Below, in pieces: positions 1-64,000 of a DNA stretch of 64,000 nt. Under the pieces are notes generated by a model. That model was not told where the DNA came from and ran no database searches. It saw only the letters and a list, made by a program, of their open reading frames with translations. The stretch covers positions 620,001-684,000 of the forward strand of contig NZ_CP035119.1 of assembly GCF_004087835.1 (NCBI RefSeq). The letters are read 5' to 3'. Position 1 is the stretch's first letter. Every line of letters begins with the position of its first letter. This stretch comes from Halorussus pelagicus (GTDB lineage Archaea; Halobacteriota; Halobacteria; Halobacteriales; Haladaptataceae). A program made the position numbers and the translations under genes.

Positions 1-1
1 G

Positions 2-334
2 CACGCGGGCGTGGACATGTGGGTCGTCCCCGGCGGCGAACCCGACCCCGACGAGTCGTTTCGCCGCGCCGCGGAGCGCGAGCTCGCCGAAGAGGCGGGC
101 GTTAACGCTCACTACGACGGACTGGCGATGAACATCCGGGTCGAGATTCGGTGCGACGACTACGAGACGTGGGGCGTCCTTCCGCTCTTCGAGGCCCGCG
201 CCGATGGCGACCAGACGCCCGACCCTGCCGACCCCGACGGCGAAATCACCGACGCCGAGTGGTTCGGCGACCTGCCCGAAAATACCCGCGACCGGGAGGA
301 CCTACGAGCGTGGCGGGAGTTCGCGTTAGGGTGA
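2..334 (+). CDS. NUDIX hydrolase, 5' end outside window
   Basis: The reading frame is open from the first bases of the window, so the true start lies upstream and only the C-terminal ~110 residues are visible. The NUDIX box is clear: a glycine-rich GGEPDPDE stretch followed by the RELAEEAG core, which supplies the metal-binding glutamates. NUDIX enzymes cleave nucleoside diphosphates linked to another moiety; the box does not reveal the substrate. The C-terminal part is acidic, as is usual in halophiles. No operon partner is visible, since the next gene is convergent. Confidence 0.85.
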   Translation, partial: HAGVDMWVVPGGEPDPDESFRRAAERELAEEAGVNAHYDGLAMNIRVEIRCDDYETWGVLPLFEARADGDQTPDPADPDGEITDAEWFGDLPENTRDREDLRAWREFALG

Positions 335-434
335 GTTTGGGGAGTTGCCGTCTCACGCGTCGTTCTCGCACAGAGTGCTGACGCTGGGAACTAATTAACA
401 AGTGAGACGCTGGGAGAGAATAGTCGAGAGAAGC

Positions 435-487
435 TAGCTATTGCCGACGCCAATCATACAGCACTGCAACCGCACAGCACCGCGACC
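435..487. repeat. Dispersed intergenic repeat, copy 1
   Basis: This segment begins TAGCTATTGCCGACGCCAAT and is the counterpart of the segment at 5611-5662. It lies in the spacer between the convergent NUDIX and glycosidase-like genes. No terminal inverted repeats or target duplication are visible. Confidence 0.45.
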
Positions 488-556
488 ACACGCGACGAAG
501 TCGAAAAGTCAAATCCTCGTGAACCAGAAACTGAACCTCTCCGCGAACGCTCGACG

Positions 557-1378
557 CTACCCGTGGGAGACGCCGTCGCGCGACTCGGCGCGCGCCCGGC
601 GAATCGCGGCCCGCGCGTTGCCAGCGTCGTAGCCGAAAAAGACGTTCTCGGCGTACTCGTCGGCGACTTCGGCGGCGTGGACGAGGTTGTCGATGTCTAC
701 GTCCACGGCGTAGAGTTCGACGCTGAACGGAACGTCGAGCGCGTCCCGAAAGCCGCTGGCGATGGTTTCGAGCCAGTAGGTCGTCTCGTAGGCCATGTCG
801 TAGAGTGGGACGATGAACTCATCGACGTACTCCGAGAGCGCGTCGAGGTCCAGACCCGCGCGCTCGTAGAGGTGGCCCGGATACGGGTCGGGATAGAGCG
901 TGAAGTAGGTCTTGCCGGGAATCCGGTCGGCGGCCTCGGCGACGAACTCGGTGATGACGTTCGCGCGCCACTCGAAGCGATCCTCGAAGTCGCTGGCTTC
1001 GAACTGCTCGTTACAGCGGTCGCAGTGACAATACTCCGCACGGGGGAACCCAACGTCGTCGAGTCGCACGTCGGGGCTGGTCTCCGCGCAGTCCGAGACG
1101 ATTTCCAGCACGCCCTCGCGGTAGTCCTCGCGCGTCGGGCAGACGTAGGCCCAGTCGAAGTACGTGCGCTCACGGGTGGCGAGTTCGCCCTCGTCGCTGA
1201 CGGCCGCGAGGTCCGGGTCGGCCTCGACGGCGGCGTTGTCCCCGAAACACGACACCATGTTCACCGCCTCGGCGAGCGCCTCGGCCGACCGACCGGTCAC
1301 GTCCTTGACCTCCAAGAATCCGCGGTCGAACTCCGACCAGTCGAGTTCTTCCTCGTTGCGCGTGACGACGCCGTACAT
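557..1378 (-). CDS. Glycosidase-like TIM-barrel protein, function unknown
   Basis: This 273-residue protein is very acidic and has no signal peptide. I do not recognise a characterised family. The sequence has the cadence of glycoside-hydrolase-like barrels: a DDVGFPRAEYCHCDRC segment at about residues 107-122 resembles the strand in GH-like proteins that carries acidic catalytic residues followed by a CxCxxC metal or structural cysteine cluster. Later segments (FTLYPDPYPGHLYERAGLDL, EFIVPLYDMAYE) fit further barrel strands. The ATG at 1378 is the first start in the frame and gives a full N-terminus. It is transcribed convergently with the NUDIX gene and is separated by 88 bases from the gene on its other side. 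A sugar-active enzyme is only an inference. Confidence 0.7.
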   Translation of the reverse strand: MYGVVTRNEEELDWSEFDRGFLEVKDVTGRSAEALAEAVNMVSCFGDNAAVEADPDLAAVSDEGELATRERTYFDWAYVCPTREDYREGVLEIVSDCAETSPDVRLDDVGFPRAEYCHCDRCNEQFEASDFEDRFEWRANVITEFVAEAADRIPGKTYFTLYPDPYPGHLYERAGLDLDALSEYVDEFIVPLYDMAYETTYWLETIASGFRDALDVPFSVELYAVDVDIDNLVHAAEVADEYAENVFFGYDAGNARAAIRRARAESRDGVSHG

Positions 1379-1466
1379 ACCCGGCGTTAGTCGCCGGACC
1401 GGGTAAGTCGTTCGCTCTCGGGTGGGCGAGCGTCGGTCGCCGCGGGACGAACGCTATTTCGGGACG

Positions 1467-2243
1467 TTACCCGCGATTGCATCCCTGCGGCAGGGTCAAG
1501 TCAGTCACGTTGGGTCGGTCCACCGACTCGACCGACCAGTTCGAGGCGTCGCCCCGCATGACGAGCGCTTCGCCGACAGTTCCGTTCTCGACCGTGATGT
1601 CCGGTCGCTCGTCGCCCGTTACCGGTGCGAAAGAGCCGTTTCCCGGCGCGCGATGGCCGAGCGTCGCGTTCCCACAGAGGATGGCCGCATCTACGACGAT
1701 GCGGTCGATGACGACGCCCGAGACGGTGTCGTTTTTTGTCCACTGGCGGTCGATAGTTCGATTCTCCACGCTCGGGTCGAAAAAGCTCCCGCCGGGCACG
1801 TCGAGAATGGATTTGTTCCGAATGACGAGTCGCCGTGCGGTGACGTTCTTCATTCGGGCCCGGTCGAGCGCGAACTGGCCCACCGAGACGTTCGACAGCG
1901 TGACGTTCTTTTGACTCCCGTTCTCGGTCGTCGCGTTCCGGACGACGACGTTCTCGACGGTCGCGTTCAACACCGTCGAGTTCCGAATCAGCCACGTCCG
2001 CACCGTCACATTGTCCAGCGAAACCTTGTACTGGGCGAACGAGTCGTCGGCGTTCGAAATCATGTCGGTGGCGTCTGGAACGCCGCCGCTGGCGTCAGCG
2101 ACCGACGCGTCGGCGTCGAAAACGCGGTCGTGGGCGTCGAACCCCGAGTCGTCGCCATCGGTGCCGACGCCGACGACCGGTCCCGCTCCGGCCAACAGGA
2201 CGAGGGCCGCGAGCGCGACGACGGGGAGTGGTCGTGAACTCAT
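1467..2243 (-). CDS. Exported protein dense in N-glycosylation sequons
   Basis: The protein has 258 residues if translation starts at the ATG at 2243, which is followed by a hydrophobic signal peptide (VVALAALVLLAGAGPVVGV). A TATA-like TTTATTTT lies about 27 bases upstream, which suits a leaderless mRNA. The mature part holds 16 N-X-S/T sequons (for example NVT, NST, NAT, NGS, NDT) at short intervals. They are embedded in alternating beta-type stretches such as NVVVRNATTENGS and NVTLSNVSVGQFA, which read like a degenerate right-handed beta-helix. No C-terminal membrane anchor is seen. Haloarchaea glycosylate surface proteins at these sequons, so a heavily glycosylated secreted or cell-surface protein is likely. 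Function is unknown. Confidence 0.75.
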   Translation of the reverse strand: MSSRPLPVVALAALVLLAGAGPVVGVGTDGDDSGFDAHDRVFDADASVADASGGVPDATDMISNADDSFAQYKVSLDNVTVRTWLIRNSTVLNATVENVVVRNATTENGSQKNVTLSNVSVGQFALDRARMKNVTARRLVIRNKSILDVPGGSFFDPSVENRTIDRQWTKNDTVSGVVIDRIVVDAAILCGNATLGHRAPGNGSFAPVTGDERPDITVENGTVGEALVMRGDASNWSVESVDRPNVTDLTLPQGCNRG

Positions 2244-2371
2244 TACCGCGGACGTTCTCCAAGGCGGAAAATAAACGAAACCGACCGTTTGGTCCGTTTC
2301 GTCGCGTAACGAGGCGTTTCGTGCGGGGTAGCGGTCGCTTATCCGCTCCCGCCCGAGGAGACCGAGGACGC

Positions 2372-2833
2372 CTACTCCGCCGCGATGTGGGCCGCGAGGT
2401 CGTCGCGGACGATGGTCCCGCAGTATTCGCACCGCACGCCGTCGTCCAGCACGTCAAACTTCGTCTCGACGGGTTCGTTCTCGTTGGTGATGCAGTTGTG
2501 GTTCGGACACGAGAGGATGCCGACGACACGCTTGGGGCGTTCGAGATACTGCTTCTCGGCGACCTCGTACTCGCGGATGATGTTGATGGTCGCCTCGGGC
2601 GCGATGAGCGACAGCACGTCCACCTCGTCTTGGCTCAACTCGCGGTCCTCGACTTTCACGATGTCCTTGTGGCCCATCCGGTCGCTGGGGATGTTCATCC
2701 CGACGCTGACCGTCTCGCCGGACTCGCCGTCGATGCCGAGGATGGCGAGGACGTTGAGTGCTTGCCCCGCACGGATGTGGTCGATGACGGTCCCTCGCGG
2801 AATCTTGCTGACGCGGAGTTGGTGGTCGCTCAT
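2372..2833 (-). CDS. pyrI: Aspartate carbamoyltransferase regulatory subunit
   Basis: This 153-residue subunit binds allosteric nucleotides and holds the catalytic trimers together in pyrimidine biosynthesis. The N-terminal nucleotide-binding domain starts [19 protein letters not shown]. The C-terminal zinc domain has the expected four cysteines, CPNHNC followed by CEYC. Its ATG overlaps the pyrB stop by four bases (2830-2833), so the pair is translationally coupled in the order pyrB-pyrI. Length matches the family. Confidence 0.97.
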
Positions 2834-3744
2834 TCGTCTTCCTCCAGTAGTTGGTCGAGGAGAGCCATCCGGACCGGTACGCCGTTGTGCGCCTGCTCGA
2901 AGTAGGTCGCGTAGTCGGTGTCGTCCACTTCGGGCGCGATTTCGTCCACGCGCGGCAGGGGGTGCATCACGGTCAGGTCGTCTTTCGCCGCCTCCAGCGT
3001 TTCGAGGTCGATGCCGTACTCGCCCGCTATCTCCTGATACTCGTTCTCGTCGGGGAAGCGCTCGCGCTGGATGCGCGTGACGTACAGCACGTCGAGCGAC
3101 GGCAGGATGTCGTCTAACTCGGTGTGTTCTCGGACCATCGCGCCCTCCTCGTGGAGGTCGTAGCGCACGCTCCGGGGGAGTTTCAGGCTCTCGGGGCTGA
3201 CGAAGTGCTGGTCGGCGTCGAAGTTCGTCAGCGCGTGGGCCAGCGAGTGGACCGTCCGACCGTACTTCAAGTCGCCCATGATGCCGATAGTCAGATCGTC
3301 CAGTCCGGCGTTCTCCCGAATCGTGTAGAGGTCCAGCAGGGTCTGGGTCGGATGGTGGCCCGCGCCGTCGCCCGCGTTGAGCAGGGGCACGTCCACGAAC
3401 TCGCCGACCATCTTGGCCGCGCCCTGACTCGGGTGACGAAGGACCAGCGCGTCGGCGTACCCCTCGACGACGCGCGCGGTGTCGGCGAGGCTCTCGCCCT
3501 TCTTGACCGACGACGAATCGACGGGTCCCATGTCCACCGTGTCGCCGCCGAGGCGCTTGATGGCGGTCTCGAAGCTCATCTTGGTCCGGGTACTCGGCTC
3601 GAAAAAGCACAGTCCGAGTATCGCGTCTTCGCGTCGGTCCCCGAACGCGGCCGGGTCGGCGTCGAACTCGGCCGCGCGGTCGAGGATGTCCTCGATGTCC
3701 TCTCTGGAGAGTTGTTTTGCAGTTAGTAGCTGGTCGTCCCGCAT
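2830..3744 (-). CDS. pyrB: Aspartate carbamoyltransferase catalytic subunit
   Basis: The enzyme (304 residues) condenses carbamoyl phosphate with aspartate, the first committed step of UMP synthesis. The carbamoyl-phosphate loop [13 protein letters not shown], the [12 protein letters not shown] segment and the aspartate-site [10 protein letters not shown] are all present. The ATG at 3744 ([13 protein letters not shown]) matches normal family length; an in-frame extension to 3819 would add atypical residues. It is the first gene of a two-gene pyrBI operon and is divergent from uppS, with about 170 bases between them. Confidence 0.97.
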
Positions 3745-3914
3745 TGGTAATGTATGGACGCGGCGCGCGCCTTGAATCTCTCGGAACGCCAATCGGCGCG
3801 AACACCGCGACACCGGCATCTCGATGCGACGCCGGGGAGTCCTCGGAGGACCGCTTGAAAGGCGACCGGGGTCAAAAGGCTAATTGCGCTCGGCGGTGTC
3901 GGTGTCACTAACGG

Positions 3915-4853
3915 ATGCTACAGTGGGTACAGCGGCGAGTTCGGGCGGCCTACGAACGACTTCTCAGACGAGAAATTTCGGGCGCGCCGACCCATGTCGC
4001 CGTGATTCAGGACGGAAATCGACGCTACGCGAGCAAGCAGGGCGGCGACGCCCCGGACGGCCACCGCGCGGGCGCTCGGACGACCGAACAAGTGTTACAC
4101 TGGTGTCAGGAGATGGGTGTCGAGGAGTTGACGCTGTACACCTTCTCGACCGAGAACTTCGAGCGTCCCGACCACGAAAACGAGGCGCTGTTCGACCTCC
4201 TCGAAAAGAAACTGCACGAGTTCGGCGACGACGACCGCGTCCACGATGGCGAAGTCTGCATTCGGGTCATCGGCGACCGCGAAGCGCTCCCCGAGCGCGT
4301 CCGGGAGGCAATCGATTACGCCGAGCGCCGGACCGAACACTACGACTCGTTTACTCTCAACGTCGCGCTGGCCTACGGCGGCCGGAACGAACTGCTCAAT
4401 GCGACCCGCGACGTGGCAAGTGCGGTCGAAGACGGCGACCTCGACCCCGAGGACATCGACGTGTCGGCCATCGAAGACCGTATCTACGACTGTCCAGTCC
4501 GAGACGTGGACCTCATCATCCGGACCGGCGGCGACGAGCGCACGTCGAACTTCCTGCCGTGGCACGCCAACGGCAACGAGGCCGCGGTGTTCTTCTGTAC
4601 GCCCTACTGGCCCGAGTTCTCCAAAATCGACTTCCTACGGGGAATCCGGACCTACGAGTCCCGCGAGGAGTCGTGGCGGCGCACGAAGGCCAAGCGCGCA
4701 CTCACGCTGGTGAAGGCCCTCGGCGGCGTGGAACTCGCAGAGGCCCGCGGCGTCATCGACGGCTTCCGCGAGAGTCTGCCCGAGGAGACGAGCGTCGAGG
4801 AACTGGGCGTCGAGGAGTTAGAGATCGAGAGCGAGGGGAAGGCAGCGGAGTGA
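3915..4853 (+). CDS. uppS: cis-Prenyltransferase, catalytic (UppS type)
   Basis: The protein has 312 residues. UppS-family enzymes condense isopentenyl diphosphates into long cis-polyprenyl diphosphates, in archaea the precursor of the dolichol-type glycan carrier. The catalytic motif HVAVIQDGNRRYA is intact (Asp33), and the substrate-binding segments YTFSTENFERP and IIRTGGDERTSNFLPWH follow. The C-terminus runs into an acidic tail and has no RxG near its end, unlike homodimeric UppS enzymes, where RxG reaches into the partner's active site. The convergent neighbour 4855-5463 is a paralogue that has the opposite set of motifs. The stops are one base apart. Confidence 0.92.
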   Translation: MLQWVQRRVRAAYERLLRREISGAPTHVAVIQDGNRRYASKQGGDAPDGHRAGARTTEQVLHWCQEMGVEELTLYTFSTENFERPDHENEALFDLLEKKLHEFGDDDRVHDGEVCIRVIGDREALPERVREAIDYAERRTEHYDSFTLNVALAYGGRNELLNATRDVASAVEDGDLDPEDIDVSAIEDRIYDCPVRDVDLIIRTGGDERTSNFLPWHANGNEAAVFFCTPYWPEFSKIDFLRGIRTYESREESWRRTKAKRALTLVKALGGVELAEARGVIDGFRESLPEETSVEELGVEELEIESEGKAAE

Positions 4854-4854
4854 G

Positions 4855-5463
4855 TCATCGACCGAAGCGCCGCTGGCGATTCTTGTAGTCCAACAGCGCG
4901 CGCAGATACTCGCGCTTCCGGAAGTCCCGCCAGTTCACGTCGGTGAAGTAGAGTTCGGAGTAGACCGACTGCCAAATCATGAAGTCCGAGAGGCGTTCCG
5001 CGCCGGTCTTCAGCACCAAGTCCGGGTTCTCGGGGAAGACGAGGTGCTGTTCGACCTCGGACTCGTCGATGCGTTCGGCGGCCAGTTCGCCCTCCTGCAC
5101 GTCCTCGGCGATTTTCTGAACCGCGCCAGCGAACTCGTGTTTGCCGCCCAAGCCGATGGAGACCTGAATCGGCGCGTCGGCGCGCTGGGTGTCGTCAGGT
5201 CCGCGGACCGCCAACCGGCGCGGGACCGACACCCCTTCGAGTTCGCGCCGCAACGTCGGGGCGGCCTCGGGGTCGAGGACGCTAACGTACACGGTCACGC
5301 GCTCGGCACCGTAGTCGAACGCCCACTCGAAGAAGGCTTCCAGCGTCGCGTACGCGCCCTGCTCCAGCAGGTCGCGCTCGGTGATGACGACCGCGACGTG
5401 GTCGGGCGGGTCAGCGTCGTGTCTGCGGAGGCGGGCGGCGAGATAGCGGTCGTACACTCCCAC
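4855..5463 (-). CDS. Catalytically incomplete cis-prenyltransferase paralogue
   Basis: This 202-residue UppS-fold protein lines up with the enzyme encoded opposite it. The first strand reads HVAVVITERDL where the catalytic copy reads HVAVIQDGNRR, so the metal-binding Asp and the DGNRR motif are gone. The second half is well preserved: LKTGAERLSDFMIWQSVYSE and YFTDVNWRDF, and the protein ends QRRFGR, which contains the C-terminal RxG motif. Such a subunit is expected in heteromeric cis-prenyltransferases (the eukaryotic NgBR/Nus1 type). The likely role is therefore as accessory partner of the 3915-4853 enzyme, not as an independent enzyme. Pairing is inferred. Confidence 0.85.
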   Translation of the reverse strand: MGVYDRYLAARLRRHDADPPDHVAVVITERDLLEQGAYATLEAFFEWAFDYGAERVTVYVSVLDPEAAPTLRRELEGVSVPRRLAVRGPDDTQRADAPIQVSIGLGGKHEFAGAVQKIAEDVQEGELAAERIDESEVEQHLVFPENPDLVLKTGAERLSDFMIWQSVYSELYFTDVNWRDFRKREYLRALLDYKNRQRRFGR

Positions 5464-6035
5464 GCCGCTATACTTTGACGGCCACCGTCCTAAACGTCAC
5501 GGACCGAGGCTTATGGGTGATTATCGTTTGCGGGTGTTTGTCGAGGTTCGGCAACTGCTGAGACGGGAGAGTGGGTCGCCGGAATACGTTGAGGGAGACC
5601 GACGAGTCCCTAGCTACTGCCGACACAAATCATACCGCACAGCCTCGCTCCGCACCGCGGCCGCGAGCCTCACACCTCCCCAACCTCTTCGCTCGCTCCT
5701 TGCAGTCGCTCAGTTGTCCACCGTCAGAGGCAGGCTCTGACGAGCCTGCACTCGCTTCGCTCGCGCAGACCTCGCGCGGATTGGCGTGGCGCGCGACTGC
5801 GCGCCGCGCCCGCACGCGCCGAATCGAATGGTTCCCCTTTCGCGCCGAGTCGGAAGTTCCATCGAGTGCAACCGGGAGAAAATTCTGTCGCGTCCGAGCC
5901 AGCGAAAAATCGGGTCTAAATGATGAAATCAAGCGCGTTCGGGGCGTTCGTCCGACGTTCGTCTGACGATTCGGCGCCGCGCGCGCCCGCCGCTTCGGGA
6001 GGATTAAGTGGGCGTCGGCGGAACGGGGGGATAAC
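5464..6035. other. Gene-free spacer, 572 bases
   Basis: I see no convincing gene here. Short open frames exist on both strands but lack coding character. The spacer holds a segment resembling 435-487 (at 5611-5662), an inverted repeat GCAGGCT/AGCCTGC at 5730-5749 and another GGCGCGC/GCGCGCC at 5788-5805. The surrounding C+G-rich sequence is of a low-complexity type common between haloarchaeal genes. The promoter of the 6036 gene must lie in the last part; GGATTAAG at 6001-6008, about 30 bases upstream of the start, is a possible TATA element. Confidence 0.6.
5611..5662. repeat. Dispersed intergenic repeat, copy 2
   Basis: The segment begins TAGCTACTGCCGACACAAAT and matches 435-487 closely over about the first 27 bases, then more loosely with one or two gaps. 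Both copies are in non-coding spacers. Two related copies 5 kb apart suggest a small repetitive element; nothing shows a function. Confidence 0.45.
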
Positions 6036-7346
6036 GTGACCACCAGAGTTCGGCGTGCGGCGGCGTACGCCGTCGTCTCGACGCTGGCGCTCGCCGCCCC
6101 GACGTTGGGGTGGGCGACCGCCGCGGCGTTCGGTGCGGTCGCCGTGGGCGCGCTCTCGGTCACCGACGGACCGGTGTTCGAGTGGTTCGCCCGCCCCGCT
6201 GACCGACAGGAAGGCCGCCTTCACGGTCTCGCGGCGTTCGGTTTCGCCGCGTCCGGAATCGGACTCCTCTCGGTGTTTGCGAACCTCCCGGACCACGTCT
6301 TCGTCGCCAGCGTCCTCGTCGTCGGCTACGGCAACCTCGCCCAGCAGGTAGCGTGGACGTTCGACGCCGAACCGATACTCCGCACCGGCGCGTTCGTCGC
6401 GGGCGGCATCGTGGCGGCCGTGGCCGGACAAGCCCTCGCGCTCACCGTCGTCGGCACGCCGGTCACGCCTGCACTCCCGCAAATCGTCTTTCTGGCGTCC
6501 AGCGGCGCGCTTCTGGCCGGACTGCTCCGGTCGGTACTGTTCGCCCGCGACGACCCCCTCGTGATGCTGTCGGTCGCGTTCCTGCTGTGGCTGTTCGCCG
6601 ACCTCGCCGTCGTGGTGACCGTCGAGGGCGTCGCGGTCGCCTTGGCGGTCAGCGCGCTCTTTGGCTACGTCTCGTGGGCGCTCGACGCGGCCTCGATTCC
6701 GGGGATGATGACTGGCGCGCTGTTGGCGATGCTCACCATCGTCCTCGGCGGCTACGGCTGGTTCGCGGTCCTCATCGCCTTCTTCGGCATCGGAAGCCTT
6801 TCGACCAAGTTCCGCTACGAGGAGAAAGAGGCCCGCGGCGTCGCCGAAGAGAACGAGGGCGCGCGCGGGAGCGGCAACGTCCTCGGGAACGCCGCCGTCG
6901 CGCTCGTGGCCGTCCTCGCGTACGCCGCGCGCTCGAAGTTCGGAATCGGCGGCGACGTGTTCCTGTTCGCGTTCGCGGGGTCCATCGCCACCGCGATGAG
7001 CGACACCCTCTCCTCGGAAATCGGGGGCGTTTTCGACAATCCGCGACTCATCACCACCTTCGAGCGCGTCGAACCCGGCACCGACGGCGCGGTGACGTGG
7101 CAGGGCGAACTCGCTGGCGCGACGGGCGCGACAGTCGTCGCACTCATCACCGCGCTCCTGTTCGGGAGCGTGGACGCGGTCGGCGCGCTGGTCGTCGCGG
7201 CGGCGGGCGTCAGCGGCATGACGATAGACAGTCTGCTCGGTGCCACCCTCGAAGGCGACGCGCTCAGCAATCAGGGCGTCAACTTCCTCGCTACTCTGTC
7301 AGGCGCGCTCGTCGGCGCGGGTCTCGCGGTGGTCGTCCTGCCGTGA
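6036..7346 (+). CDS. DUF92 family integral membrane protein
   Basis: The protein has 436 residues and roughly ten or more hydrophobic segments. The DUF92 signature is in the second half: IGSLSTKFRYEEKE, then a DTLSSEIGGVFDNPRLITTF segment and a glycine-rich GELAGATGATVVAL. Plant DUF92 members (VTE6) phosphorylate phytyl phosphate; the archaeal substrate is unknown, and a polyprenyl-phosphate or phytyl-type kinase is only an inference, though the nearby cis-prenyltransferase pair makes a lipid substrate attractive. The start is GTG at 6036. The stop overlaps the GTG of the following GNAT gene by four bases. Confidence 0.85.
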   Translation: MTTRVRRAAAYAVVSTLALAAPTLGWATAAAFGAVAVGALSVTDGPVFEWFARPADRQEGRLHGLAAFGFAASGIGLLSVFANLPDHVFVASVLVVGYGNLAQQVAWTFDAEPILRTGAFVAGGIVAAVAGQALALTVVGTPVTPALPQIVFLASSGALLAGLLRSVLFARDDPLVMLSVAFLLWLFADLAVVVTVEGVAVALAVSALFGYVSWALDAASIPGMMTGALLAMLTIVLGGYGWFAVLIAFFGIGSLSTKFRYEEKEARGVAEENEGARGSGNVLGNAAVALVAVLAYAARSKFGIGGDVFLFAFAGSIATAMSDTLSSEIGGVFDNPRLITTFERVEPGTDGAVTWQGELAGATGATVVALITALLFGSVDAVGALVVAAAGVSGMTIDSLLGATLEGDALSNQGVNFLATLSGALVGAGLAVVVLP

Positions 7347-7765
7347 TTCGACTCGCGCGTCCGGACGACCGCGCCACCCTGCGAGAGATTCAGCGCCACC
7401 TCCGAGAGCCGAATCCGGCCCTGCTGGCCTACGCCGTGGACGGGCCGCCGGTCACTCTCGTCTCGGTGACGCCGGACGGCGACCTCGCGGGCTATCTCGT
7501 CGCACTCTACGACGAGGAGGCGAGTTACGTCGCGGAAATCGTCGTCGCGCCCGAGTACCGTCGAGAAGGTCGCGCGCGCCGCCTCCTCGCGGCCGCGTGC
7601 GACTCCCTCCGCGAGCGAGACTGCGCCCGACTCCGCCTCTCGGTTCACCCCGAGAACGACGCCGCCAGAACCCTCTACGAGTCGATGGGCTTCGAGGAAA
7701 TCGGCCGGGAAGACAACTACTACGAGGACGGGAGCGACGCGATTACGATGTGCCGAGAGCTGTGA
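7343..7765 (+). CDS. GNAT family N-acetyltransferase
   Basis: This 140-residue acetyltransferase is related to RimI-type enzymes. The acetyl-CoA loop is visible as VVAPEYRREGRARRLLAAA, and the C-terminal ENDAARTLYESMGFEEIGRE segment is typical of GNAT motif B. The GTG start at 7343 overlaps the DUF92 stop (GTGA), so the two are coupled. The acceptor could be a protein N-terminus or a small molecule; the sequence does not decide. Confidence 0.88.
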   Translation: MIRLARPDDRATLREIQRHLREPNPALLAYAVDGPPVTLVSVTPDGDLAGYLVALYDEEASYVAEIVVAPEYRREGRARRLLAAACDSLRERDCARLRLSVHPENDAARTLYESMGFEEIGREDNYYEDGSDAITMCREL

Positions 7766-7858
7766 GGCGGATTTTCGAAAGAACTCGCGGTGGTTCTGAC
7801 CGCGGGAGTGTGGCCTGATTGAGCGTAGCGAACCGCATCGTAACCGCGGAGGTCCGAT

Positions 7859-7879
7859 TGGCGGGCCGCTGGCCCGCCA
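7859..7879. terminator. Hairpin between convergent genes
   Basis: A perfect nine-base inverted repeat (TGGCGGGCC, loop GCT, GGCCCGCCA) lies just after the GNAT gene and directly beyond the dnaG stop. It could act as a bidirectional transcription barrier. There is no clear U-tract, so the role is inferred from position. Confidence 0.45.
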
Positions 7880-7880
7880 G

Positions 7881-9377
7881 TCAGAACTGCTCGGCGGTCC
7901 GCACGCGCACGTCCGCGGGTCGCTTGACGAACTCCCCGCAGTCGCGGGCGACTATCTGTCCGACGCCGCGCTGGGCCGACACGTCGAGCAGGCGCTGGTC
8001 TACCGTCCCGTCCAGCACGACCGCGAAAGGCGCTTCGTCGGCTGACTCCACGGCGTCAAAGGCGTCCTCGGCCGTGACCTCCGCGAGCGTCCCGAACGAT
8101 TGGTCCAGCAGACGGGCGGTCCCGGTCTCGTCGTCTACGACCGCCTCGACGTGTTCGCGGAGCGTCGCCGGTTCCCGCTCGGTTGTCTCGGCGTCCGCGG
8201 CCGCGTCGTCGGTTTCGGCGGCAGTCGCCTCGGCGTCCACGTTCTCGCTGTCGGTTTCGGCGTCGGCACTTTCGGCGTCGGCCGACGCCTCGCCAGCGAG
8301 CGATTCGGCGTCGTCTATCGTTTCGGCCGCGACCTCCGCCTCGATACCGTCGAAGATGTCCGAACCCGAGCGGTCGTCGGCGTCGGCGCTCGCGCGTTGC
8401 GGTTCGGCGTCGGGCGAGGCCGGACCGTCCGGTCCGGTCTCGTTGCTCTCGGGTGCGGGTCGGGCGCTCCCGTCCGTCGCGGCGGGACCGGCCCCGCTGG
8501 CCTCGCTGTCGGCCGGGGACGCTTCGGCGTCGGCGGACGATTCGTCGGTCGCGTCGCCGTCGCTCTCCTCGCCGACCATCGACGCGTCGAACGGTCGCTT
8601 GCTCCGGAGCGCCGACATGACCTCGTGGCGCGCCAAGTCCTCGACCGATTGGTCCGCGGGCGCGAACGCCACGTAGTCGATGTCACCGACCTGTGCGAGT
8701 TCCTTCCGGATGAGGTCGCCGCCCCGGTCGCCGTCGAGGAACGCGGTGACGGTCCGATTCTGCGTCAACTCGGCCACCGCGTCGGGGACGTTGGTACCCT
8801 CGACGGCGATGGCGTTCTTGACGCCGTAGCGCAGGAGGTTCAACACGTCAGACCGGCCCTCGACCACGATGATGGCGTCGCTGTCCTCGACTCGCGGTCC
8901 CGCGGGCAGGCCCTCGTACTCCGCGATGTCCTCGACGCGGGCGCTCTGGCGGACTTCTTCGAGAATCTCCCGAGAGGTCATCACGTCCTCGTCGAACGAG
9001 TCGGTGAGCAGTTCCTTGGCGCGCTCGACCACCTTCCGGCGCTTGGCGGCGCGCACGTCCTCGATGCCTGCGATAGCGACGGTGGCCCGACAAGGACCGA
9101 CCCGACTGATGGTTTCGAGCGCCGCCGCGAGGATGGAGGTCTCTACCTTGTCGAGACTCGACGCAATGGTGATGGTCCCGAACGACTGTCCGTTCTCGCT
9201 GTCGATGTTCACGTCGATGCGACCGAGTTTCGACGACTGCTGGAGGTCCCGGAGGTCCAAGTCGTCGCCGAGCAGGCCTTCGGTCTGCCCGAAGACCGCG
9301 CCGACGACGTCACTCCGCTCTACCACCCCGTCGGCCGTGATGTCCGCGTGAATAACGTATTTGGCTGTATCGTCCAT
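7881..9377 (-). CDS. dnaG: Archaeal DnaG primase-like TOPRIM protein
   Basis: The protein has 498 residues from the ATG at 9377 ([14 protein letters not shown]). The TOPRIM domain is clear at about residues 165-225, with the catalytic glutamate in [14 protein letters not shown] and the DxD in [10 protein letters not shown]. Archaeal DnaG can make RNA primers in vitro and is a known component of the exosome. Residues ~268-430 are a long Asp/Glu/Ser/Ala-rich insertion of low complexity, as often seen in haloarchaeal homologues; the last ~70 residues are ordered again. A possible promoter (TTTTAAAA at 9444-9451 on the opposite strand) would give a leader of about 40 bases. Confidence 0.95.
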
Positions 9378-9725
9378 GAGTGATGAACTGCCCCGGAGAG
9401 GGGCGTGATGGTGATGAGTCCATGAACTGCGCTGCCATGGATGTTTTAAAATCGTACAGCCCAACTGATATACCTGTCGTCAGCGGAACTGTTTCCGAGC
9501 GTTCTTTTCCCGAAATTTGATATGTGGGGCGCTCGCTCGGCCGTCACGCTAAACGCTGTTTCCGGCATCGATTCGGCCGAACCGACGATGCGGTCCTCTT
9601 GGTTCCCGAACTCTACCGCCCGACGACGCGACGGTGACGTTCCGCTCGACGCTCTCTGGAGTTCCTTTCGGTCGAATAACTGTCCGAACCGAAACGTTCA
9701 CTCCGCCGGGCCGAGCATCGCCGAC
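9378..9725. other. Spacer with divergent promoters
   Basis: These 348 bases separate dnaG from the divergent small membrane gene. The AT-rich core around 9441-9475 contains TTTTAAAA (dnaG direction) and TGATATACC (opposite direction), which are plausible TATA elements. An open frame runs upstream of 9726 from 9522, but its translation (Arg/Ser-rich, no hydrophobicity) does not look like coding sequence. Confidence 0.5.
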
Positions 9726-10088
9726 GTGAACCGCGTCCTCCGCTATGCTGTCGCGCTTCTCGTTGCGGCCGCCGTGACCGGCGGCGTCGCCTCCGTCACG
9801 CAGCGTTCCGCGCATCAGCTACTTCTCCTCACGGGCATCGCACAGGTGTACGCCGTCGGGACCGCCATCGCGCTCCGCTATCCCTACGCTGTCTGGCGGT
9901 CCGGCGAGAACTGGGTCAGCGCCGCGTTCGCCGGAGTGACGACGTTCGGTGTGGTGATGCTCCTCGCTGGCATCGGCTCCGAACCGAATCTCGCGGCTGC
10001 CGCGCTCGGGTGGAGTCTCGCCGTCTTCGGGTTCGTGGTCGGCATCGTGTTCGAGCGGGAGCGAAACACCGGCCCACAAGAAGCGTAG
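9726..10088 (+). CDS. Small four-helix membrane protein
   Basis: From the GTG at 9726 the product has 120 residues with four hydrophobic segments (YAVALLVAAAVTGGVA, LLLLTGIAQVYAVGTAIAL, AAFAGVTTFGVVMLLAGI, LGWSLAVFGFVVGIVF) and a charged C-terminus. I chose this start because upstream residues in the same frame lack coding character and the first helix begins right after it. I do not recognise a named function. It is convergent with the truncated isomerase gene. Confidence 0.65.
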   Translation: MNRVLRYAVALLVAAAVTGGVASVTQRSAHQLLLLTGIAQVYAVGTAIALRYPYAVWRSGENWVSAAFAGVTTFGVVMLLAGIGSEPNLAAAALGWSLAVFGFVVGIVFERERNTGPQEA

Positions 10089-10097
10089 CCCGCCGGA

Positions 10098-10358
10098 CTA
10101 CTCTACCAGTTCCGCCAGCGTCTCGGAACCGTGGGCCAGCGACTGCTCGGGGTCGGCTTCGAGGTCTTCGATGCCGACGTGGGCCGCGGCCGCGTCGAGA
10201 CCTGCGTCGTCCAGCGCGTCCCGAATTTCTCCGGGGTCCGACTCGCCCAGTCCCGCGAACTCGACGCCCTCGAACCGGGTCTCCCCGACGCGGCGGATGA
10301 GGTCGGGGACCGAGTCGTCGAGGTCTCGGAGCGTGTAGAGTTGTATCACCGGTCGCAT
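10098..10358 (-). pseudogene. Truncated sugar isomerase/AP-endonuclease-like barrel
   Basis: The 86-residue product starts RPVIQLYTLRDLDDSVPDLI and continues to GVEFAGL and DAAAAHVGIEDLE, the first two to three beta-alpha units of a xylose-isomerase-like TIM barrel. Full proteins of this family have about 250-300 residues and eight strands. Here the frame ends after AHGSETLAELVE, and the next gene starts ten bases further on, so the rest is missing. It is probably a remnant of a sugar phosphate isomerase/epimerase gene. A functional single-domain product is less likely. Confidence 0.6.
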
Positions 10359-10427
10359 GACGAGGCGTACACCTCGGCGCGGTAAATCGGTTGGCAGGGA
10401 AAACACCGTCTTCGAGAAACGTGGGGG

Positions 10428-11708
10428 CTACGGCTCCGACTCGCCGTCAGCGGTTCGGTGTGCCCCGCTGTCGGCCGTGCGCTCGCCGCGGGCGAGCGCA
10501 CGGACCGGAGCGCGGACGCGCGCACGGAGGCTCCCGGCGGGGGCAGACTCGCCGCGGGCGAGCGAATCGGAGCGATGCGCGTCGCCGTCCCCGTCGCCCT
10601 CGCCGCGCTCGACCAGTTCCGGCACGATGACGCGGACGAAGTGGACGACCAGCACGAGGAGCAGCGGTCCCAGAAAGAGACCGTACCAGCCGAACAGCAC
10701 CGGGCCGACGACGTACGCGAGCAACACGAGACCGGTGTGGAGGTCTCGGCCCGAGACGTAGGGCCGCAGGACGAATTCGGGAATCGTGTCCACGACGACG
10801 AACGCCACGAGCAGGAACGCGGCCGGGAACCACAGCTGCGCGGGGTCGGTGACCGCCGCGACGACCGCGAGGACGATGCCTAGCGGGACGTAGACCAGTT
10901 TCATCCCGACGACCGGGACGAGGCTGGCGAGACCGCTGAGCAGTCCGAGAAGCGTCGGCGATGGGACCGAGACCGCAGCGGGTGCGAGTAGGTCCAGCAG
11001 ATTGTAACTGACCGCGGCGACGACGCCGATGACGAAGGCCGTCAGGATGTTGCCGAAGTAGACGGTTTCGAGGTCCTCGTCTACGGCCCGCGCGAACGCG
11101 ACGGTCGGACCGTCCTCGTTGGCGACCTCGGTCCGGAACCACGCCGCGAGTCGGTGGTCGTCTCGGAGCAGGTAGAACGCGACGACGAGCGTGATGATGA
11201 TGCCGAGCGCGGTGCTGGCGACGATGCCGAGCAGGGTGAACAGCGTCCCCAGAATCTCGCGGGCGGTCTCGGTCCCGCGCTGGGCGGCGAACTGCTGGAT
11301 GTCCGCCTGTAGCTGTTGGGGAGTCGTCTGGAGGAGCGCGAGCAACTGCTGGGGGTCGAGCAGTTGCGAGAGGTTCATCTCGGCTCCGAGAACGCCTTCG
11401 AGTTCCTTGACGCCGACTCCGGCGAGCGAACTCAGTTCGCTAATGCTGACGACCACGGTGTAGGCCAATAACACGAGACCGGGGAACGCGAGGCCGAGCA
11501 ACGCCGTCGCGGCGGTCAGCGTCGGTTGGTGTAGCCGCCCGAGCAGTCGCCGGTATATCGGTCGGGTCGCGTAGTAGACGAACAGTCCGAGCAGGAACGT
11601 TCCGAGAAACGCCGAGACGACGTAGCCGACCGCGGCGAGCAGTGCGACTGCGACTAGCCACCACGCGATTCGCTCCCGGTCGAACGAGAACTCACGGACC
11701 CAACCCAT
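10428..11708 (-). CDS. AI-2E family transporter (PerM/TqsA type)
   Basis: The protein has 426 residues with about eight membrane segments in the pattern of this family: two helices at the N-terminus, a large soluble loop rich in Gln (LLDPQQLLALLQTTPQQLQA) at about 105-150, then FYLLRDDHRL and the C-terminal block ending YGLFLGPLLLVLVVHFVR. Members export or exchange small molecules, and some are Na+/H+ antiporters; the substrate cannot be read off. The ATG at 11708 (MGWVREFSFDRERIAWW) is preferred over upstream in-frame starts because the family begins here. The C-terminal ~60 residues are a hydrophilic Arg/Gly/Ala tail. Confidence 0.85.
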   Translation of the reverse strand: MGWVREFSFDRERIAWWLVAVALLAAVGYVVSAFLGTFLLGLFVYYATRPIYRRLLGRLHQPTLTAATALLGLAFPGLVLLAYTVVVSISELSSLAGVGVKELEGVLGAEMNLSQLLDPQQLLALLQTTPQQLQADIQQFAAQRGTETAREILGTLFTLLGIVASTALGIIITLVVAFYLLRDDHRLAAWFRTEVANEDGPTVAFARAVDEDLETVYFGNILTAFVIGVVAAVSYNLLDLLAPAAVSVPSPTLLGLLSGLASLVPVVGMKLVYVPLGIVLAVVAAVTDPAQLWFPAAFLLVAFVVVDTIPEFVLRPYVSGRDLHTGLVLLAYVVGPVLFGWYGLFLGPLLLVLVVHFVRVIVPELVERGEGDGDGDAHRSDSLARGESAPAGSLRARVRAPVRALARGERTADSGAHRTADGESEP

Positions 11709-11767
11709 GCAGTACCGTTCGGCGCCCAGACAATAAGTTGTCTGGGGGAACGCGCCGCGGTTCGACC

Positions 11768-12373
11768 CTACTCGGCCGTCGTACTCGGTCCGCACCCGAG
11801 TAGCGTTCCCTCGGTCGTTCGAGGGTCCGCGAACTCCCAGTCGTCGGCTTCGACCCGCTTCAGGACGTTCTTGCCGACGAGATAGCTCACTTTGCTTCCA
11901 CTGTCCGCGTGGACTTGCGTGGCTGTTTCGCCCTGGCTATCACCGCGCTGTCCCCACCCGAACTCGGTGGTGACGTTGACGACGAAGCCGTCGTCGGTGC
12001 GCTCGGCGTCCGACGCGTCGGTTATCCCGACATCGAGGTACGCCAGGTTCGTCTCGCGTTCAAGGATTTCGTTGTGCTTGTAGGCGCGCTCGTAGTCCGC
12101 CGCGAACTCGCTCGCGTTCGAGCGCGAGAGTCGCGCCGGGAAGTCGGGGTACGGTTTCGGGGCGATTTCGTCGGTTCCGTCGGGGGTCGGCGGCGTCGCT
12201 ACGTCGTCGCAGTCGGCCGGAGACGACTCGTCGGCGTCGCCGCCGAAGGCGAGACAGCCCGCGAGGACACCGATAGAGCCGATTGCGGCGATTCGGAGGG
12301 ACGACCGCCGGGAGAGCGAACTCGTCACGTCTCCCGGTAGCGCCACTTCCGGTAAATCATTTCTGGGTGACAT
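11768..12373 (-). CDS. Tat-exported lipoprotein, unknown function
   Basis: This 201-residue product has a twin-arginine region (SRRSSLRIAAIGSIG) followed by the lipobox LAGC at about residues 36-39, so the mature protein should be a Tat-dependent, lipid-anchored surface protein. The mature part is acidic. The segment SRSNASEFAADYERAYKHNE is followed by beta-type sequence ending in a GCGPSTTAE tail. No named domain is recognised. The start at 12373 gives a long n-region; a later start nearer the twin arginines is possible. Confidence 0.75.
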   Translation of the reverse strand: MSPRNDLPEVALPGDVTSSLSRRSSLRIAAIGSIGVLAGCLAFGGDADESSPADCDDVATPPTPDGTDEIAPKPYPDFPARLSRSNASEFAADYERAYKHNEILERETNLAYLDVGITDASDAERTDDGFVVNVTTEFGWGQRGDSQGETATQVHADSGSKVSYLVGKNVLKRVEADDWEFADPRTTEGTLLGCGPSTTAE

Positions 12374-12421
12374 TCGGGGTCTCCCCGCGGCGAATCCGGA
12401 GCGAAAATCGCTTCGACGGTC

Positions 12422-13855
12422 TCAGAATAACGGTTCGCCCATCGTCTCGCGGCCGAACGCGAAGACCACGAGACCGCCGAGAACGAACGCGACTGCGAGG
12501 GGCGCGAGCGCGGCGAGATAGCCGACTTCCACGAGCGTCCCGGCCAGAATCGGACCGAGGACCGCGCCGATTTTCCCGACGCCGCCAGCGAACCCGTTGC
12601 CGGTGGCCCGGACCTCGGTCGGGAACAGTTCGGGGGTGTAGGCGTAGATGGCACCCCACGCGCCCAGCGTGAAGAAACTCGCCGCGAGCAGGCCGCCGAA
12701 GAACGGCCAGAAGCCCGAGAACCCGGTACCGAACAGCGAGACCTCGGGCATCGAGGCGGCGAAGACGAAGGTGAACAGTCCCGAGAGGACGAGATAGCTC
12801 CCGAGCGTTGGCTTGCGGCCGATTTTCTCGACGAGGTAGGCCGCGCTGAAGTAGCCGGGGAACTGGACGACGCCGATGAGCAGGAAGTAGACGTACAGTC
12901 CCTCAATCGTTGTTCCGGCGACCGAGAAGTCGCCGACGACGCCCGCCGCGCCGACCGTGTCCGGGAGCCAGATGAACACGCCGTAGTAGCCGAAGTTGAC
13001 CGCGAACCACGCGAGGGCTATCATCGCGGTGCGCTTGCGGAGGTCCGCCTCGAAGAGCCGCGAGTAACTCGGCGACTCGCCGGTCTCGACCGACTCGGCC
13101 GAGATGGGCGTGAACTCCTCGCCGTTCTCCTCGGCGATGGCCCGGATGCGCTCGTTTGCGCCCTCCACGTCGCCTTTCTGGGCGAGGTAGTAGGGCGTCT
13201 CGCGGAGTTGGCTCCGGATAACGAACACGAGTAGGGCCGGGAACGCCGCGCTGGCGAACAGGAGTCGCCAGCCAGCGACCGCGCCGAGGAACGGGACCGC
13301 AACGGTCCCGCCGGTCGAGAGGACCGAGAGGAACAGCCACGCCAGCACGACCGCGAAGACGTTGCCGAGCGGCCAGAACGCGTCGAGGTAGACCAGATAG
13401 CGGCCGCGCCGGTCGGTCGGCAGGTGTTCCGAGAGGTAGGAAGTGTCCACCGCGAGCGCGCCGCCCAGTCCGACGCCGGTCAGGAACCGGAGCGCGAACC
13501 CGGAGTAGAATCCGGTGGCGAAGGCGGTCAGGCCCGCGAACAGCGAGTAGGTCAGCACCGTCCACTGGAAGGCGTCGATACGCCCGCGCTCGTCGGCGTA
13601 CCGACCCCACACCCAGTTACCCAGAATCATGCCCATCAGGCTCGCGCTCCCGAGCAGTCCGGCCGCGAGGCCCGACAGCCCCCACGCCGAGATGAGAACC
13701 GGGAGCGTGAAGCTGATGATGATGACCTCCATCCCGTCGAAGGCCCACGCGCTCCCGCAGATGGCCAACAGTCGTCGGTGGAATCGCCCGACTGGAATCC
13801 GGTCCATCACCTGTGAAACGGTCACTCGCTCGTCCGTGGTTGCTCCCTTTGCCAT
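12422..13855 (-). CDS. MFS transporter, SV2/NiaP-like
   Basis: A 477-residue major facilitator with twelve predicted helices. The loop between helices 2 and 3 reads GNWVWGRYADERGRID, the canonical MFS G-x-x-x-D-R-x-G-R type motif, and the equivalent loop in the second half is EKIGRKPT. AFDGMEVIIISFTLPVL in helix 1 is characteristic of the organic-acid/nicotinate (SV2-like) branch. A carboxylate or nicotinate-type substrate is plausible but unproven. It stands alone, with the S8e gene divergent from it. Confidence 0.85.
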   Translation of the reverse strand: MAKGATTDERVTVSQVMDRIPVGRFHRRLLAICGSAWAFDGMEVIIISFTLPVLISAWGLSGLAAGLLGSASLMGMILGNWVWGRYADERGRIDAFQWTVLTYSLFAGLTAFATGFYSGFALRFLTGVGLGGALAVDTSYLSEHLPTDRRGRYLVYLDAFWPLGNVFAVVLAWLFLSVLSTGGTVAVPFLGAVAGWRLLFASAAFPALLVFVIRSQLRETPYYLAQKGDVEGANERIRAIAEENGEEFTPISAESVETGESPSYSRLFEADLRKRTAMIALAWFAVNFGYYGVFIWLPDTVGAAGVVGDFSVAGTTIEGLYVYFLLIGVVQFPGYFSAAYLVEKIGRKPTLGSYLVLSGLFTFVFAASMPEVSLFGTGFSGFWPFFGGLLAASFFTLGAWGAIYAYTPELFPTEVRATGNGFAGGVGKIGAVLGPILAGTLVEVGYLAALAPLAVAFVLGGLVVFAFGRETMGEPLF

Positions 13856-14070
13856 CTTGTAGCACTCCTTGTGCTCGAAAGTCGGCGTCGAACATACTTA
13901 AGAATGAGGAAATAGAGCAACAGAGAAGGGTTTCGAAGATTTTTTCTCTTCAAACAGAGATTCCGATTCGATTCGTCGTCCCAGTCGGCACCGGTCGGGC
14001 GGTAATCGGACGACGGCCGGGCGGTAATCGGTCGCGGGTCCGGCGCGCGAGGACCGCCGCCCCGATAGAA

Positions 14071-14080
14071 AGGATATAAG
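14071..14080 (+). promoter_or_regulatory. TATA element of the S8e gene
   Basis: AGGATATAAG lies about 30 bases before the ATG at 14106. With the usual archaeal spacing, transcription would begin only a few bases before the start codon, giving a leaderless or nearly leaderless mRNA. Confidence 0.6.
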
Positions 14081-14105
14081 TACGCCCGACGCCGATTTCA
14101 CGGGT

Positions 14106-14480
14106 ATGAAAGACCAAGGAGGTTCCACGCGCAAGCGTACCGGCGGTCGGCTCCGTCCGTCCCACAAAAAGAAGAAGCACGAACTGGGCCGCGAACCCAC
14201 CGAAACCACGGTCGGCGAGACCAAACTCCGAGTCCTCGACGCCCGCGGAAACACCGAGAAGGTCCGTGCCCTCTCGACGGACGTGGCCAGCGTCGCCGCG
14301 GACGGCGAGACGGTACAGGCCGAAATCGAGGACGTTGTGGAGAACGACGCCAACCCGAACTACGTCCGACGGAACATCATCACCAAGGGCGCACTCATCG
14401 AGACGAGCGAAGGTCTCGCGCGCGTCACCTCCCGACCGGGCCAGACCGGTAACGTGAACGCCGTTCTCGAAGACGAGTAA
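14106..14480 (+). CDS. rps8e: 30S ribosomal protein S8e
   Basis: This 124-residue small-subunit protein is found in archaea and eukaryotes. The basic N-terminus (KDQGGSTRKRTGGRLRPSHK, then KKKHELGRE) and the NPNYVRRNIITKGALIET segment are diagnostic. The ending is GRPGQTGNVNAVLE-like (RPGQTGNVNAVLEDE). Length agrees with other archaeal S8e. It is monocistronic in this window, with its own TATA element. Confidence 0.98.
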   Translation: MKDQGGSTRKRTGGRLRPSHKKKKHELGREPTETTVGETKLRVLDARGNTEKVRALSTDVASVAADGETVQAEIEDVVENDANPNYVRRNIITKGALIETSEGLARVTSRPGQTGNVNAVLEDE

Positions 14481-14599
14481 CGCCGCTCTCGACTTCTCAC
14501 TCGCATCCGACCGACTCGGCGACTGCCAATCGCGTTCGCCGAACTCGGCGGTGAATCCTCACGATTCGATAGCCGCCGCTCAACTCCTCTCAGCGTCGC

Positions 14600-15319
14600 T
14601 CAGACGCCGATACCGTCTTCGACGCGCTCCAGTCCGGCGTCCGTGATTCGGAACTGGACCTTCTCGCCCGCGGGCTTGGCGCGGTGCTTTTCGAGCGTGG
14701 CGCGCCGGTTGCCCCCCCGGAATCGCTCGATTCGAATCACGGTTCCGGTCCAGTGTTCGAGGGTGTGGCCGCCGAGCGGTCGCGCGCGGTCGCCGTCGGG
14801 GTCGGTGTAGACCTGATTCGTCAGAACCACCGCGAGGTCGTGCTTGCGCGCCAGTGACAGCAGGTGCGTGACCTGACTGGCGACTTCGCGCAGCGCCTCG
14901 CCACCCTCCTCGTCCTCGGCGCGTTCGAGTCGGTAGAACCCCGTCGCGCTGTCCAGCACTACGAGGTCGGCCCGCTCGGCGAGTTCCTCCGTATCTCGGA
15001 CCGCCTCCTCCTGCTCGGCGAAGTCGTAGGCCTCCTTGATGATGATGCGGGAGGCCAACTCGTCAACGTCGTCCACGCCGGTCGCGGCGTCCACGCGGGC
15101 CTCGGCGACCTGTCGGAAGCGCGCCAGCGACAGGCCCTCGGTGTCGATGTAGACCGCGGTCCCGCCGTTCGCGGCGACCTCGACCGCCGCGCCGAGCGCG
15201 ACGTTCGTCTTGCCCGCCGCGGGCGGGCCGTAGACCTGCGTGACGGTTCCGGTCTCGAACCCGCCGCCGAGCAGGTCGTCGAGCGGCCCGCACCCGGTCG
15301 GGATGGACTCCTGATTCAC
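14600..15319 (-). CDS. radB: RadB recombinase paralogue
   Basis: RadB is a RecA/RadA-like ATPase that helps RadA in homologous recombination. The 239-residue frame from the GTG at 15319 begins NQESIPTGCGPLDDLLGGG, as RadB proteins do. Walker A is GPPAAGKT, and Walker B is ADLVVLDSAT. The extension to a TTG at 15346 adds nine residues and is less likely. The protein lacks the N-terminal helix-hairpin-helix domain of RadA, as expected. Confidence 0.93.
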   Translation of the reverse strand: MNQESIPTGCGPLDDLLGGGFETGTVTQVYGPPAAGKTNVALGAAVEVAANGGTAVYIDTEGLSLARFRQVAEARVDAATGVDDVDELASRIIIKEAYDFAEQEEAVRDTEELAERADLVVLDSATGFYRLERAEDEEGGEALREVASQVTHLLSLARKHDLAVVLTNQVYTDPDGDRARPLGGHTLEHWTGTVIRIERFRGGNRRATLEKHRAKPAGEKVQFRITDAGLERVEDGIGV

Positions 15320-15552
15320 GGGGTGGGGTTGGACCCACCCAGTCAAAAGACTCCGGATTCGTATCAGTGCGTCCGTTACTGACTGCGGTCGTCTCCACAG
15401 GCATCAATGAGTCTAAATTCCAAAGTCGAGTCACCAAACTAGTCTCGAACCGCGAGTCCCGAAACCCGTACTTTCGCCGAGATTCCCTAATTTTAAGACA
15501 CGTCGTATGCAACGACAAAACACGACACTCGGCTCGTCACTGCAAAAGGTGA

Positions 15553-15597
15553 CAGGGTGTACCAGCACCCTGCCGGGTGTCGTGGGCAGACCACGAC
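15553..15597 (+). promoter_or_regulatory. Two tandem hairpins before the 15599 start codon
   Basis: The first inverted repeat is CAGGGTG/CACCCTG (15553-15572); the second is GTCGTGG, loop GCAGA, CCACGAC (15579-15597), ending one base before the ATG. A TATA-like TAATTTTAAG near 15489-15498 would put both hairpins in the 5' untranslated RNA. They could control translation of the 99-residue protein. The role is inferred. Confidence 0.45.
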
Positions 15598-15598
15598 A

Positions 15599-15898
15599 AT
15601 GTCAGATAAAAATTCGCACCAAGATAGTAGTGTCGAATCCGAAAACGACGACTCACACGTCTCGCCGACGGTTCTCGCGGAGTCGATTCGGAACAAGACT
15701 GATGCCCTCCACGCGCAGGGGACCGAACTCGCGGACCAGTTGGAGCGCATGGCCGAGGCCGAGGACGACGCCGACGCCGACGAGGACAGCGAGGTCAACT
15801 TCGCGGGCATGATGACCGAACTACTGGAGACCGCCAGCGACCTCGTAGAGATGGCCCACGCGATAGAGACCGCGCGATTGCGGGACGACTCGGAGTAG
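15599..15898 (+). CDS. Small acidic helical protein, unknown function
   Basis: The product has 99 residues, is very acidic and lacks hydrophobic segments. The N-terminus is disordered (SDKNSHQDSSVESENDDSHV); the rest is strongly helical with heptad-like Leu/Ala spacing (AESIRNKTDALHAQGTELAD and MMTELLETASDLVEMAHAIE), so a coiled coil is likely. I do not recognise the family. The ATG at 15599 is preferred because it lies directly behind two hairpins and begins the conserved-looking part. Confidence 0.7.
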   Translation: MSDKNSHQDSSVESENDDSHVSPTVLAESIRNKTDALHAQGTELADQLERMAEAEDDADADEDSEVNFAGMMTELLETASDLVEMAHAIETARLRDDSE

Positions 15899-15990
15899 CC
15901 CGAGTGGGCCGGTCGGGGCGAATCAGTCGGTTCGCTCGCCGGGACCGAACAGAGCGAACTTTTTCACCTCGGGCGCGTTATCCCCGACCA

Positions 15991-16746
15991 GTGACAGTCG
16001 TCGTCGCCACAGCGGACTTCGAGGTGTATCACGGCGTGGTCAACGAGTTGCGCGACCGGGGCGTGACCTTCACCACGGTCGAACCCGGCGACTCGCTCCC
16101 GGAGGGCGCGACGGTGCTGATTCGCGCCGAGGGCGACGACGATTCCGCGGAGGAAATCGCCGACGCGGACGCCGAGGTAGAAACCGTCCTCGCGGACCCC
16201 GACGACCCCCGGCGCGCAGTCGATGAAGCCCTTGCTCGCCTCCGCGGCGGCGAGGGCCGGACTGTCGTCGGTATCGACCCCGGCACGCGGCCCGGCATCG
16301 CGGTCCTCTCGGGCGACGTGGTGGTCGCGGCGTTCCACGTTCCGCTGGCCGACGTGTCCGAGACCGTGCGCCGGGAGGTTGCCGACGCCGTGGACCCCGT
16401 GGTCCGCATCGGCGACGGCGCGCGCTTGCAGGGGTCTCAACTCGTCCGCGAACTGGAGGACGTTGCGGTCGAACTGGTGGACGAGACCGGGACGACGCCG
16501 TATCTGGGCACCGGCGCGCGCGGCATGGGCGACGTGCTGGCCGCGGTGAACATCGCCCGACTGGAGGGCGAACGCGTCGAGGGCCGGGACATCGAACCGA
16601 CCGCCGGAGAGCTACAGGTCATCAAGAACAAGTCCCGCGAGCGGGCCGCGGACAACCGCGAAATCGACGAGGAACTGGCTCGTCGAGTCGCGGCGGGCGA
16701 CCTGACGCTGGAGGAAGCGATGGCCGAGCATCGGAACGGGGAATGA
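15991..16746 (+). CDS. RNase H-fold protein with RuvC/YqgF-like motif
   Basis: The protein has 251 residues from the GTG at 15991. The N-terminal ~90 residues form an alpha/beta domain. At about residue 92 the sequence TVVGIDPGTRPGIAVLSGD matches the first strands of RuvC/YqgF-type RNase H folds, including the metal-binding Asp. Candidate later acidic residues lie in ELVDETGTT and RGMGDVLAAVNIA. A C-terminal helical tail includes NKSRERAADNREIDEELARR. A nuclease or resolvase-like role is an inference; haloarchaeal members are uncharacterised as far as I know. Its stop is only four bases from that of the AT-rich OLD gene. Confidence 0.8.
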   Translation: MTVVVATADFEVYHGVVNELRDRGVTFTTVEPGDSLPEGATVLIRAEGDDDSAEEIADADAEVETVLADPDDPRRAVDEALARLRGGEGRTVVGIDPGTRPGIAVLSGDVVVAAFHVPLADVSETVRREVADAVDPVVRIGDGARLQGSQLVRELEDVAVELVDETGTTPYLGTGARGMGDVLAAVNIARLEGERVEGRDIEPTAGELQVIKNKSRERAADNREIDEELARRVAAGDLTLEEAMAEHRNGE

Positions 16747-16750
16747 CTTG

Positions 16751-18388
16751 CTATTTTACTTTATCCACGCAATCCCTCAGCAATTTCTCTATTTCTTCTA
16801 TTTTCTCTTCATTCTCATACATATGTTGGACGATTTCCTTTCCAGTCTCTATCTTCTTGAATTTGTATCCATCATCCATTTCTTCGTTGATTTTTTCTTC
16901 CATATTTTCATACTTTCCAACAAAAGACTCGTCCACGTCAATGTAACAGATTTCGCTTATTGATTCATGCGAGTAATAGTTCTCAATTTCTCTCCGTTCA
17001 AGAATCTTGCATGGTTTGCCGTGGTCCTTGAACTTCTGTTCGATTTCCTGAACTTTTTTATCTGGTTCTCCATCTGCTGATTTCTGGTCGCTATCGAGTA
17101 AGAGAGCGAAATTCCGATTTATTTTTTCTAAACGAGCGGGTTCGCAGTGGGCCATGTTGCCAGTTCCACCAAGATGTTGAATCGTGATGTTGTGCTTCGA
17201 CCAATTTTCGATTGCGCGGCGTGCAATTTCTTCGATGACTTTGACTTCTGTGGGGCCTTCGACGTAGATCACGAAGTCGCTCTGTAGAATATCACTGTTT
17301 CGTGCTCCAATTTCATCAACGGCAGCAAATGCATCATCGGCGATGTATTCTATACTAGTCTCACCACTCTTTCTTCGGACGACGTGGAGATTCGCCTCAC
17401 TCTTTCTATCAATCATCGTTTGTGAGTGGGTAGAAATACATGCCTGCCCTTTCGCCGCAATATTTTGAATGGCACTCAGCATTTTTCGTTCTGCCGCTGG
17501 GTGAAGGAAATTCCCCGGTTCTTCGAACAAAAGACAGTACCCTTCACCGACTTCCATGTCTACGTAAGTTTGCATCAGTGAAAGAATAAGGAGGCTTCCC
17601 ACACCAGAACCTCGCTCAGAGACATTCACTTTCTCTGGCATGTATTGATCTTTAATCGAGATTGTCGGAGAGATTGCGTTCGAAATCTTCACAGAGCCAG
17701 TATCAACGTTGATATTAGCGACATCCGGCATGTGGTCCTGCATGTTCTCGGTAAGCTCTGATCCAAGATCAGACGCAGTCTCATTTAGTGAGTCTTCAAG
17801 ATCGTTGATGTGCTCCTGCAGTGGATCATCTTCGTCAATTCCTCCTCGCTTGAGAATCGGTTCCAGCAAATTGTTTAAAATCGTGCCTCCTTTCAGTTTT
17901 GTTTCCTCCTTTACGTCACGTTCGGCCGGAATCCAAATTGGTCGAGGGAGAAAATGTTCCCAAATATGATTCCGTGACTTGGCCTTAGTAAGCCGTTCAT
18001 CTTCGTAAATTATGGCTCCTTTAGAAAGCTCTTCGCCATTCACAAATGTTGTAGCACTGGGGGTCGTATTCTCTCTTCTCTTGAATTGTCTTTGTATCGT
18101 TATTTCGTCACCGTCTGAAGAATAATCTTCACCAAGCCTTTTATGGAGATCTTCAGGAATAGAAGAAAACGTTCCTGTAAGAGTGATTTCTTCTGCTTCT
18201 TTTTGGTGGAACTGGTGGCTTTTTGGCTTACTCTTGCTCAATAGACAATCGATAGCCTCCAATATTGAAGATTTCCCGGCGTCGTTCTTTCCAATAAACA
18301 CGTTAAGATCGTCTGTCTCTAATTTGTCTGAGTCCACGATAGATTTAAAATTCTGCGCACGAAACGCGGAAAGCTCCATTTTAGGCAT
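16751..18388 (-). CDS. OLD family ATP-dependent nuclease, imported
   Basis: The 545-residue product has an SMC/ABC-type ATPase followed by a TOPRIM nuclease. Walker A is GKNDAGKSS (about 33-41), the signature is SERGSGVGSL, Walker B is CLLFEEPGNFLHP and the H-loop is ISTHSQ. The TOPRIM part has FVIYVEGPTEVKVIEE and ALLLDSDQ. OLD-family nucleases act in phage defence. Base and codon use are far more AT-rich than in every neighbour, which points to recent transfer. A TATA-like TTTTTATTT about 26 bases upstream favours the start at 18388 as a leaderless start; 18400 and 18379 are alternatives. No GajB-like helicase is adjacent, so it is a solo OLD. Confidence 0.9.
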   Translation of the reverse strand: MPKMELSAFRAQNFKSIVDSDKLETDDLNVFIGKNDAGKSSILEAIDCLLSKSKPKSHQFHQKEAEEITLTGTFSSIPEDLHKRLGEDYSSDGDEITIQRQFKRRENTTPSATTFVNGEELSKGAIIYEDERLTKAKSRNHIWEHFLPRPIWIPAERDVKEETKLKGGTILNNLLEPILKRGGIDEDDPLQEHINDLEDSLNETASDLGSELTENMQDHMPDVANINVDTGSVKISNAISPTISIKDQYMPEKVNVSERGSGVGSLLILSLMQTYVDMEVGEGYCLLFEEPGNFLHPAAERKMLSAIQNIAAKGQACISTHSQTMIDRKSEANLHVVRRKSGETSIEYIADDAFAAVDEIGARNSDILQSDFVIYVEGPTEVKVIEEIARRAIENWSKHNITIQHLGGTGNMAHCEPARLEKINRNFALLLDSDQKSADGEPDKKVQEIEQKFKDHGKPCKILERREIENYYSHESISEICYIDVDESFVGKYENMEEKINEEMDDGYKFKKIETGKEIVQHMYENEEKIEEIEKLLRDCVDKVK

Positions 18389-18427
18389 AAATCTTAGCAT
18401 TAGTGTGGCAAATAAAAAGGATTCGGT

Positions 18428-19819
18428 TTAGATTCCAGACTGAGATTGGTTTTCTGCTCGGCGCATCACCTCGCGCACGGCCACGCCCGCTTCCCGCGCC
18501 ACCGCCGCGCAGTCGTCGTACTCCGCGCTCACGTCGTACACCGCGCCGTCGTCGTCGCTGGCAAGTTTCACGCTCACCTCGTAGCGCTCGCCGCCGACCT
18601 CCACGGCGACCGACTCGAACTCCCGGTTGGCTATCCAGCGGTGGGTCGCGCCGGTCCGGCGAATCCCGAGCGTGCCGGTCTCCTCGGCGAGGCGGCGCGC
18701 CACGGCCTCGGCGTCGTCGGGTTTGCAGATGACCTTCACGAGGTGGCCCGGCCGGGACTTCTTCATCGTCAGGGGGACGACCGACACGTCGCGCGCGCCG
18801 ACCTCCGCAAGCGACTCCTGCAACCCGCCCAGAATCTCGGGGGGCGCGTCGTCCAGATTCGTTTCGAGGACCGCGATGTCGTCGTAAACGAGGCTTCCGG
18901 AGTCCTCGGCCTCGCCCACCATCGCCCGGAGGACGTTCGGGTGGTCGGGGAAGTCGTACCCGCCCGCGCCGTAGCCCGACGACTCGACGCGGAGCGACGG
19001 CAGGGTCTCGACGCCCGCCGCGAAGTGCGCGAGAATCGCCGCGCCGGTCGGCGTCAGCAGTTCGGTCTCCACGGGTCCGCCCCGGAGCGACCAGTCGGCG
19101 CGCTCGGCGATTTCGACCACGGCGGGGGTCGGCACCGGGTAGACGCCGTGGCTCATCTCGACCTCGCCGCCGCCCGTCGAAAGCGGCGTCGTCACGACGC
19201 GCTCGGGAGACAAGTCGTCCACGAGGAGCGCCGCGCCCACCACGTCGGCGATGGCGTCGTCCGCACCGACCTCGTGGAAGTGCGTCGAGTCGAGGTCCGT
19301 GCCGTGGACGCTCGACTCGGCCTCGCCGAGCAACTCGAAGACCGCCAGCGCGTCGGTTTCGACGCGCTCGGGCAGGTCCATCGACTCGACTATCTCGACC
19401 ACTTCGGGGTAGGTTCGGAGGGGTCCGGAGCCTTCGGCGTGGGTGTGGTCGCCGTGGTCGTGGTCGTGTCCGTGGTCGCCGTGGTCGTGCGAATGGTCGT
19501 GGTGGTGTCCGTGGTCGCCCTCGTGTGAATGGTCGTGGTCGCCGTGAGAGTGGCCGTGACCGTTATTTTCGTGCGAGTGCCGGTCGTCGCCATCGTCATC
19601 GCCGCCCGCTCCGGTGTCGCTCTCGCCGTCGTCCGCCAGCAGGACCGACACGGTGGTCGAAGCGATGCCGTTCTTGTCGGTCTTGCCGACTTCGTAGCGC
19701 ACGGGTAGGGCGTCCTTGACGGGCGCGAGGGCGTCGCGGTCCGCGCCCGCCGCGAGCAGGGCCGCGAGTAGCATGTCGCCACTCGCGCCCATCCGGCCGT
19801 CGAATGCGAGCGTCTTCAT
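18428..19819 (-). CDS. larC: LarC-type nickel insertion protein
   Basis: LarC inserts nickel into the pincer cofactor of lactate racemase (LarA) and related enzymes. The frame from the ATG at 19819 (KTLAFDGRMGASGDMLLAAL) gives 463 residues. Between the two conserved halves lies a histidine-rich stretch (residues 81-127) with 21 histidines in 47 residues, interspersed with Gly, Asp and Ser, probably a nickel reservoir. The second half contains DIAVLETNLDDAPPEILGG and SRPGHLVKVICKPDD. No larA, larB or larE is in the window, so this copy is orphaned here. Upstream in-frame residues do not look like protein. Confidence 0.93.
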   Translation of the reverse strand: MKTLAFDGRMGASGDMLLAALLAAGADRDALAPVKDALPVRYEVGKTDKNGIASTTVSVLLADDGESDTGAGGDDDGDDRHSHENNGHGHSHGDHDHSHEGDHGHHHDHSHDHGDHGHDHDHGDHTHAEGSGPLRTYPEVVEIVESMDLPERVETDALAVFELLGEAESSVHGTDLDSTHFHEVGADDAIADVVGAALLVDDLSPERVVTTPLSTGGGEVEMSHGVYPVPTPAVVEIAERADWSLRGGPVETELLTPTGAAILAHFAAGVETLPSLRVESSGYGAGGYDFPDHPNVLRAMVGEAEDSGSLVYDDIAVLETNLDDAPPEILGGLQESLAEVGARDVSVVPLTMKKSRPGHLVKVICKPDDAEAVARRLAEETGTLGIRRTGATHRWIANREFESVAVEVGGERYEVSVKLASDDDGAVYDVSAEYDDCAAVAREAGVAVREVMRRAENQSQSGI

Positions 19820-20079
19820 GCAGTAGGGGTGGTTGTTCGCGGCGAAAAAGGCGGTGGTTCTCGTAACGGCGGCGGAGTGCCCGCCGAGCGCGCGCCCGAA
19901 TCTGCCACAAAATACTCCCGGTGGCCAAACTGCTATGTAGCGCGAACACGTATGCAAAGCCATAGCATGCGCCCCGCTGTGACGACTTCGTCGGCCGGTG
20001 CAGTGGACGAACCCCCAATCAGCAAAGGACTTATCCTTCGCGGGCGCGCATCGACAAACAATCCCCGTACCACTAAATC

Positions 20080-22305
20080 ATGAATGAAGTCCAACTAGAG
20101 GTGGCAAAGGCGTACCCGAACGATTCGGGTCGCGGTATCGCCCGTCTCGACCCGGACACGCTGTTGCATCTAAAGCTCAGTCCGGGCGACATCATCGAAA
20201 TCGAAGGCGGAGAAACGACCGCCGCGAAGGTCTGGCGCGCGGACCGGCAGGACTGGAACACCGACACGGTTCGCATCGACGGCTTCACGCGGCAGAACGC
20301 CGACGTGGGCATCGGCGAGCGCGTCGAAATCCGGAAGGCCGAGGCCGAGAAGGCCGACAAACTCGTCCTCGCGCCGCCCGAGGAGGCCAGCGTCCAGTTC
20401 GGTTCCGACGCGGCCGGAATGGTCAAGCGCCAGATTCTCAAGCGTCCGGTGGTCGAGCGCGACATCGTCCCCGTGATGTCCTCGACCAACCACCCGTTCA
20501 TGCGGTCGCCCGGTCAGGCGATTCCGCTCATCGCGGTCGAGACCGAACCGGACGGCGTCTGTCTCATCACCGAAGACACCGAGGTCGAGTTGCGCGAAGA
20601 GCCAATCAGCGGCTTCGAGAAGACCGGCGGCGGCATCACCTACGAGGACATCGGCGGTCTCGAAAGCGAGATTCAGCGCGTCCGGGAGATGGTCGAACTC
20701 CCGATGAAGCACCCCCAGATTTTCAAGAAACTGGGCATCGAACCGCCCCAAGGCGTCCTGCTCCACGGGCCGCCCGGTACGGGCAAGACCCTGCTCGCCA
20801 AGGCGGTCGCTAACGAGACCTCCGCGAGTTTCTTCTCCATCGCGGGACCGGAAATCATCTCCAAATACTACGGCGAGTCCGAGCAACAACTCCGGGAGAT
20901 ATTCGAGGACGCCACCGAGGAGTCGCCCTCCATCATCTTCATCGACGAGTTGGACTCCATCGCGCCCAAGCGCGAGGACGTGACCGGCGAAGTCGAGCGC
21001 CGCGTCGTCGCCCAACTGCTGACGATGATGGACGGTCTCGAATCGCGCGGACAGGTCATCGTCATCGCGGCGACCAACCGCGTGGACAGCGTGGACCCGG
21101 CCCTGCGGCGTCCCGGCCGGTTCGACCGCGAAATCGAAATCGGCGTGCCCGACGAGACCGGCCGCGAGGAGATTCTCCAGATTCACACCCGCGGGATGCC
21201 CCTGAGCGACGACGTGAACCTCCCGAACCTCGCCAACGACACCCACGGCTTCGTCGGCGCGGACATCGAGAGCCTGACCAAGGAGGCCGCGATGAAGGCT
21301 CTGCGCAGGTACCTCCCCGAAATCGACCTCGACGAGGAGGATATCCCGCCGAGCCTCATCGACCGGATGATAGTCAAACGGCAGGACTTCAACGGCGCGC
21401 TCAACGAGGTCGAACCCTCCGCGATGCGCGAAGTCCTCGTGGAACTGCCCAAGATTTCGTGGGACGACGTGGGCGGTCTCGAAGACGCGAAAGACCAAGT
21501 GCAGGAGAGCGTTGAGTGGCCCCTCTCCTCGCCCGAGAAGTTCCAGCGGTTGGGAATCAACCCGCCGAGCGGCGTCCTGCTCTACGGCCCGCCCGGCACG
21601 GGCAAGACCCTGATGGCGAAGGCAGTGGCCAACGAGACCAACGCCAATTTCATCTCGGTCCGCGGTCCCCAACTCCTCTCGAAGTGGGTCGGCGAGTCCG
21701 AGAAGGCCATCCGCCAGACGTTCCGGAAGGCCCGGCAGGTCTCCCCGACGGTCATCTTCTTCGACGAGTTGGACAGCCTCGCGCCCTCGCGCAGTCAGGA
21801 GATGGGCAGTAACGTCTCCGAGCGCGTGGTCAACCAACTGCTCACGGAACTCGACGGTCTCGAAGAGAAGGGCGACGTGATGGTCATCGGCGCGACCAAC
21901 CGCCCGGACATGATCGACCCGGCGCTCATCCGCTCGGGACGGTTCGACCGCCTCGTCATGATCGGCCAACCCGACGAGGAGGGCCGCGAGCAGATTCTGA
22001 AGATTCACACGGACGACACGCCGCTGTCGGCCGACGTGAGCCTTCGGGAACTCGCGGAGATTACGGATGGCTACGTGGGTAGCGACCTCGAATCCATCGC
22101 CCGCGAGGCCGCCATTGAGGCGCTCCGTGAGGACGACGACGCCACCGAAGTCGGCATGAGCCACTTCCGGCAGGCAATGGAGAACGTCCGCCCGACGATC
22201 ACCGAGGACCTGCTCGACTACTACGAGCAGATGGAAGACGAGTTCAAAGGCGGCTCGTCCAGTCCGACCGAGAGTCGGCGCGGCGGCCGGATCGGCTTCC
22301 AATGA
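20080..22305 (+). CDS. cdc48: Cdc48/VCP-type AAA+ ATPase
   Basis: A 741-residue double-AAA unfoldase. The N-terminal CDC48 double-psi barrel domain begins [20 protein letters not shown]. The first AAA module has Walker A GPPGTGKT (~230) and Walker [14 protein letters not shown]; the second has GPPGTGKT (~503) and [13 protein letters not shown]. Each is followed by an arginine-finger region ([17 protein letters not shown]). Archaeal Cdc48 unfolds proteins, often for the proteasome. The C-terminus GGRIGFQ has no obvious HbYX motif. The stop is followed directly by a structured repeat element (22306-22555). Confidence 0.97.
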
Positions 22306-22555
22306 AACTTTTGCTGCGGTCGAGCGCGCCGTAGGCGCGCTCTCCCTGGCAAAACGTTCATGAAAAACACCGGAAGGCAAACAGCGCCTTCCGAGCCGTC
22401 GTTCGTTCTGCTCACGACGACACGGCGTCACCCCCTTAATCACGCGCCTTCGGCGCGTGATTTCGAGGGGTTCCTTGGGCCGCTCGCTCACTCCCTGCGG
22501 TCGTTCGCCCGCGGTGGATTGCGGTGTGCGGTGGAACGTAGTGGACGTAATTCGC
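22306..22555 (+). repeat. Post-stop structured element, copy A (after cdc48)
   Basis: This starts immediately after the cdc48 stop. In order it holds: a T-rich start (CTTTTGCTGCGG); hairpin 1 GAGCGCGCC/GGCGCGCTC (22322-22342); the block TCCCTGGCAAAA and AAAAACACCGG; hairpin 2 CGGAAGGC/GCCTTCCG (22371-22393); hairpin 3 TCACGCGCC/GGCGCGTGA (22440-22460); and an end block GGGCCGCTCGCTCACTCCCT continuing to CGGTGTG. The same modules follow phoU and pstB in the same orientation relative to the upstream gene. The remainder up to 22693 holds only the next gene's promoter. Confidence 0.75.
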
Positions 22556-22655
22556 TAGTGAACGTCGAAGACGCGCTTTTTCGTGGTGAGATAAGCCGAA
22601 AAATCGGCATCGGTAATAAATATTGGGGACGGATGCTCGTTCGGCGAATCTGTTC

Positions 22656-22668
22656 CCTTCTTTATGAT
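22656..22668 (+). promoter_or_regulatory. Possible TATA element of the DUF4097-like gene
   Basis: CTTTATGATGG is centred about 30 bases before the ATG at 22694, which fits a leaderless transcript. A second AT-rich stretch (GGTAATAAATATTGG, near 22612-22626) is further away. Confidence 0.4.
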
Positions 22669-22693
22669 GGGCTGAACAGTACGTCGATGTGTA

Positions 22694-23527
22694 ATGAAGA
22701 TAGACACTCAGCGCCGTCGCGTCCTCGGACTGGGCGCGACGGGCGCGCTCGCAGCTCTTTCAGGGTGTAGCGGCGCGACGCCGTTTGTCGGCAAGCGAAT
22801 GAAAGATGCACAGACTTTCGACGCGGATGCGGTGAACTCCGTCGCGGTGGACGCCGAGAACGGCGAGATTCGCGTCCGGCCGACCGACGCCGACCGCGTT
22901 CGAGTCGAGACCGTCAAAAAGTCGGGGTCGGTCTTCAGCGACCTGAGCGACGTGAGCGTCGATATGGGCGTCGAGAACGGCGAACTGTCCGTCTCGACTC
23001 GTCAGACTGGGGACGGGTCGTGGCTCGGCGGCGTCCCCGCAGTCGAGATGAACGTCGAACTCCCCTCGGGCGTCGATATCGGCAAACTTCGGACCAAGAA
23101 CGGGAGCGTGGACGTTCGTAACGTCGAATCCGACGCGGCGCTCGTCACCGAGAACGGACCTATCGAGGCACACGGCATCGACGGGGTCGTCTCCGCCGAG
23201 AGCGAGAACGGGGGCGTGACGATTCGTGGCGGCGCGGGCATCAGCGACGTGCGGACCGAGAACGGAAACATCGAAGTAGACGTTCCGGCGATAAGCGGCG
23301 AGACGACCGTCGAGACCGACAACGGGAACGTGAGCGCGGCGATTGCGCCCGACCTGAACGCGACCCTCGTGGCCAACAACGACATCGGCGAAATCGACGT
23401 TCGGCTGTCGGGATTCGAGGCGGACGCTCGGTCCGAGCATCACGTGGAGGGGTCGCTCGGCGAGGGCGGTCCGGAACTCCAGTTCGTCACCGACAACGGA
23501 AGCATCGAACTCTCGGAACTGCGGTAA
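22694..23527 (+). CDS. Tat lipoprotein with DUF4097-type beta repeats
   Basis: This 277-residue protein starts KIDTQRRRVLGLGATGALAA with the lipobox LSGC, so it should be exported by Tat and lipid-anchored. The mature part is built from repeated short beta-strand units recurring about every 20-40 residues around a V-x-x-E/D-N-G core (VDAENGEIRV, GVENGELSV, RTKNGSVDV, VTENGPIEA, RTENGNIEV, VTDNGSIEL). This is the DUF4097/adhesin-like beta-solenoid pattern. A surface structural or binding role is likely; no catalytic motif is visible. Confidence 0.85.
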   Translation: MKIDTQRRRVLGLGATGALAALSGCSGATPFVGKRMKDAQTFDADAVNSVAVDAENGEIRVRPTDADRVRVETVKKSGSVFSDLSDVSVDMGVENGELSVSTRQTGDGSWLGGVPAVEMNVELPSGVDIGKLRTKNGSVDVRNVESDAALVTENGPIEAHGIDGVVSAESENGGVTIRGGAGISDVRTENGNIEVDVPAISGETTVETDNGNVSAAIAPDLNATLVANNDIGEIDVRLSGFEADARSEHHVEGSLGEGGPELQFVTDNGSIELSELR

Positions 23528-23577
23528 CTCGTTTTCGCTCGGTCACGTCGATGCTGGCGCTCGGAGGGGACGGGTTG

Positions 23578-23850
23578 TCAGTTCCCGCGGAGCGACCAGA
23601 GAATCGCCGCGAGACCGACGTTGTACGCCGTGGCGATGGCCAGAATCGTCAGCGCGTCCGACCACGCCAGCGCGGGCGCGACGAGGGTTCGAAAGGCGAA
23701 CGGAATCGCGGTAAAACATGCGACACCGACCGCGAGCAGTCCCATGGTCGTGCTTCCGTGTCGTCGGTAGCCTCTGTAGGCCAAGTAGGAGACGAACAGG
23801 CCGAGGGCGGCCGGGAGCGACAACGCGAGCGTGACGACGTTAGGGGTCAT
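23578..23850 (-). CDS. Small membrane protein (DUF7521-like)
   Basis: This 90-residue protein has three hydrophobic segments (LALSLPAALGLFVSYLAYRG, TTMGLLAVGVACFTAIPF, LTILAIATAYNVGLAAILWS) and a YRGYRRHGS loop. It resembles its upstream neighbour 23840-24157 in layout, so the two are probably paralogues. It is the last gene of a three-gene unit headed by an HTH regulator and overlaps its neighbour by 11 bases. Confidence 0.75.
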   Translation of the reverse strand: MTPNVVTLALSLPAALGLFVSYLAYRGYRRHGSTTMGLLAVGVACFTAIPFAFRTLVAPALAWSDALTILAIATAYNVGLAAILWSLRGN

Positions 23851-24157
23851 AGATGGCGTACAGGATGGTCACGAGACCGAACAGTTCGGAAGTGGCCGTC
23901 GCAATCGACCGTACTTCGGGCGATACCTCCCAGATGTTGCTGAACGCGAGGCGCAGGAAGATGGGACCGGTCACGAGGAGCGCGAGACCGACCGCCAGCG
24001 CGAGCATCGGGCGCGTGCCGTTGCGCCGGTAGCCAGCGAACAGTTTGTAGACGACTATCAGCGACAGGCCCGCCGCGACCAGCAGTCCGGCGAGCGCGAG
24101 GACGACGGCAATTCGGGAGCCACCGACGACCGTCTGGAGGACGATACCGGGCGTCAT
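23840..24157 (-). CDS. Small membrane protein (DUF7521-like)
   Basis: The 105-residue product has about four hydrophobic helices and the loop FAGYRRNGTRPMLALAVG. The loop matches the corresponding part of 44767-45054 (NYRKFRTSLLLGLVAFG) and 23578-23850 (RGYRRHGSTTMGLLAVG). It lies between a winged-helix regulator gene (four-base overlap) and a second copy. Function is unknown; membrane sensing or control for the HTH protein is an inference from repeated linkage. Confidence 0.75.
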   Translation of the reverse strand: MTPGIVLQTVVGGSRIAVVLALAGLLVAAGLSLIVVYKLFAGYRRNGTRPMLALAVGLALLVTGPIFLRLAFSNIWEVSPEVRSIATATSELFGLVTILYAIYDP

Positions 24158-24495
24158 TTGAACCCCTCGTAGAGTCTGGTGAAGCGGTCCACCGCGTCCT
24201 CGTCACGGTCCACGTCGATTTCGATGCCGTCCTCGGTCAGTTCGACGGTGACTCGCTGGAGGCACGCCGCGTACACCTCGTAGTGGTGGCCGTCCGGGTC
24301 GAGCCGCTGTTCGGCGTCGAGCAGGTGCTGGTCTTCGAGGCGCTCGACGCGTCGGTAGATAGTCGAGGGCGAGGCGTCGCAGACCTCCGCGAGCGCGTCG
24401 GCGGACTTCGGCTCTCGGTAGGTCGCTACGAGGATGTCGCGGGCGTACTCGTCGTCAAGCAGTTCGAACATCGCCCCGGCGTCCGTCTCGCTCAC
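24154..24495 (-). CDS. Winged-helix transcriptional regulator
   Basis: The product has 113 residues from the GTG at 24495. The helix-turn-helix is clear: FELLDDEYARDILVATYREP, SADALAEVCDASPSTIYRRV and ERLEDQHLLDAEQRL. The C-terminal half (HHYEVYAACLQRVTVELTED) is a short beta/helix extension. The long in-frame Arg/Ser-rich segment further upstream does not look like coding sequence. It heads a unit with two small membrane proteins, and the overlaps suggest co-transcription. Confidence 0.82.
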   Translation of the reverse strand: MSETDAGAMFELLDDEYARDILVATYREPKSADALAEVCDASPSTIYRRVERLEDQHLLDAEQRLDPDGHHYEVYAACLQRVTVELTEDGIEIDVDRDEDAVDRFTRLYEGFK

Positions 24496-24702
24496 GGCGA
24501 CGCCCTCCCGTCGGGTCGGCACCGAGACGCTCCCGCTACGAGAGCGAGTCGCGGACGCACTGCTCCGAGCGCGAGTCGAGTCCGCGAGCGAGCGCCGAGC
24601 GCGTCGAGCCAACGTCCCATTCCCGTCCGACCGTGGGTTCGGAATCAAACGTGTAAAATACTACGGACGGCCGCCGAGCGTGCAAATGTCCGAAAACTTA
24701 TT

Positions 24703-25473
24703 ATGAACAATGGAGAACTCCGTCGTAACTCGATGTTGACAGACCACCGCGGCGGGCGGCTCTGGACCGTCCTCGGCGTCCCGTTCAGGCTCCAGACCTA
24801 CCGGAACTTGCTGTATCTGGTGTTGTCGTTTCCGCTCGGTCTCGCCTACTTCACGTTCCTGTCGGTCGGCATCCCGTTCGGCGTCGGCCTCGCGTTCACC
24901 GTCGTCGGGATTCCGGTTCTGCTGGCGGTGCTGGCCATCTCGACCGGACTCGCCAACGTCGAGCGCGAGATTGCGACGCTACTGCTCGGCGTCGAAGTGG
25001 AGTCACCGGGGTGGGTCGTGACCGAGTCGGGATCGGTAGTCGAGCGTTCGAAGCGCCTCGTGACCGACCTCGGAACGTGGAAGGCGCTGGTCTATCTCGG
25101 GTCGAAACTAGTCATCGGACTCGTCGCGTTCGTGTCGGTCCTCGTTCTGCTCGTGACCGCGGTAAATATGCTCACGGTGCCGCTGGTCTACGACCAACCC
25201 GGCGTCTACGTCGGTATCGTTACCGACGCCCCGATTCGACTCCACCCCTCGCTGTACGTGGTCTGGCGGAACCTGCTCGTGGGCATCGATACGGTCGTCA
25301 GCATTGGCTCGTGGCAGATCCAGACCTTACCGGCCGCGCTCGGCGTCGCAGGACTCGGCGTCCTGCTCGGAGTCGCCTCGCTCCACCTGCTCAACGGTCT
25401 CGCGCGATTTTCGGCGTGGTACACGAAGCTAATGCTCGGCGGGAACGCCGAGACGCCGACGCTCTCGCGGTGA
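24703..25473 (+). CDS. Membrane protein with haloarchaeal putative sensor domain
   Basis: The product has 256 residues. LRRNSMLTDHRGG is followed by the pattern of the putative sensor family (PF13796-like): VPFRLQTYRNLLYLVLSFPL, then paired hydrophobic hairpins (GLAYFTFLSVGIPFGVGLAF; FTVVGIPVLLAVLAISTGLA), a soluble ~30-residue loop and another pair of helices at the C-terminus. In other haloarchaea this domain often precedes a histidine kinase; here it stands alone with no kinase. The ATG at 24733 is an alternative start. Ligand unknown. Confidence 0.75.
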   Translation: MNNGELRRNSMLTDHRGGRLWTVLGVPFRLQTYRNLLYLVLSFPLGLAYFTFLSVGIPFGVGLAFTVVGIPVLLAVLAISTGLANVEREIATLLLGVEVESPGWVVTESGSVVERSKRLVTDLGTWKALVYLGSKLVIGLVAFVSVLVLLVTAVNMLTVPLVYDQPGVYVGIVTDAPIRLHPSLYVVWRNLLVGIDTVVSIGSWQIQTLPAALGVAGLGVLLGVASLHLLNGLARFSAWYTKLMLGGNAETPTLSR

Positions 25474-25539
25474 GGAGGATTTCGAGACGACCGGATTGTC
25501 CACGCTACGCCCATACCGAACTTTCCACGCGCTGTCCAG

Positions 25540-25775
25540 CAGTTCGACCGCGAGCGAGGAGGGGTAGCGCGGCGCGAAGCGCCGCGCCGAGCGACGAGCG
25601 AGCGGACCAAGCGACGACCAAAACGAGCGCCGGAAGAGCGACGCTCTTCCGAGCAGTCGCGCCGAAGGCGCGACGACGCAGCGAGTGGCGGGAGGAGTGC
25701 CGTGTTTTTGGCCGAGCTTTTGCAAGGGAGGAACTTCGCCAACAGCGAAGTTCCGACTGCAGGAAAAGGTCGTTC
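25540..25775 (-). repeat. Post-stop structured element, copy B (after phoU)
   Basis: Read on the minus strand, this begins right after the phoU stop. It has the T-rich start, hairpin 1 GGAACTTCGC/GCGAAGTTCC (25730-25754), then the conserved TCCCTTGCAAAAGCTCGGCC and AAAAACACGGC blocks. A GCGCCTTCGGCGC hairpin and CGGAAGAGC/GCTCTTCCG follow. The far end differs from copies A and C and contains another long GC palindrome (GGCGCGGCG/CGCCGCGCC). The rest of the 302-base spacer holds nothing else I can name. Confidence 0.75.
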
Positions 25776-26453
25776 TTAGTAGATAAGCTCGTCGTCGTTC
25801 TCGACCATGTAGAGGGTGCGGGCCGCGATGTTGACCGCGTGGTCGCCGATTCGTTCGAGGTCCCGAACCGTCAGCAAGAGTCGGGACACGTCCTCTAAGA
25901 GCTGTTCGATTTCTTCCTCGGTGTTGTTCTCCAGTTCGGTCTCGATGAGGTCTCGGACGACGAGTTCGCTGGCGCGCTCGCATCGCGTGTCGAGTTCGTC
26001 GTCGCGGTCGGCGATGCTGTAACAACCGTCGGCGTCCTCGTCGTCGTAGGCGACCATCGCGTCCTCTATCATATCGAGGGTGAGCGTGCCGAGTTCCTGA
26101 ATATCGACCTCGGGGAACACGTCGTGGTTGGCGTCGAGGGTGTACTCTCCGAGGTTGGTGGCGAGGTCGCCGATGCGTTCGAGGTCGGTGATAATTTTGA
26201 ACGACGCCGCGACGAACCGAAGGTCGCCAGCGACCGGCTGTTGGAGCGCGAGCAGGTCGATGCACTCCTGTTCGAGGTCGAGATACAGTTGGTTGACCTC
26301 CTCGTCGCCGTCGATGACCTCCCACGCGAGGTCGCTGTCTTTCTGTTCGAGCGCGTCCAGACCCATCCGGAGCCGCTCCATCACGACCTCGCTCATGTAG
26401 AGGACGTTCTCTCGGAGGTCGATAAGCTTCTGCTGATAGTCCTCTCGGGGCAT
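25776..26453 (-). CDS. phoU: PhoU, phosphate transport regulator
   Basis: This 225-residue protein has two PhoU repeats, each with the conserved D-L-E-R-I-G-D core (ITDLERIGDLATNLGE and VRDLERIGDHAVNIAA). PhoU dampens phosphate uptake and signalling by contacting the Pst transporter. It follows pstB, separated by a 379-base spacer that holds the element of copy C; a TATA-like AAAGGTACAA before the start suggests its own promoter. A second PhoU-type protein is encoded at the other end of the locus. Confidence 0.95.
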   Translation of the reverse strand: MPREDYQQKLIDLRENVLYMSEVVMERLRMGLDALEQKDSDLAWEVIDGDEEVNQLYLDLEQECIDLLALQQPVAGDLRFVAASFKIITDLERIGDLATNLGEYTLDANHDVFPEVDIQELGTLTLDMIEDAMVAYDDEDADGCYSIADRDDELDTRCERASELVVRDLIETELENNTEEEIEQLLEDVSRLLLTVRDLERIGDHAVNIAARTLYMVENDDELIY

Positions 26454-26610
26454 AGTTACGAATGCGCGTGTCCCCGTGTTGTACCTTTCGCCCGCGATAA
26501 CTCACTGCTCGCTGGCGTTACTCTATGGATACGTTTCGCGGCTTGACGGTTATGAGTCCGTGCCTAGCAACCAACTTCGAAATCCGCGAATATCGGCTTT
26601 CCACCGTCAC

Positions 26611-26832
26611 ACACCGAAATCCCCCGCGAACGAACGACCGAAGGGAGTGAGCGAGCGGACCAAGCGACGACCAAAGTGAGCGCCGGAAGAGCGAAGCTCT
26701 TCCGAGCAGTCGCGCCGAAGGCGCGACAATGAAGCGAACGGCGGGAGGAGCGCCGTGTTTTTGGTCGAGCTTTTGCAAGGGAGAAAATTCGCCGTCGGCG
26801 AATTTTCGACCGCTGGAAAAGGTCGTAGCGTT
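26611..26832 (-). repeat. Post-stop structured element, copy C (after pstB)
   Basis: Read on the minus strand, it begins after the pstB stop: TTTTCC, hairpin 1 GAAAATTCGCC, loop GAC, GGCGAATTTTC (26783-26807), the conserved TCCCTTGCAAAAGCTCGACC and AAAAACACGGCG blocks, a hairpin GTCGCGCC/GGCGCGAC (26709-26727), another CGGAAGAGC/GCTCTTCCG (26684-26704) and the end block GGTCCGCTCGCTCACTCCCT. It closely matches copy A at both ends and copy B in its middle. The rest of the spacer up to 26453 contains the likely phoU promoter. Confidence 0.75.
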
Positions 26833-27750
26833 TTATCCGAACTTCCCAGTGATGTAGTCTTCGACGCGCTGACTGTTGGGATTCTCGAAGATTTGGTCGG
26901 TCTCGCCGTATTCAACCAACTCGCCGCCGGTCAGGAACACCGCGGTCTGGTCGGAGATGCGAGCGGCCTGTTGCATGTTGTGGGTGACGACGACGACGGT
27001 GTAGTCCTCGGAGAGTTCTTCGATGAGGTCTTCGATTTTGGCGGTGGCGATGGGGTCGAGCGCGGAGGCCGGTTCGTCCATCAGAATGACTTCAGGGTCA
27101 ACCGCGAGACACCGACCGATGCAGAGGCGCTGTTGCTGGCCTCCCGACAGCCCGAGCGCGTTGTCGTCCAGTCGGTCGCTCACTTCCTCCCAGAGCGCGG
27201 CCTGTCTGAGCGACCGTTCCACGAGTTCGTCCTCCTTCTCGTCGTTAGCGCGGCCGAGCAGTTTGTCGAGCAGGCCGTCGTTGATTTCGCCGTGCTTGCG
27301 CGGACCGTAGGCGATGTTGTCCCGAATCGACTTCGGGAACGGGTTCGGTGCCTGAAACACCATGCCGACACGCTTGCGTAACTCCACGAGGTTCACGCCG
27401 TCCTGATAGATTTCGCTGTCGTCTATCTCGACCGACCCCTCGACGCGCGCGGCGTTGATGCGGTCGTTCATCCGGTTGAGACACCGGAGGAACGTCGATT
27501 TCCCACAGCCCGAGGGTCCGATAAGTGCGGTGACGCTGTTCTCGGGCACGTCCATCGACACCGACTGGATGGCGTGGTCGTCGCCGTAGTACACGTCCAA
27601 GTCCTCGACCGAAATCTTGGGCGCGCCCTCGAACTCGTAGTCGGTCCACTCGTCTTTGAGTTGCTCTTGGCTCTCGGCGCTGACGGTGGTGGACTGGCTC
27701 GGTTCCTGTTCGCTGGCTTGCTCGCTCTGTTGGAATTCTGCGTTGCTCAT
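26833..27750 (-). CDS. pstB: Phosphate ABC transporter ATPase
   Basis: The product is a 305-residue ATPase that drives high-affinity phosphate import. The first ~50 residues are an acidic Ser/Gln/Glu-rich extension. Walker A is GPSGCGKST, the signature [11 protein letters not shown], Walker [14 protein letters not shown] and the H-loop VTHNM. The [12 protein letters not shown]-loop is typical of PstB. The ATG overlaps the pstA stop by four bases. It is the last gene of the pstSCAB unit and is followed by structured element C. Confidence 0.97.
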
Positions 27751-29372
27751 TGTTCGAGTTTCCTCCGGAAGTAGATTCGAGAGGCGATACCGACGGCGTA
27801 GAACGACAGCACCACGACGAGCAACACCAGCGCGGTGGCCCAGCCGAACGCCGGGTCGTCGCTGATGACGCCCGCCGTGATGGTCGCGTAGAGTTTGTAG
27901 GGCAGTGCGCTGATGCTGTCCAGCAGAACCGGGTTCGCCACGAACGGCGGACTGGACGTGAACTGGAAGCCCGAGAGAAGCGCGGGCGCGGACGTGGCCT
28001 GCGGGTTGCCGGTCGCCACCAGCAGGATGGGTGCGGTCTCGCCCGCGATGCGGCCGACGCCCAAGATGACGCCGGTGATGACGCCGGGCATCGCGGCCGG
28101 AAGGACCACGCTCTTGATAGTCTCCCACTGGCTGACGCCGAGTGCGGCGCTGGCGTCGCGGTACTCGTCGGGCACCGTCTGGATGGCCTCCCTGCTGGTG
28201 ATGAGAACCAGCGGCAGGAGCATAAAGCCGAGCACCAGTTGCCCAGACATGAGCGACGTGCTGTTGCCGAGTCGCGGCACGAGGAATGCGTAGCCGAACA
28301 GGCCATAGACGATGCTCGGCGTACTCCACAGGCCGTTCGTGGCGATTTCGACCGCGCGGGTGAATCCGCCCTGTTCGGCGTACTCGGTAAGGAACACCGC
28401 CGCGCCGACGCCGAGGGGCACCGCGAACAGCACCGCGCCGACGACCAGCCAGACCGTGCCGACGATGGAGGGCATCACGCCGTTCATCACGTCCCCGGAC
28501 AGCGAGTAGCCGTTCATCGTGAACGGCCAGTGGAACCAGACGCCGGGAATCTCGAAGACGACGTACTGGTCGAGTCCGGGCATGTGGAACCAGAACGCGG
28601 GTTCGCTGAACAGGCCGAGTTTGATGCCCTCGACCATCCGGGACCAGCCCTTCTGCACGATGAAGAGCACGAGCAGGAGGAGGACCCCGAGCATGCCGAA
28701 GGCGTTCAGGCCGACGAGCAGATAGGCCCCCGCCTGTCGCCCCTGCGTTCCAAAGCCCTCGTGGGATTTCGCGGCCGCCCACGCGCAGACGAGTCCCGCG
28801 AAGATGGTCAGCGCCGGGACGACGACCGGGCCGGTGAACGTCGCCGAGAAGCCTTGGGGTTCCCACTCCCACGCGACGGTGAGAACGTCGAGCAGGAACA
28901 GCGCGCCGACGAGAATCGACAGCGCGCCCGCAGGGAGCGTCGAACCGATGTCCTCGCGGGGCAGGACCGCCACTGCGACGACGCCCGCGCCGACGAGGAG
29001 CGCGACCGGCAGCCAGAGGGCAACGCTACTCAGACCGAGCGTCTGGGAGGCGACCAGCGCGCCCGTGACGACGCCGATGAGACCGAACAGACCGCCCGTG
29101 AGCAGTCCGGCGCTCCGGTCAGGGGTCGCGTCCACGAGGTCGGCGCGCGAGGCGACACCGAGCGCGACGACGGCGACGCCCGTGACGAGGAGGCTGGCAC
29201 CGTAGAGGTCGAACAGGCTCACGCCGAAGAAGGTGCTCTCGACCTCGGTCCACTGGAAGATGGCCGCGAGACCCATGATGACCGAGAAGACGTTCAGACC
29301 GACGACTCCCGCGGCGACTCGCTCGGCCAGCGACGACTCGTCGGCGACCAGATTGTTCGATTCGTAGCTCAT
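27747..29372 (-). CDS. pstA: Phosphate ABC transporter permease PstA
   Basis: The 541-residue protein is much longer than bacterial PstA (about 300). The C-terminal ~270 residues hold the binding-protein-dependent permease domain, including the coupling loop [20 protein letters not shown] and [15 protein letters not shown]. The N-terminal half has about six additional hydrophobic helices and a soluble segment ([20 protein letters not shown]), as in other haloarchaeal PstA. It overlaps pstC upstream and pstB downstream by four bases each. Confidence 0.95.
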
Positions 29373-30442
29373 TGGTTCCCACCCAGTTTGCGCTCCATGT
29401 GTGCTTCGACCAGTTGCGAGGCGATGCTAAGTCCGAGGACGGTCACGAACAGCACGACCCCGGCCGCGAACAGCGCCGACATCTGCTCGCCCGAGGCGAT
29501 GCCGTACTGGCCCGCGATGACGCTCGTCAGGGTCTCAGTTCCCTTGAACACGTCGTAGAGGGGGTCGGGAAGGACCTGCTGGTGGGGCAACATCACGGTG
29601 ACGGCCATGGTCTCGCCGACCGCTCGGCCGACGCCGAGCAGGACCGCCGCCGAGACCCCCGAGAACGACGCGGGGATGGTGACGCTCTTGATGGTCTGCC
29701 AGTCGGTCGCACCGAGCGCGAGCGACCCGCTTTTCATCGACTCGGGCACGCTCCCGATGGCGTCCTCGGCGATGGAGACGACGGTCGGGAGCGCCATCAG
29801 GCCGATGACGAGTCCGGCCGCGAACAGGCTCCCGAAGTTGGCGAGCTGAAACTCGTCCATCATGTACGTGTTGATGATGACGTAGCCGATGAACCCGTAG
29901 ACGATGGAGGGGACGCCAGCCAGAATCTCGATGCCGGGCTTGATGACTTCGCGTGCCCACCCCGGCGCGATTTCGCTGATGAACAGCGCCCCGGCGACGC
30001 CGAGGGGCGCGGCGATGGCCATCGCCAGCAGGGTCGTGACGAGCGTCCCCCACATCATTGGGACCAGCGAGTAGATGCCCTCGCTGGTGGACCAGAGCGG
30101 TTCGCTCGTCCGGAAGATGATGTCGAGTCCCATCGCCTGAAACACCGGGAGCGACCGGAGCATCAGGTAAATAGTGATGAGACCGAGGATGACGATGGTC
30201 GAGGCCGTCATCAGGAACATCAGGAGTTTCGCGGTGTTTGCCTGATAGGCTTTCCACCCGTAGATGACGATGCCGAAGAACGCGAACAGCGGAAACACCG
30301 TGTAGGCGGGCGCGACGAGGAACGCCAACAGCGTGCCCAGCACCGACGCGATTGCGACGCCGTCAACGAACTGCTCCCCGCGGTCCATCTCCCCGACTGT
30401 CGTGCGGACTGACCGAACGCGCGTGGCGACGCTTCCGATCAT
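29369..30442 (-). CDS. pstC: Phosphate ABC transporter permease PstC
   Basis: A 357-residue permease, the partner of PstA. The conserved permease loop is EDAIGSVPESMKSGSLALGA followed by TDWQTIKSVTIPASFSGV, and GVPSIVYGFIGYVIINTYM precedes it. About eight hydrophobic helices are seen. It overlaps pstS and pstA by four bases at each end, indicating a tightly coupled operon. Confidence 0.96.
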   Translation of the reverse strand: MIGSVATRVRSVRTTVGEMDRGEQFVDGVAIASVLGTLLAFLVAPAYTVFPLFAFFGIVIYGWKAYQANTAKLLMFLMTASTIVILGLITIYLMLRSLPVFQAMGLDIIFRTSEPLWSTSEGIYSLVPMMWGTLVTTLLAMAIAAPLGVAGALFISEIAPGWAREVIKPGIEILAGVPSIVYGFIGYVIINTYMMDEFQLANFGSLFAAGLVIGLMALPTVVSIAEDAIGSVPESMKSGSLALGATDWQTIKSVTIPASFSGVSAAVLLGVGRAVGETMAVTVMLPHQQVLPDPLYDVFKGTETLTSVIAGQYGIASGEQMSALFAAGVVLFVTVLGLSIASQLVEAHMERKLGGNQ

Positions 30443-31530
30443 TTCGCGTCCGAGAGCGTTTCGATCTGGTTCTCGCGCCGTTCTTGGGTCAACATCGCGT
30501 AGCCCGACGGTTCGACGAAGCGCTCCTGTCCGAACTCGCTGATTATCATCCGGAGGTAGGCGGCCTCCTTCTGTGAGGTTCCGTCGTAGGTGTAACAGTG
30601 GAGGTCACGCGAGAGGGGGTAGTCCTCGTCCGCGAGGTTTTTGCCGGGTTCGTACACCGTGCCGTCGAACTCCAGCGCGATGGAGGCGACTTCGTCGGTG
30701 ACGAACGCCAGCGCCATGTACGCGATGGCGTTGTTCGACCGGGAGACGATGGTCTTGACCTGCTGGTTCTGACCCTTGCGCACGTCCACGCCACCCATCT
30801 CCGCGTCGGGACCGCCGAGCATGTTCACTCGGAACGCAGTGTCGGTCCCCGACCCTTCCGCACGCCCGACGGCCTGAATCTCCTTGTCCTCGCCCTCGTA
30901 GGAGGGAATCTCCGACCAGTTGGTAATCTCCCCGGTGTAGATGTCCCGGACCTGCTCGGCGGTCAACTGTTCGACGCCCGCCTCGGCGACCTCCTTGCTG
31001 AGGACGATTGGCTGGGCGTCCACGCCGACGACGTGGTTGACGTACTTCTCTCGCTCCTCCTCGCTCAGGTCCGGGAGTTCGGCATCGACGGACGCGCTTG
31101 CGTTACCGAGATCCACGAGACCGTTCTTCAACTTCTCCAGTCCGGTCCCCGAGTGACTCAGTCCGACGTTGACCTTGAACGGCGGCGTGGAGCCGCTGGC
31201 TTCGAAGTCGTACAGACCGGCCCAGTAGGTCGCCAGTCGCTCGTCGGTGTCGATGCCGTAGTTGCTCGGTCCCCAGTATTCCTCGTCGTCGGCGGGTGGG
31301 TTGGAGTTCCACACCGACGCCGCCTTGCTCGTTATCGGGTATACAGTCGAGGAACCACCCGCCTTCAGTTGCTCCGAAGACGAGTCGTCCGACGCCTCGG
31401 ACCCGGTGGTCGTTCCCCCACGACTACCAGGCGGCGTCGAACTCGTACTGATACAGCCAGCTAGTCCAGCGATGGCAGTTCCCCCTCCAAGCAGAACAGT
31501 TCGACGGTCCACAGAGGGTCTTTCCCGCAT
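30439..31530 (-). CDS. pstS: Phosphate-binding lipoprotein PstS
   Basis: A 363-residue binding protein. From the ATG at 31530 it has a Tat signal and lipobox (DRRTVLLGGGTAIAGLAGC), so it is a lipid-anchored surface receptor. Phosphate-binding segments are AGGSSTVYPITS near the start of the mature domain and AVGRAEGSGTDTAFRV in the middle. A TATA-like TATTTACT (31554-31561, minus strand) would start transcription at or next to the ATG. The start at 31554 is less likely because it would lie within that element. First gene of pstSCAB. Confidence 0.95.
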   Translation of the reverse strand: MRERPSVDRRTVLLGGGTAIAGLAGCISTSSTPPGSRGGTTTGSEASDDSSSEQLKAGGSSTVYPITSKAASVWNSNPPADDEEYWGPSNYGIDTDERLATYWAGLYDFEASGSTPPFKVNVGLSHSGTGLEKLKNGLVDLGNASASVDAELPDLSEEEREKYVNHVVGVDAQPIVLSKEVAEAGVEQLTAEQVRDIYTGEITNWSEIPSYEGEDKEIQAVGRAEGSGTDTAFRVNMLGGPDAEMGGVDVRKGQNQQVKTIVSRSNNAIAYMALAFVTDEVASIALEFDGTVYEPGKNLADEDYPLSRDLHCYTYDGTSQKEAAYLRMIISEFGQERFVEPSGYAMLTQERRENQIETLSDAK

Positions 31531-31801
31531 TGGAAAATAGTTGCCTGAGACCAAGTAAATACCCTACTATTATATCTATATATACATACGTACCCATTCA
31601 TACCCAGATATTCTTGTATATCGGCCCCATCGAGAGAACTGAGACTACGGCCTCCAAATGGTGATAGATGGCCTATATCCTCGGAACTGGAATGTGGATT
31701 CGATACCGAGGTTTCACGAATCGCCGCGACGACTCACCGAGAGAATGTTATCGTATATAGATTTGAATAGATTTATTGTGTGGCGCATCTCGGGTCGTGA
31801 C
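31531..31801. promoter_or_regulatory. Divergent pst/AbrB-PhoU promoter region
   Basis: This AT-rich spacer serves two genes. On the minus strand TATTTACT is placed for a leaderless pstS mRNA. Upstream of it are a TATATCTATATATACATA run (31572-31589) and a direct repeat TACCCA at 31591 and 31601. On the plus strand TTTATTGT near 31772-31779 sits about 28 bases before 31802, and it is preceded by the direct repeat ATAGATTT at 31757 and 31767. Both repeats have a spacing of exactly ten bases, one helical turn. They are candidate regulator sites. Confidence 0.55.
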
Positions 31802-32803
31802 ATGGAGACGCGGAAAGTTCAGGTCACTGGCGGATCCACGTTCACCGTCTCGATTCCGAAGGGATGGGCGACCGAAAACGGCATCGAGGCAGGCGACCGC
31901 GTCGAGTTCCACCCCGAGGGCGATTCGCTGTTGCTCTCGCCTCGGACGGCAGACGATACGGTCGAGGGCACCGTCGATATCGCCGATCTCGAAGGTGCCG
32001 AACTCATGCGGACGGTGTTTACCCTCTACGTCAGCGGGTTCGACATCATCAACCTCGAAGCGACCCGCGTGACGCCCGACCAGCGCCGGACGGTCCGGGA
32101 CGCCACGCAGGGTCTCGTCGGACTGGAAGTCATCGAGGAGACCGGCGACCGAGTGGTCTTGCAGGACCTACTCGACTCCTCGGAGTTGTCGATTCACAAC
32201 GCCATCACGCGCATGCGCCTCGTCTCGATAACCATGCTTCAGGACGCGGTGACCGCGCTGATCGAGAACGACGACGATCTGGCCACCGACGTTATCGAAC
32301 GCGACGACGACGTGGACCGGCTCTGGTTCATGATTTCGCGGGTGTTCCGGTCGGCGCTTCGCAACCCGAGTACCGCCGCCGACATCGGTCTCCCGCGCGA
32401 GACGTGTTTCGACTACCACTCCAGCGCCCGCCAACTGGAGCGAGTCGCCGACCACGCCGCCAAAATCGGCCAGCACGCGCTGAAACTCGGGGAGGTTCCC
32501 GACGAAGTCGCCGACGCCCTCGAAGACCTCCACGCCGAGTCGGCCGACATCGTGGAGATGGCGATGGACGCGCTCCTCGAAGAGGAGGGCACGGAGGCGA
32601 CCCGACTCGGAAACGACGCCCGCGAACACGTCCGCGAAATCGACGAACACACCCGAGCGGTTGACGACCTCATCCGCGGGATGGACGCCGAGCGCGCCCA
32701 GCAACTCAGCCTCGTCGTGGACTCGCTGTCCCGGAGCGCCGACTACGGCGGCAACATCGCCGAGACCGCCCTCCAGAAGGCCGCGCCGCGGCCCGAGAAC
32801 TGA
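31802..32803 (+). CDS. AbrB-PhoU fusion, phosphate regulator
   Basis: The 333-residue protein begins ETRKVQVTGGSTFTVSIPKG, an AbrB/SpoVT-type swapped-hairpin DNA-binding domain (about residues 1-50), followed by two helical PhoU-like repeats. The second is well seen as SARQLERVADHAAKIGQHAL. Divergent transcription from pstS and the DNA-binding domain suggest it controls the pst promoter. The ATG at 31802 is chosen because the AbrB domain starts there and a TATA element lies about 28 bases upstream, implying a leaderless transcript. Confidence 0.92.
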   Translation: METRKVQVTGGSTFTVSIPKGWATENGIEAGDRVEFHPEGDSLLLSPRTADDTVEGTVDIADLEGAELMRTVFTLYVSGFDIINLEATRVTPDQRRTVRDATQGLVGLEVIEETGDRVVLQDLLDSSELSIHNAITRMRLVSITMLQDAVTALIENDDDLATDVIERDDDVDRLWFMISRVFRSALRNPSTAADIGLPRETCFDYHSSARQLERVADHAAKIGQHALKLGEVPDEVADALEDLHAESADIVEMAMDALLEEEGTEATRLGNDAREHVREIDEHTRAVDDLIRGMDAERAQQLSLVVDSLSRSADYGGNIAETALQKAAPRPEN

Positions 32804-32816
32804 GTTCGCCCGAAGT

Positions 32817-32978
32817 CTACTCTGGCGTCGATTCGGTCTCCTCGGAGTCGAACAGCCAGTACACTGCCAGACCTAGCACCGCTTCCAGCGGGCCGACGAA
32901 GACGCTCCCGCCCAGAAACAGCAGGTACACCACCATTCGCAAATGATCGGCCGCCTCAGAGCTATCGTCGTCGTCCAT
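32817..32978 (-). CDS. Small membrane protein, 53 residues
   Basis: This short gene encodes an acidic N-terminus (MDDDDSSEAADHLR), two hydrophobic segments (MVVYLLFLGGSVFVG and LEAVLGLAVYWLF) and an acidic tail (DSEETESTPE). The layout and composition are convincingly haloarchaeal. It lies convergently with the AbrB-PhoU gene, 13 bases away. Function unknown. Confidence 0.7.
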   Translation of the reverse strand: MDDDDSSEAADHLRMVVYLLFLGGSVFVGPLEAVLGLAVYWLFDSEETESTPE

Positions 32979-33085
32979 CGTTGTGACGAACTATCAGGTG
33001 GCGATTATTTAGCGCTTCGGCACAATCGACCCGCCGACGTGTCACCGATTCTCGCCGCGACGGTCCGAAAACGAGAGGGTCGTCT

Positions 33086-34228
33086 CTACAACTCACCGAG
33101 CTTTCGGAGGAGTTGGCCCTCGTACTCGCGGTCGCTCTCGACGCCCTTCATTTCGAGGACGTTGCGCTCTAGCTTGTCACGAGCGACGTTGAACGACTGT
33201 TCTGCACCGTAGCCTTCGCCCGACCCGGCGACCTGCCCGCGGTTGGTTCGGAGTCGAATCTTACACTGGATGAGCGGCGTGCCCCGAAGCTTTTCCTTGT
33301 GTTCGTGGAATCGAACGTGGGCGTGGCGGACCTGCATCTTCTGGTACTTGTCCGAAATCTCCGCGATGGACGAGCGGATCGACTCCCGCGAGAGCGTGTC
33401 GAGCAGATTGACGTTGGTGATCTGCACGTCCAGCACGTCCTCCTCGGTGTACGAGAGCGCGCGGAGCACGTCGGTCTTGGTGACGACGCCGCCGACCACT
33501 CGGTCGTCGTCCTCGGGGGTGACGACGAGTCCCGAGTAGTCGTGGTCGAACATGCGCTCGACGGCGTCGCGGACGCTCTCGTCCAGCGTGGTCGTGGCGG
33601 CCGGACTCGACATCACGTCGTACACCGGGAGGTCCAGCAGTCGGTCGCCCTCGCCCGAGCGGTCGCCGACCGTCGTCTTCTCGACGTTCCGGGTCGCAAA
33701 GTTCACCACGTCGTGGGTCGTGACGACGCCCGAGAGGTGTCCGTCGTCGTCCACGACGGGGAGACGGGAGACGCCGTGTTCGCGCAGGCGGTTGATGGCC
33801 TGCCCGAGCGTGTCGCCCTCCGCGATGGAGACGACGTTCTCGGTGTAAATCTGCTCGACCGTCAACGTGTCGAGGTTCTCCAGCACCGCTTCGAGGATGA
33901 GGTCCTGCGTGACGACACCCCAGAGGTTGCCCGACTCGAAGACGGGCGCGACCTTGGTCCCGCCCTCGACCAAGTCGCGGGCCACGTCTCTGACGTTGTC
34001 GGTTCGCTTGACTCGCGGTGCGGACTTGGTGAGCGTATCGACTTTGGTGTGGTCCTCGATGTGGGAGCGAAGCAGTTGCTTCTGGGTGATGACGCCCTCG
34101 TACTTCCCTGCGCGGGTCACGATGATGCCTTTGGGGTTCTGCTCGTCGAAGATGGAACGGGCCTTTCCGACGTTCGATTCGGCGTCCAACTCGATGTATT
34201 CCGTCGTTGCGATATCAGCGATGTCCAT
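33086..34228 (-). CDS. Four-CBS protein with C-terminal ribosome-hibernation-like domain
   Basis: The product has 380 residues from the ATG at 34228. Four CBS motifs (two Bateman modules) fill about residues 1-280: for example NPKGIIVTRAGKYEGVITQK, NLWGVVTQDLILEAV, VSRLPVVDDDGHLSGVVTTH and YSGLVVTPEDDDRVVGGVVT. The last ~100 residues have an alpha-beta-beta-beta-alpha layout (SDKYQKMQVRHAHVRFHEHK; PLIQCKIRLRTNRGQ; GAEQSFNVARDKLERNVLEM) that resembles the HPF/RaiA fold. CBS modules bind adenine nucleotides, so energy-dependent ribosome or RNA binding is a fair inference. Confidence 0.82.
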   Translation of the reverse strand: MDIADIATTEYIELDAESNVGKARSIFDEQNPKGIIVTRAGKYEGVITQKQLLRSHIEDHTKVDTLTKSAPRVKRTDNVRDVARDLVEGGTKVAPVFESGNLWGVVTQDLILEAVLENLDTLTVEQIYTENVVSIAEGDTLGQAINRLREHGVSRLPVVDDDGHLSGVVTTHDVVNFATRNVEKTTVGDRSGEGDRLLDLPVYDVMSSPAATTTLDESVRDAVERMFDHDYSGLVVTPEDDDRVVGGVVTKTDVLRALSYTEEDVLDVQITNVNLLDTLSRESIRSSIAEISDKYQKMQVRHAHVRFHEHKEKLRGTPLIQCKIRLRTNRGQVAGSGEGYGAEQSFNVARDKLERNVLEMKGVESDREYEGQLLRKLGEL

Positions 34229-34394
34229 CGTCACTTGAACGTAGGCCACCAGTAATAATGAAACTTGGCCGAGTTACAGGAAATTGGGAACTTCTTCGGC
34301 TGCCCTTCGGGGGTAACGTATCAGGTTGCAGAGTAGTGCCTCGATTTCGTCGTCCGCCCGTAACGTTTTGCCGAGAGCGCCCGTATTGGGGAGA

Positions 34395-34700
34395 GTGATA
34401 CCCGACATCGGCGCGGTCTTCGGCGAGTACACGTATCTCGTGAGCGAGGCGGTCTTCGGAACCGTCGCGGTAGGACTCCTCTATCGGGCCGACGCGTTGG
34501 TTCAAGCCGCCCGCACTATCGCGGTGCTGTATCCAATCGCCTATTTGTGGGACTGGTACACGCTCCATATCGGCGTGTTTGCCATCCAACTTCGAACCGG
34601 CATCGACTTTCTCGGGATTCCAATCGAGGAACATCTCTTCATGGTGGTCGTTCCGGCGTTCGTCCTCGGGATACACGAGAGTCTACGCGACCGGAACTGA
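34395..34700 (+). CDS. Lycopene-cyclase-domain-like half protein
   Basis: A 101-residue membrane protein from the GTG at 34395. It has about three helices; the segment LYPIAYLWDWYTLHIGVFAI and the conserved GIPIEEHLFMVVVPAF match the repeated domain of CarR/CrtYcd-type lycopene cyclases, in which P-x-E-E is invariant. Complete cyclases contain two such units. This single unit may act as a homodimer or be a remnant. No carotenoid genes are next to it. The upstream ATG at 34326 would add a segment without coding character. Confidence 0.65.
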   Translation: MIPDIGAVFGEYTYLVSEAVFGTVAVGLLYRADALVQAARTIAVLYPIAYLWDWYTLHIGVFAIQLRTGIDFLGIPIEEHLFMVVVPAFVLGIHESLRDRN

Positions 34701-34885
34701 CCCGGAGCGTTCGACGCCGACCAAACGTGCCGTAAGCGGTGATTACCGCATGACTGCGTCGGGCTGAGATGATATCGCAACTATCCGTAAGCAACCATTG
34801 TCGGTAGGTAAATGGTGAATAACAAAGGCTAATCCCGGCGATGTGTTCTATCCATGCTGGGTTACGAGCAAGGGGTGGCATATTA

Positions 34886-35557
34886 ATGAGCACCATTGGT
34901 GACTCATCCGGAACCGGAAGTACCGAGCCGGAGGAGACTCCGGACCAGCAGGACTCGGCTGTAGCGAAACAGCAGGTCTCTGACATCGTCGATGCCGAGA
35001 GCGAGGAGGAGGAGTCCGAATCGGAACTCTCCCGCGATCTGGTTTTCGACGTTCTGAAAAATCAACGGCGACGATACGCGCTCCATTATCTCAGGCGTGC
35101 CGACGAGTCGGTCCAGTTGTCGGAACTCGCCGAACAGGTCGCTGCGTGGGAAAACGACATCGCGGTCGATGCGATTTCGGCGGCGGAACGCAAGCGCGTG
35201 TATACTGCGCTCTATCAGTCTCACCTCCCGAAACTGGACGACGCGGACATCGTCGATTACAACCAGAACCGCGGTATCGTGGAACTTTCCGACGCCGCCG
35301 GACAACTCGACGTGTATCTCGACCTCGAAACCCGACCCGACATCCCGTGGTGTAACTGGTACCTCGGACTCGCAGTCGGCGGACTGGGACTGCTCACGGG
35401 CGCGTGGCTCGGTCTGCCGCCTTTCTCGCTGGTCGGCGACGTGCTGCTTGCGACCGGCGTCGTCGCCGTCTACGGCGCGGTCGCCGTCGCGCACACGTAC
35501 TACTCCCGGCACGCTGGCGGTGCTGGCGAGACGCCCCCGGAGATTCAGGAGTCCTGA
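34886..35557 (+). CDS. HTH (DUF7344-like) protein with two membrane helices
   Basis: The 223-residue product has an acidic disordered N-terminus, then a winged-helix type domain at about residues 50-145 (LVFDVLKNQRRRYALHYLRR, ERKRVYTALYQSHLPKLDDA) of the sort annotated DUF7344 in haloarchaea. Two C-terminal helices (LGLAVGGLGLLTGAWLGL; VLLATGVVAVYGAVAVAHTY) anchor it in the membrane. It precedes the DUF7504-like gene by two bases, so the two are almost certainly co-transcribed. A membrane-tethered regulator is inferred. Confidence 0.8.
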   Translation: MSTIGDSSGTGSTEPEETPDQQDSAVAKQQVSDIVDAESEEEESESELSRDLVFDVLKNQRRRYALHYLRRADESVQLSELAEQVAAWENDIAVDAISAAERKRVYTALYQSHLPKLDDADIVDYNQNRGIVELSDAAGQLDVYLDLETRPDIPWCNWYLGLAVGGLGLLTGAWLGLPPFSLVGDVLLATGVVAVYGAVAVAHTYYSRHAGGAGETPPEIQES

Positions 35558-35559
35558 CG

Positions 35560-36126
35560 ATGGACGAGGTGGTGCGGTCAAGCAAGCGTGCGCCCGGACG
35601 CGAGAACCCGCGACGCGACGCGTTCGCCCCCGCCGGGTCCCAAACGCTCGTTCGGACGCCGACCAACGCCGACCCGCTGGCCGCCCTGCCGGAGCGCGCG
35701 TACGACAACGTGCTGATAGTCTCGGCGCGCGACCACCCGAAGCGACTCGAAACGCGACTGGAGCACGCGGGCCACGACCCCGCGAACGTCGGTGTCGTCC
35801 CGGTGGTCCCCGCGACCTGCGACTACGACGGCGACCTGTGGACGACCGACCCCGTGAATCCGAACGACCTGACCGGCATCGCCATGCGATTCTCCGACGC
35901 GATCAGACACGTCGAGTCCGAAACCGGATGGGTCGTCCTCGACGCGCTCGGGGTGCTGTTGATGTATGCCGACGCCAGTCGCGTCTGTCGGTTCTTCCAG
36001 ACGCTGACCAGTCGCGTGCGAGCGCAGGATATTCACGGCGTGTACGGCGCGAACCCCGACGCCATCGCCGACGAGACGTTCGAGCGATTCCGGGCGATGT
36101 GCGACGCCGAGTACGAAATCGGGTGA
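35560..36126 (+). CDS. DUF7504-like protein
   Basis: A 188-residue soluble protein. The central part has an alpha/beta nucleotide-fold character (AYDNVLIVSARDHPKRLETR, NVGVVPVVPATC, NPNDLTGIAMRFSDAI, GWVVLDALGVLLMYAD) reminiscent of KaiC/RecA-fold proteins that lack a Walker A loop. This corresponds to what is annotated DUF7504 in haloarchaea. Two bases separate it from the HTH gene upstream. Function unknown; a role in signal output with that neighbour is inferred. Confidence 0.78.
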   Translation: MDEVVRSSKRAPGRENPRRDAFAPAGSQTLVRTPTNADPLAALPERAYDNVLIVSARDHPKRLETRLEHAGHDPANVGVVPVVPATCDYDGDLWTTDPVNPNDLTGIAMRFSDAIRHVESETGWVVLDALGVLLMYADASRVCRFFQTLTSRVRAQDIHGVYGANPDAIADETFERFRAMCDAEYEIG

Positions 36127-36227
36127 GCGGTCGTTTCGGTGGGCCAGTGACTTCGAAAGCGGTTGTCGTGAGTAGTGAAGTTTCACAGAGTCGAAACTCG
36201 AACTTCGGAAACGTTGGAAAAGTGGAG

Positions 36228-36301
36228 TGGGTTTGGGCAGATTTGAACTGCCGACCTCCTCCATGTCAAGGAGGTGTCATAACCAACTAGACCACAAACC
36301 C
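36228..36301 (-). tRNA. tRNA-Val (GAC)
   Basis: A 74-nt cloverleaf on the minus strand: acceptor GGGTTTG/CAAACCC with discriminator A, D-arm TCTAGTTGGTTATGA, anticodon stem CCTCC/GGAGG with loop TTGACAT, T-arm GGCAG TTCAAAT CTGCC. The GAC anticodon reads GUC/GUU valine codons. No intron is seen and the CCA end is not encoded. Confidence 0.96.
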
Positions 36302-36570
36302 ATTTTGCTGCGGTCTTTGTCGGACGCATTTCTTCGTTTACCCGCGATACAATTGAACCTTTCGATTCGGTCGCAGTCCAGCGATTTACCATGAAGGTTC
36401 GCCGAGAAGGGGTCGTCGCGGTCTGTGAACTCAATTTTCGTTCTCACGGGAAGCATGATTGGCTCGAAACGTCCTCCGCTCCCTGATTCCGGGGAAGTTC
36501 GCGCCCACTCTGTCCCCCCGACAAGGACGACGACCGACCTGCGCCGGACAGTTCTTTGCGCCCCGACACC
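36302..36570. other. Spacer upstream of tRNA-Val and trpD
   Basis: Together with the trp control region this is a 328-base spacer. I see no supported gene: an open frame beginning near 36425 overlaps trpD in another phase and has no coding character. The promoter of the minus-strand tRNA must lie in its first ~50 bases, but I cannot point to a clear TATA. Confidence 0.5.
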
Positions 36571-36617
36571 TTTAAGTCGATGTACGATTGTGTTCATTGT
36601 AAGACGAAGACGTACAT
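36571..36617 (+). promoter_or_regulatory. trp operon promoter with inverted repeat
   Basis: TTTAAG at 36571-36576 fits a TATA element. It is followed by ATGTACG (36580-36586) and its perfect inverse CGTACAT (36611-36617), 24 bases apart. With normal archaeal spacing transcription would begin near 36598, between the two arms, so the repeat looks like an operator flanking the start site. Tryptophan control through it is inferred. Confidence 0.45.
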
Positions 36618-36629
36618 TGGTGATTTCAA

Positions 36630-37634
36630 ATGCAGAATTACATCGAACGCGTCACCGAGGGCGAGAATCTGACCCTCGACGAGGCGCGCGAGGCGGCCAC
36701 GGCCGTCTTCGAGGACGCGACCGAGGCACAGATCGGCTCACTGCTCGCGGCGCTCCGGGCGAAGGGCGAGACCGAGACCGAAATCGCCGGGTTCGCCCAA
36801 GGCATGCGCGACGCCGCCCGAACCATCGACCCCGACCGCTCGCCGCTCGTGGACACCTGCGGGACCGGCGGTGACGACTACGACACGATCAACGTCTCGA
36901 CCACTAGCGCCATCGTCGCCAGCGGCGCGGGCGTCCCGGTGGCCAAACACGGCAACTACTCGGTCTCCTCGTCGTCGGGGAGCGCCGACGTGCTGGAGGT
37001 CGCTGGCGTCGAAATCGACGCCGAACCCCCGGCGGTTGAGCGCGCCATCGAGGACGACGGAATCGGGTTCATGCTCGCGCCGATCTTCCACCCCGCGATG
37101 AAGGCAGTTATCGGCCCGCGAAAGGAACTGGGGATGCGAACGGTGTTCAACGTCCTCGGCCCGCTGACGAACCCCGCCGGGGCCGACGCGCAGGTCGTCG
37201 GCGTCTACGACCCCGACCTCGTACCGGTCCTCGCGCGCTCGCTCGCCAAGATGGAGGTCGAGCGCGCGCTCGTCGTTCACGGCGCAGGCATGGACGAAAT
37301 CACGGTCCACGACGAGACCACAGCCGCGGAGGTCAGGGGCGACGACATCGAGGAGTACACCATCGCGCCCGAAGACCTCGGTCTCGCGCGCCACGACATC
37401 GCCGACGTTGCCGGTGGCACTCCCGAGGAGAACGCCGAGGACATGCGCGGCATCGTGGACGGCGAGGTGACCGGCGCGAAGCGCGATATCATCCTCGCCA
37501 ACGCTGGGGCCGCCCTCTACGTCGCGGGCGAAGCCGACTCGCTCGAAGACGGGACACAACTCGCCGCCAAGGCCATCGACGACGGCGGGGCCGCCGACCA
37601 GTTCGAGGAGTTACGGACCACCGTGAGAGCATGA
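36630..37634 (+). CDS. trpD: Anthranilate phosphoribosyltransferase
   Basis: This 334-residue enzyme transfers phosphoribose from PRPP to anthranilate. The PRPP/anthranilate motifs are present: DTCGTGGDDYDTINVST, KHGNYSVSSSSGSADVLE and GPLTNPAGADAQVVGVY. It is the first gene of the trpDFEG unit and overlaps trpF by four bases. An inverted repeat near the promoter may control the unit. Confidence 0.97.
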   Translation: MQNYIERVTEGENLTLDEAREAATAVFEDATEAQIGSLLAALRAKGETETEIAGFAQGMRDAARTIDPDRSPLVDTCGTGGDDYDTINVSTTSAIVASGAGVPVAKHGNYSVSSSSGSADVLEVAGVEIDAEPPAVERAIEDDGIGFMLAPIFHPAMKAVIGPRKELGMRTVFNVLGPLTNPAGADAQVVGVYDPDLVPVLARSLAKMEVERALVVHGAGMDEITVHDETTAAEVRGDDIEEYTIAPEDLGLARHDIADVAGGTPEENAEDMRGIVDGEVTGAKRDIILANAGAALYVAGEADSLEDGTQLAAKAIDDGGAADQFEELRTTVRA

Positions 37635-38311
37635 CGCGCGTGAAAATCTGCGGACTCACCTCCACCGACGACCTCCGGGTCGCCGTCGATGCGGGTGCGG
37701 ACGCGGTCGGCCTACTGGTGGACGTGCCCGTCGATTCTCCCCGCGAAATCAACCCCCAGCGCGCGGTCGAAATCGCCGACGCCGTCCCGCCGTTCGTCAC
37801 CAGCGTCCTCGTCACGATGCCCGACTCGCCCGAGCGCGCCGTCGAACTCGTCCAGACCGTCGAACCCGACGCAGTCCAACTTCACGACGAGTTCGGCGTC
37901 GGCGACCTCGCGTACCTGACTTCGAGCGTCGAGGCGAAGGTCATCAAAGTCGTAGACGCCACCGACCCCGAGGCCGCCCGACGTTACGACGAAGTGGCCG
38001 ACGCACTGCTGGTAGACTCGGTTGACGACGACGGCGCGGGCGGCACCGGCGAGACCCACGACTGGGACCGGACCGCCGAAGCCGTCTCGACGCTCGATTC
38101 GCCGGTCGTCCTTGCTGGGGGACTTACCCCGACGAACGTCGCCGACGCCGTAGAGGCGGTCGAGCCGTTCGCCGTGGACGTGGCGAGCGGCGTGGACCGC
38201 GACGAAGGAACCGACGACCAGTCACCGACGGTCGAGGGCCGAAAAGACCCGGACGCTGTCGCCGACTTCGTGGCGAACGCGAAACGAACCCACTCACCTC
38301 CGGCACCATGA
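37631..38311 (+). CDS. trpF: Phosphoribosylanthranilate isomerase
   Basis: A 226-residue (beta-alpha)8 enzyme that converts phosphoribosylanthranilate to CdRP. The N-terminal VKICGLTSTDDLRVAVDAGA contains the catalytic cysteine; VQLHDEFGVGDL and VLAGGLTPTNVADAV are further family segments, and FAVDVASGVDRDEG closes the barrel. It overlaps both trpD and trpE by four bases. Confidence 0.96.
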   Translation: MTRVKICGLTSTDDLRVAVDAGADAVGLLVDVPVDSPREINPQRAVEIADAVPPFVTSVLVTMPDSPERAVELVQTVEPDAVQLHDEFGVGDLAYLTSSVEAKVIKVVDATDPEAARRYDEVADALLVDSVDDDGAGGTGETHDWDRTAEAVSTLDSPVVLAGGLTPTNVADAVEAVEPFAVDVASGVDRDEGTDDQSPTVEGRKDPDAVADFVANAKRTHSPPAP

Positions 38312-39963
38312 CACTCGGGGACGACGCGACGACTCCGGAGCGCGAGCAGTTCGTGGACCTCGCGGGCCGCGACGACCCGACCGTCGTCCGCGTCGCGGTC
38401 GAACTCGACGTGGACGCCACGCCGCTGTCGGCCTACGCGGCGCTGACCGGGCGCTCGACTGAGGCGGACCCCTCGGAGTACGCCTTTCTGCTGGAGAGCG
38501 CCGAGAAGACCGCCTCCAGCGACCCCGACGGCGCGTTTTCGCCGGATGAGTCGGGCGACCGCCACGCCCGCTACTCCTACGTCGGCTACGACCCCGACGC
38601 CGTCGTGACGGTCGCCCCTGAGGACGTGGCAGTCGAGTCGCTCGGCGGTCGGGCCGCGAAGTACGTCTCCGCAGACCGCGAGGGCGATACGCTCGACACG
38701 CTCCGGGATGCGATGCCCGAGGCCGAACAGCGCGGCTTCCCCGACGAGGACCGCCAGCAGTTCGAAGGCGGACTGGTCGGCTTTCTGGCCTACGACGCGG
38801 TGTACGACCTCTGGTTGGACGAGGTCGGCGTCGAGCGCCCCGACTCGCGGTTCCCCGACGCGCAGTTCGTCCTCAACACCAAGACCGTCGCGTTCGACCA
38901 CCACGCCGGAACCGTCTCGCTCGTCTTCACGCCGCTCGTGGGACCGGACGATGACGCCGGAGCGGTCTACGACGACCTGCAACGGGAGGCCGAGCGCGTG
39001 GCCAACCTCCTCGGCGAGGCCGAACCCCCCGAGACCGGCGGCTTCGTCCGCGAGTCGGCGACGGCCGGGCCGCGCGAGGAGTACGAGGACGCGGTCCGAA
39101 CCGCGAAGGAACACGTCCTCGACGGCGACATCTATCAGGGCGTCATCTCCCGGAAGCGCGAACTCCGCGGCGACGTGGACCCGCTCGGGTTCTACGCGGC
39201 GCTCCGGGACGTGAACCCCTCGCCGTACATGTATCTGCTCGGCTACGACGACCTGACCGTGGTCGGCGCGAGTCCCGAGACGCTGGTCTCGGTCCGCGGC
39301 CGAGACGTGATGGCCAACCCCATCGCGGGCACCTGCTCGCGTGGGTCGAGTCCGGTCGAGGACCGCCGCCTCGCGGGCGAGATGCTCGCCGACGGCAAGG
39401 AGCGGGCCGAACACACCATGCTCGTGGACCTCGCTCGCAACGACGTGCGCCGGGTGAGCGACGCCGGAAGCGTGCAGGTCGAGGAGTTCATGAACGTCCT
39501 CAAGTACAGCCACGTCCAGCACATCGAGAGTACCGTGACTGGCCGACTCGCGGCCGATGCCGACCCCTTCGACGCGACTCGCGCGTCGTTCCCCGCCGGA
39601 ACGCTCTCTGGCGCGCCGAAGATTCGCGCGATGGAGATAATCGACGACCTCGAGCTCGCGGCGCGCGGTCTCTACGGCGGCGGCGTCGGCTACTACTCGT
39701 GGTCGGGCGACGCCGACTTCGCCATCGTCATCCGAACCGCGACGGTTGAGTCCGACCCGGACACGACTCCGCGCGACCGCATCACCGTGCAGGCAGGGGC
39801 GGGCATCGTCGCCGACAGCGACCCCGCCGCCGAGTACGAGGAGACCGAGCAGAAGATGGACGGGGTGCTGGCCGCCCTCGAACGTATCGAGGAGTCGGAC
39901 GGGAGAGAGACTTCGGACGCGTCCGAGACTCCAGACCCCGACGCGCCGGAGGTGGAGCAATGA
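38308..39963 (+). CDS. trpE: Anthranilate synthase component I
   Basis: A 551-residue chorismate-using subunit that makes anthranilate with ammonia from TrpG. The LLES feedback-inhibition motif is at residues 61-64 (YAFLLESAEK). The catalytic domain shows GDIYQGVISRKRELRG, NPSPYMYLLGYDDLTVVGAS, NPIAGTCSRGSSPVEDRRLA and ERAEHTMLVDLARNDVRRVS. It therefore probably remains sensitive to tryptophan. Four-base overlaps with trpF and trpG. Confidence 0.97.
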   Translation: MTLGDDATTPEREQFVDLAGRDDPTVVRVAVELDVDATPLSAYAALTGRSTEADPSEYAFLLESAEKTASSDPDGAFSPDESGDRHARYSYVGYDPDAVVTVAPEDVAVESLGGRAAKYVSADREGDTLDTLRDAMPEAEQRGFPDEDRQQFEGGLVGFLAYDAVYDLWLDEVGVERPDSRFPDAQFVLNTKTVAFDHHAGTVSLVFTPLVGPDDDAGAVYDDLQREAERVANLLGEAEPPETGGFVRESATAGPREEYEDAVRTAKEHVLDGDIYQGVISRKRELRGDVDPLGFYAALRDVNPSPYMYLLGYDDLTVVGASPETLVSVRGRDVMANPIAGTCSRGSSPVEDRRLAGEMLADGKERAEHTMLVDLARNDVRRVSDAGSVQVEEFMNVLKYSHVQHIESTVTGRLAADADPFDATRASFPAGTLSGAPKIRAMEIIDDLELAARGLYGGGVGYYSWSGDADFAIVIRTATVESDPDTTPRDRITVQAGAGIVADSDPAAEYEETEQKMDGVLAALERIEESDGRETSDASETPDPDAPEVEQ

Positions 39964-40580
39964 CCGCGAGCGCCGGAGGCGAATCCGCGACAGCGAACCG
40001 CCAGCAGGTCCTCTTCGTGGACAACTTCGACTCGTTCACGTACAACCTCGTGGAGTACACGAGCCAGCACGCCGACACCGAAGTCGTCCGGAACACGGCC
40101 ACGCTCGCGGACGTGCGCGAGACCGACCCCGACGCCGTCGTCGTCTCGCCAGGACCGGGCCACCCGGCGAACGAGCGAGACGTGGGCGTCACGCTCGACG
40201 TGTTCCGCGAGATTAGCCCCGAGGTGCCGACGCTCGGGGTCTGTCTCGGACTGGAAGCCGCGGTGTACGCCTACGGTGGGTCGGTCGGTCGCGCGCCCGA
40301 ACCGATTCACGGCAAGGCGTTCCCGGTCTCTCACGACGAGCGCGGCGTGTACGTGGGGCTGGAGCAGGGGTTCCGCGCCGGGCGCTACCACTCGCTGGTG
40401 GCGACGGAGGTTCCCGACTGCTTCGAGGTGACCGCGACCACCGACCACGACGGGGAGGAACTGGTGATGGGCGTGCGCCACCGCGAACACCCCATCGAGT
40501 GCGTCCAGTTCCACCCCGAGAGCGTGCTGACCGCCGTCGGTCACGACGTGATTCGGAACTTCCTCGACGGCGTCGCGTAG
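39960..40580 (+). CDS. trpG: Anthranilate synthase glutamine amidotransferase
   Basis: The 206-residue glutaminase supplies ammonia to TrpE. The oxyanion segment SPGPGHPANERD, the nucleophile in LGVCLGLEAAVYAYGG and the His-Glu pair in CVQFHPESVLT are present. The residues after the nucleophilic Cys read LGLE instead of the usual LGHQ, a haloarchaeal-type variation. Last gene of trpDFEG. Confidence 0.96.
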   Translation: MTASAGGESATANRQQVLFVDNFDSFTYNLVEYTSQHADTEVVRNTATLADVRETDPDAVVVSPGPGHPANERDVGVTLDVFREISPEVPTLGVCLGLEAAVYAYGGSVGRAPEPIHGKAFPVSHDERGVYVGLEQGFRAGRYHSLVATEVPDCFEVTATTDHDGEELVMGVRHREHPIECVQFHPESVLTAVGHDVIRNFLDGVA

Positions 40581-40744
40581 CGCGTCGCTGGTGATTCGTC
40601 GCTTGGCACAGCCTTTTCAGGGTAGTCGGACTGGCGGTCGTGCGGTCATCGACACTGTTGACTGACTCGCCAACTCCCTCGGCACAACCGCGCGGAGCGT
40701 CCGAGCAAGATTCGTCACGGCTTCGGGTTTAAAACTTGCCCGCG

Positions 40745-40939
40745 CTACAGCATGACGCCCGTGGTGTAGAGTCCGCCGACGACCACGATGGCGACGATCA
40801 GGAGCTTCCACGCGACGCTCAGGAGGACGCGCCCGACCAGTACGATAGCCGCGAGCGCGACGAGTCCGACCAGCAGTTTTCCGAGCGGGGTTGCGAGCAG
40901 TCCGGAGTCAAGCAGTCCAGCGGCGAGGGCGACGTTCAT
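40745..40939 (-). CDS. Small membrane protein, 64 residues
   Basis: A very hydrophobic protein with two segments (LAAGLLDSGLLATPLGKLLV and GLVALAAIVLVGRVLLSVAW plus LLIVAIVVVGGLYTTGVML). The length and helix spacing suggest a hairpin of two or three helices. It is not linked to an operon, lying between trpG (convergent) and nrdJ (divergent). Function unknown. Confidence 0.65.
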   Translation of the reverse strand: MNVALAAGLLDSGLLATPLGKLLVGLVALAAIVLVGRVLLSVAWKLLIVAIVVVGGLYTTGVML

Positions 40940-41255
40940 ACTCGGGACAACGAGCGCACTGCACCGTAAACGTATCGCTCGCTTAACATAGTTCGATACT
41001 ACCGAATCGCCGGAAATCAGCGGTGTAGAAGCTGATTACTAAACGACTAGTTCGACTCGTGTACTACTTTCGCTACGGTCTGCATACTCTTATTAGGGTT
41101 CAGACGCTATCATTGATCGACAACGCGTAGCCGTGAATCCGGCGTTCGTGTAGCCGCCGTTCACGGTTCAATTAATTCCGGCTAGAGGCATCAAAGTTCA
41201 ACTATAATTGGAGTAATCCAAATAAGACAGTAAGGACTAAAGTGGAGGCCTCAGA
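40940..41255 (+). promoter_or_regulatory. nrdJ upstream region: palindromes and promoter
   Basis: This 316-base AT-rich spacer contains no gene I can support. It has a long imperfect palindrome (CCGTGAA/TTCACGG with inner CGGCG/CGCCG) at 41131-41166. A TATA element CTATAAT lies at 41202-41208, and an inverted repeat TTGGA-GTAA-TCCAA (41208-41221) touches its downstream end. Transcription would start near 41232, and a GGAGG sequence (41244-41248) lies seven bases before the mini-ORF start at 41256. The palindrome beside the TATA box is a candidate operator. Confidence 0.55.
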
Positions 41256-41342
41256 ATGAAAGCTCCGTCACGAATGAATCGAACTACACCACTCCCGAGA
41301 GCGGGAATCGCCGGACAGATGCCCGAGGTGACCGACGTATGA
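41256..41342 (+). CDS. Upstream mini-ORF (28 residues) overlapping nrdJ
   Basis: The frame encodes KAPSRMNRTTPLPRAGIAGQ and ends PEVTDV. Its TGA stop overlaps the nrdJ ATG (ATGA at 41339-41342). A Shine-Dalgarno-like GGAGG lies seven bases before its ATG, whereas no such site is seen directly before nrdJ itself. Ribosomes finishing this ORF could re-initiate at nrdJ. The peptide is basic and Pro/Arg-rich, unlike normal haloarchaeal proteins, so it may be translated for control rather than function. Confidence 0.5.
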   Translation: MKAPSRMNRTTPLPRAGIAGQMPEVTDV

Positions 41343-44300
41343 GCGGTGCGGGCGAACTGACGGCCGACGAACTCACGCTCCCGATCAAGCGGACCGAGGG
41401 CGAGACCCTCGAAGACCGACTTACTGGAAACGCGTACCACAATATTCTACCAGCACGCTATCTCCGCAAGAACGCGGACGGGGACCTCATCGAGGAGCAG
41501 GAGGGCCTCTTCCCGCGCGTCGCCGAGAACATCGCCTTGGCCGAAGCGGTCTACGAGGCCGAGAAGCGCGACGAAGAAGTCACAGTCACGCCCGACCAGC
41601 TCAAGCCCGACCATCCCCGCCGCGACGAACTCGCCGGGGAAGTCTTTGGGAAAGGCACCACCGTCGAGGACGACGCCGAAACGACGCTCTCTGTCTACAA
41701 CGTCAACAAGTTCTCCTACGAGACCGTCGTTCCGGAACTTCCCGACGAGATTCGCACCCACGTCGAAGACGTGCGCGAGGAGTTCGAGACCCTGATGGAG
41801 GACCTCTCCTTTATGCCGAACTCGCCCACCCTGATGAACGCGGGCGACGAACTCCAACAGCTTTCGGCCTGTTTCGTCGATTCGCCGGACGACGATATCA
41901 CCAACATCCACCAGACCGCAAAGGAGGCCGCAGAAGTCTTCCAGAGCGGCGGCGGCATGGGCTATGCCTTCTGGCGACTCCGACCCTACGGCGACGCGGT
42001 GGGTAGCACGGGCGGCATCGCCTCCGGTCCCATCACGTTCATGCGGACATACGACCAGATGTGCGAGACCATCGCGCAGGGCGGTGCGCGGCGCGGCGCA
42101 CAGATGGGCGTCATGCGCGTCTCTCACCCCGACGTTATCCAGTTCATCCACGCGAAGAACAAGGACGTGAGCCTCGCTCACAGCCTCCGTCTGAACGACC
42201 CCGACGACTACACTCACAACTCGTTCAAAGACGCACTCGAAGAGGCCCGCGAACTCATCGACGACGAGGGTCGCGTCCCCAAGCACCTCCGGAACGCCGC
42301 CGAGGGCCACCTCTCGAACTTCAACATCTCGGTGGGCGTCACCGACGACTTCATGGAGGCCGTGAAGAACGGCGAGGAGTTCACCTTCACGAACCCGCGG
42401 ACGGAGGAACCCCACATCGCCACCGAACACACCAAAGAACTCTACGAGATGTTCGACCTCGGCGAACACGTCGAGGTGGGCGAGGAACTGTCGATTCCCG
42501 CGGAACTCCTCTGGAGTCGCATGGTCGATGGTGCCCACGAGAACGGTGAACCCGGTGTCATCTACCTCGAGCGCGTCAACAAGGAACATTCGTTCGACGT
42601 CGAGGAACACCCCGACCACCGGATTCTGGCGACCAACCCCTGTGGCGAACAGCCTCTCGAAGAGTACGAGGCCTGCAACCTCGGCCATATCAACCTCTCG
42701 ACGCTCGCGGACACAGACGCGCCCGACTGGCGGGTCTGGTACGACGACCACGGCGACGAGTACGACGACTTCGAGGCGGCCGTGGACGCCTTCCTCGCCG
42801 ACGCGATGGCGTGGGACGACTTCGACCACCGCATCGAGTACGGCACCCGGTTCCTCGAAAACGTCGTCACGATGTCGGACTTCCCGGTCGAGAAGATAGA
42901 GCAGAAGGTCCGGGAGATGCGCAAAATCGGACTGGGCATCATGGGACTGGCCCAACTTTACATCCAACTCGGCGTCGAGTACGGTAGCGACGCCGGAAAC
43001 GAAATCGCGCGCCAGTTGATGCAGTACATCAACCACGAGAGCAAGTGGACCTCCCACGAACTCGCCGAGGAGCGCGGGTCCTTCGAGGAGTGGGACAAGA
43101 GCAAGTACGCGAACCCGACCGAGTACGCCGAGTGGTTCGAAAAGCAGACCGGCCTGAGCGCCGACGACTGGGAGGACGGCTTCCAGATTCGGAACCACAA
43201 TACGACGACCATCGCCCCGACCGGCACCACCTCGATGGTCGGCAACACCACGGGCGGGTGTGAACCCATCTACAACGTCGCCTACTACAAGAACGTCTCC
43301 GACGACGTGCAGGGCGACGAGATGCTCGTGGAGTTCGACGACTACTTCCTCCGGACGCTGGAGGACAACGACATCGACGTTGAAGCGGTCAAACAGGAGG
43401 CCCAAGAGCAGATGGCGGCAAACGAGTTCGACGGCGTCGATGGGCTGAGTACCGTCCCGGACGCCATCGGCGAACTGTTCGTCGTGACCTCCGACCTCTC
43501 TGGCAAGGACCACGCCGCGGTGCAGTGCGCCTGTCAGGAGGGCGTGGACTCGGCCATCTCGAAGACCTGTAACTTCCCGAACGACGCGAGCAAAGAGGAC
43601 ATGCGGGAAGTCTACGAGTACATCTACGAGAACGGCGGCAAGGGCGTGACCGTCTACCGCGACGGCACCCGCTCGAAGCAGGTCCTCACGACTCGCGCGG
43701 ACAACAAGGAGTTCGCCGACGAGAGCGAGGCCGCCGAGACGCTCGTCGAACAGATCAACGAGGTCTTCGGCGGCATCGACGGCTTCCTCGACAACGAGGA
43801 CGTGCAGGCCGCACTCGACCGGGAAGTCGAGTCCATCCTCAAAATTGCCGACGGCGAGGACGGCGACGGTCCGTACGCCAGCAAGCGCCCCCGGCCCGAC
43901 GTGCTTCACGGCATCACCCAGCGCATCGACACCGGGTACGGCAAACTCTACGTCAACATCAACGAGGACGAACATGGCCGACCCTTCGAGCTGTTCGCCA
44001 ACATCGGCAACTCCGGCGGCTTCACCGCCTCGTTCACCGAGGCGCTGGCCAAGACCATCTCGACCGCGCTCCGCTCGGGCGTCGATCCCTCGGAAATCGC
44101 CGACGAGCTACGAGGCATCCGGAGTCCGAAGGTCGCGTGGGACAAGGGCGAGCAGATAAACTCCATCCCGGACGCCATCGGCACGGCCCTGCGCCGGTAT
44201 CTCGACGGCGAAGTCGAGAAAGCCTACCCCCAGCAGAAGAACCTCACCGAGGTCGAAGAGGGAGTCGAGCGGCGTTCGGAGCCGGAAACCGACGGTAGCG

Positions 44301-44446
44301 GTGCGGTCGCAACCAGCAAGGAGGCCGACCGGCAGGACATCATCGACTCGGGCGAGAGCCCCGAGTGTCCCGACTGCGGGTCGCTGTCGCTGTACTACTC
44401 CGAAGGCTGCAAGACCTGCGAGTCCTGTGGCTGGAGCGAGTGCTGA
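41339..44446 (+). CDS. nrdJ: Class II (B12-dependent) ribonucleotide reductase
   Basis: A 1035-residue adenosylcobalamin-dependent enzyme that makes deoxyribonucleotides without oxygen. [20 protein letters not shown], the first reducing cysteine in [29 protein letters not shown] and the active-site block [20 protein letters not shown] are intact; [18 protein letters not shown] follows. The C-terminal tail ends with CPDCG, CKTC and CGWSEC, a zinc-type cluster typical of long NrdJ proteins. No intein interrupts it. Its start overlaps an upstream mini-ORF. Confidence 0.96.
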   Translation: [1035 protein letters not shown]

Positions 44447-44607
44447 CTCCGGATTGACTCCGGACTGACGGCGTCTTTTTTCGACGGCGGGCCAGAGCGA
44501 TTCGGTCGGTCGATGAGTTCGGGTCGGCGGAGAGAAACGACCGGCGCAGTCGCTCGGGCGAGTCACCGGACGAAACAGTCTTGGCGCTCGCTGCCCGTCG
44601 TCGGAGC

Positions 44608-44766
44608 ATGAGCGATTCGGTAGAAAGCGGAGACGGCGACGACACGTCCAGCGAGCAAGGCGGCCGCCCGTGTCCCATCTGCGAGACGCCGCTGTACTCC
44701 CGACACTGCAAGTACGTCTGTCCGCAACACGGCGTAATCATGGATTGCGCTGACACCTTCTACTAG
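44608..44766 (+). CDS. Small CPxC zinc-finger protein, 52 residues
   Basis: The product has an acidic disordered N-terminus (SDSVESGDGDDTSSEQGG) and a compact metal-binding part: RPCPICETPLYSRHCKYVCP followed by QHGVIMDCADTFY. Five cysteines and two histidines can form one or two zinc sites. Haloarchaea encode many such small proteins, often involved in adaptation; the role of this one is unknown. Its stop directly abuts that of the convergent membrane gene at 44767. Confidence 0.8.
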   Translation: MSDSVESGDGDDTSSEQGGRPCPICETPLYSRHCKYVCPQHGVIMDCADTFY

Positions 44767-45054
44767 CTACTTCATCGTGACCCACGTCAGGAACGCGATG
44801 GCCACGAACTGCAAGCCCCGAAGCACCAGCACGGCCTGCTGGACGGTCGGGTCCCCCGAGTAGAGCATCTTCATGCTGAAGAAGAAGTAGATTGCGACCA
44901 CGTTCTCGGCGAGCATGACGCTCCCGAACGCGACCAGTCCGAGCAGTAACGAGGTCCGGAACTTCCGGTAGTTGCGGACCCAGACGGTCGTGAGCAGGCC
45001 GAGCAGGAGGATGTTCACGACCGCGATTCCGCTGGCGAACTGTATCGTACTCAT
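44767..45054 (-). CDS. Small membrane protein (DUF7521-like)
   Basis: A 95-residue protein with three to four hydrophobic helices (FASGIAVVNILLLGLLTTVW, TSLLLGLVAFGSVMLAENVV, VLVLRGLQFVAIAFLTWVTM) and the loop VRNYRKFRTS. It matches the layout of 23578-23850 and 23840-24157. As there, it lies directly downstream of a winged-helix regulator gene (34 bases away). Last gene of the molybdoenzyme unit. Function unknown. Confidence 0.75.
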   Translation of the reverse strand: MSTIQFASGIAVVNILLLGLLTTVWVRNYRKFRTSLLLGLVAFGSVMLAENVVAIYFFFSMKMLYSGDPTVQQAVLVLRGLQFVAIAFLTWVTMK

Positions 45055-45088
45055 GTTGTGGTCTCCGTGTCAGTCGGTCGGTTCCGTA

Positions 45089-45364
45089 TCATTCGATGTG
45101 TTCGATGATTTCCTCGAACGCTTCGCGGTGCTGTTCGAACTGGTCGGTGAGGAAGTAGAGCTTCCCGTACTCGTTGTCTCCCGGTTCGACGACGCCGTGG
45201 TCTTCGAGCATGTCGAGGTGGTGGCGCACCGTCTTGTACCGCACGTCGAGCGCGTCGGCGAGTTGGTTGGCGTTGCGTGGGCGCTCGGAGAGTTCGCGGA
45301 TGAGTCGCGCGCGGTTCTCGCCGCCGCGGGTCGCCGTGAGCAAGTACCAGAGCGCCTTGTCCAT
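45089..45364 (-). CDS. ArsR-like winged-helix regulator
   Basis: A 91-residue protein with a single winged helix: LLTATRGGENRARLIRELSE, RPRNANQLADALDVRYKTVR and HHLDMLEDHGVVEPGDNEYG. It contains no cysteine, so a thiol redox switch is excluded. It lies 36 bases downstream of the molybdoenzyme gene and is followed by the small membrane protein, so it may regulate the unit or receive a signal from the membrane protein. Confidence 0.85.
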   Translation of the reverse strand: MDKALWYLLTATRGGENRARLIRELSERPRNANQLADALDVRYKTVRHHLDMLEDHGVVEPGDNEYGKLYFLTDQFEQHREAFEEIIEHIE

Positions 45365-45400
45365 CTGCTGTCTTTCGATTGTCAGTCACGACGCTTATAC

Positions 45401-46927
45401 TTACGGCTCGACGCGTTTCGAGACCCACCCGGACGGCCCGCTCGGGAAGGGATTGGTCTCTTCACTCGGTTGCAGGTCGCCCTCGCCGTCGGTGGCGCGG
45501 ACGACGACCTCGTGCGGTTCGGCCGCCTCGTAGGTGTACTCCCACTGTCGCCACGCGTCCTCGGCGGGCAACCGCTCGGAGAGCGTCGCCTCGCTCCACG
45601 AGTCGCCGCCGTCGGTCGAAACCTCGACTCGCCGGATACCTCGCGTACCCGCGTAGGCGTGGCCGCCGACCTGTATCTCGGTCCCGCCGCCCGCGGCGTC
45701 GCCGAGGCGATTTACGGTGTGGAGTTTGGCGACGGTGTTGACGGGACCGGTGCCGTGCCACCCGCGCTTCTCCCAGTACCCTTTCGCTTCCTCCTCTAGC
45801 ACCTCGATTTCGGTGAGCCACTTCACGTTTATCTCGCCCCAGTGGCCCGGAATCAGCGCCCTGACGGGGTAGCCGTGGCCGCGGGGGAGCGCCTCGCCGT
45901 TCATCTCGAAGGCCAGAAAGCCGTCTTCGAGCGCCGACAACGGGAACTCCTCGAAGTAGTCGTCGGCGGCGCGGAGCATGACACAGCACTCGTCGGTCTC
46001 GATACCCGCCGAGTCGAGCAGGTCCATCACGGGCACGCCGGTCCAGAGCGCGGTGTCCATCTTCTTGCCGTTCAGGCGCTCGCCGACGCATCGCAGGGTG
46101 ACGAACCGGTGTTCGGTCGCGTCGTTCATCCCGGCCAAGTCGTCGTAGTCGAACTCGACCTCCTCCTCGACCGCGCCGGTCACGCTGAGCGTCCAGTCCT
46201 CTCGGTCCGGAGTCGGGTCCACGTTGTTAATATCGACCTGATAGAACTGCTCGCTGACGAGCGGCTCGATGCCGTCCACATCGAGGGATTTGTCTCCGGC
46301 CTCGTCCAGTAGGGACTGGACCCCGGCCGAAATCTCGCCGTCGGCGTCGGGCACGTCGCCGCCCTCGCGGGTCCCGAGGACCGCGCCGACGCCGCCGACC
46401 GCGAACGCGCCAGCGACCGCTTGGAGGACGCGCCGCCGGGCCGACCGGGAGGAGTCGGCGGTCTCCGACTCTCGGTCCACGCCGAGCGACGCGAGCGCGA
46501 CCACGAGACCAGCGCCCGCACCGGCCGCGAGCGTGGAGACTGCCGACCCCGTGAGCGCCAGCGCGACGGCGACGCAGGCCACGGGCGCGACTGCGAACGG
46601 CGGGACCGCGAACCGGTCGGCGAGGAGGGCGGCGACTGCGGTCGTCAACGCGAAGAGACCGACCGTGAGCGCGAGCGCCAGCAGGAACCCGAGTTGCGCC
46701 CCGAGGTTGCCGAGGGTCTGGATGGACCACGCGACGACCGCGTCGGGCGTCGAAGCGACCACGACCTCGCTTATCGGCGCGGCGACGAACGCGGGCGTCC
46801 GGCCGACCGCGGCGTAGGACCCCGCGACGCCCGCGACTCCGGCCGCGCCCGCGACGACGGTCGAAGCGAGGAGACCCCGCGAGTCGCGGCGGTCGAGGAC
46901 GCCCCCCGCGTCGGGTCGGTCGCTCAC
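45401..46927 (-). CDS. Membrane-anchored molybdopterin oxidoreductase, SUOX fold
   Basis: A 508-residue protein in two parts. Residues 1-190 contain four to five hydrophobic helices; the last is preceded by SARRRVLQAVAGAF (residues 162-175), a twin-arginine-like motif inside the protein. Residues ~195-508 are a sulfite-oxidase-type Moco domain with the probable molybdenum-ligand Cys280 in VTLRCVGERLNGKKM, the GHGYPVRALIPGHWGEINVK block and a C-terminal dimerisation-like domain. The Moco domain should be outside the cell. No heme-binding domain is visible. The substrate could be sulfite or a sulfoxide; the coupled methionine-rich protein favours methionine sulfoxide. The start overlaps that gene's stop by four bases. 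Confidence 0.88.
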   Translation of the reverse strand: MSDRPDAGGVLDRRDSRGLLASTVVAGAAGVAGVAGSYAAVGRTPAFVAAPISEVVVASTPDAVVAWSIQTLGNLGAQLGFLLALALTVGLFALTTAVAALLADRFAVPPFAVAPVACVAVALALTGSAVSTLAAGAGAGLVVALASLGVDRESETADSSRSARRRVLQAVAGAFAVGGVGAVLGTREGGDVPDADGEISAGVQSLLDEAGDKSLDVDGIEPLVSEQFYQVDINNVDPTPDREDWTLSVTGAVEEEVEFDYDDLAGMNDATEHRFVTLRCVGERLNGKKMDTALWTGVPVMDLLDSAGIETDECCVMLRAADDYFEEFPLSALEDGFLAFEMNGEALPRGHGYPVRALIPGHWGEINVKWLTEIEVLEEEAKGYWEKRGWHGTGPVNTVAKLHTVNRLGDAAGGGTEIQVGGHAYAGTRGIRRVEVSTDGGDSWSEATLSERLPAEDAWRQWEYTYEAAEPHEVVVRATDGEGDLQPSEETNPFPSGPSGWVSKRVEP

Positions 46928-47391
46928 GGTCGCCTCCGCGCGATGTAGAGCGCGCCCACTAGCGCGACCAGTGCCGCGCCGACGCCGAATCCGGGCGCGA
47001 ACGCGCTGGACTCGTCGTCCGAATCGGCGGTGGTCTCGCTCATCGAGTCGTCGTTCATGCTCTCGCTGGTGGTATCGGCCATCGAGTCGTCGGACATCGA
47101 ATCGGTCGTCTCGTCCATCGACTCGTCGCTCATCGAGTCGCCCTCACAGGTCGTCGTTTCCGAGTCCATGGATTCGTTACCCATCATCTCGGTCGTCTCG
47201 GTCATCGATTCGTTGTCCATCATCTCGCCATTCGTCGTCTCACTCATCATTGCGGTCGTCTCGTTCATCGACTCGTCGCCCATCATCTCGCTGGTCGTCG
47301 GGCCGCACTCGGTCGTCTGCTGGGCCGTAATCGGCGCGACGCAGACTGTGAGTAGTACCACTGCCACCGTAATCGATGTTGCAAATCGCAT
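46924..47391 (-). CDS. Methionine-rich surface protein with PGF-CTERM anchor
   Basis: The 155-residue product starts RFATSITVAVVLLTVCVAP (signal peptide, cleavage near TAQ) and ends with APGFGVGAALVALVGALYIA followed by RRR, a PGF-CTERM sorting signal for lipid anchoring by an archaeosortase. The ~107-residue mature stretch between is a low-complexity string of Met, Glu, Asp, Ser and Thr with 17 methionines, built from units such as ESMNETTAMM and ESMTETTEMM, plus two cysteines. Three sequons may carry glycans. Its stop overlaps the molybdoenzyme start by four bases, so the two are coupled. A sacrificial oxidant sink or a metal-binding protein is inferred. Confidence 0.85.
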   Translation of the reverse strand: MRFATSITVAVVLLTVCVAPITAQQTTECGPTTSEMMGDESMNETTAMMSETTNGEMMDNESMTETTEMMGNESMDSETTTCEGDSMSDESMDETTDSMSDDSMADTTSESMNDDSMSETTADSDDESSAFAPGFGVGAALVALVGALYIARRRP

Positions 47392-47486
47392 GATTCTACC
47401 GGCGAGAGCCACCCTAAAAGGGATTTTTCGAAGTTCGGACCCACTCCGTTCCCGGTTCGGGCCGACTCCGTTCCAAATTCGTTCCA

Positions 47487-47528
47487 ACTTCCCCTGCGAC
47501 TGCTCAATTGAGCAGTCGCAGGGGAAGT
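47487..47528. repeat. 42-bp perfect palindrome
   Basis: Two 21-base arms (ACTTCCCCTGCGACTGCTCA+A and its exact complement) meet without a spacer. It can form a 21-bp hairpin in RNA or a cruciform in DNA. It lies between the VTT gene's stop and the methionine-rich gene's start. The right arm plus three bases recurs at 47573-47596. Confidence 0.8.
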
Positions 47529-47572
47529 CCGCGGTGCGGTCGAACGGTCGGTGGCGAAGTCCGCGATAGTCG

Positions 47573-47596
47573 TTGAGCAGTCGCAGGGGAAGTCCG
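47573..47596. repeat. Direct repeat of the palindrome arm
   Basis: These 24 bases are identical to 47508-47531 (TTGAGCAGTCGCAGGGGAAG followed by TCCG), 65 bases further on. Together with the palindrome this gives three copies of one 21-base unit within 110 bases, which suggests duplication of a site. Confidence 0.75.
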
Positions 47597-47622
47597 AGAG
47601 AAAACACTGCCGGAGCGTCACG

Positions 47623-48270
47623 CTACCGCCGGGCGCTCGCGGCGCGATACGCCGGTCCGGCCAGAAGCGCGACGGCGACCGCGGCCCCCGCGGCCAGCAG
47701 TTCCCAACTAATCGCGGTCAGTCCGGCCGTCGAGAGACTGTCGAGCGACCCACCGGCGAGGACCGCCGCGACGGTCCACGGTATCTCGCCGACCGCGGTC
47801 CCGACGACAAACGCGCCGGTCGAGACGCCCGAGAGACCCGCCGCGGCCGAGACGGGGTCGGAAGGCGCGGGCGCGAGTCGGGAGGCGACCATCCCGCGCA
47901 GGTCGCCGGTCGCCGCGAAGAACCGCTCGCCGGAGTCGCCGAGGCGCGCGACCAGCCCCGACCCCGCGCCGACGTAGCGCGCCGCGAGGAACGGCAGGAG
48001 CGCGCTCGCGGTCGTGCCCGAAAGCGCGACCGGGAAGCCCCAGACCGGACCGTAGGCGTAGCCCGCGAGAATGGCGACGAGCGTGGTGGGCCACGCGAAC
48101 AGCGGCCGGACGAGGTAGACGCCGACGAGGAGGACGCCGAAGACGACCGGGCGGTCCGCGAGATCGCTGGCGACGCCGAACAGGCGGTCCGGGGCGACGA
48201 GCAGGCTGGCGGCCGCGACGACCGCGAGGAGGGCGAGTCCGGCCACTTGGCGGCGCGCGACGTCGGCCAT
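47623..48270 (-). CDS. VTT-domain membrane protein (TVP38/DedA family)
   Basis: This 215-residue protein has five to six helices. The VTT-domain core is PLFAWPTTLVAILAGYAYGP, TTASALLPFLAARYVG and GEIPWTVAAVLAGGSLDS. Proteins of this superfamily have been linked to lipid scrambling and membrane homeostasis. It is transcribed in the direction of the methionine-rich operon but separated from it by a large palindrome that may terminate its mRNA. Confidence 0.82.
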   Translation of the reverse strand: MADVARRQVAGLALLAVVAAASLLVAPDRLFGVASDLADRPVVFGVLLVGVYLVRPLFAWPTTLVAILAGYAYGPVWGFPVALSGTTASALLPFLAARYVGAGSGLVARLGDSGERFFAATGDLRGMVASRLAPAPSDPVSAAAGLSGVSTGAFVVGTAVGEIPWTVAAVLAGGSLDSLSTAGLTAISWELLAAGAAVAVALLAGPAYRAASARR

Positions 48271-48389
48271 CGCTCCGTGGTTCCCGTTCGGCGGGTATCC
48301 TCTTTTTGGGTCGGGGGCGTCGGAGCGACCGCCGGAGAATCGTCCGCTTCGCGCAAGGTTTAATCCGGCTCGCGGGCGACTCCGGAGTG

Positions 48390-48803
48390 ATGGCCGACGA
48401 CGAGGACGGAACGAGCGGTGGTCCCACCGACGGCGAAGAGAGCGCGAGCGACGCCGACCCCGTGGAACTCGGCGTCGAACTCCTCTCGAAGCTCGAACAC
48501 CCCGAGCTTTCGGTCGCCGAGGCGGTTGACCGCATCGAGACCGTCACCACCCATCCCGCGACGACCCGGAAGATTCTGGACGAGGCCGAGAAGCGCGGCG
48601 TCATCGAGCGCGAGAACGGCATCGTCACGACCACCGGTGGTGGGTACGTCAGCTTCCAGAGCGAGGTCGTCACCAAGGAAGGCGACTTCTCCTGTCAGCG
48701 CTGTGGCGCGAGCATCTCGACGGGCCACTTCATCAAACTCGACGCGGGAGAACACGGCGCGTTCGGTCCGGAGTGCATCCGGAAGGTGACGGGTCGGGAC
48801 TGA
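48390..48803 (+). CDS. HTH/zinc protein (DUF5830-like)
   Basis: A 137-residue protein. After a disordered acidic N-terminus comes a small helical, HTH-like region (VELGVELLSKLEHPELSVAE to RKILDEAEKRGVIERENGIV). The C-terminus has a zinc site, FSCQRCGASISTGHFIKLDA followed by GEHGAFGPECIRKVTG. The layout corresponds to the haloarchaeal family annotated DUF5830. DNA or RNA binding is likely, function unknown. The ATG at 48390 is chosen because the frame upstream is not protein-like. Confidence 0.8.
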   Translation: MADDEDGTSGGPTDGEESASDADPVELGVELLSKLEHPELSVAEAVDRIETVTTHPATTRKILDEAEKRGVIERENGIVTTTGGGYVSFQSEVVTKEGDFSCQRCGASISTGHFIKLDAGEHGAFGPECIRKVTGRD

Positions 48804-48841
48804 CTTTCCGCGAGAATCGGCCGGTATGGCGGCGATTCCGA

Positions 48842-50107
48842 CTATCGACCGCGGCTGAGTTCCTCGATGAGTTGCTGTAGCGTGCGCTGTTGCTCGGCGA
48901 GCAGTTCGTTCTGGCGCTGGACCGCTTCGGTCAGCGCTTCCAGTTGCTCGTCGGTCTCGTCTGCCTCCAGTTCGGAACTCGCCGGTTCGAATCCCGAGTC
49001 GGCGAAGCCGCTCGATTCGATTTCCTCGGTCTCTTCGGGAGTTGTGGCGACTTCACCGGTGTCGTCGGTTTCCACGACCTCCGCGGATGCCCCGTTTCCG
49101 ACTACTTCGTCGGTCGGTTCTTCGAGGCTCGACCCCACCTCGGTCTCCGACTCGACGGCCGCGGAGTCGTCGGTGTCCGCGGGGCTTGCGGCGTCGAGGC
49201 TTCCGTCCGACTCCTCTTCGCTCACGCCCTCGCTTGCGCTCGCTTCCGCGGCGCGCGCGGCGGCCTCGCTGGCCTCGACCGCGGTGACATCCTCGTCTCC
49301 TCGGTCGTCGGTCGTGACGCTTGCCTCGTTCTCGATGATGGCTCCGTCGTCGTCGAGTTCCGGCGGGTTGGCGTCGATGGGGTCCACGCCGCCCCCGGCC
49401 AGCGGGTCGGCGTTCTCCGCTTTGGGTTCGTCCTCGATGGCTTCATCCTCGGTTTCGTCGTCTTCCTCGACGGCGTGTTCGCGGGCGAACTCCTCGTAGG
49501 ACGCGACGCCGTGATGTTCGACCAGCGCGCGCTCGATGCGCTCGCGGACCTCGCGGGTCTGGTCGCTCGGCGTCTTGATGCGCTGGGGTCGGCCACCGCT
49601 CTCGATGATAATCTGGGAGGAGACGCTTCCTTCCTCCACGTCGAGGGCGGTCACGTCGTCGAAGTGGAACTCCTCGTAGTCTTCGTCCCAGACCGCCGCG
49701 CCGACATGCTTGACGACGCGCTCGCTGGTGATGACCAGCGTGAGTTCGCTGAACTGGTAGGTCTGCTTGACCGTCTCGTCGGGACCGGTCACGTCCGCGG
49801 CGTTCAGCACGCCCGCGAGGACGGGGTGAAGCGCCTCGTAGAGGCGGTTGCTCGGGATTTTGAACTTCTCCTCGCCGTCGATGCCGTAGTCGAGACTGAT
49901 GGCCGACTTGCGTCGTCCTTCAGAGATTTCGATGCGTTCGGCTTCGTGGGGGTACTCCTCGACGGACTCGTCGCTCAGGAGTCCGTCAGCGCGGTAGATG
50001 AGGGTCCGCGTGCGAGTCACGTAGAGACCGTCCTCGCCGCCGAGGGCGACCTGCGCCGCGACCTGTTCGCCGTCGAGCCGGGACTGTACGATTCCGGGAA
50101 CGCTCAT
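48842..50107 (-). CDS. DUF7115-like protein with acidic tail
   Basis: 421 residues. The first ~200 form two beta-rich (PH-like) modules, e.g. EDGLYVTRTRTLIYRADGLL and YQFSELTLVITSERVVKHVG followed by IIIESGGRPQRIKTPSDQTR. Residues ~210-385 are a long Asp/Glu/Ala/Ser-rich region, and the last ~35 residues are a coiled coil (LEALTEAVQRQNELLAEQQR). No signal peptide. Function is unknown; oligomerisation through the coiled coil is likely. Confidence 0.78.
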   Translation of the reverse strand: MSVPGIVQSRLDGEQVAAQVALGGEDGLYVTRTRTLIYRADGLLSDESVEEYPHEAERIEISEGRRKSAISLDYGIDGEEKFKIPSNRLYEALHPVLAGVLNAADVTGPDETVKQTYQFSELTLVITSERVVKHVGAAVWDEDYEEFHFDDVTALDVEEGSVSSQIIIESGGRPQRIKTPSDQTREVRERIERALVEHHGVASYEEFAREHAVEEDDETEDEAIEDEPKAENADPLAGGGVDPIDANPPELDDDGAIIENEASVTTDDRGDEDVTAVEASEAAARAAEASASEGVSEEESDGSLDAASPADTDDSAAVESETEVGSSLEEPTDEVVGNGASAEVVETDDTGEVATTPEETEEIESSGFADSGFEPASSELEADETDEQLEALTEAVQRQNELLAEQQRTLQQLIEELSRGR

Positions 50108-50192
50108 GCTCAGGTATGATTAGCCCCCCGGCTTAAATCCGCCGGGTAAGTGACGCGATGTTTCGCGCCGCCGAGAGAACTGCCGCGACGAC

Positions 50193-50621
50193 TCAGCGCA
50201 CGACCGTTACGGGCACCGTCGCGCGCCGGACCACGGTCTCGGCCACGCTACCGAGCAGGATGCGCGAGACGCCCGAGCGCCCGTGGCTGCCCATCACGAT
50301 TTGGTCGAAGCCTTCGTCCTCGGCGAACTCCACGATGGTCTGGGCAGGTCGGCCCATCTCGGTGGCGGACTCAAGAGTGACGCCGTAGTCGTCGGCGACC
50401 GTCTGGGCCTCCTCGAACATCGCTTCGCTGTTCTCCTTGGCGTTCTCGAACCACTCCTCGGACCCGCCTGGGATGCCGACCGGCGCGCTGTATCCCGCAT
50501 CGACAGGGTCGATGACGTTGAGCAGGGTGATGTTCTGTTCGGCGAACTCCTCTAAGGCGTATTCGAGCGCCGTGTCCGACTGGGGCGACCCGTCGGTGGG
50601 AACGAGAATTTTCTCGGTCAT
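50193..50621 (-). CDS. Universal stress protein (UspA)
   Basis: A 142-residue protein with the ATP-binding type motif: the loop GSHGRSGVSRILLGSV near the C-terminus fits G-x2-G-x9-G-S. It begins TEKILVPTDGSPQSDTALEY, as usual for the family. The ATG at 50621 is preferred over an in-frame start at 50642 that adds seven residues. The protein probably dimerises and responds to stress or energy state. Not in an operon. Confidence 0.93.
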   Translation of the reverse strand: MTEKILVPTDGSPQSDTALEYALEEFAEQNITLLNVIDPVDAGYSAPVGIPGGSEEWFENAKENSEAMFEEAQTVADDYGVTLESATEMGRPAQTIVEFAEDEGFDQIVMGSHGRSGVSRILLGSVAETVVRRATVPVTVVR

Positions 50622-50686
50622 GACCGACGTTTGACGGGGCACCCGGTTAAGCTTTCAGGACGACGACGGACGAACCGGTCTGGGTC

Positions 50687-52477
50687 CTACCCGTGTTTCG
50701 TCACGCACTTCGAGAGACCGATGATTTCGACCGGTTCGGAGTTGTCCGGCGAGTAGACGACCATCTGGCCCTTCTCCATGTAGGGGACCTTGCCCTCCAG
50801 ATTCGAAGGGATGTTGACGCTCTTGATTGCGTCCTCGTCGCCCAGATTCAGGACGACGGTGGTGTTTATCTGCTTGAAGACGGCCTCGTGGATGTCCTGT
50901 GGGTCCTGCGTGATGAGGAACAGGCCCAGTCGCTCCTTGCGGCCCTGTTTGGCGGCGTCGGTGAACTTCCCGATGACCTTCCGGGCCTGCACGTTGTCGG
51001 CGTCGGTGAGGAAGTTGTGAGCCTCGTCCATCCCGACGACGAGGGGCGTCTCCTTGATGCGGTCGTACTCGGGGGCGTTCGAGAGTTTCTCCTCCACGAG
51101 AAGCGTCGAGAGAGCCAACACCACCACTTCGGTCGCCCGCGAGTTGTTGATGTGGTAGGTCGGGACCACGGTGAGTTGGCCGGGCTTGACGAACGACTGT
51201 ATCTGGTCGGTTATCGGCCGAGCGTTCTGGTCGAAGACGCCTTTCGGCATGTTCAGCACGCGGCGTTTCACTGCGTCGAAGGTCGCCTCGTGAACCCGCC
51301 CGCTTTCGTCTAACTCCTCGCGGAGCGCGGGGTCGTCGAGGAACCGCTTGAACTCCTCGTAGGTGCCCGCGTTTCCGTGCTGCTTGAAAAACCGGCGGAC
51401 GAGATGCGATAGCGCACCGTACTGGTTGTCGTTGAGGCTCGCACCCGCGACCAGCCACGGTTTGCCCTGAACCATCGAGAACGGAATCGTGAACTCGACC
51501 TGCTCGGCACGGTGGTGGTCGGCGGCGTAGGAGCTACCGCCGACCTTCGGCACGAAGGCCACGGTGTCGTCGTGGCCGCCGTGAGCGACGTTCTCGCGCT
51601 CCCATCGGCGCTCGTCCTCGGAGGTCACGTCGGAGTTGTCGTCGTGCATCTCGGCATACTCGTCCTGCGGGTCGAACTGGACCACCGCGGCCCGGCGCTC
51701 CGCGCCGTCGTCCATCTCGTAGCGGCGCTCCCCGGCGAGGAACTGCCGGAGGACGTTCTTCGCGCCGTGGGTCTTCCCGGACCCCGTTCCGCCCGCGACC
51801 AGCGTGTGCCGGAAGACGAGGGGGTCGCCGTCGTCGTAGTCGTCCTTCAGTCGATAGTCGATGGTTGGGGGTTCGGCCGCAGTGTGGACCTTCTCGCCGC
51901 CGACCGAGAGGTGCCCGAGGAACACGCCGTCCTCGGGCATCTTGAGACCGGTCTTGATTTCGGTCTTGTCGCTGGCCTCCCGGACGACCGACTTGGGCTT
52001 GGGCACGCGGTCGGTCATCCGGCGCTTCAGGTCGGCGTCTACCTCCGGGTCGCCGTCGCCGTCCTCGTAGAGGATGGCGACCGGTTCCAAGTCCGCCATC
52101 AGTTTGTAGTCGCTCTCCTCGATTTCCTCGCGGCGCATCGCGCGCTTGGAGTGAATTTCGGTCGCGTCGTCAACGCGGTACTCCTGTCGGTACTCCAGCG
52201 CGGCGACCCGCGCGAACAGTTTCTCGCCGTCGGGATAGGGAACGAGCAGGTACTTGCCGACCCGCACGTTCTCGCGGTTGTCGGCGGTGACGTACGCCCG
52301 GACGTGGGTCTCGTCTTCGTCCTCGCCGATTCGGAGTCCGTCGGCCGCCGAGAGCGTGCCGATGCCCCTGTCGGTGCCCTTCGGGTCGGTGGAGACGGAG
52401 TCGAATCGGTCGTCGTCGCGCGCGCCGGAACTCGACGTAGTCTCGAAGTCGTCGAGGTCGAAGTCGGAGTCGGCCAT
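50687..52477 (-). CDS. herA: HerA-type DNA translocase
   Basis: A 596-residue FtsK/HerA ATPase. The N-terminal HAS-barrel region (about 35-140) includes RVGKYLLVPYPDGEKLFARV. Walker A is AGGTGSGKTHGAKN and Walker B is TPLVVGMDEAHNFL; an arginine-rich sensor region AAKQGRKERLGLFLITQDPQ follows. HerA forms a hexamer that drives DNA end resection with the NurA nuclease. nurA lies in the same direction 0.6 kb upstream, with a small gene on the other strand between them. Confidence 0.92.
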   Translation of the reverse strand: MADSDFDLDDFETTSSSGARDDDRFDSVSTDPKGTDRGIGTLSAADGLRIGEDEDETHVRAYVTADNRENVRVGKYLLVPYPDGEKLFARVAALEYRQEYRVDDATEIHSKRAMRREEIEESDYKLMADLEPVAILYEDGDGDPEVDADLKRRMTDRVPKPKSVVREASDKTEIKTGLKMPEDGVFLGHLSVGGEKVHTAAEPPTIDYRLKDDYDDGDPLVFRHTLVAGGTGSGKTHGAKNVLRQFLAGERRYEMDDGAERRAAVVQFDPQDEYAEMHDDNSDVTSEDERRWERENVAHGGHDDTVAFVPKVGGSSYAADHHRAEQVEFTIPFSMVQGKPWLVAGASLNDNQYGALSHLVRRFFKQHGNAGTYEEFKRFLDDPALREELDESGRVHEATFDAVKRRVLNMPKGVFDQNARPITDQIQSFVKPGQLTVVPTYHINNSRATEVVVLALSTLLVEEKLSNAPEYDRIKETPLVVGMDEAHNFLTDADNVQARKVIGKFTDAAKQGRKERLGLFLITQDPQDIHEAVFKQINTTVVLNLGDEDAIKSVNIPSNLEGKVPYMEKGQMVVYSPDNSEPVEIIGLSKCVTKHG

Positions 52478-52605
52478 TGTTCCTGGGCAACGAGCGCATG
52501 GGACAAACCGGTTTCCCTCCGAGGCAGGTCGCGTCGCCGAGACAACGAGTGTGAATACTTCCCGTGAACGGGCCGCTTTTACCTCCCCGCGACGTAGTTC
52601 TGATT

Positions 52606-52956
52606 ATGCTACTCATCCGTGGCGAAGCGGGGGGCACCACCCTGACCGGCACGCTGTACGAGCGGGGGGAGCGCGCGCCGCGGTTCAAGGGCGCGCCCGA
52701 CGAGGACGCGCCGTACGTCTGGGTCTGCGACGAGTTCTATCAGGTCGAGAGCGGCGGGACGGTCCAGAAGGTCGGCGGCGAGGAGGTCAACGTCGCGTTC
52801 GAGTCGCCGATGCCCCGCGGGTTCGACACCCGCGAGCAGGCGACGGAGGCCGCCGAGAGCCACATCCGAACGCAGTTCGCGCGTATCGGCATCGAGGCCG
52901 ACGACGTGGAAGTCACCGTCGAGAAACAGGACATCGAGACGGCGGAACCGCAGTAA
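52606..52956 (+). CDS. DUF7113-like small protein
   Basis: A 116-residue acidic protein starting LLIRGEAGGTTLTGTLYERG. Beta-rich segments follow (PYVWVCDEFYQVESGGTVQK, NVAFESPMPRGFDTREQATE) and a helical C-terminus (AESHIRTQFARIGIEADDVE). This resembles a haloarchaeal family annotated DUF7113. It lies between herA and nurA on the opposite strand. A role in DNA repair is only suggested by position. Confidence 0.75.
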   Translation: MLLIRGEAGGTTLTGTLYERGERAPRFKGAPDEDAPYVWVCDEFYQVESGGTVQKVGGEEVNVAFESPMPRGFDTREQATEAAESHIRTQFARIGIEADDVEVTVEKQDIETAEPQ

Positions 52957-53048
52957 CCCGATTTTCTCGCTGACCGTTTTTGAGACCCGTTTCAACGACC
53001 GCGAGACCGACGGTCTCGCAGTTGTCCGTTTTCCCGAAACAGTCGGTA

Positions 53049-54305
53049 TTAGTAGTCCCGACCCCACCGCACCGCGTTGTAGTTCTCGTCCAGTTCGGTG
53101 TTCAGCGACTTCTCGAAGGACTTCACCAGCGAATTGGCGCTCCCCCGGTCGATAGCCGCCAACTCGTCGGCCTTCGAGACAGCCTGTGGCGGGCCGCGCT
53201 GGAGCGCGACCTCTTGGAGAATCTGGCGCTCGATTCGCTCGCGGACCTCGGGGTCCTCGGTGAACGCCTTCGGCGACTCGATTTTGAACACGAGGTCTCG
53301 CCGCGGGTCGTAGACGATACAGAACGTGACCGCGTACTGCTCGGGGTCGAGTTCTCGGTCGAGGTGCGGATTCGGGTCCTCGTCGAAGAAGCCGTCGAGA
53401 CCCGCGTGGGACTCGAACCAGTTCGTCAGCGTCAGATCGTCGGTCAGGCGCTCGAAGTCGCCGTCCACGAGTTCCCTGCGTTCGAGAATCTGGGCGAACA
53501 GGCCCGCGTCGTGCGCCCACGGCACCGGTCCGAAATCGGTCTCCCGCTTGAGCGTGCGGACGATGGACTTCGCCGAGACGTTCTTGACGAACCCGGCGAG
53601 GGGGACCCCGCGCTCGGCGAACGTCTCGACCAGTTCGACGTAGTTCGAGAGAACCCGACCGACGTGGTCCGAGTCCTCGAACAGACGGGTCAGGACCGAA
53701 CTCCGGGAGTCCCACCGCAGGACCCCTTTCGGGTAGATGGGACCGTCGAGCAGGAGGAAATCGCTCACGCGGTCGGCGTGTTCGAGCGCGTGCCCGCTCT
53801 CGGCGAGGTAGAGCGCAAGCGCGTGGACCACGTCCTCTTCGTACTGGCTTTCCGGGAGTTCGGTGTGGACGATGCGGCGCTGACTGCCATCGTTGTACGA
53901 CTCCCACTCGGTCCCGAACTTCCGGGACGTGTCGTTGAGGTGGAGCGCCTTCACCACCGTCCGGCAGTCGTGGAGGTCCAAGTCCGACGGCGTGGCGCTC
54001 ATCGCGGCGTGGGCCACATCGAGGACGAGTCCGTTCTTGAACGGCTTGGAGTTGAGCGTTCCGGCGTCGAGACCGTGGGTCGTCGGGAAGGGCGGGTCTT
54101 CGAGCGCGATATCCTCACAGTTCACCCGGCGGCGCGACTGTTCGCCGAGCGGTTCGAGGATGGGACCGTCGTCGCCGACGAGCGGGTCGAGATAATGCTC
54201 CCAGACGGTTTCGGCGGATTCCCGGTGGTTCTCGTCCTCGGCGTCGTAGTCGATGTGGTCGGCCAACCCAGCGATGCCGTCGAAATGCACCGGGTCGAGG
54301 GTCAT
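53049..54305 (-). CDS. nurA: NurA-type nuclease
   Basis: The 418-residue product from the ATG at 54305 has the NurA fold features: a catalytic Asp in the first strand (HGLDAGTLNSKPFKNGLVLD, residues ~78-97), DFLLLDGPIYPKGVL in the middle and FAERGVPLAGFVKNVSAKSI, typical of RNase H-like NurA proteins. With HerA it resects DNA ends in homologous recombination. herA is downstream in the same direction but not adjacent. Residues upstream of 54305 in this frame are Arg/Ser-rich and probably not translated. Confidence 0.88.
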   Translation of the reverse strand: MTLDPVHFDGIAGLADHIDYDAEDENHRESAETVWEHYLDPLVGDDGPILEPLGEQSRRRVNCEDIALEDPPFPTTHGLDAGTLNSKPFKNGLVLDVAHAAMSATPSDLDLHDCRTVVKALHLNDTSRKFGTEWESYNDGSQRRIVHTELPESQYEEDVVHALALYLAESGHALEHADRVSDFLLLDGPIYPKGVLRWDSRSSVLTRLFEDSDHVGRVLSNYVELVETFAERGVPLAGFVKNVSAKSIVRTLKRETDFGPVPWAHDAGLFAQILERRELVDGDFERLTDDLTLTNWFESHAGLDGFFDEDPNPHLDRELDPEQYAVTFCIVYDPRRDLVFKIESPKAFTEDPEVRERIERQILQEVALQRGPPQAVSKADELAAIDRGSANSLVKSFEKSLNTELDENYNAVRWGRDY

Positions 54306-54436
54306 GGAGCGTGGGTTCTCGCCGTCTCGGCAAAAAGGGTTGGGTTCGATTGTCTCGCTTCGACGCGCCGGAAGAGAATCGTCCACCGGTCGCCGAAGCC
54401 GAAGAGTAGTTAGGACGCGACGCCCTGCTTTCGCGC

Positions 54437-55954
54437 ATGAAGGCCGCGCTGATAATCCTCGACGGGTGGGGCTTAGGCAGTGAGGACGGCGGGAGAAACG
54501 CCATCGAAGCCGCCGACACGCCGAACTTCGACCGGTTCGCCGACGCGGGCGCGTACGGCACGCTGAACGTCACCGGGCGGCGGGTCGGCCTGCCCGAGGG
54601 CCAGATGGGAAACAGCGAGGTTGGCCACCTCAACATCGGCGCGGGCCGGGTGGTCAAACAGGAGTACACCCGCATCGAAGACGCCATTCAGAACGGCGAG
54701 TTAGGCGACAACGAGGCCGTCGCATCGGCGTTCGACTACGCCGACGAGAACGACGGCCGGGTCCACTTCATGGGTCTCGTCAGCGAGGGCGGCGTCCACT
54801 CCGACCAGACGCACCTCTACGCGCTGGTAGAACTCGCCGCCGAGCGCGGCGTCGAGGCGGTCACGCACGCGTTCACGGACGGGCGGGACACGCCGCCAGA
54901 GAGCGGCGCGGGGTTCTTGGGCGAACTGGAAGCGGTCGTCGAGCGCGCGGGAACCGGCGACGTGGCGACCGTCTCGGGGCGGTACTACGCGATGGACCGC
55001 GACCAGAACTGGGAGCGCACCAACCGGGCCTACGACGCCATCGTGAACCGCGACGCGGAGCATTCGGCCGCCTCGGCGGTCGAAGCAGTCGAACGGAGCT
55101 ACGAGCGCGACACCACCGACGAGTTCGTGGAACCGACGCTCGTGGAAGGCGGTCCCGCCCTCTCGGAGGGAGACGCCGCCGTCTTCTTCAACTTCCGGTC
55201 GGATCGCGCCAGACAGCTCACGCGGATGCTCGCCGACATCGACCCGGTCTGGGAGTTCGAGACCTCGCCCCCCGAAATCCGTCTGGCGACGATGACCCAG
55301 TACGACGCGGAGTTCGAACTCCCGGTCGCGTTCCCGCCCCACCAGCCCGAGGACACGCTCGGGGAAGTTCTCTCGGAACACGGTCTCACGCAACTGCGCA
55401 TCGCCGAATCGGAGAAGTACGCCCACGTCACCTACTTCCTGAACGGCGGGCGCGAGGTCGAGTTCGAGGGCGAAGTCCGGAAAATCGTCGAATCGCCAGA
55501 CGTGCCGACCTACGACCAGCAACCGGAGATGAGCGCCGTCGAGGTCACCGACACCGCCGTCGAGACCATCGAATCCGACGACCCCGACGTATTGGTGCTG
55601 AACTACGCGAACCCGGACATGGTGGGCCACACCGGCGACTTCGACGCCGCGGTCGAAGCCGTGGAAGCCGTGGACGAGCAGTTGGGCCGCCTCGTGAACG
55701 CGGTCCAGCGAGCGGGCGGGCACGTTCTTGTCACCGCCGACCACGGCAACGCCGACGACATGGGCACTCCGGCGGACCCCCACACCGCCCACACGTACAA
55801 TTTGGTCCCGTTCGTCTACGCGACCCCCGGAGGTGATGGTGGAGGCAAGCGCGTCCGCGAGGGCGGGTCGCTCTGCGACATTGCGCCGACGATGCTCGAA
55901 CTTGTCGGCGTCGAACGGCCCGAATCGATGACCGGACAGACGCTGCTAGAGTAG
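54437..55954 (+). CDS. gpmI: Cofactor-independent phosphoglycerate mutase
   Basis: This 505-residue glycolytic/gluconeogenic enzyme interconverts 3- and 2-phosphoglycerate. It has ALIILDGWGLG at the N-terminus, the phosphorylated Ser60 in QMGNSEVGHLNIGAGRVV, HAFTDGRDTPPES and metal ligands in NYANPDMVGHTGDF and VTADHGNADDM. It is transcribed alone, divergent from nurA. Confidence 0.97.
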   Translation: MKAALIILDGWGLGSEDGGRNAIEAADTPNFDRFADAGAYGTLNVTGRRVGLPEGQMGNSEVGHLNIGAGRVVKQEYTRIEDAIQNGELGDNEAVASAFDYADENDGRVHFMGLVSEGGVHSDQTHLYALVELAAERGVEAVTHAFTDGRDTPPESGAGFLGELEAVVERAGTGDVATVSGRYYAMDRDQNWERTNRAYDAIVNRDAEHSAASAVEAVERSYERDTTDEFVEPTLVEGGPALSEGDAAVFFNFRSDRARQLTRMLADIDPVWEFETSPPEIRLATMTQYDAEFELPVAFPPHQPEDTLGEVLSEHGLTQLRIAESEKYAHVTYFLNGGREVEFEGEVRKIVESPDVPTYDQQPEMSAVEVTDTAVETIESDDPDVLVLNYANPDMVGHTGDFDAAVEAVEAVDEQLGRLVNAVQRAGGHVLVTADHGNADDMGTPADPHTAHTYNLVPFVYATPGGDGGGKRVREGGSLCDIAPTMLELVGVERPESMTGQTLLE

Positions 55955-56037
55955 AGGTTTCGGGGTTCAGAAACAGGTTCTGCGAACCCAAACTATCCGC
56001 TTCGCCCGAGCGCAAACAAATCCACACCTCCCTCACG

Positions 56038-56856
56038 CTACTCCCCGGTCCGGAACGACAGGTCCAGCGAGTTGGCAGAGTGGGTCAGCGCACCCATCGA
56101 AATCACGTCCGCGCCGGTCGCCGCGTAGTCGGCTACGTCCCCGAAACCAATGTCGCCACTGGCCTCCGCCAGCACGTCGTCGGGCAACAGTTTGACGCCT
56201 TCCTCGACTTCTTCGGGCGTCATGTTGTCCAATAGCACGATGTCGGCTCCGGCCTCTGCCGCTCTGGGCGCGTCGGCCGGGCGCTCGACCTCAACCTCGA
56301 TTTTGGTGGCGAACGACTTCTCTTCCCGGAAGTGCCGGACCGCGCTCTCCAGTCCCATCTCGGCGACGTGGTTGTCCTTGACCATCACCATCCCCGAGAG
56401 GGTGAGCCGATGGGTGTCGCCGCCGCCCGCCGCGACGGCACGCTTCTCGACGCCGCGCAGGCCGGGCGTGGTCTTGCGAGTCCCCGCAATCGCCACGTCG
56501 TCGCTGACCTCGCGGGCGGCGTCCACGGCCCGCCGGGTCGCAGTCGCCACGCCCGAGGCGTGGCCCGCGACGTTGACCGCGACGCGCTCGCCCCGGAGGA
56601 CCGACTCCGCGGAGCCGTCAACTTCAACGAGGACGTCGCCCGCCTCGATTCGGTCGCCCGCCTCGACCGTCGTCTCGCAGTCCACGCCGAGGTAGTCGAA
56701 GACCGCCCTCGCCGCGTCGAGTCCGGCCGCGACGCCCGCCTCCTTGGCGACGAGTCGCCCCGTCGTCTCGCCGGGAACGTGGTTGGTCACGTCGCGGTGG
56801 CCAACGTCTTCCCGGAGCCAGTCCTCGACTTTACGGTCAGTCACTCGCACGGGCAT
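56038..56856 (-). CDS. nadC: Nicotinate-nucleotide pyrophosphorylase
   Basis: A 272-residue enzyme that converts quinolinate and PRPP to nicotinate mononucleotide. Motifs: EDVGHRDVTNHVPGE near the start, RKTTPGLRGVEKRAVAAGGG, HRLTLSGMVMVKDNHVAE and IVLLDNMTPEEVEEGVKLL. The ATG at 56856 overlaps the nadB end by 20 bases. Last gene of nadABC. Confidence 0.97.
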   Translation of the reverse strand: MPVRVTDRKVEDWLREDVGHRDVTNHVPGETTGRLVAKEAGVAAGLDAARAVFDYLGVDCETTVEAGDRIEAGDVLVEVDGSAESVLRGERVAVNVAGHASGVATATRRAVDAAREVSDDVAIAGTRKTTPGLRGVEKRAVAAGGGDTHRLTLSGMVMVKDNHVAEMGLESAVRHFREEKSFATKIEVEVERPADAPRAAEAGADIVLLDNMTPEEVEEGVKLLPDDVLAEASGDIGFGDVADYAATGADVISMGALTHSANSLDLSFRTGE

Positions 56857-58453
56857 CGACCTCCTCGGCGTCGTCGTCGGTCTCCGCGTTCTCCAGCGCG
56901 TGACAGCCGACTGGCTCGGCCTCCATCGCATCGCGGGCGACCAGCAGGGCGACCACGCTTGCGTTCCGGAGTTCGTAGAGGCTTCGTTCGGTCCGGGTCC
57001 GAGTGTAGGCGTCTACCTCACCCTTGAGTCGCCGGAGGACCGCGGTCGCGCGCCCCAATCCCCCCGGCGTCCGGCGGATGCCGACGTTCTCGTCCATCAC
57101 CCTGCGCAGGCGGACGAACTTCTCGCGGGCGAACCCCGAAGGTAGGTCCGGGTCGCTGTCGCGCAGGTCCGGCGCTTCGGCGCGCTCGTGGTCGAGACTC
57201 GTCGTCCCGGCGGCCGACTCCCCGGCGCGCAGGCCCCAGACTAACCCCTCCAGCAGGCTCGTGGAGGCGAGGCGGTTCGCACCGTGGACGCCGGTCCGGG
57301 CGCACTCGCCGACCGCGAACAGGCGATCCAAGTCGGTGCGCCCGCGGTCGTCCACGGAGATGCCACCGCAGAGGAAGTGTTCGCTCGGTTCGACCGGAAT
57401 TCCGTTCTCCCAGTCCACGCCGCGCGTCTCGCACTTCGCGGCGAGGTCGGGGAACTCCGATTCGAAGTCCAGCGGGGACACGTCAAGCACGACCTCGCCA
57501 GTCGCCTCGCGCTCGTCGGCGACGGCGCGCGCCACCACGTCGCGCGGCGCGAGTTCGGCGTCGTCGTGATAGTCGGGCATGAATCGCTCGCCCGCTCCGT
57601 TCCGCAGGAGCGCGCCCTCCCCGCGGACCGCCTCGCTGACGAGGAAGGGGTCCTCCCCGGCGAAGGCCGTGGGGTGGAACTGCACGTAGGCCATGTCCTC
57701 GGCGTCGGCCCCCGCGAGCGCGGCCATCGCTATCCCGTCGCCGGTCGCAGTTTCGGGGTTCGTGGAGGTGCCGTACAGCGCGCCGATGCCACCCGTGGCA
57801 AGAACCGTCGCGTCTGCGAAGACCGGTTCCGGGTCGGTCTCGCCATCGTCGCGTTCGCCCTTCTCGCCACTCTCGGCATCCGCGGCGCGGTCCACGACCG
57901 CGCCGTGGACTCGCCCCTCGCGGGTTATCAGGTCGAGCGCCGCGGTGTCTTCCCGAACCGTCACGCGCTCGTGGTCCGCGAGGTGGCTCAGGAACGGCCC
58001 GAGGACGTGCTTGCCCGTGCTGGCATCGACGTGGAGGATTCGGGGTTCCGAGTGGGCCGCCTCCCGGCCGTAGTCGAACCCCGCGGCATCCGTGCCGTCA
58101 CCGTCGTCGCCTCCCGCCGCACGGTCGAAGGGCACGTTCAGGGTCTCGACTAACACGTCCTCGACCGCCTCGCGGGCGTTCGAAACCAGGACTTCGACCG
58201 CCTCGGGGTCGGCGGTGTCGGCGCTCGCCGCCAGCACGTCCTCGGCGAACGCGTCGGGGTCCGAGCGCGTCGTGGCGACCCCGCCCTGCGCCCAGTGGGA
58301 GGTAGTCTGTTCGGGCCGGGACGCCTTCGTCACGACCAACACGTCCGCGCCCTCGCGGGCGGCCGCGAGCGCGGTCGCACAGCCAGCGATGCCGCTTCCG
58401 ACGACGAGTACGTCGGTCTCGGTCGGGTCGGTGTGGGGTTCCGTCTCGCTCAT
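56837..58453 (-). CDS. nadB: L-aspartate oxidase
   Basis: A 538-residue FAD enzyme that oxidises aspartate to iminoaspartate for quinolinate synthesis. The FAD-binding N-terminus is VLVVGSGIAGCATALAAARE; TTSHWAQGGVATT, TVLATGGIGALYGTSTNPET and AVGECARTGVHGANRLASTS are diagnostic. Two bases separate it from nadA. The ATG at 58453 is the start of the conserved part. Confidence 0.97.
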   Translation of the reverse strand: MSETEPHTDPTETDVLVVGSGIAGCATALAAAREGADVLVVTKASRPEQTTSHWAQGGVATTRSDPDAFAEDVLAASADTADPEAVEVLVSNAREAVEDVLVETLNVPFDRAAGGDDGDGTDAAGFDYGREAAHSEPRILHVDASTGKHVLGPFLSHLADHERVTVREDTAALDLITREGRVHGAVVDRAADAESGEKGERDDGETDPEPVFADATVLATGGIGALYGTSTNPETATGDGIAMAALAGADAEDMAYVQFHPTAFAGEDPFLVSEAVRGEGALLRNGAGERFMPDYHDDAELAPRDVVARAVADEREATGEVVLDVSPLDFESEFPDLAAKCETRGVDWENGIPVEPSEHFLCGGISVDDRGRTDLDRLFAVGECARTGVHGANRLASTSLLEGLVWGLRAGESAAGTTSLDHERAEAPDLRDSDPDLPSGFAREKFVRLRRVMDENVGIRRTPGGLGRATAVLRRLKGEVDAYTRTRTERSLYELRNASVVALLVARDAMEAEPVGCHALENAETDDDAEEVDARASD

Positions 58454-58455
58454 GG

Positions 58456-59580
58456 TTATATCTCCAGCATGCGCTCCATCGCCACGTTCGCCAGTTCGGC
58501 CTCTTGATGCGCGACCTCGATGACGTTGCGCTCGCGCCCGGCGACCAACTCCTCTAACACCCACGTCAGGTAGTTCGGGTCTATCTGGCGCATCGCGTTG
58601 CAGTCCATGCAGGCGTCCCCACAGAGCGGCAGGACTTCGACCTCTGGGTGCCACCGCTGGAGGTGGTTCGTCAGGTGAATCTCGGTGCCGATGGCCCACG
58701 TCTCGCCGGGGTCGGCCTCCTCGATAGTCTGGGTGATAGCCGCCGTCGAACCAGCCTTGTCGGCGGCCTCCACGACCTCCCGACGACACTCGGGGTGGAC
58801 GACGACGTTCGCGTCGGGATGGTCGTCACGAATCTGCTCGATGTGGTCCACCCGGAACCGCTCGTGGACCTGACAGTAGCCGTCCCACAGGATGATATCG
58901 CTCTCGGCGACTTCCTCGGCGGACTTCCCCTCGGGGTCCCACGGGTCCCACTCGGCGATGCTGTCTTCCATCCCCAACCGGTGGGCGGTGTTCTCGCCGA
59001 GGTGCTTGTCGGGCAGGAACAGTACCTTGTCGCCCTGCTCGAAAGCCCACTCGAACACCTCGTGGGCGTTCGAGGAGGTACACACTGCGCCGCCCTGTTC
59101 GGCGCAGAACGCCTTCAGGTCGGCGTAGGAGTTCATGTACGTGATGGGAATGATGTCGGCGTCGGGTGCGGCCGCGGTAATCTCGGCCCACGCGGCGTCC
59201 ACTTGCAGGGCCTCGGCCATCCCCGCCATCGGACACGAGGCCTCCATCGACGGCAGAATGACGGTCTGGTCGTCGTCGGTGATGATGTCGGCCGACTCGG
59301 CCATGAACGTCACGCCGCCGAAGACCACGTACTCGGCGTCGGCGTTCGCGGCCTCGACGCTCAGTTGATACGAGTCACCGATGAAGTCGGCGTGGTCCAC
59401 GATTTCCCGGCGCTGGTAGTTGTGGCCCAAGATGACGAGGTCGTCGCCCAACTCCCGCTTGGCGGTCTCGATGCGGTCGGTCCGTTCGTCCTCGTCGAGT
59501 CCCCGGTACGCTTCGGGCAACTGTTCGAGGTTGTCGTATTTGAACAGGCTCAGGTCGGTCTCGATGTCCGCAGTTTCCAT
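58456..59580 (-). CDS. nadA: Quinolinate synthase
   Basis: A 374-residue [4Fe-4S] enzyme that condenses iminoaspartate with DHAP. Probable cluster cysteines are in AVCTSSNAHEV, VVHPECRREVV and LCGDACMDCNAM; VILGHNYQRREIVDHADFIG is at the N-terminus. The start METADIETDLSLFKYDN at 59580 is favoured over the ATG at 59658, since an AT-rich TATA-like AATATTTT lies near 59631-59642, inside the longer version. First gene of nadABC. Confidence 0.95.
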   Translation of the reverse strand: METADIETDLSLFKYDNLEQLPEAYRGLDEDERTDRIETAKRELGDDLVILGHNYQRREIVDHADFIGDSYQLSVEAANADAEYVVFGGVTFMAESADIITDDDQTVILPSMEASCPMAGMAEALQVDAAWAEITAAAPDADIIPITYMNSYADLKAFCAEQGGAVCTSSNAHEVFEWAFEQGDKVLFLPDKHLGENTAHRLGMEDSIAEWDPWDPEGKSAEEVAESDIILWDGYCQVHERFRVDHIEQIRDDHPDANVVVHPECRREVVEAADKAGSTAAITQTIEEADPGETWAIGTEIHLTNHLQRWHPEVEVLPLCGDACMDCNAMRQIDPNYLTWVLEELVAGRERNVIEVAHQEAELANVAMERMLEI

Positions 59581-59833
59581 TTTTGGCACAGTCAACCACC
59601 TACGATTGTGATAGACTTCGGATTCCGGTATTGAAAATATTTTCTCTTCATAGCTCATCTGTGAATCGCCAGTCGGTTTCTGTGAGTTCTATAGAGAGCG
59701 ATAGCTAACGGAATCCTCACTCGAATCTGAATAACTCTAAATTATAACCGAGTGGTTGACTAGGGGAACCGAAACAAACCCGGAAAACGTCTCAAAAACT
59801 GCGACCGCGCGACTCGACCGGTTCGACGCCGAA

Positions 59834-61432
59834 TCAGTTCCGAGCGTCGTACGCGACCTCGCCGTCCACCACGGTCAACGCCACGTCGATGTCCTCGATG
59901 TCCGAGGAATGCTCCCACGGCGACCGCTCCAGCACGGTGAAGTCGGCCTTTTTGCCCGCCTCGACGGTGCCGAGTCGGTCCTCGTCGAACCCGGCGTAGG
60001 CCGCTCCGCGGGTGTACGCCCGAAGTGCCTCGGTCACGGAGAGTCGCTGGCTCTCGACGGGCGCGTTGACCGTCTGGTGGACGCCGAGCAGGGGGTCAAG
60101 CGGCATGCAGTCGCTCCCGAACGCGAGGGTCACGCCCGCGTCCAGCAGGTCGGCGTAGCGGTTCGACCGCTCGCGGCGCTCGGGTCCAAGGCGGTCATCG
60201 TAGAGACCGCCCTCTTTGGCCCACTTGAGGAAGTTCGGCTGGACCGACGCCACGACGCCGCTCTCGGCGAATCGCTCGACGTTCTCGTCGCTGACGAGTT
60301 CGGCGTGTTCGACCCGGTGGCGCGCGGTATCGGGGTCGTCCGTGGTCTCGTACGCCGACAGGACCTCCTCGACCGCCTCGTCGCCGATGGCGTGGGCGGT
60401 CAGTTGGAACCCTGCGTCGTCGGTCTCGGCGACAAAGTCCCGCAGTTCCTCCGGCGAGACGACCCACTGGCCGGTTTCTGCTTCCGACGAATCAGCGTAC
60501 GGTTCTGAGAGCTTCGCGGTCCGGCCCCCAAAACTCCCGTCGGTGTAGGTCTTGACGCCGCCGGTTCGGACGAACTCGCTCCCGTGGTTGGTCCGGAGAC
60601 CGGTCTCGACCAGCGCGTCGAGATGGTCCGACCAGTAGTTGAGTCGCACTCGGAGCGCGAGGTCGCCGTCGAGTTCCATCTGGCGGTAGACCTCGGGCGC
60701 GCGCGACTGGCGAACCATGTCGTGGACGCCCGTGACGCCCTTCCGGTGGGCCTCGCGCTGTGCCGCGTCGAGTAAGTCGCGCATCTCCTCGGCGTCGGGT
60801 TCGATGGCTTCGTAGATTACGTCCACCGCCTCCTCGACGATGACGCCGGTCGGGTCGCCGCCTTCCGCCCGCACGTCGTCGTCGGGCATCTCGGCGACGT
60901 ATCGGTCCAGCGCGACCGAGTTGACCGCCGCGATGTGCATGTCCTCGCGGAACGCCGCGACTGGGCGCTCCGCCGAAACGCGGTCCAAGTCCTCGCTAGT
61001 GAGATAGCGCGACTCGTCCCACGAACTCTCGTCGTAGCCGAAGCCGAGAATCCAATCGTCAGCTTCGCGGTCGCCTCCGTGGGCGTCGGTCGCGTCTCGC
61101 ACGGCCGATTCCGCGGACTCTGAGGAGTCCGCGGAATCGGCCAGCAGGGCCACGCAGTCGTCGGGCGAGTCGGCGTCCGCGAGGTCTGCATAGACCAGCG
61201 AGCGACCGAGGTGCGAGAGGTGGGTGTGAGCGTCGATGAATCCGGGGAGCAGGATGCGTCCGCCGAGGTCGATTTCCTCGGTCTCGACGCCGTTCAGGAA
61301 GTCGAGTTCGTAGGCGTTGCCGACGCGGACGATTTCGCCGTCGCGCACTGCGACCGCCTCCGCGGTGCTGTCGGCGTCGTCGAGAGTGTGGACCTCCGCG
61401 TTCGTGAAGATGCAGTCTGCCGCCGCTGTCAT
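59834..61432 (-). CDS. Amidohydrolase (YtcJ-like)
   Basis: A 532-residue metal-dependent hydrolase of the amidohydrolase_3 branch. Metal ligands: HxH in LPGFIDAHTHLSHLG, a His in QLTAHAIGDEAVEEVL, RHRVEHAELVSDE and the Asp in LAFGSDCMPLDPLLG. The GGVKTYTDGSFGGRTAKL segment is family-typical. The substrate is unknown. It is separated from nadA by an AT-rich spacer (59581-59833) that holds the nadA promoter. Confidence 0.9.
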   Translation of the reverse strand: MTAAADCIFTNAEVHTLDDADSTAEAVAVRDGEIVRVGNAYELDFLNGVETEEIDLGGRILLPGFIDAHTHLSHLGRSLVYADLADADSPDDCVALLADSADSSESAESAVRDATDAHGGDREADDWILGFGYDESSWDESRYLTSEDLDRVSAERPVAAFREDMHIAAVNSVALDRYVAEMPDDDVRAEGGDPTGVIVEEAVDVIYEAIEPDAEEMRDLLDAAQREAHRKGVTGVHDMVRQSRAPEVYRQMELDGDLALRVRLNYWSDHLDALVETGLRTNHGSEFVRTGGVKTYTDGSFGGRTAKLSEPYADSSEAETGQWVVSPEELRDFVAETDDAGFQLTAHAIGDEAVEEVLSAYETTDDPDTARHRVEHAELVSDENVERFAESGVVASVQPNFLKWAKEGGLYDDRLGPERRERSNRYADLLDAGVTLAFGSDCMPLDPLLGVHQTVNAPVESQRLSVTEALRAYTRGAAYAGFDEDRLGTVEAGKKADFTVLERSPWEHSSDIEDIDVALTVVDGEVAYDARN

Positions 61433-61503
61433 GGCAGTTACGTACGTCGGAGAGGCGATAACCGTTGGGGAATCGGAGAGCGACCCGAGCTATCGGTCGA
61501 ACG

Positions 61504-61794
61504 CTACTCGTCTTCGAGCACCGAAACGCACCCGTTGCCGTTCACGACGACTTCGTAGCCAGCGTAGCCGAACTTGACGAGACCGACCCCGCGGGGCGTG
61601 CCGTCGTAGTGGTCCGAAAAGAGCGCGTCTATCGCGTCGGGGTCGATGGTCGTCGCCAGCGGTTTCAGCGCGGCGGGGTCGGTGTTCGAGGCAGACGAGA
61701 CGGCCGCGACGATGCCCTCGCTGGGGGTTTGGTCGCCTTCAAGTTCGTGAGTCAGTATCGTTCCGGGACGGACGGGTGAGTGGTTCTCGCTCAT
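61504..61794 (-). CDS. HalOD1 output-domain protein
   Basis: A 96-residue protein consisting of a single HalOD1 domain, a halobacterial output domain found in response regulators and on its own. Visible segments: SEGIVAAVSSASNTDPAALK, PLATTIDPDAIDALF and VGLVKFGYAGYEVVVNGNGC. It is likely a signalling protein. A TATA-like CTTATAAAAC (61911-61920, minus strand) could be its promoter. Confidence 0.85.
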   Translation of the reverse strand: MSENHSPVRPGTILTHELEGDQTPSEGIVAAVSSASNTDPAALKPLATTIDPDAIDALFSDHYDGTPRGVGLVKFGYAGYEVVVNGNGCVSVLEDE

Positions 61795-61921
61795 GATGTT
61801 TGACTCCGCGGAGGACGTGCGTCTTCGAATGAGGGACGCGCGTCTCCCCGAAGTGGTTACTACATGATTCGCGTTCGGGAGGCCTACTCGGTCCGGTTCG
61901 GTGCTGAACGGTTTTATAAGC

Positions 61922-62566
61922 TTACTTCTCAGTTATCAGCGTCGCGCCCACGAGATTTCGGAGACCGCCCCGGAGTCGCTTCGAGACCGCCCGCGAGGAG
62001 ATGTCGAACTCGCTCCCGAGGTCTTCGAGGGTCGTCTGGCGCGGGTCGTCGAAGTAGCCAGCCTTGAACGCCGTTACGATAGTCCGGCGCTGGTCGTCGG
62101 TCAGGCCGTACTGCTCGCCAGCCTTGACCTCGCCGAGACTGTTGATTCGGTCGAGACGGAGGTCGATGTCGTTCTCGGCGCAGTACCGCTGGAGAGTGGC
62201 GACCGCGCCGCGGTCGGGCGACCTGAGGCGGAACCGCCAGACGCCCTCGTAGCGGGTCACTCCCAGCAGGGTGGCCTCCGACTGGAGGATGCCCTCCACG
62301 AGGTCGGGCGTCGAGGCCCACGTCGCGCGGATGAGTGCGCCGTCCTCGACTCGGTCCAGCACGCAGACCGCCTCGATGTCCGCCTCGCGCTTCAGTTCGG
62401 CCACGAACGCGTCCACGTCGTCGCCCCACGCCCAGAAGAACGGGAGGGCACCGGTGTCGGTCGGGACGATTCGCTCCAACTCGACCTGCATATCGGGTGT
62501 CGTGGCAAGTGCCCGACCGAGCGGAAAGTCCTCGACCGGGACGGACAGTTCCGAGATGACGCTCAT
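61922..62566 (-). CDS. HTH-10 (Bat-type) transcriptional regulator
   Basis: The 214-residue product has an N-terminal bacterioopsin-activator-like sensing region (about 1-150; e.g. ALPFFWAWGDDVDAFVAELK) and a C-terminal HTH-10 domain (YGLTDDQRRTIVTAFKAGYF, TLEDLGSEFDISSRAVSKRL). The domain is characteristic of halobacterial regulators. It lies divergent from the E1-alpha dehydrogenase gene with 100 bases between the two starts and could regulate it. Confidence 0.88.
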   Translation of the reverse strand: MSVISELSVPVEDFPLGRALATTPDMQVELERIVPTDTGALPFFWAWGDDVDAFVAELKREADIEAVCVLDRVEDGALIRATWASTPDLVEGILQSEATLLGVTRYEGVWRFRLRSPDRGAVATLQRYCAENDIDLRLDRINSLGEVKAGEQYGLTDDQRRTIVTAFKAGYFDDPRQTTLEDLGSEFDISSRAVSKRLRGGLRNLVGATLITEK

Positions 62567-62666
62567 CCCGACCTACCTTCATCAGCGCGGGGTAAGGCTG
62601 TTCTGGTGAACCATCGTGTCGTTCGGTTCCGGAACCACTATGCGAGGGGCGGACAAACCGCGGCCC

Positions 62667-63764
62667 ATGAACCGCATTATCGGCGAACGCGACCTCTCGG
62701 AGACCCCGTTCACGCCCGAGCAGGCGCGAGCGACCTACCGGGAACTGGTCCGTGCGCGGGCGTTCGACGAGCGAGCGCTGGCGCTCCAGCGCAGAGGTTG
62801 GATGAGTAGCTGGCCGCCCTACCGCGGGCAGGAGGGTTCGCAGGTCGGGGCCGCGATGGCGATGGCCGACAACGACTGGCTGTTCCCGACCTATCGGTCG
62901 AACGCGATGCAGATAGCCCGCGACGTGCCGATGAGCGACATTCTGCTCTTCCGGCGCGGGATGCCCGAGTACCACTCGGGCCACGACGTGCCGAACTTCC
63001 CGCAGGCGGTGCCCATCGCTACCCAGATTCCCCACGCCGCGGGCGTCGGCATGGCGATGAACTACGAGCGGTCGGTGAAAGGCGACGGCGCGGATGCCGA
63101 GGGAACGCAAGCGGACGGCGGCGACGCCCCGGCCACGCTCTGTTACTTCGGCGACGGCGCGACCAGCGAGGGTGACTTCCACGAGGGCCTGAACTTCGCG
63201 GGCGTCTTCGACGCGCCGACCGTCTTCTTCTGCGAGAACAACGAGTGGGCGATTAGCCTGCCGCGCCACCGCCAGACCGCCAGCGACACCATCGCCCAGA
63301 AGGCCGGAGCCTACGGGTTCGAGGGCGTGCAGGTTGACGGCAACGACCCGCTCGCGGTCCGAGAGACGGTCGCCGAGGCGCTCGATTCGGCGCGCGAGGG
63401 CGAGCCGGTTCTCGTCGAGAGTCTGACCTACCGGCAGGGCGCACACACGACCAGCGACGACCCGAGCCAGTACGAGGACGCCGCGAAGGAACTACCCGAC
63501 TGGCGGACCGCCGACCCCGTCGAGCGCTACGAAGAATACTGCCGCGAGCAGGGCGTGCTTGACGACGAGTTCGTCGAGGAAGTCGAGGCGGAAATCGACG
63601 CGCAACTGGACGAGGCCGTCGAACGAGCCGAATCCGCCGACCCCGGCGACCCCCACGACGTGTTCGACCGAGTGTACGAGAACCTGCCGCCGACGCTCCG
63701 AGACCAGAAGGCGTGGCTTGACTCGTTCCTCGCCGACAACGACGTGCAGGAACTGGACCACTGA
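62667..63764 (+). CDS. pdhA: 2-oxoacid dehydrogenase E1 component, alpha subunit
   Basis: The protein has 365 residues from the ATG at 62667 and uses thiamine diphosphate. The TPP-binding motif begins at CYFGDGATSEGDFHEGLNFA and ends at CENNEWAI; WPPYRGQEGSQVGAA and PTYRSNAMQIARDVP precede it. It is the alpha subunit of a pyruvate or branched-chain 2-oxoacid dehydrogenase; no beta subunit gene follows in the window, which is unusual if this were a complete pdh operon. A longer in-frame start at 62616 is possible but lacks support. Confidence 0.9.
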   Translation: MNRIIGERDLSETPFTPEQARATYRELVRARAFDERALALQRRGWMSSWPPYRGQEGSQVGAAMAMADNDWLFPTYRSNAMQIARDVPMSDILLFRRGMPEYHSGHDVPNFPQAVPIATQIPHAAGVGMAMNYERSVKGDGADAEGTQADGGDAPATLCYFGDGATSEGDFHEGLNFAGVFDAPTVFFCENNEWAISLPRHRQTASDTIAQKAGAYGFEGVQVDGNDPLAVRETVAEALDSAREGEPVLVESLTYRQGAHTTSDDPSQYEDAAKELPDWRTADPVERYEEYCREQGVLDDEFVEEVEAEIDAQLDEAVERAESADPGDPHDVFDRVYENLPPTLRDQKAWLDSFLADNDVQELDH

Positions 63765-63796
63765 CCACGGAGCGCGTCGCGGAAACCCGACCGCGC

Positions 63797-64000
63797 TCAG
63801 TCGATTGCCATGTACGTCTTGGTGTCCGCGACCCCGTTCATCCCCGAGATGTCCGACGAGGAGACCTGTAGTACGTCGTAGACCTCGTCGCCGTCGGCCT
63901 CCACGATAACGTCGAACTCGCCAGCGACGACGTGGGCCTCGGAGATGCGGTCCAGTTCGCGGACTCCCGCCAGCACGTCTTCGGAGCGCCCGGCGGCGGT
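63797..64000 (-). CDS. Lrp/AsnC-type RAM domain protein, N-terminus outside window
   Basis: The last 67 codons are visible: AAGRSEDVLAGVRELDRISE, AHVVAGEFDVIVEADGDEVY and GVADTKTYMAID. This is the RAM/AsnC ligand-binding fold, with the alternating beta-alpha pattern of Lrp-family C-terminal domains. Haloarchaea often encode it as a stand-alone ~78-residue protein; whether an HTH precedes it cannot be decided here. Confidence 0.8.
   Translation of the reverse strand, partial: TAAGRSEDVLAGVRELDRISEAHVVAGEFDVIVEADGDEVYDVLQVSSSDISGMNGVADTKTYMAID

Follow-up and report, generated by a model that had tools for sequence, protein, structure and literature searches.

A methionine-rich surface protein encoded with a membrane-anchored SUOX-fold molybdoenzyme in haloarchaea: a candidate methionine redox shield

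MsrP is the only molybdenum sulfoxide reductase that has been identified outside the DMSO reductase family (PMC7759655, 2020), and in E. coli it repairs general envelope proteins (PMC7759655). A bacterial operon that couples a methionine-rich (Met-rich) protein to MsrPQ is induced by hypochlorous acid and protects against it, the precedents being yedYZ-mrpX in Azospira and bcrXQP in Brucella (PMC8315932). In a review from 2018 on methionine sulfoxide reductases in archaea, MsrP is described as uncommon there and enzymes of the sulfite oxidase family as widespread, with no Met-rich partner mentioned in the passages concerned (PMC6211008). The original prediction for the locus described here knew of no archaeal counterpart either, and the open-access literature yielded no account of a Met-rich protein of archaea tied to a SUOX enzyme, which is weak evidence of absence.

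The window, a stretch of 64,000 nucleotides from Halorussus pelagicus, carries the following features, given in the order in which they would be transcribed.

47410..47432, (-) strand: conserved promoter-like element TTCGAAAAATCCCTTTTAGG, ~39 nt before the ATG of the Met gene
46924..47391, (-) strand: Met-rich surface protein, 155 aa, with a signal peptide (~1-23), an acidic Met-rich core (24-129, 17 Met) and a PGF-CTERM anchor (129-154)
45401..46927, (-) strand: membrane-anchored SUOX-fold molybdoenzyme, 508 aa, GTG start, with ~5 membrane helices (13-188), an internal twin arginine (R164-R165), a Moco domain (239-385) with Cys280 and a Mo-co dimerisation domain (415-490)
45089..45364, (-) strand: winged helix-turn-helix (HTH) regulator (ArsR-like HTH_20/HTH_5), 91 aa
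44767..45054, (-) strand: small membrane protein, 95 aa, without a family match above cut-off

The GTG start of the SUOX gene lies inside the stop codon of the Met gene, the two overlapping by four bases, and gaps of 36 bases to the HTH gene and then 34 bases to the gene of the small membrane protein follow. The locus itself gives no hint of oxidants. The original prediction had placed an exported, PGF-CTERM-anchored protein with 17 Met at 46924-47391, its stop overlapping the SUOX start by four bases and a regulator and a small membrane protein close behind, and all of this is borne out, the core measuring 106 residues. Its description of the enzyme as a SUOX fold with N-terminal helices was correct but missed the C-terminal dimerisation domain and the internal twin-arginine motif.

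The Met protein has the architecture of a PGF-CTERM surface protein, namely a signal peptide, a C-terminal PGF motif, a hydrophobic stretch and a basic tail, and its anchor passes the cut-off in both profile searches (Pfam PF18204, 22.8 bits, cut-off 18.8; TIGR04126, 34.9 bits, cut-off 24.5). The core has 17 Met in 106 residues, where the remaining window genes have a Met frequency of 1.26% (binomial p 3.5e-14), and with the Met gene excluded no window gene exceeds 7 Met per 70 residues. Nine further PGF-CTERM candidates in the same genome contain 1-4 Met per 70 residues. Among six close orthologues, 84% of the Met positions are kept, compared with 40% for D, 59% for E and 69% for S.

The enzyme is recognised in profile searches as Oxidored_molyb (132 bits), a domain found in four proteins of this genome, and as Mo-co_dimer (PF03404, 38.2 bits, residues 415-490). 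An AlphaFold2 model (mean pLDDT 90.5), which superseded an earlier model from a shallow alignment (pLDDT 61), predicts about five membrane helices before residue 190 and the SUOX domain after them. Its best fold matches are sulfite oxidases (chicken enzyme, Z 28.6, rmsd 2.5, 288 residues), and the fold spans the sulfite oxidase dimer domain; MsrP is matched with Z 16.4 over 199 residues, and the membrane part gave no match of its own in this whole-model comparison. The family models score 116 bits for SorA, 111 for SoxC, 87 for SorT and 47 for MsrP, none of them above cut-off. Among 197 sampled genomes of the phylum, this membrane SUOX family was found in the same order only.

R164-R165 stands ahead of the last membrane helix in 96/96 homologues, and the sequence around it (SxxRRRVLQAVAGAF...) resembles a twin-arginine signal in an internal position. 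This placement fits Tat export of a folded SUOX domain. Because four helices precede the arginine pair and the N-terminus would lie inside, the model and general knowledge of Tat would put the twin arginine in the cytoplasm and the folded Moco domain outside, beside the Met protein, so that both the Met protein and the catalytic domain are predicted to reside at the cell surface. No heme-ligating His is conserved in the membrane part, where the commonest His column is filled in 28 of 97 sequences, and a search of the whole genome for an MsrQ-type cytochrome (Ferric_reduct) returned no match, the E. coli control being positive.

Within the same family, about 20 of 28 genomes carry a full-length orthologue of the enzyme. 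The SUOX gene is immediately preceded by a Met-rich PGF-CTERM gene in 16 of the 20 best orthologue loci (L001-L003, L005-L016, L019) and is absent there in L004, L017, L018 and L020, where a VTT-domain gene comes next upstream; in most Halorussus and Haladaptatus loci the Met gene is orthologous and occupies the equivalent place. A further 80 SUOX loci (897 kb) were fetched from named haloarchaea, and all open reading frames (ORFs) were scanned for Met-rich acidic stretches. Fourteen such ORFs lie directly upstream of the SUOX gene on the same strand, and of the five matches elsewhere in the 897 kb one is an antisense ORF and the others are ordinary large proteins. A looser automatic test found a Met-rich acidic ORF directly upstream and on the same strand in 33 of 102 SUOX loci, a set that includes genomes duplicated between collections, and about three more loci were recognised by eye (L019, with L085 and L095 weak). 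From these scans of loci, together with profile and DNA-pattern searches for Met-rich proteins, the pair is known in about 30 distinct haloarchaeal genomes of several families, and about two thirds of the SUOX loci have no adjacent Met gene. These 30 or so genomes rule out a linkage unique to this genome, a prospect that the original prediction had raised against itself. The coupling of Met gene and SUOX gene in haloarchaea is well supported.

The association is also specific when approached from the Met protein. A blind DNA pattern encoding Met-x-acid-acid-x-Met was scanned with the reversed pattern as a control; in the 28 genomes of the family, 12 of 13 matches fall in the Met gene and the control gave 0. 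Extended to the order (293 haloarchaeal genomes), the scan returned 52 matches versus 8 in the control, mostly single and in ordinary genes. One of the genomes reached this way (G315) has a short Met-rich protein upstream of a 44% identical SUOX enzyme, with an HTH gene and a small membrane protein nearby, and another (G428, locus L149) has a 540-residue Met-repeat protein without a SUOX enzyme within 1.5 kb. On inspection of the loci, and with eight single matches left out, eight of the nine genomes with a recognised Met-rich protein have it beside the SUOX enzyme. A chance or low-complexity artefact as the source of the Met-rich stretch is ruled out by the Met enrichment, the conserved Met positions and this specificity.

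Met-richness and position are constant while the design of the upstream protein differs, with at least three anchor or domain designs. The PGF-CTERM design is found in Halorussus, Halomicrococcus, Haladaptatus, one member of the Haloarculaceae (with an (SMTDD)n repeat), Halostella and Halorientalis marina, and a Tat-type lipoprotein with a lipobox in Halonotius, Halobaculum and Natronomonas aquatica. In Haloferax mucosum, Halogranum amylolyticum and Natronomonas, the Met-rich stretch is a linker before a spondin-like domain (PF06468, one protein over the cut-off and another just under) in a lipoprotein, and in Natrinema a weak case has the linker before a DUF7482 domain, also in a lipoprotein. 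The presence of the Met gene requires 13 changes on the SUOX enzyme tree (68 rows, quick method), so the association arose repeatedly or was often lost. Repeated building is favoured over frequent loss because the upstream designs differ.

We regard as rather probable a reading in which the pair is a haloarchaeal methionine redox shield, the surface Met protein serving as a renewable oxidant sink and the molybdoenzyme reducing its sulfoxides. Reactive halogen species are plausible in the habitat of haloarchaea, which combines near-saturated chloride with strong light. One promoter would drive the Met protein and the SUOX enzyme; hypochlorous acid, other reactive halogen species or peroxide would convert surface Met to methionine sulfoxide; and the membrane-anchored molybdoenzyme, its catalytic domain on the same outer face, would reduce the sulfoxides and renew the sink. 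Stress sensing or the tuning of expression would probably fall to the HTH regulator and the small membrane protein. As electron donor we assume either quinol, without an intermediary, or a soluble carrier, for instance a halocyanin, because neither a conserved heme-ligating His in the membrane part nor an MsrQ homologue in the genome was found. What the sequences show is the gene order, its recurrence and specificity, the surface signals, the conserved promoter-like element and the loss of sulfite-binding residues; the methionine sulfoxide reductase activity, the Met protein as its substrate and sink, resistance to hypochlorite and the signal of the regulator are inferred.

In 15 of 16 loci of Halorussus, Haladaptatus and Halomicrococcus, the promoter-like element (CGAAAAAT..CTTTTAGG) is located about 39 nt ahead of the Met gene, and it directly precedes the SUOX gene in L004 and L018, both without a Met gene. 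Since it lies ahead of the Met gene, or of the SUOX gene in those two loci, the Met gene, if present, opens the operon. An element placed directly before the SUOX gene would also be expected if the enzyme were a general extracellular sulfoxide (or N-oxide) reductase for envelope proteins, with the Met protein as one client or an electron-buffering accessory that is gained and lost often. This account, which we hold to be possible but clearly short of an even chance, agrees with the two thirds of loci that have no Met gene, with the coming and going of that gene on the enzyme tree and with the envelope repair carried out by E. coli MsrP; alone, however, it does not explain how differing anchored proteins with a Met-rich stretch reached one position. 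It overlaps with the shield reading and differs from it in emphasis, and under the shield reading too the enzyme most likely repairs other envelope proteins, given the loci without a Met gene.

Several bacterial copper proteins bind Cu(I)/Ag(I) through Met-rich motifs, and a rival reading makes the Met protein a metal trap for these ions at the surface, with the molybdoenzyme protecting its methionines or acting elsewhere. An adjacent reductase would make sense here because copper binding is lost when Met is oxidised, and the HTH regulator is ArsR-like. The acidic Met core, however, has no His, unlike many copper Met-domains, and the regulator matches metalloregulator models weakly and below cut-off. 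Comparison of the loci brought out ribonucleotide reductase, zinc-finger and VTT-domain proteins as the recurrent neighbours, with no copper genes among them, and we consider a metal trap unlikely.

The regulator adjoins the SUOX gene in 43 of the 80 fetched named loci, that is, in 19 of 20 loci that have a Met gene versus 24 of the 60 that lack one (Fisher p 1.3e-5, uncorrected for relatedness among the genomes). This bias, together with a small membrane protein that has no close paralogue in this genome, would suit a redox sensor in which the small membrane protein reads the oxidation state that oxidant and enzyme impose on the Met protein and relays it to the HTH regulator. Both proteins are nevertheless also found without the Met gene, and no signalling domain is recognisable; we judge a sensor improbable.

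The active site bears on the reaction itself. Sulfite in the chicken enzyme is held by Arg138, Arg190, Tyr322 and Arg450 (PMC5856855), of which the residue mapping onto the SUOX enzyme covered the first three. The equivalent of Arg138 aligns as Asp in 91 of 95 sequences and otherwise as Ser, in a region of low similarity where the column may shift by one and where the family consensus has no Arg. The loop bearing Arg190 is missing in all aligned homologues, and Tyr322 is replaced by Trp in 95/95 homologues covering the site. The Mo-ligating Cys280 is present in 95/95 sequences covering it, and Trp295 and the Moco-binding residues His351, Arg356 and Lys369 are also retained. A separate SUOX protein of the same genome, which adjoins a halocyanin-like gene, carries the canonical CSGNGR and YIRNHY (RNH) motifs and is therefore another candidate for sulfite oxidation. 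The absence of three sulfite-binding residues makes reduction the more natural role for the enzyme, and these residues, together with the separate canonical-looking protein, make a sulfite oxidase unlikely. A sulfite dehydrogenase beside an unrelated low-complexity surface stalk is very unlikely: SorA, SoxC and the chicken enzyme are the best family and PDB matches and the dimerisation domain is present, but the three equivalents are missing in all aligned homologues, the canonical motifs belong to another protein of the genome, and the association of the Met gene with the enzyme is too specific for an unrelated stalk.

Glu104 and Tyr231, which we take to be metal-surrounding residues of MsrP, are not kept in the SUOX enzyme on the alignment. 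With the sulfite-binding residues gone and these MsrP residues not kept, the enzyme matches neither active site. Its identity with MsrP is ruled out by the score with the MsrP model PRK05363 (46.9 bits, cut-off 207), the dimer domain, the sulfite-oxidase-like fold and the lack of an MsrQ match in the genome.

A broader proposal, which we put forward tentatively and rate slightly short of an even chance, is that these enzymes form a second class of molybdenum methionine sulfoxide reductase in the sulfite oxidase family, which would be independently assembled, membrane-anchored, Tat-dependent, of the dimer-domain type and without a heme partner, and would regenerate surface Met shields that haloarchaea would have built several times from different anchored proteins. 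If true, the haloarchaeal enzyme would be the second molybdenum sulfoxide reductase outside the DMSO reductase family, and a sacrificial methionine sink would have arisen in archaea from other parts. The proposal suggests what an uncharacterised SUOX family of haloarchaea may do, and it lends itself to direct tests, since Haloferax, where relatives are found, is genetically tractable.

Three known systems invite comparison. With SorA/SorT and chicken sulfite oxidase, the haloarchaeal enzyme has in common the Moco and dimerisation domains and the Mo-ligating Cys, whereas it is without the equivalents of Arg138, Arg190 and Tyr322 and has gained membrane helices and an internal twin-arginine motif. 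With E. coli MsrP (YedY), it shares a Moco domain with the conserved Cys, the lack of the sulfite-binding arginines and an FYxx...DP segment before the Moco domain (FYQVDINNVDP in the haloarchaeal enzyme, FYEFGLDKADP in MsrP), at 24% identity over 192 residues; MsrP, however, is soluble, has no dimer domain and uses MsrQ, whereas the haloarchaeal enzyme is membrane-anchored and has the dimer domain. The original prediction had called for the Moco domain to be compared with both groups, and the answer is divided, the whole fold and the sequence scores favouring sulfite oxidases over MsrP while the sulfite-binding residues are missing. The pair also resembles MrpX-YedYZ of Azospira suillum and BcrXQP of Brucella melitensis, in which an exported Met-rich low-complexity protein is likewise encoded directly beside an exported SUOX-fold molybdoenzyme. 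The haloarchaeal Met protein is acidic, has a PGF-CTERM or lipid anchor and, in this genome, contains no Lys, whereas the bacterial one is a lysine-containing MXKDX peptide, and an NCBIfam scan did not return the MXKDX-repeat family for the Met protein. The enzyme differs in its membrane helices and dimer domain, in not being MsrP and in having no MsrQ cytochrome, and the operon has an HTH regulator in place of the ECF sigma factor of the bacterial system. By analogy, the haloarchaeal pair would work like MrpX-MsrPQ, yet it is no member of that system by the MsrP, MsrQ and MXKDX features tested. The MsrP-like pair that had been proposed at the outset consequently keeps its recurrent haloarchaeal unit, its surface-predicted partners and its loss of sulfite-binding residues but not its MsrP or MsrQ, and the best reading of it is an analogue of MrpX-MsrPQ with a different reductase.

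The operon is flanked by genes for a ribonucleotide reductase, a small CPxC zinc-finger protein and a VTT-domain membrane protein (window 41339-48803), and this trio is conserved around it across many haloarchaea. The intergenic region between the VTT-domain gene and the gene for the methionine-rich protein (the Met gene) contains a perfect palindrome of 42 bases (window 47487-47528; ACTTCCCCTGCGACTGCTCAA plus complement) and a third copy of the palindrome arm (window 47573-47594); a whole-genome search allowing 2 mismatches returned no further occurrence of the 22-base arm.

In two Halonotius loci, the genes for the HTH regulator and the small membrane protein lie on the far side of the Met gene:

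L089:3684-4258, opposite strand, HTH and small membrane protein genes
L092:3624-4198, opposite strand, HTH and small membrane protein genes

This inverted placement beyond the Met gene indicates that the two genes travel together yet remain at the locus.

Three further proteins were noted:

L149:544-2166, haloarchaeal protein of 540 residues, carrying a comparable Met-rich acidic repeat
L135:4047-5576 (G000:C1:1424046-1425575), second membrane SUOX paralogue in the genome of the window, ~55% identical
L136:3403-4887 (G000:C1:2959402-2960886), SUOX protein of canonical appearance that carries a Tat signal, its gene adjoining a halocyanin-like one

The first, with no SUOX gene within 1.5 kb, is the single exception of the reverse test, in which DNA was searched blindly for the Met motif. 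The second groups in the enzyme tree with two paralogues from other Halorussus (L029 and L030), and none of these three paralogues has a recognised Met gene. The third is likely the true sulfite dehydrogenase of this genome.
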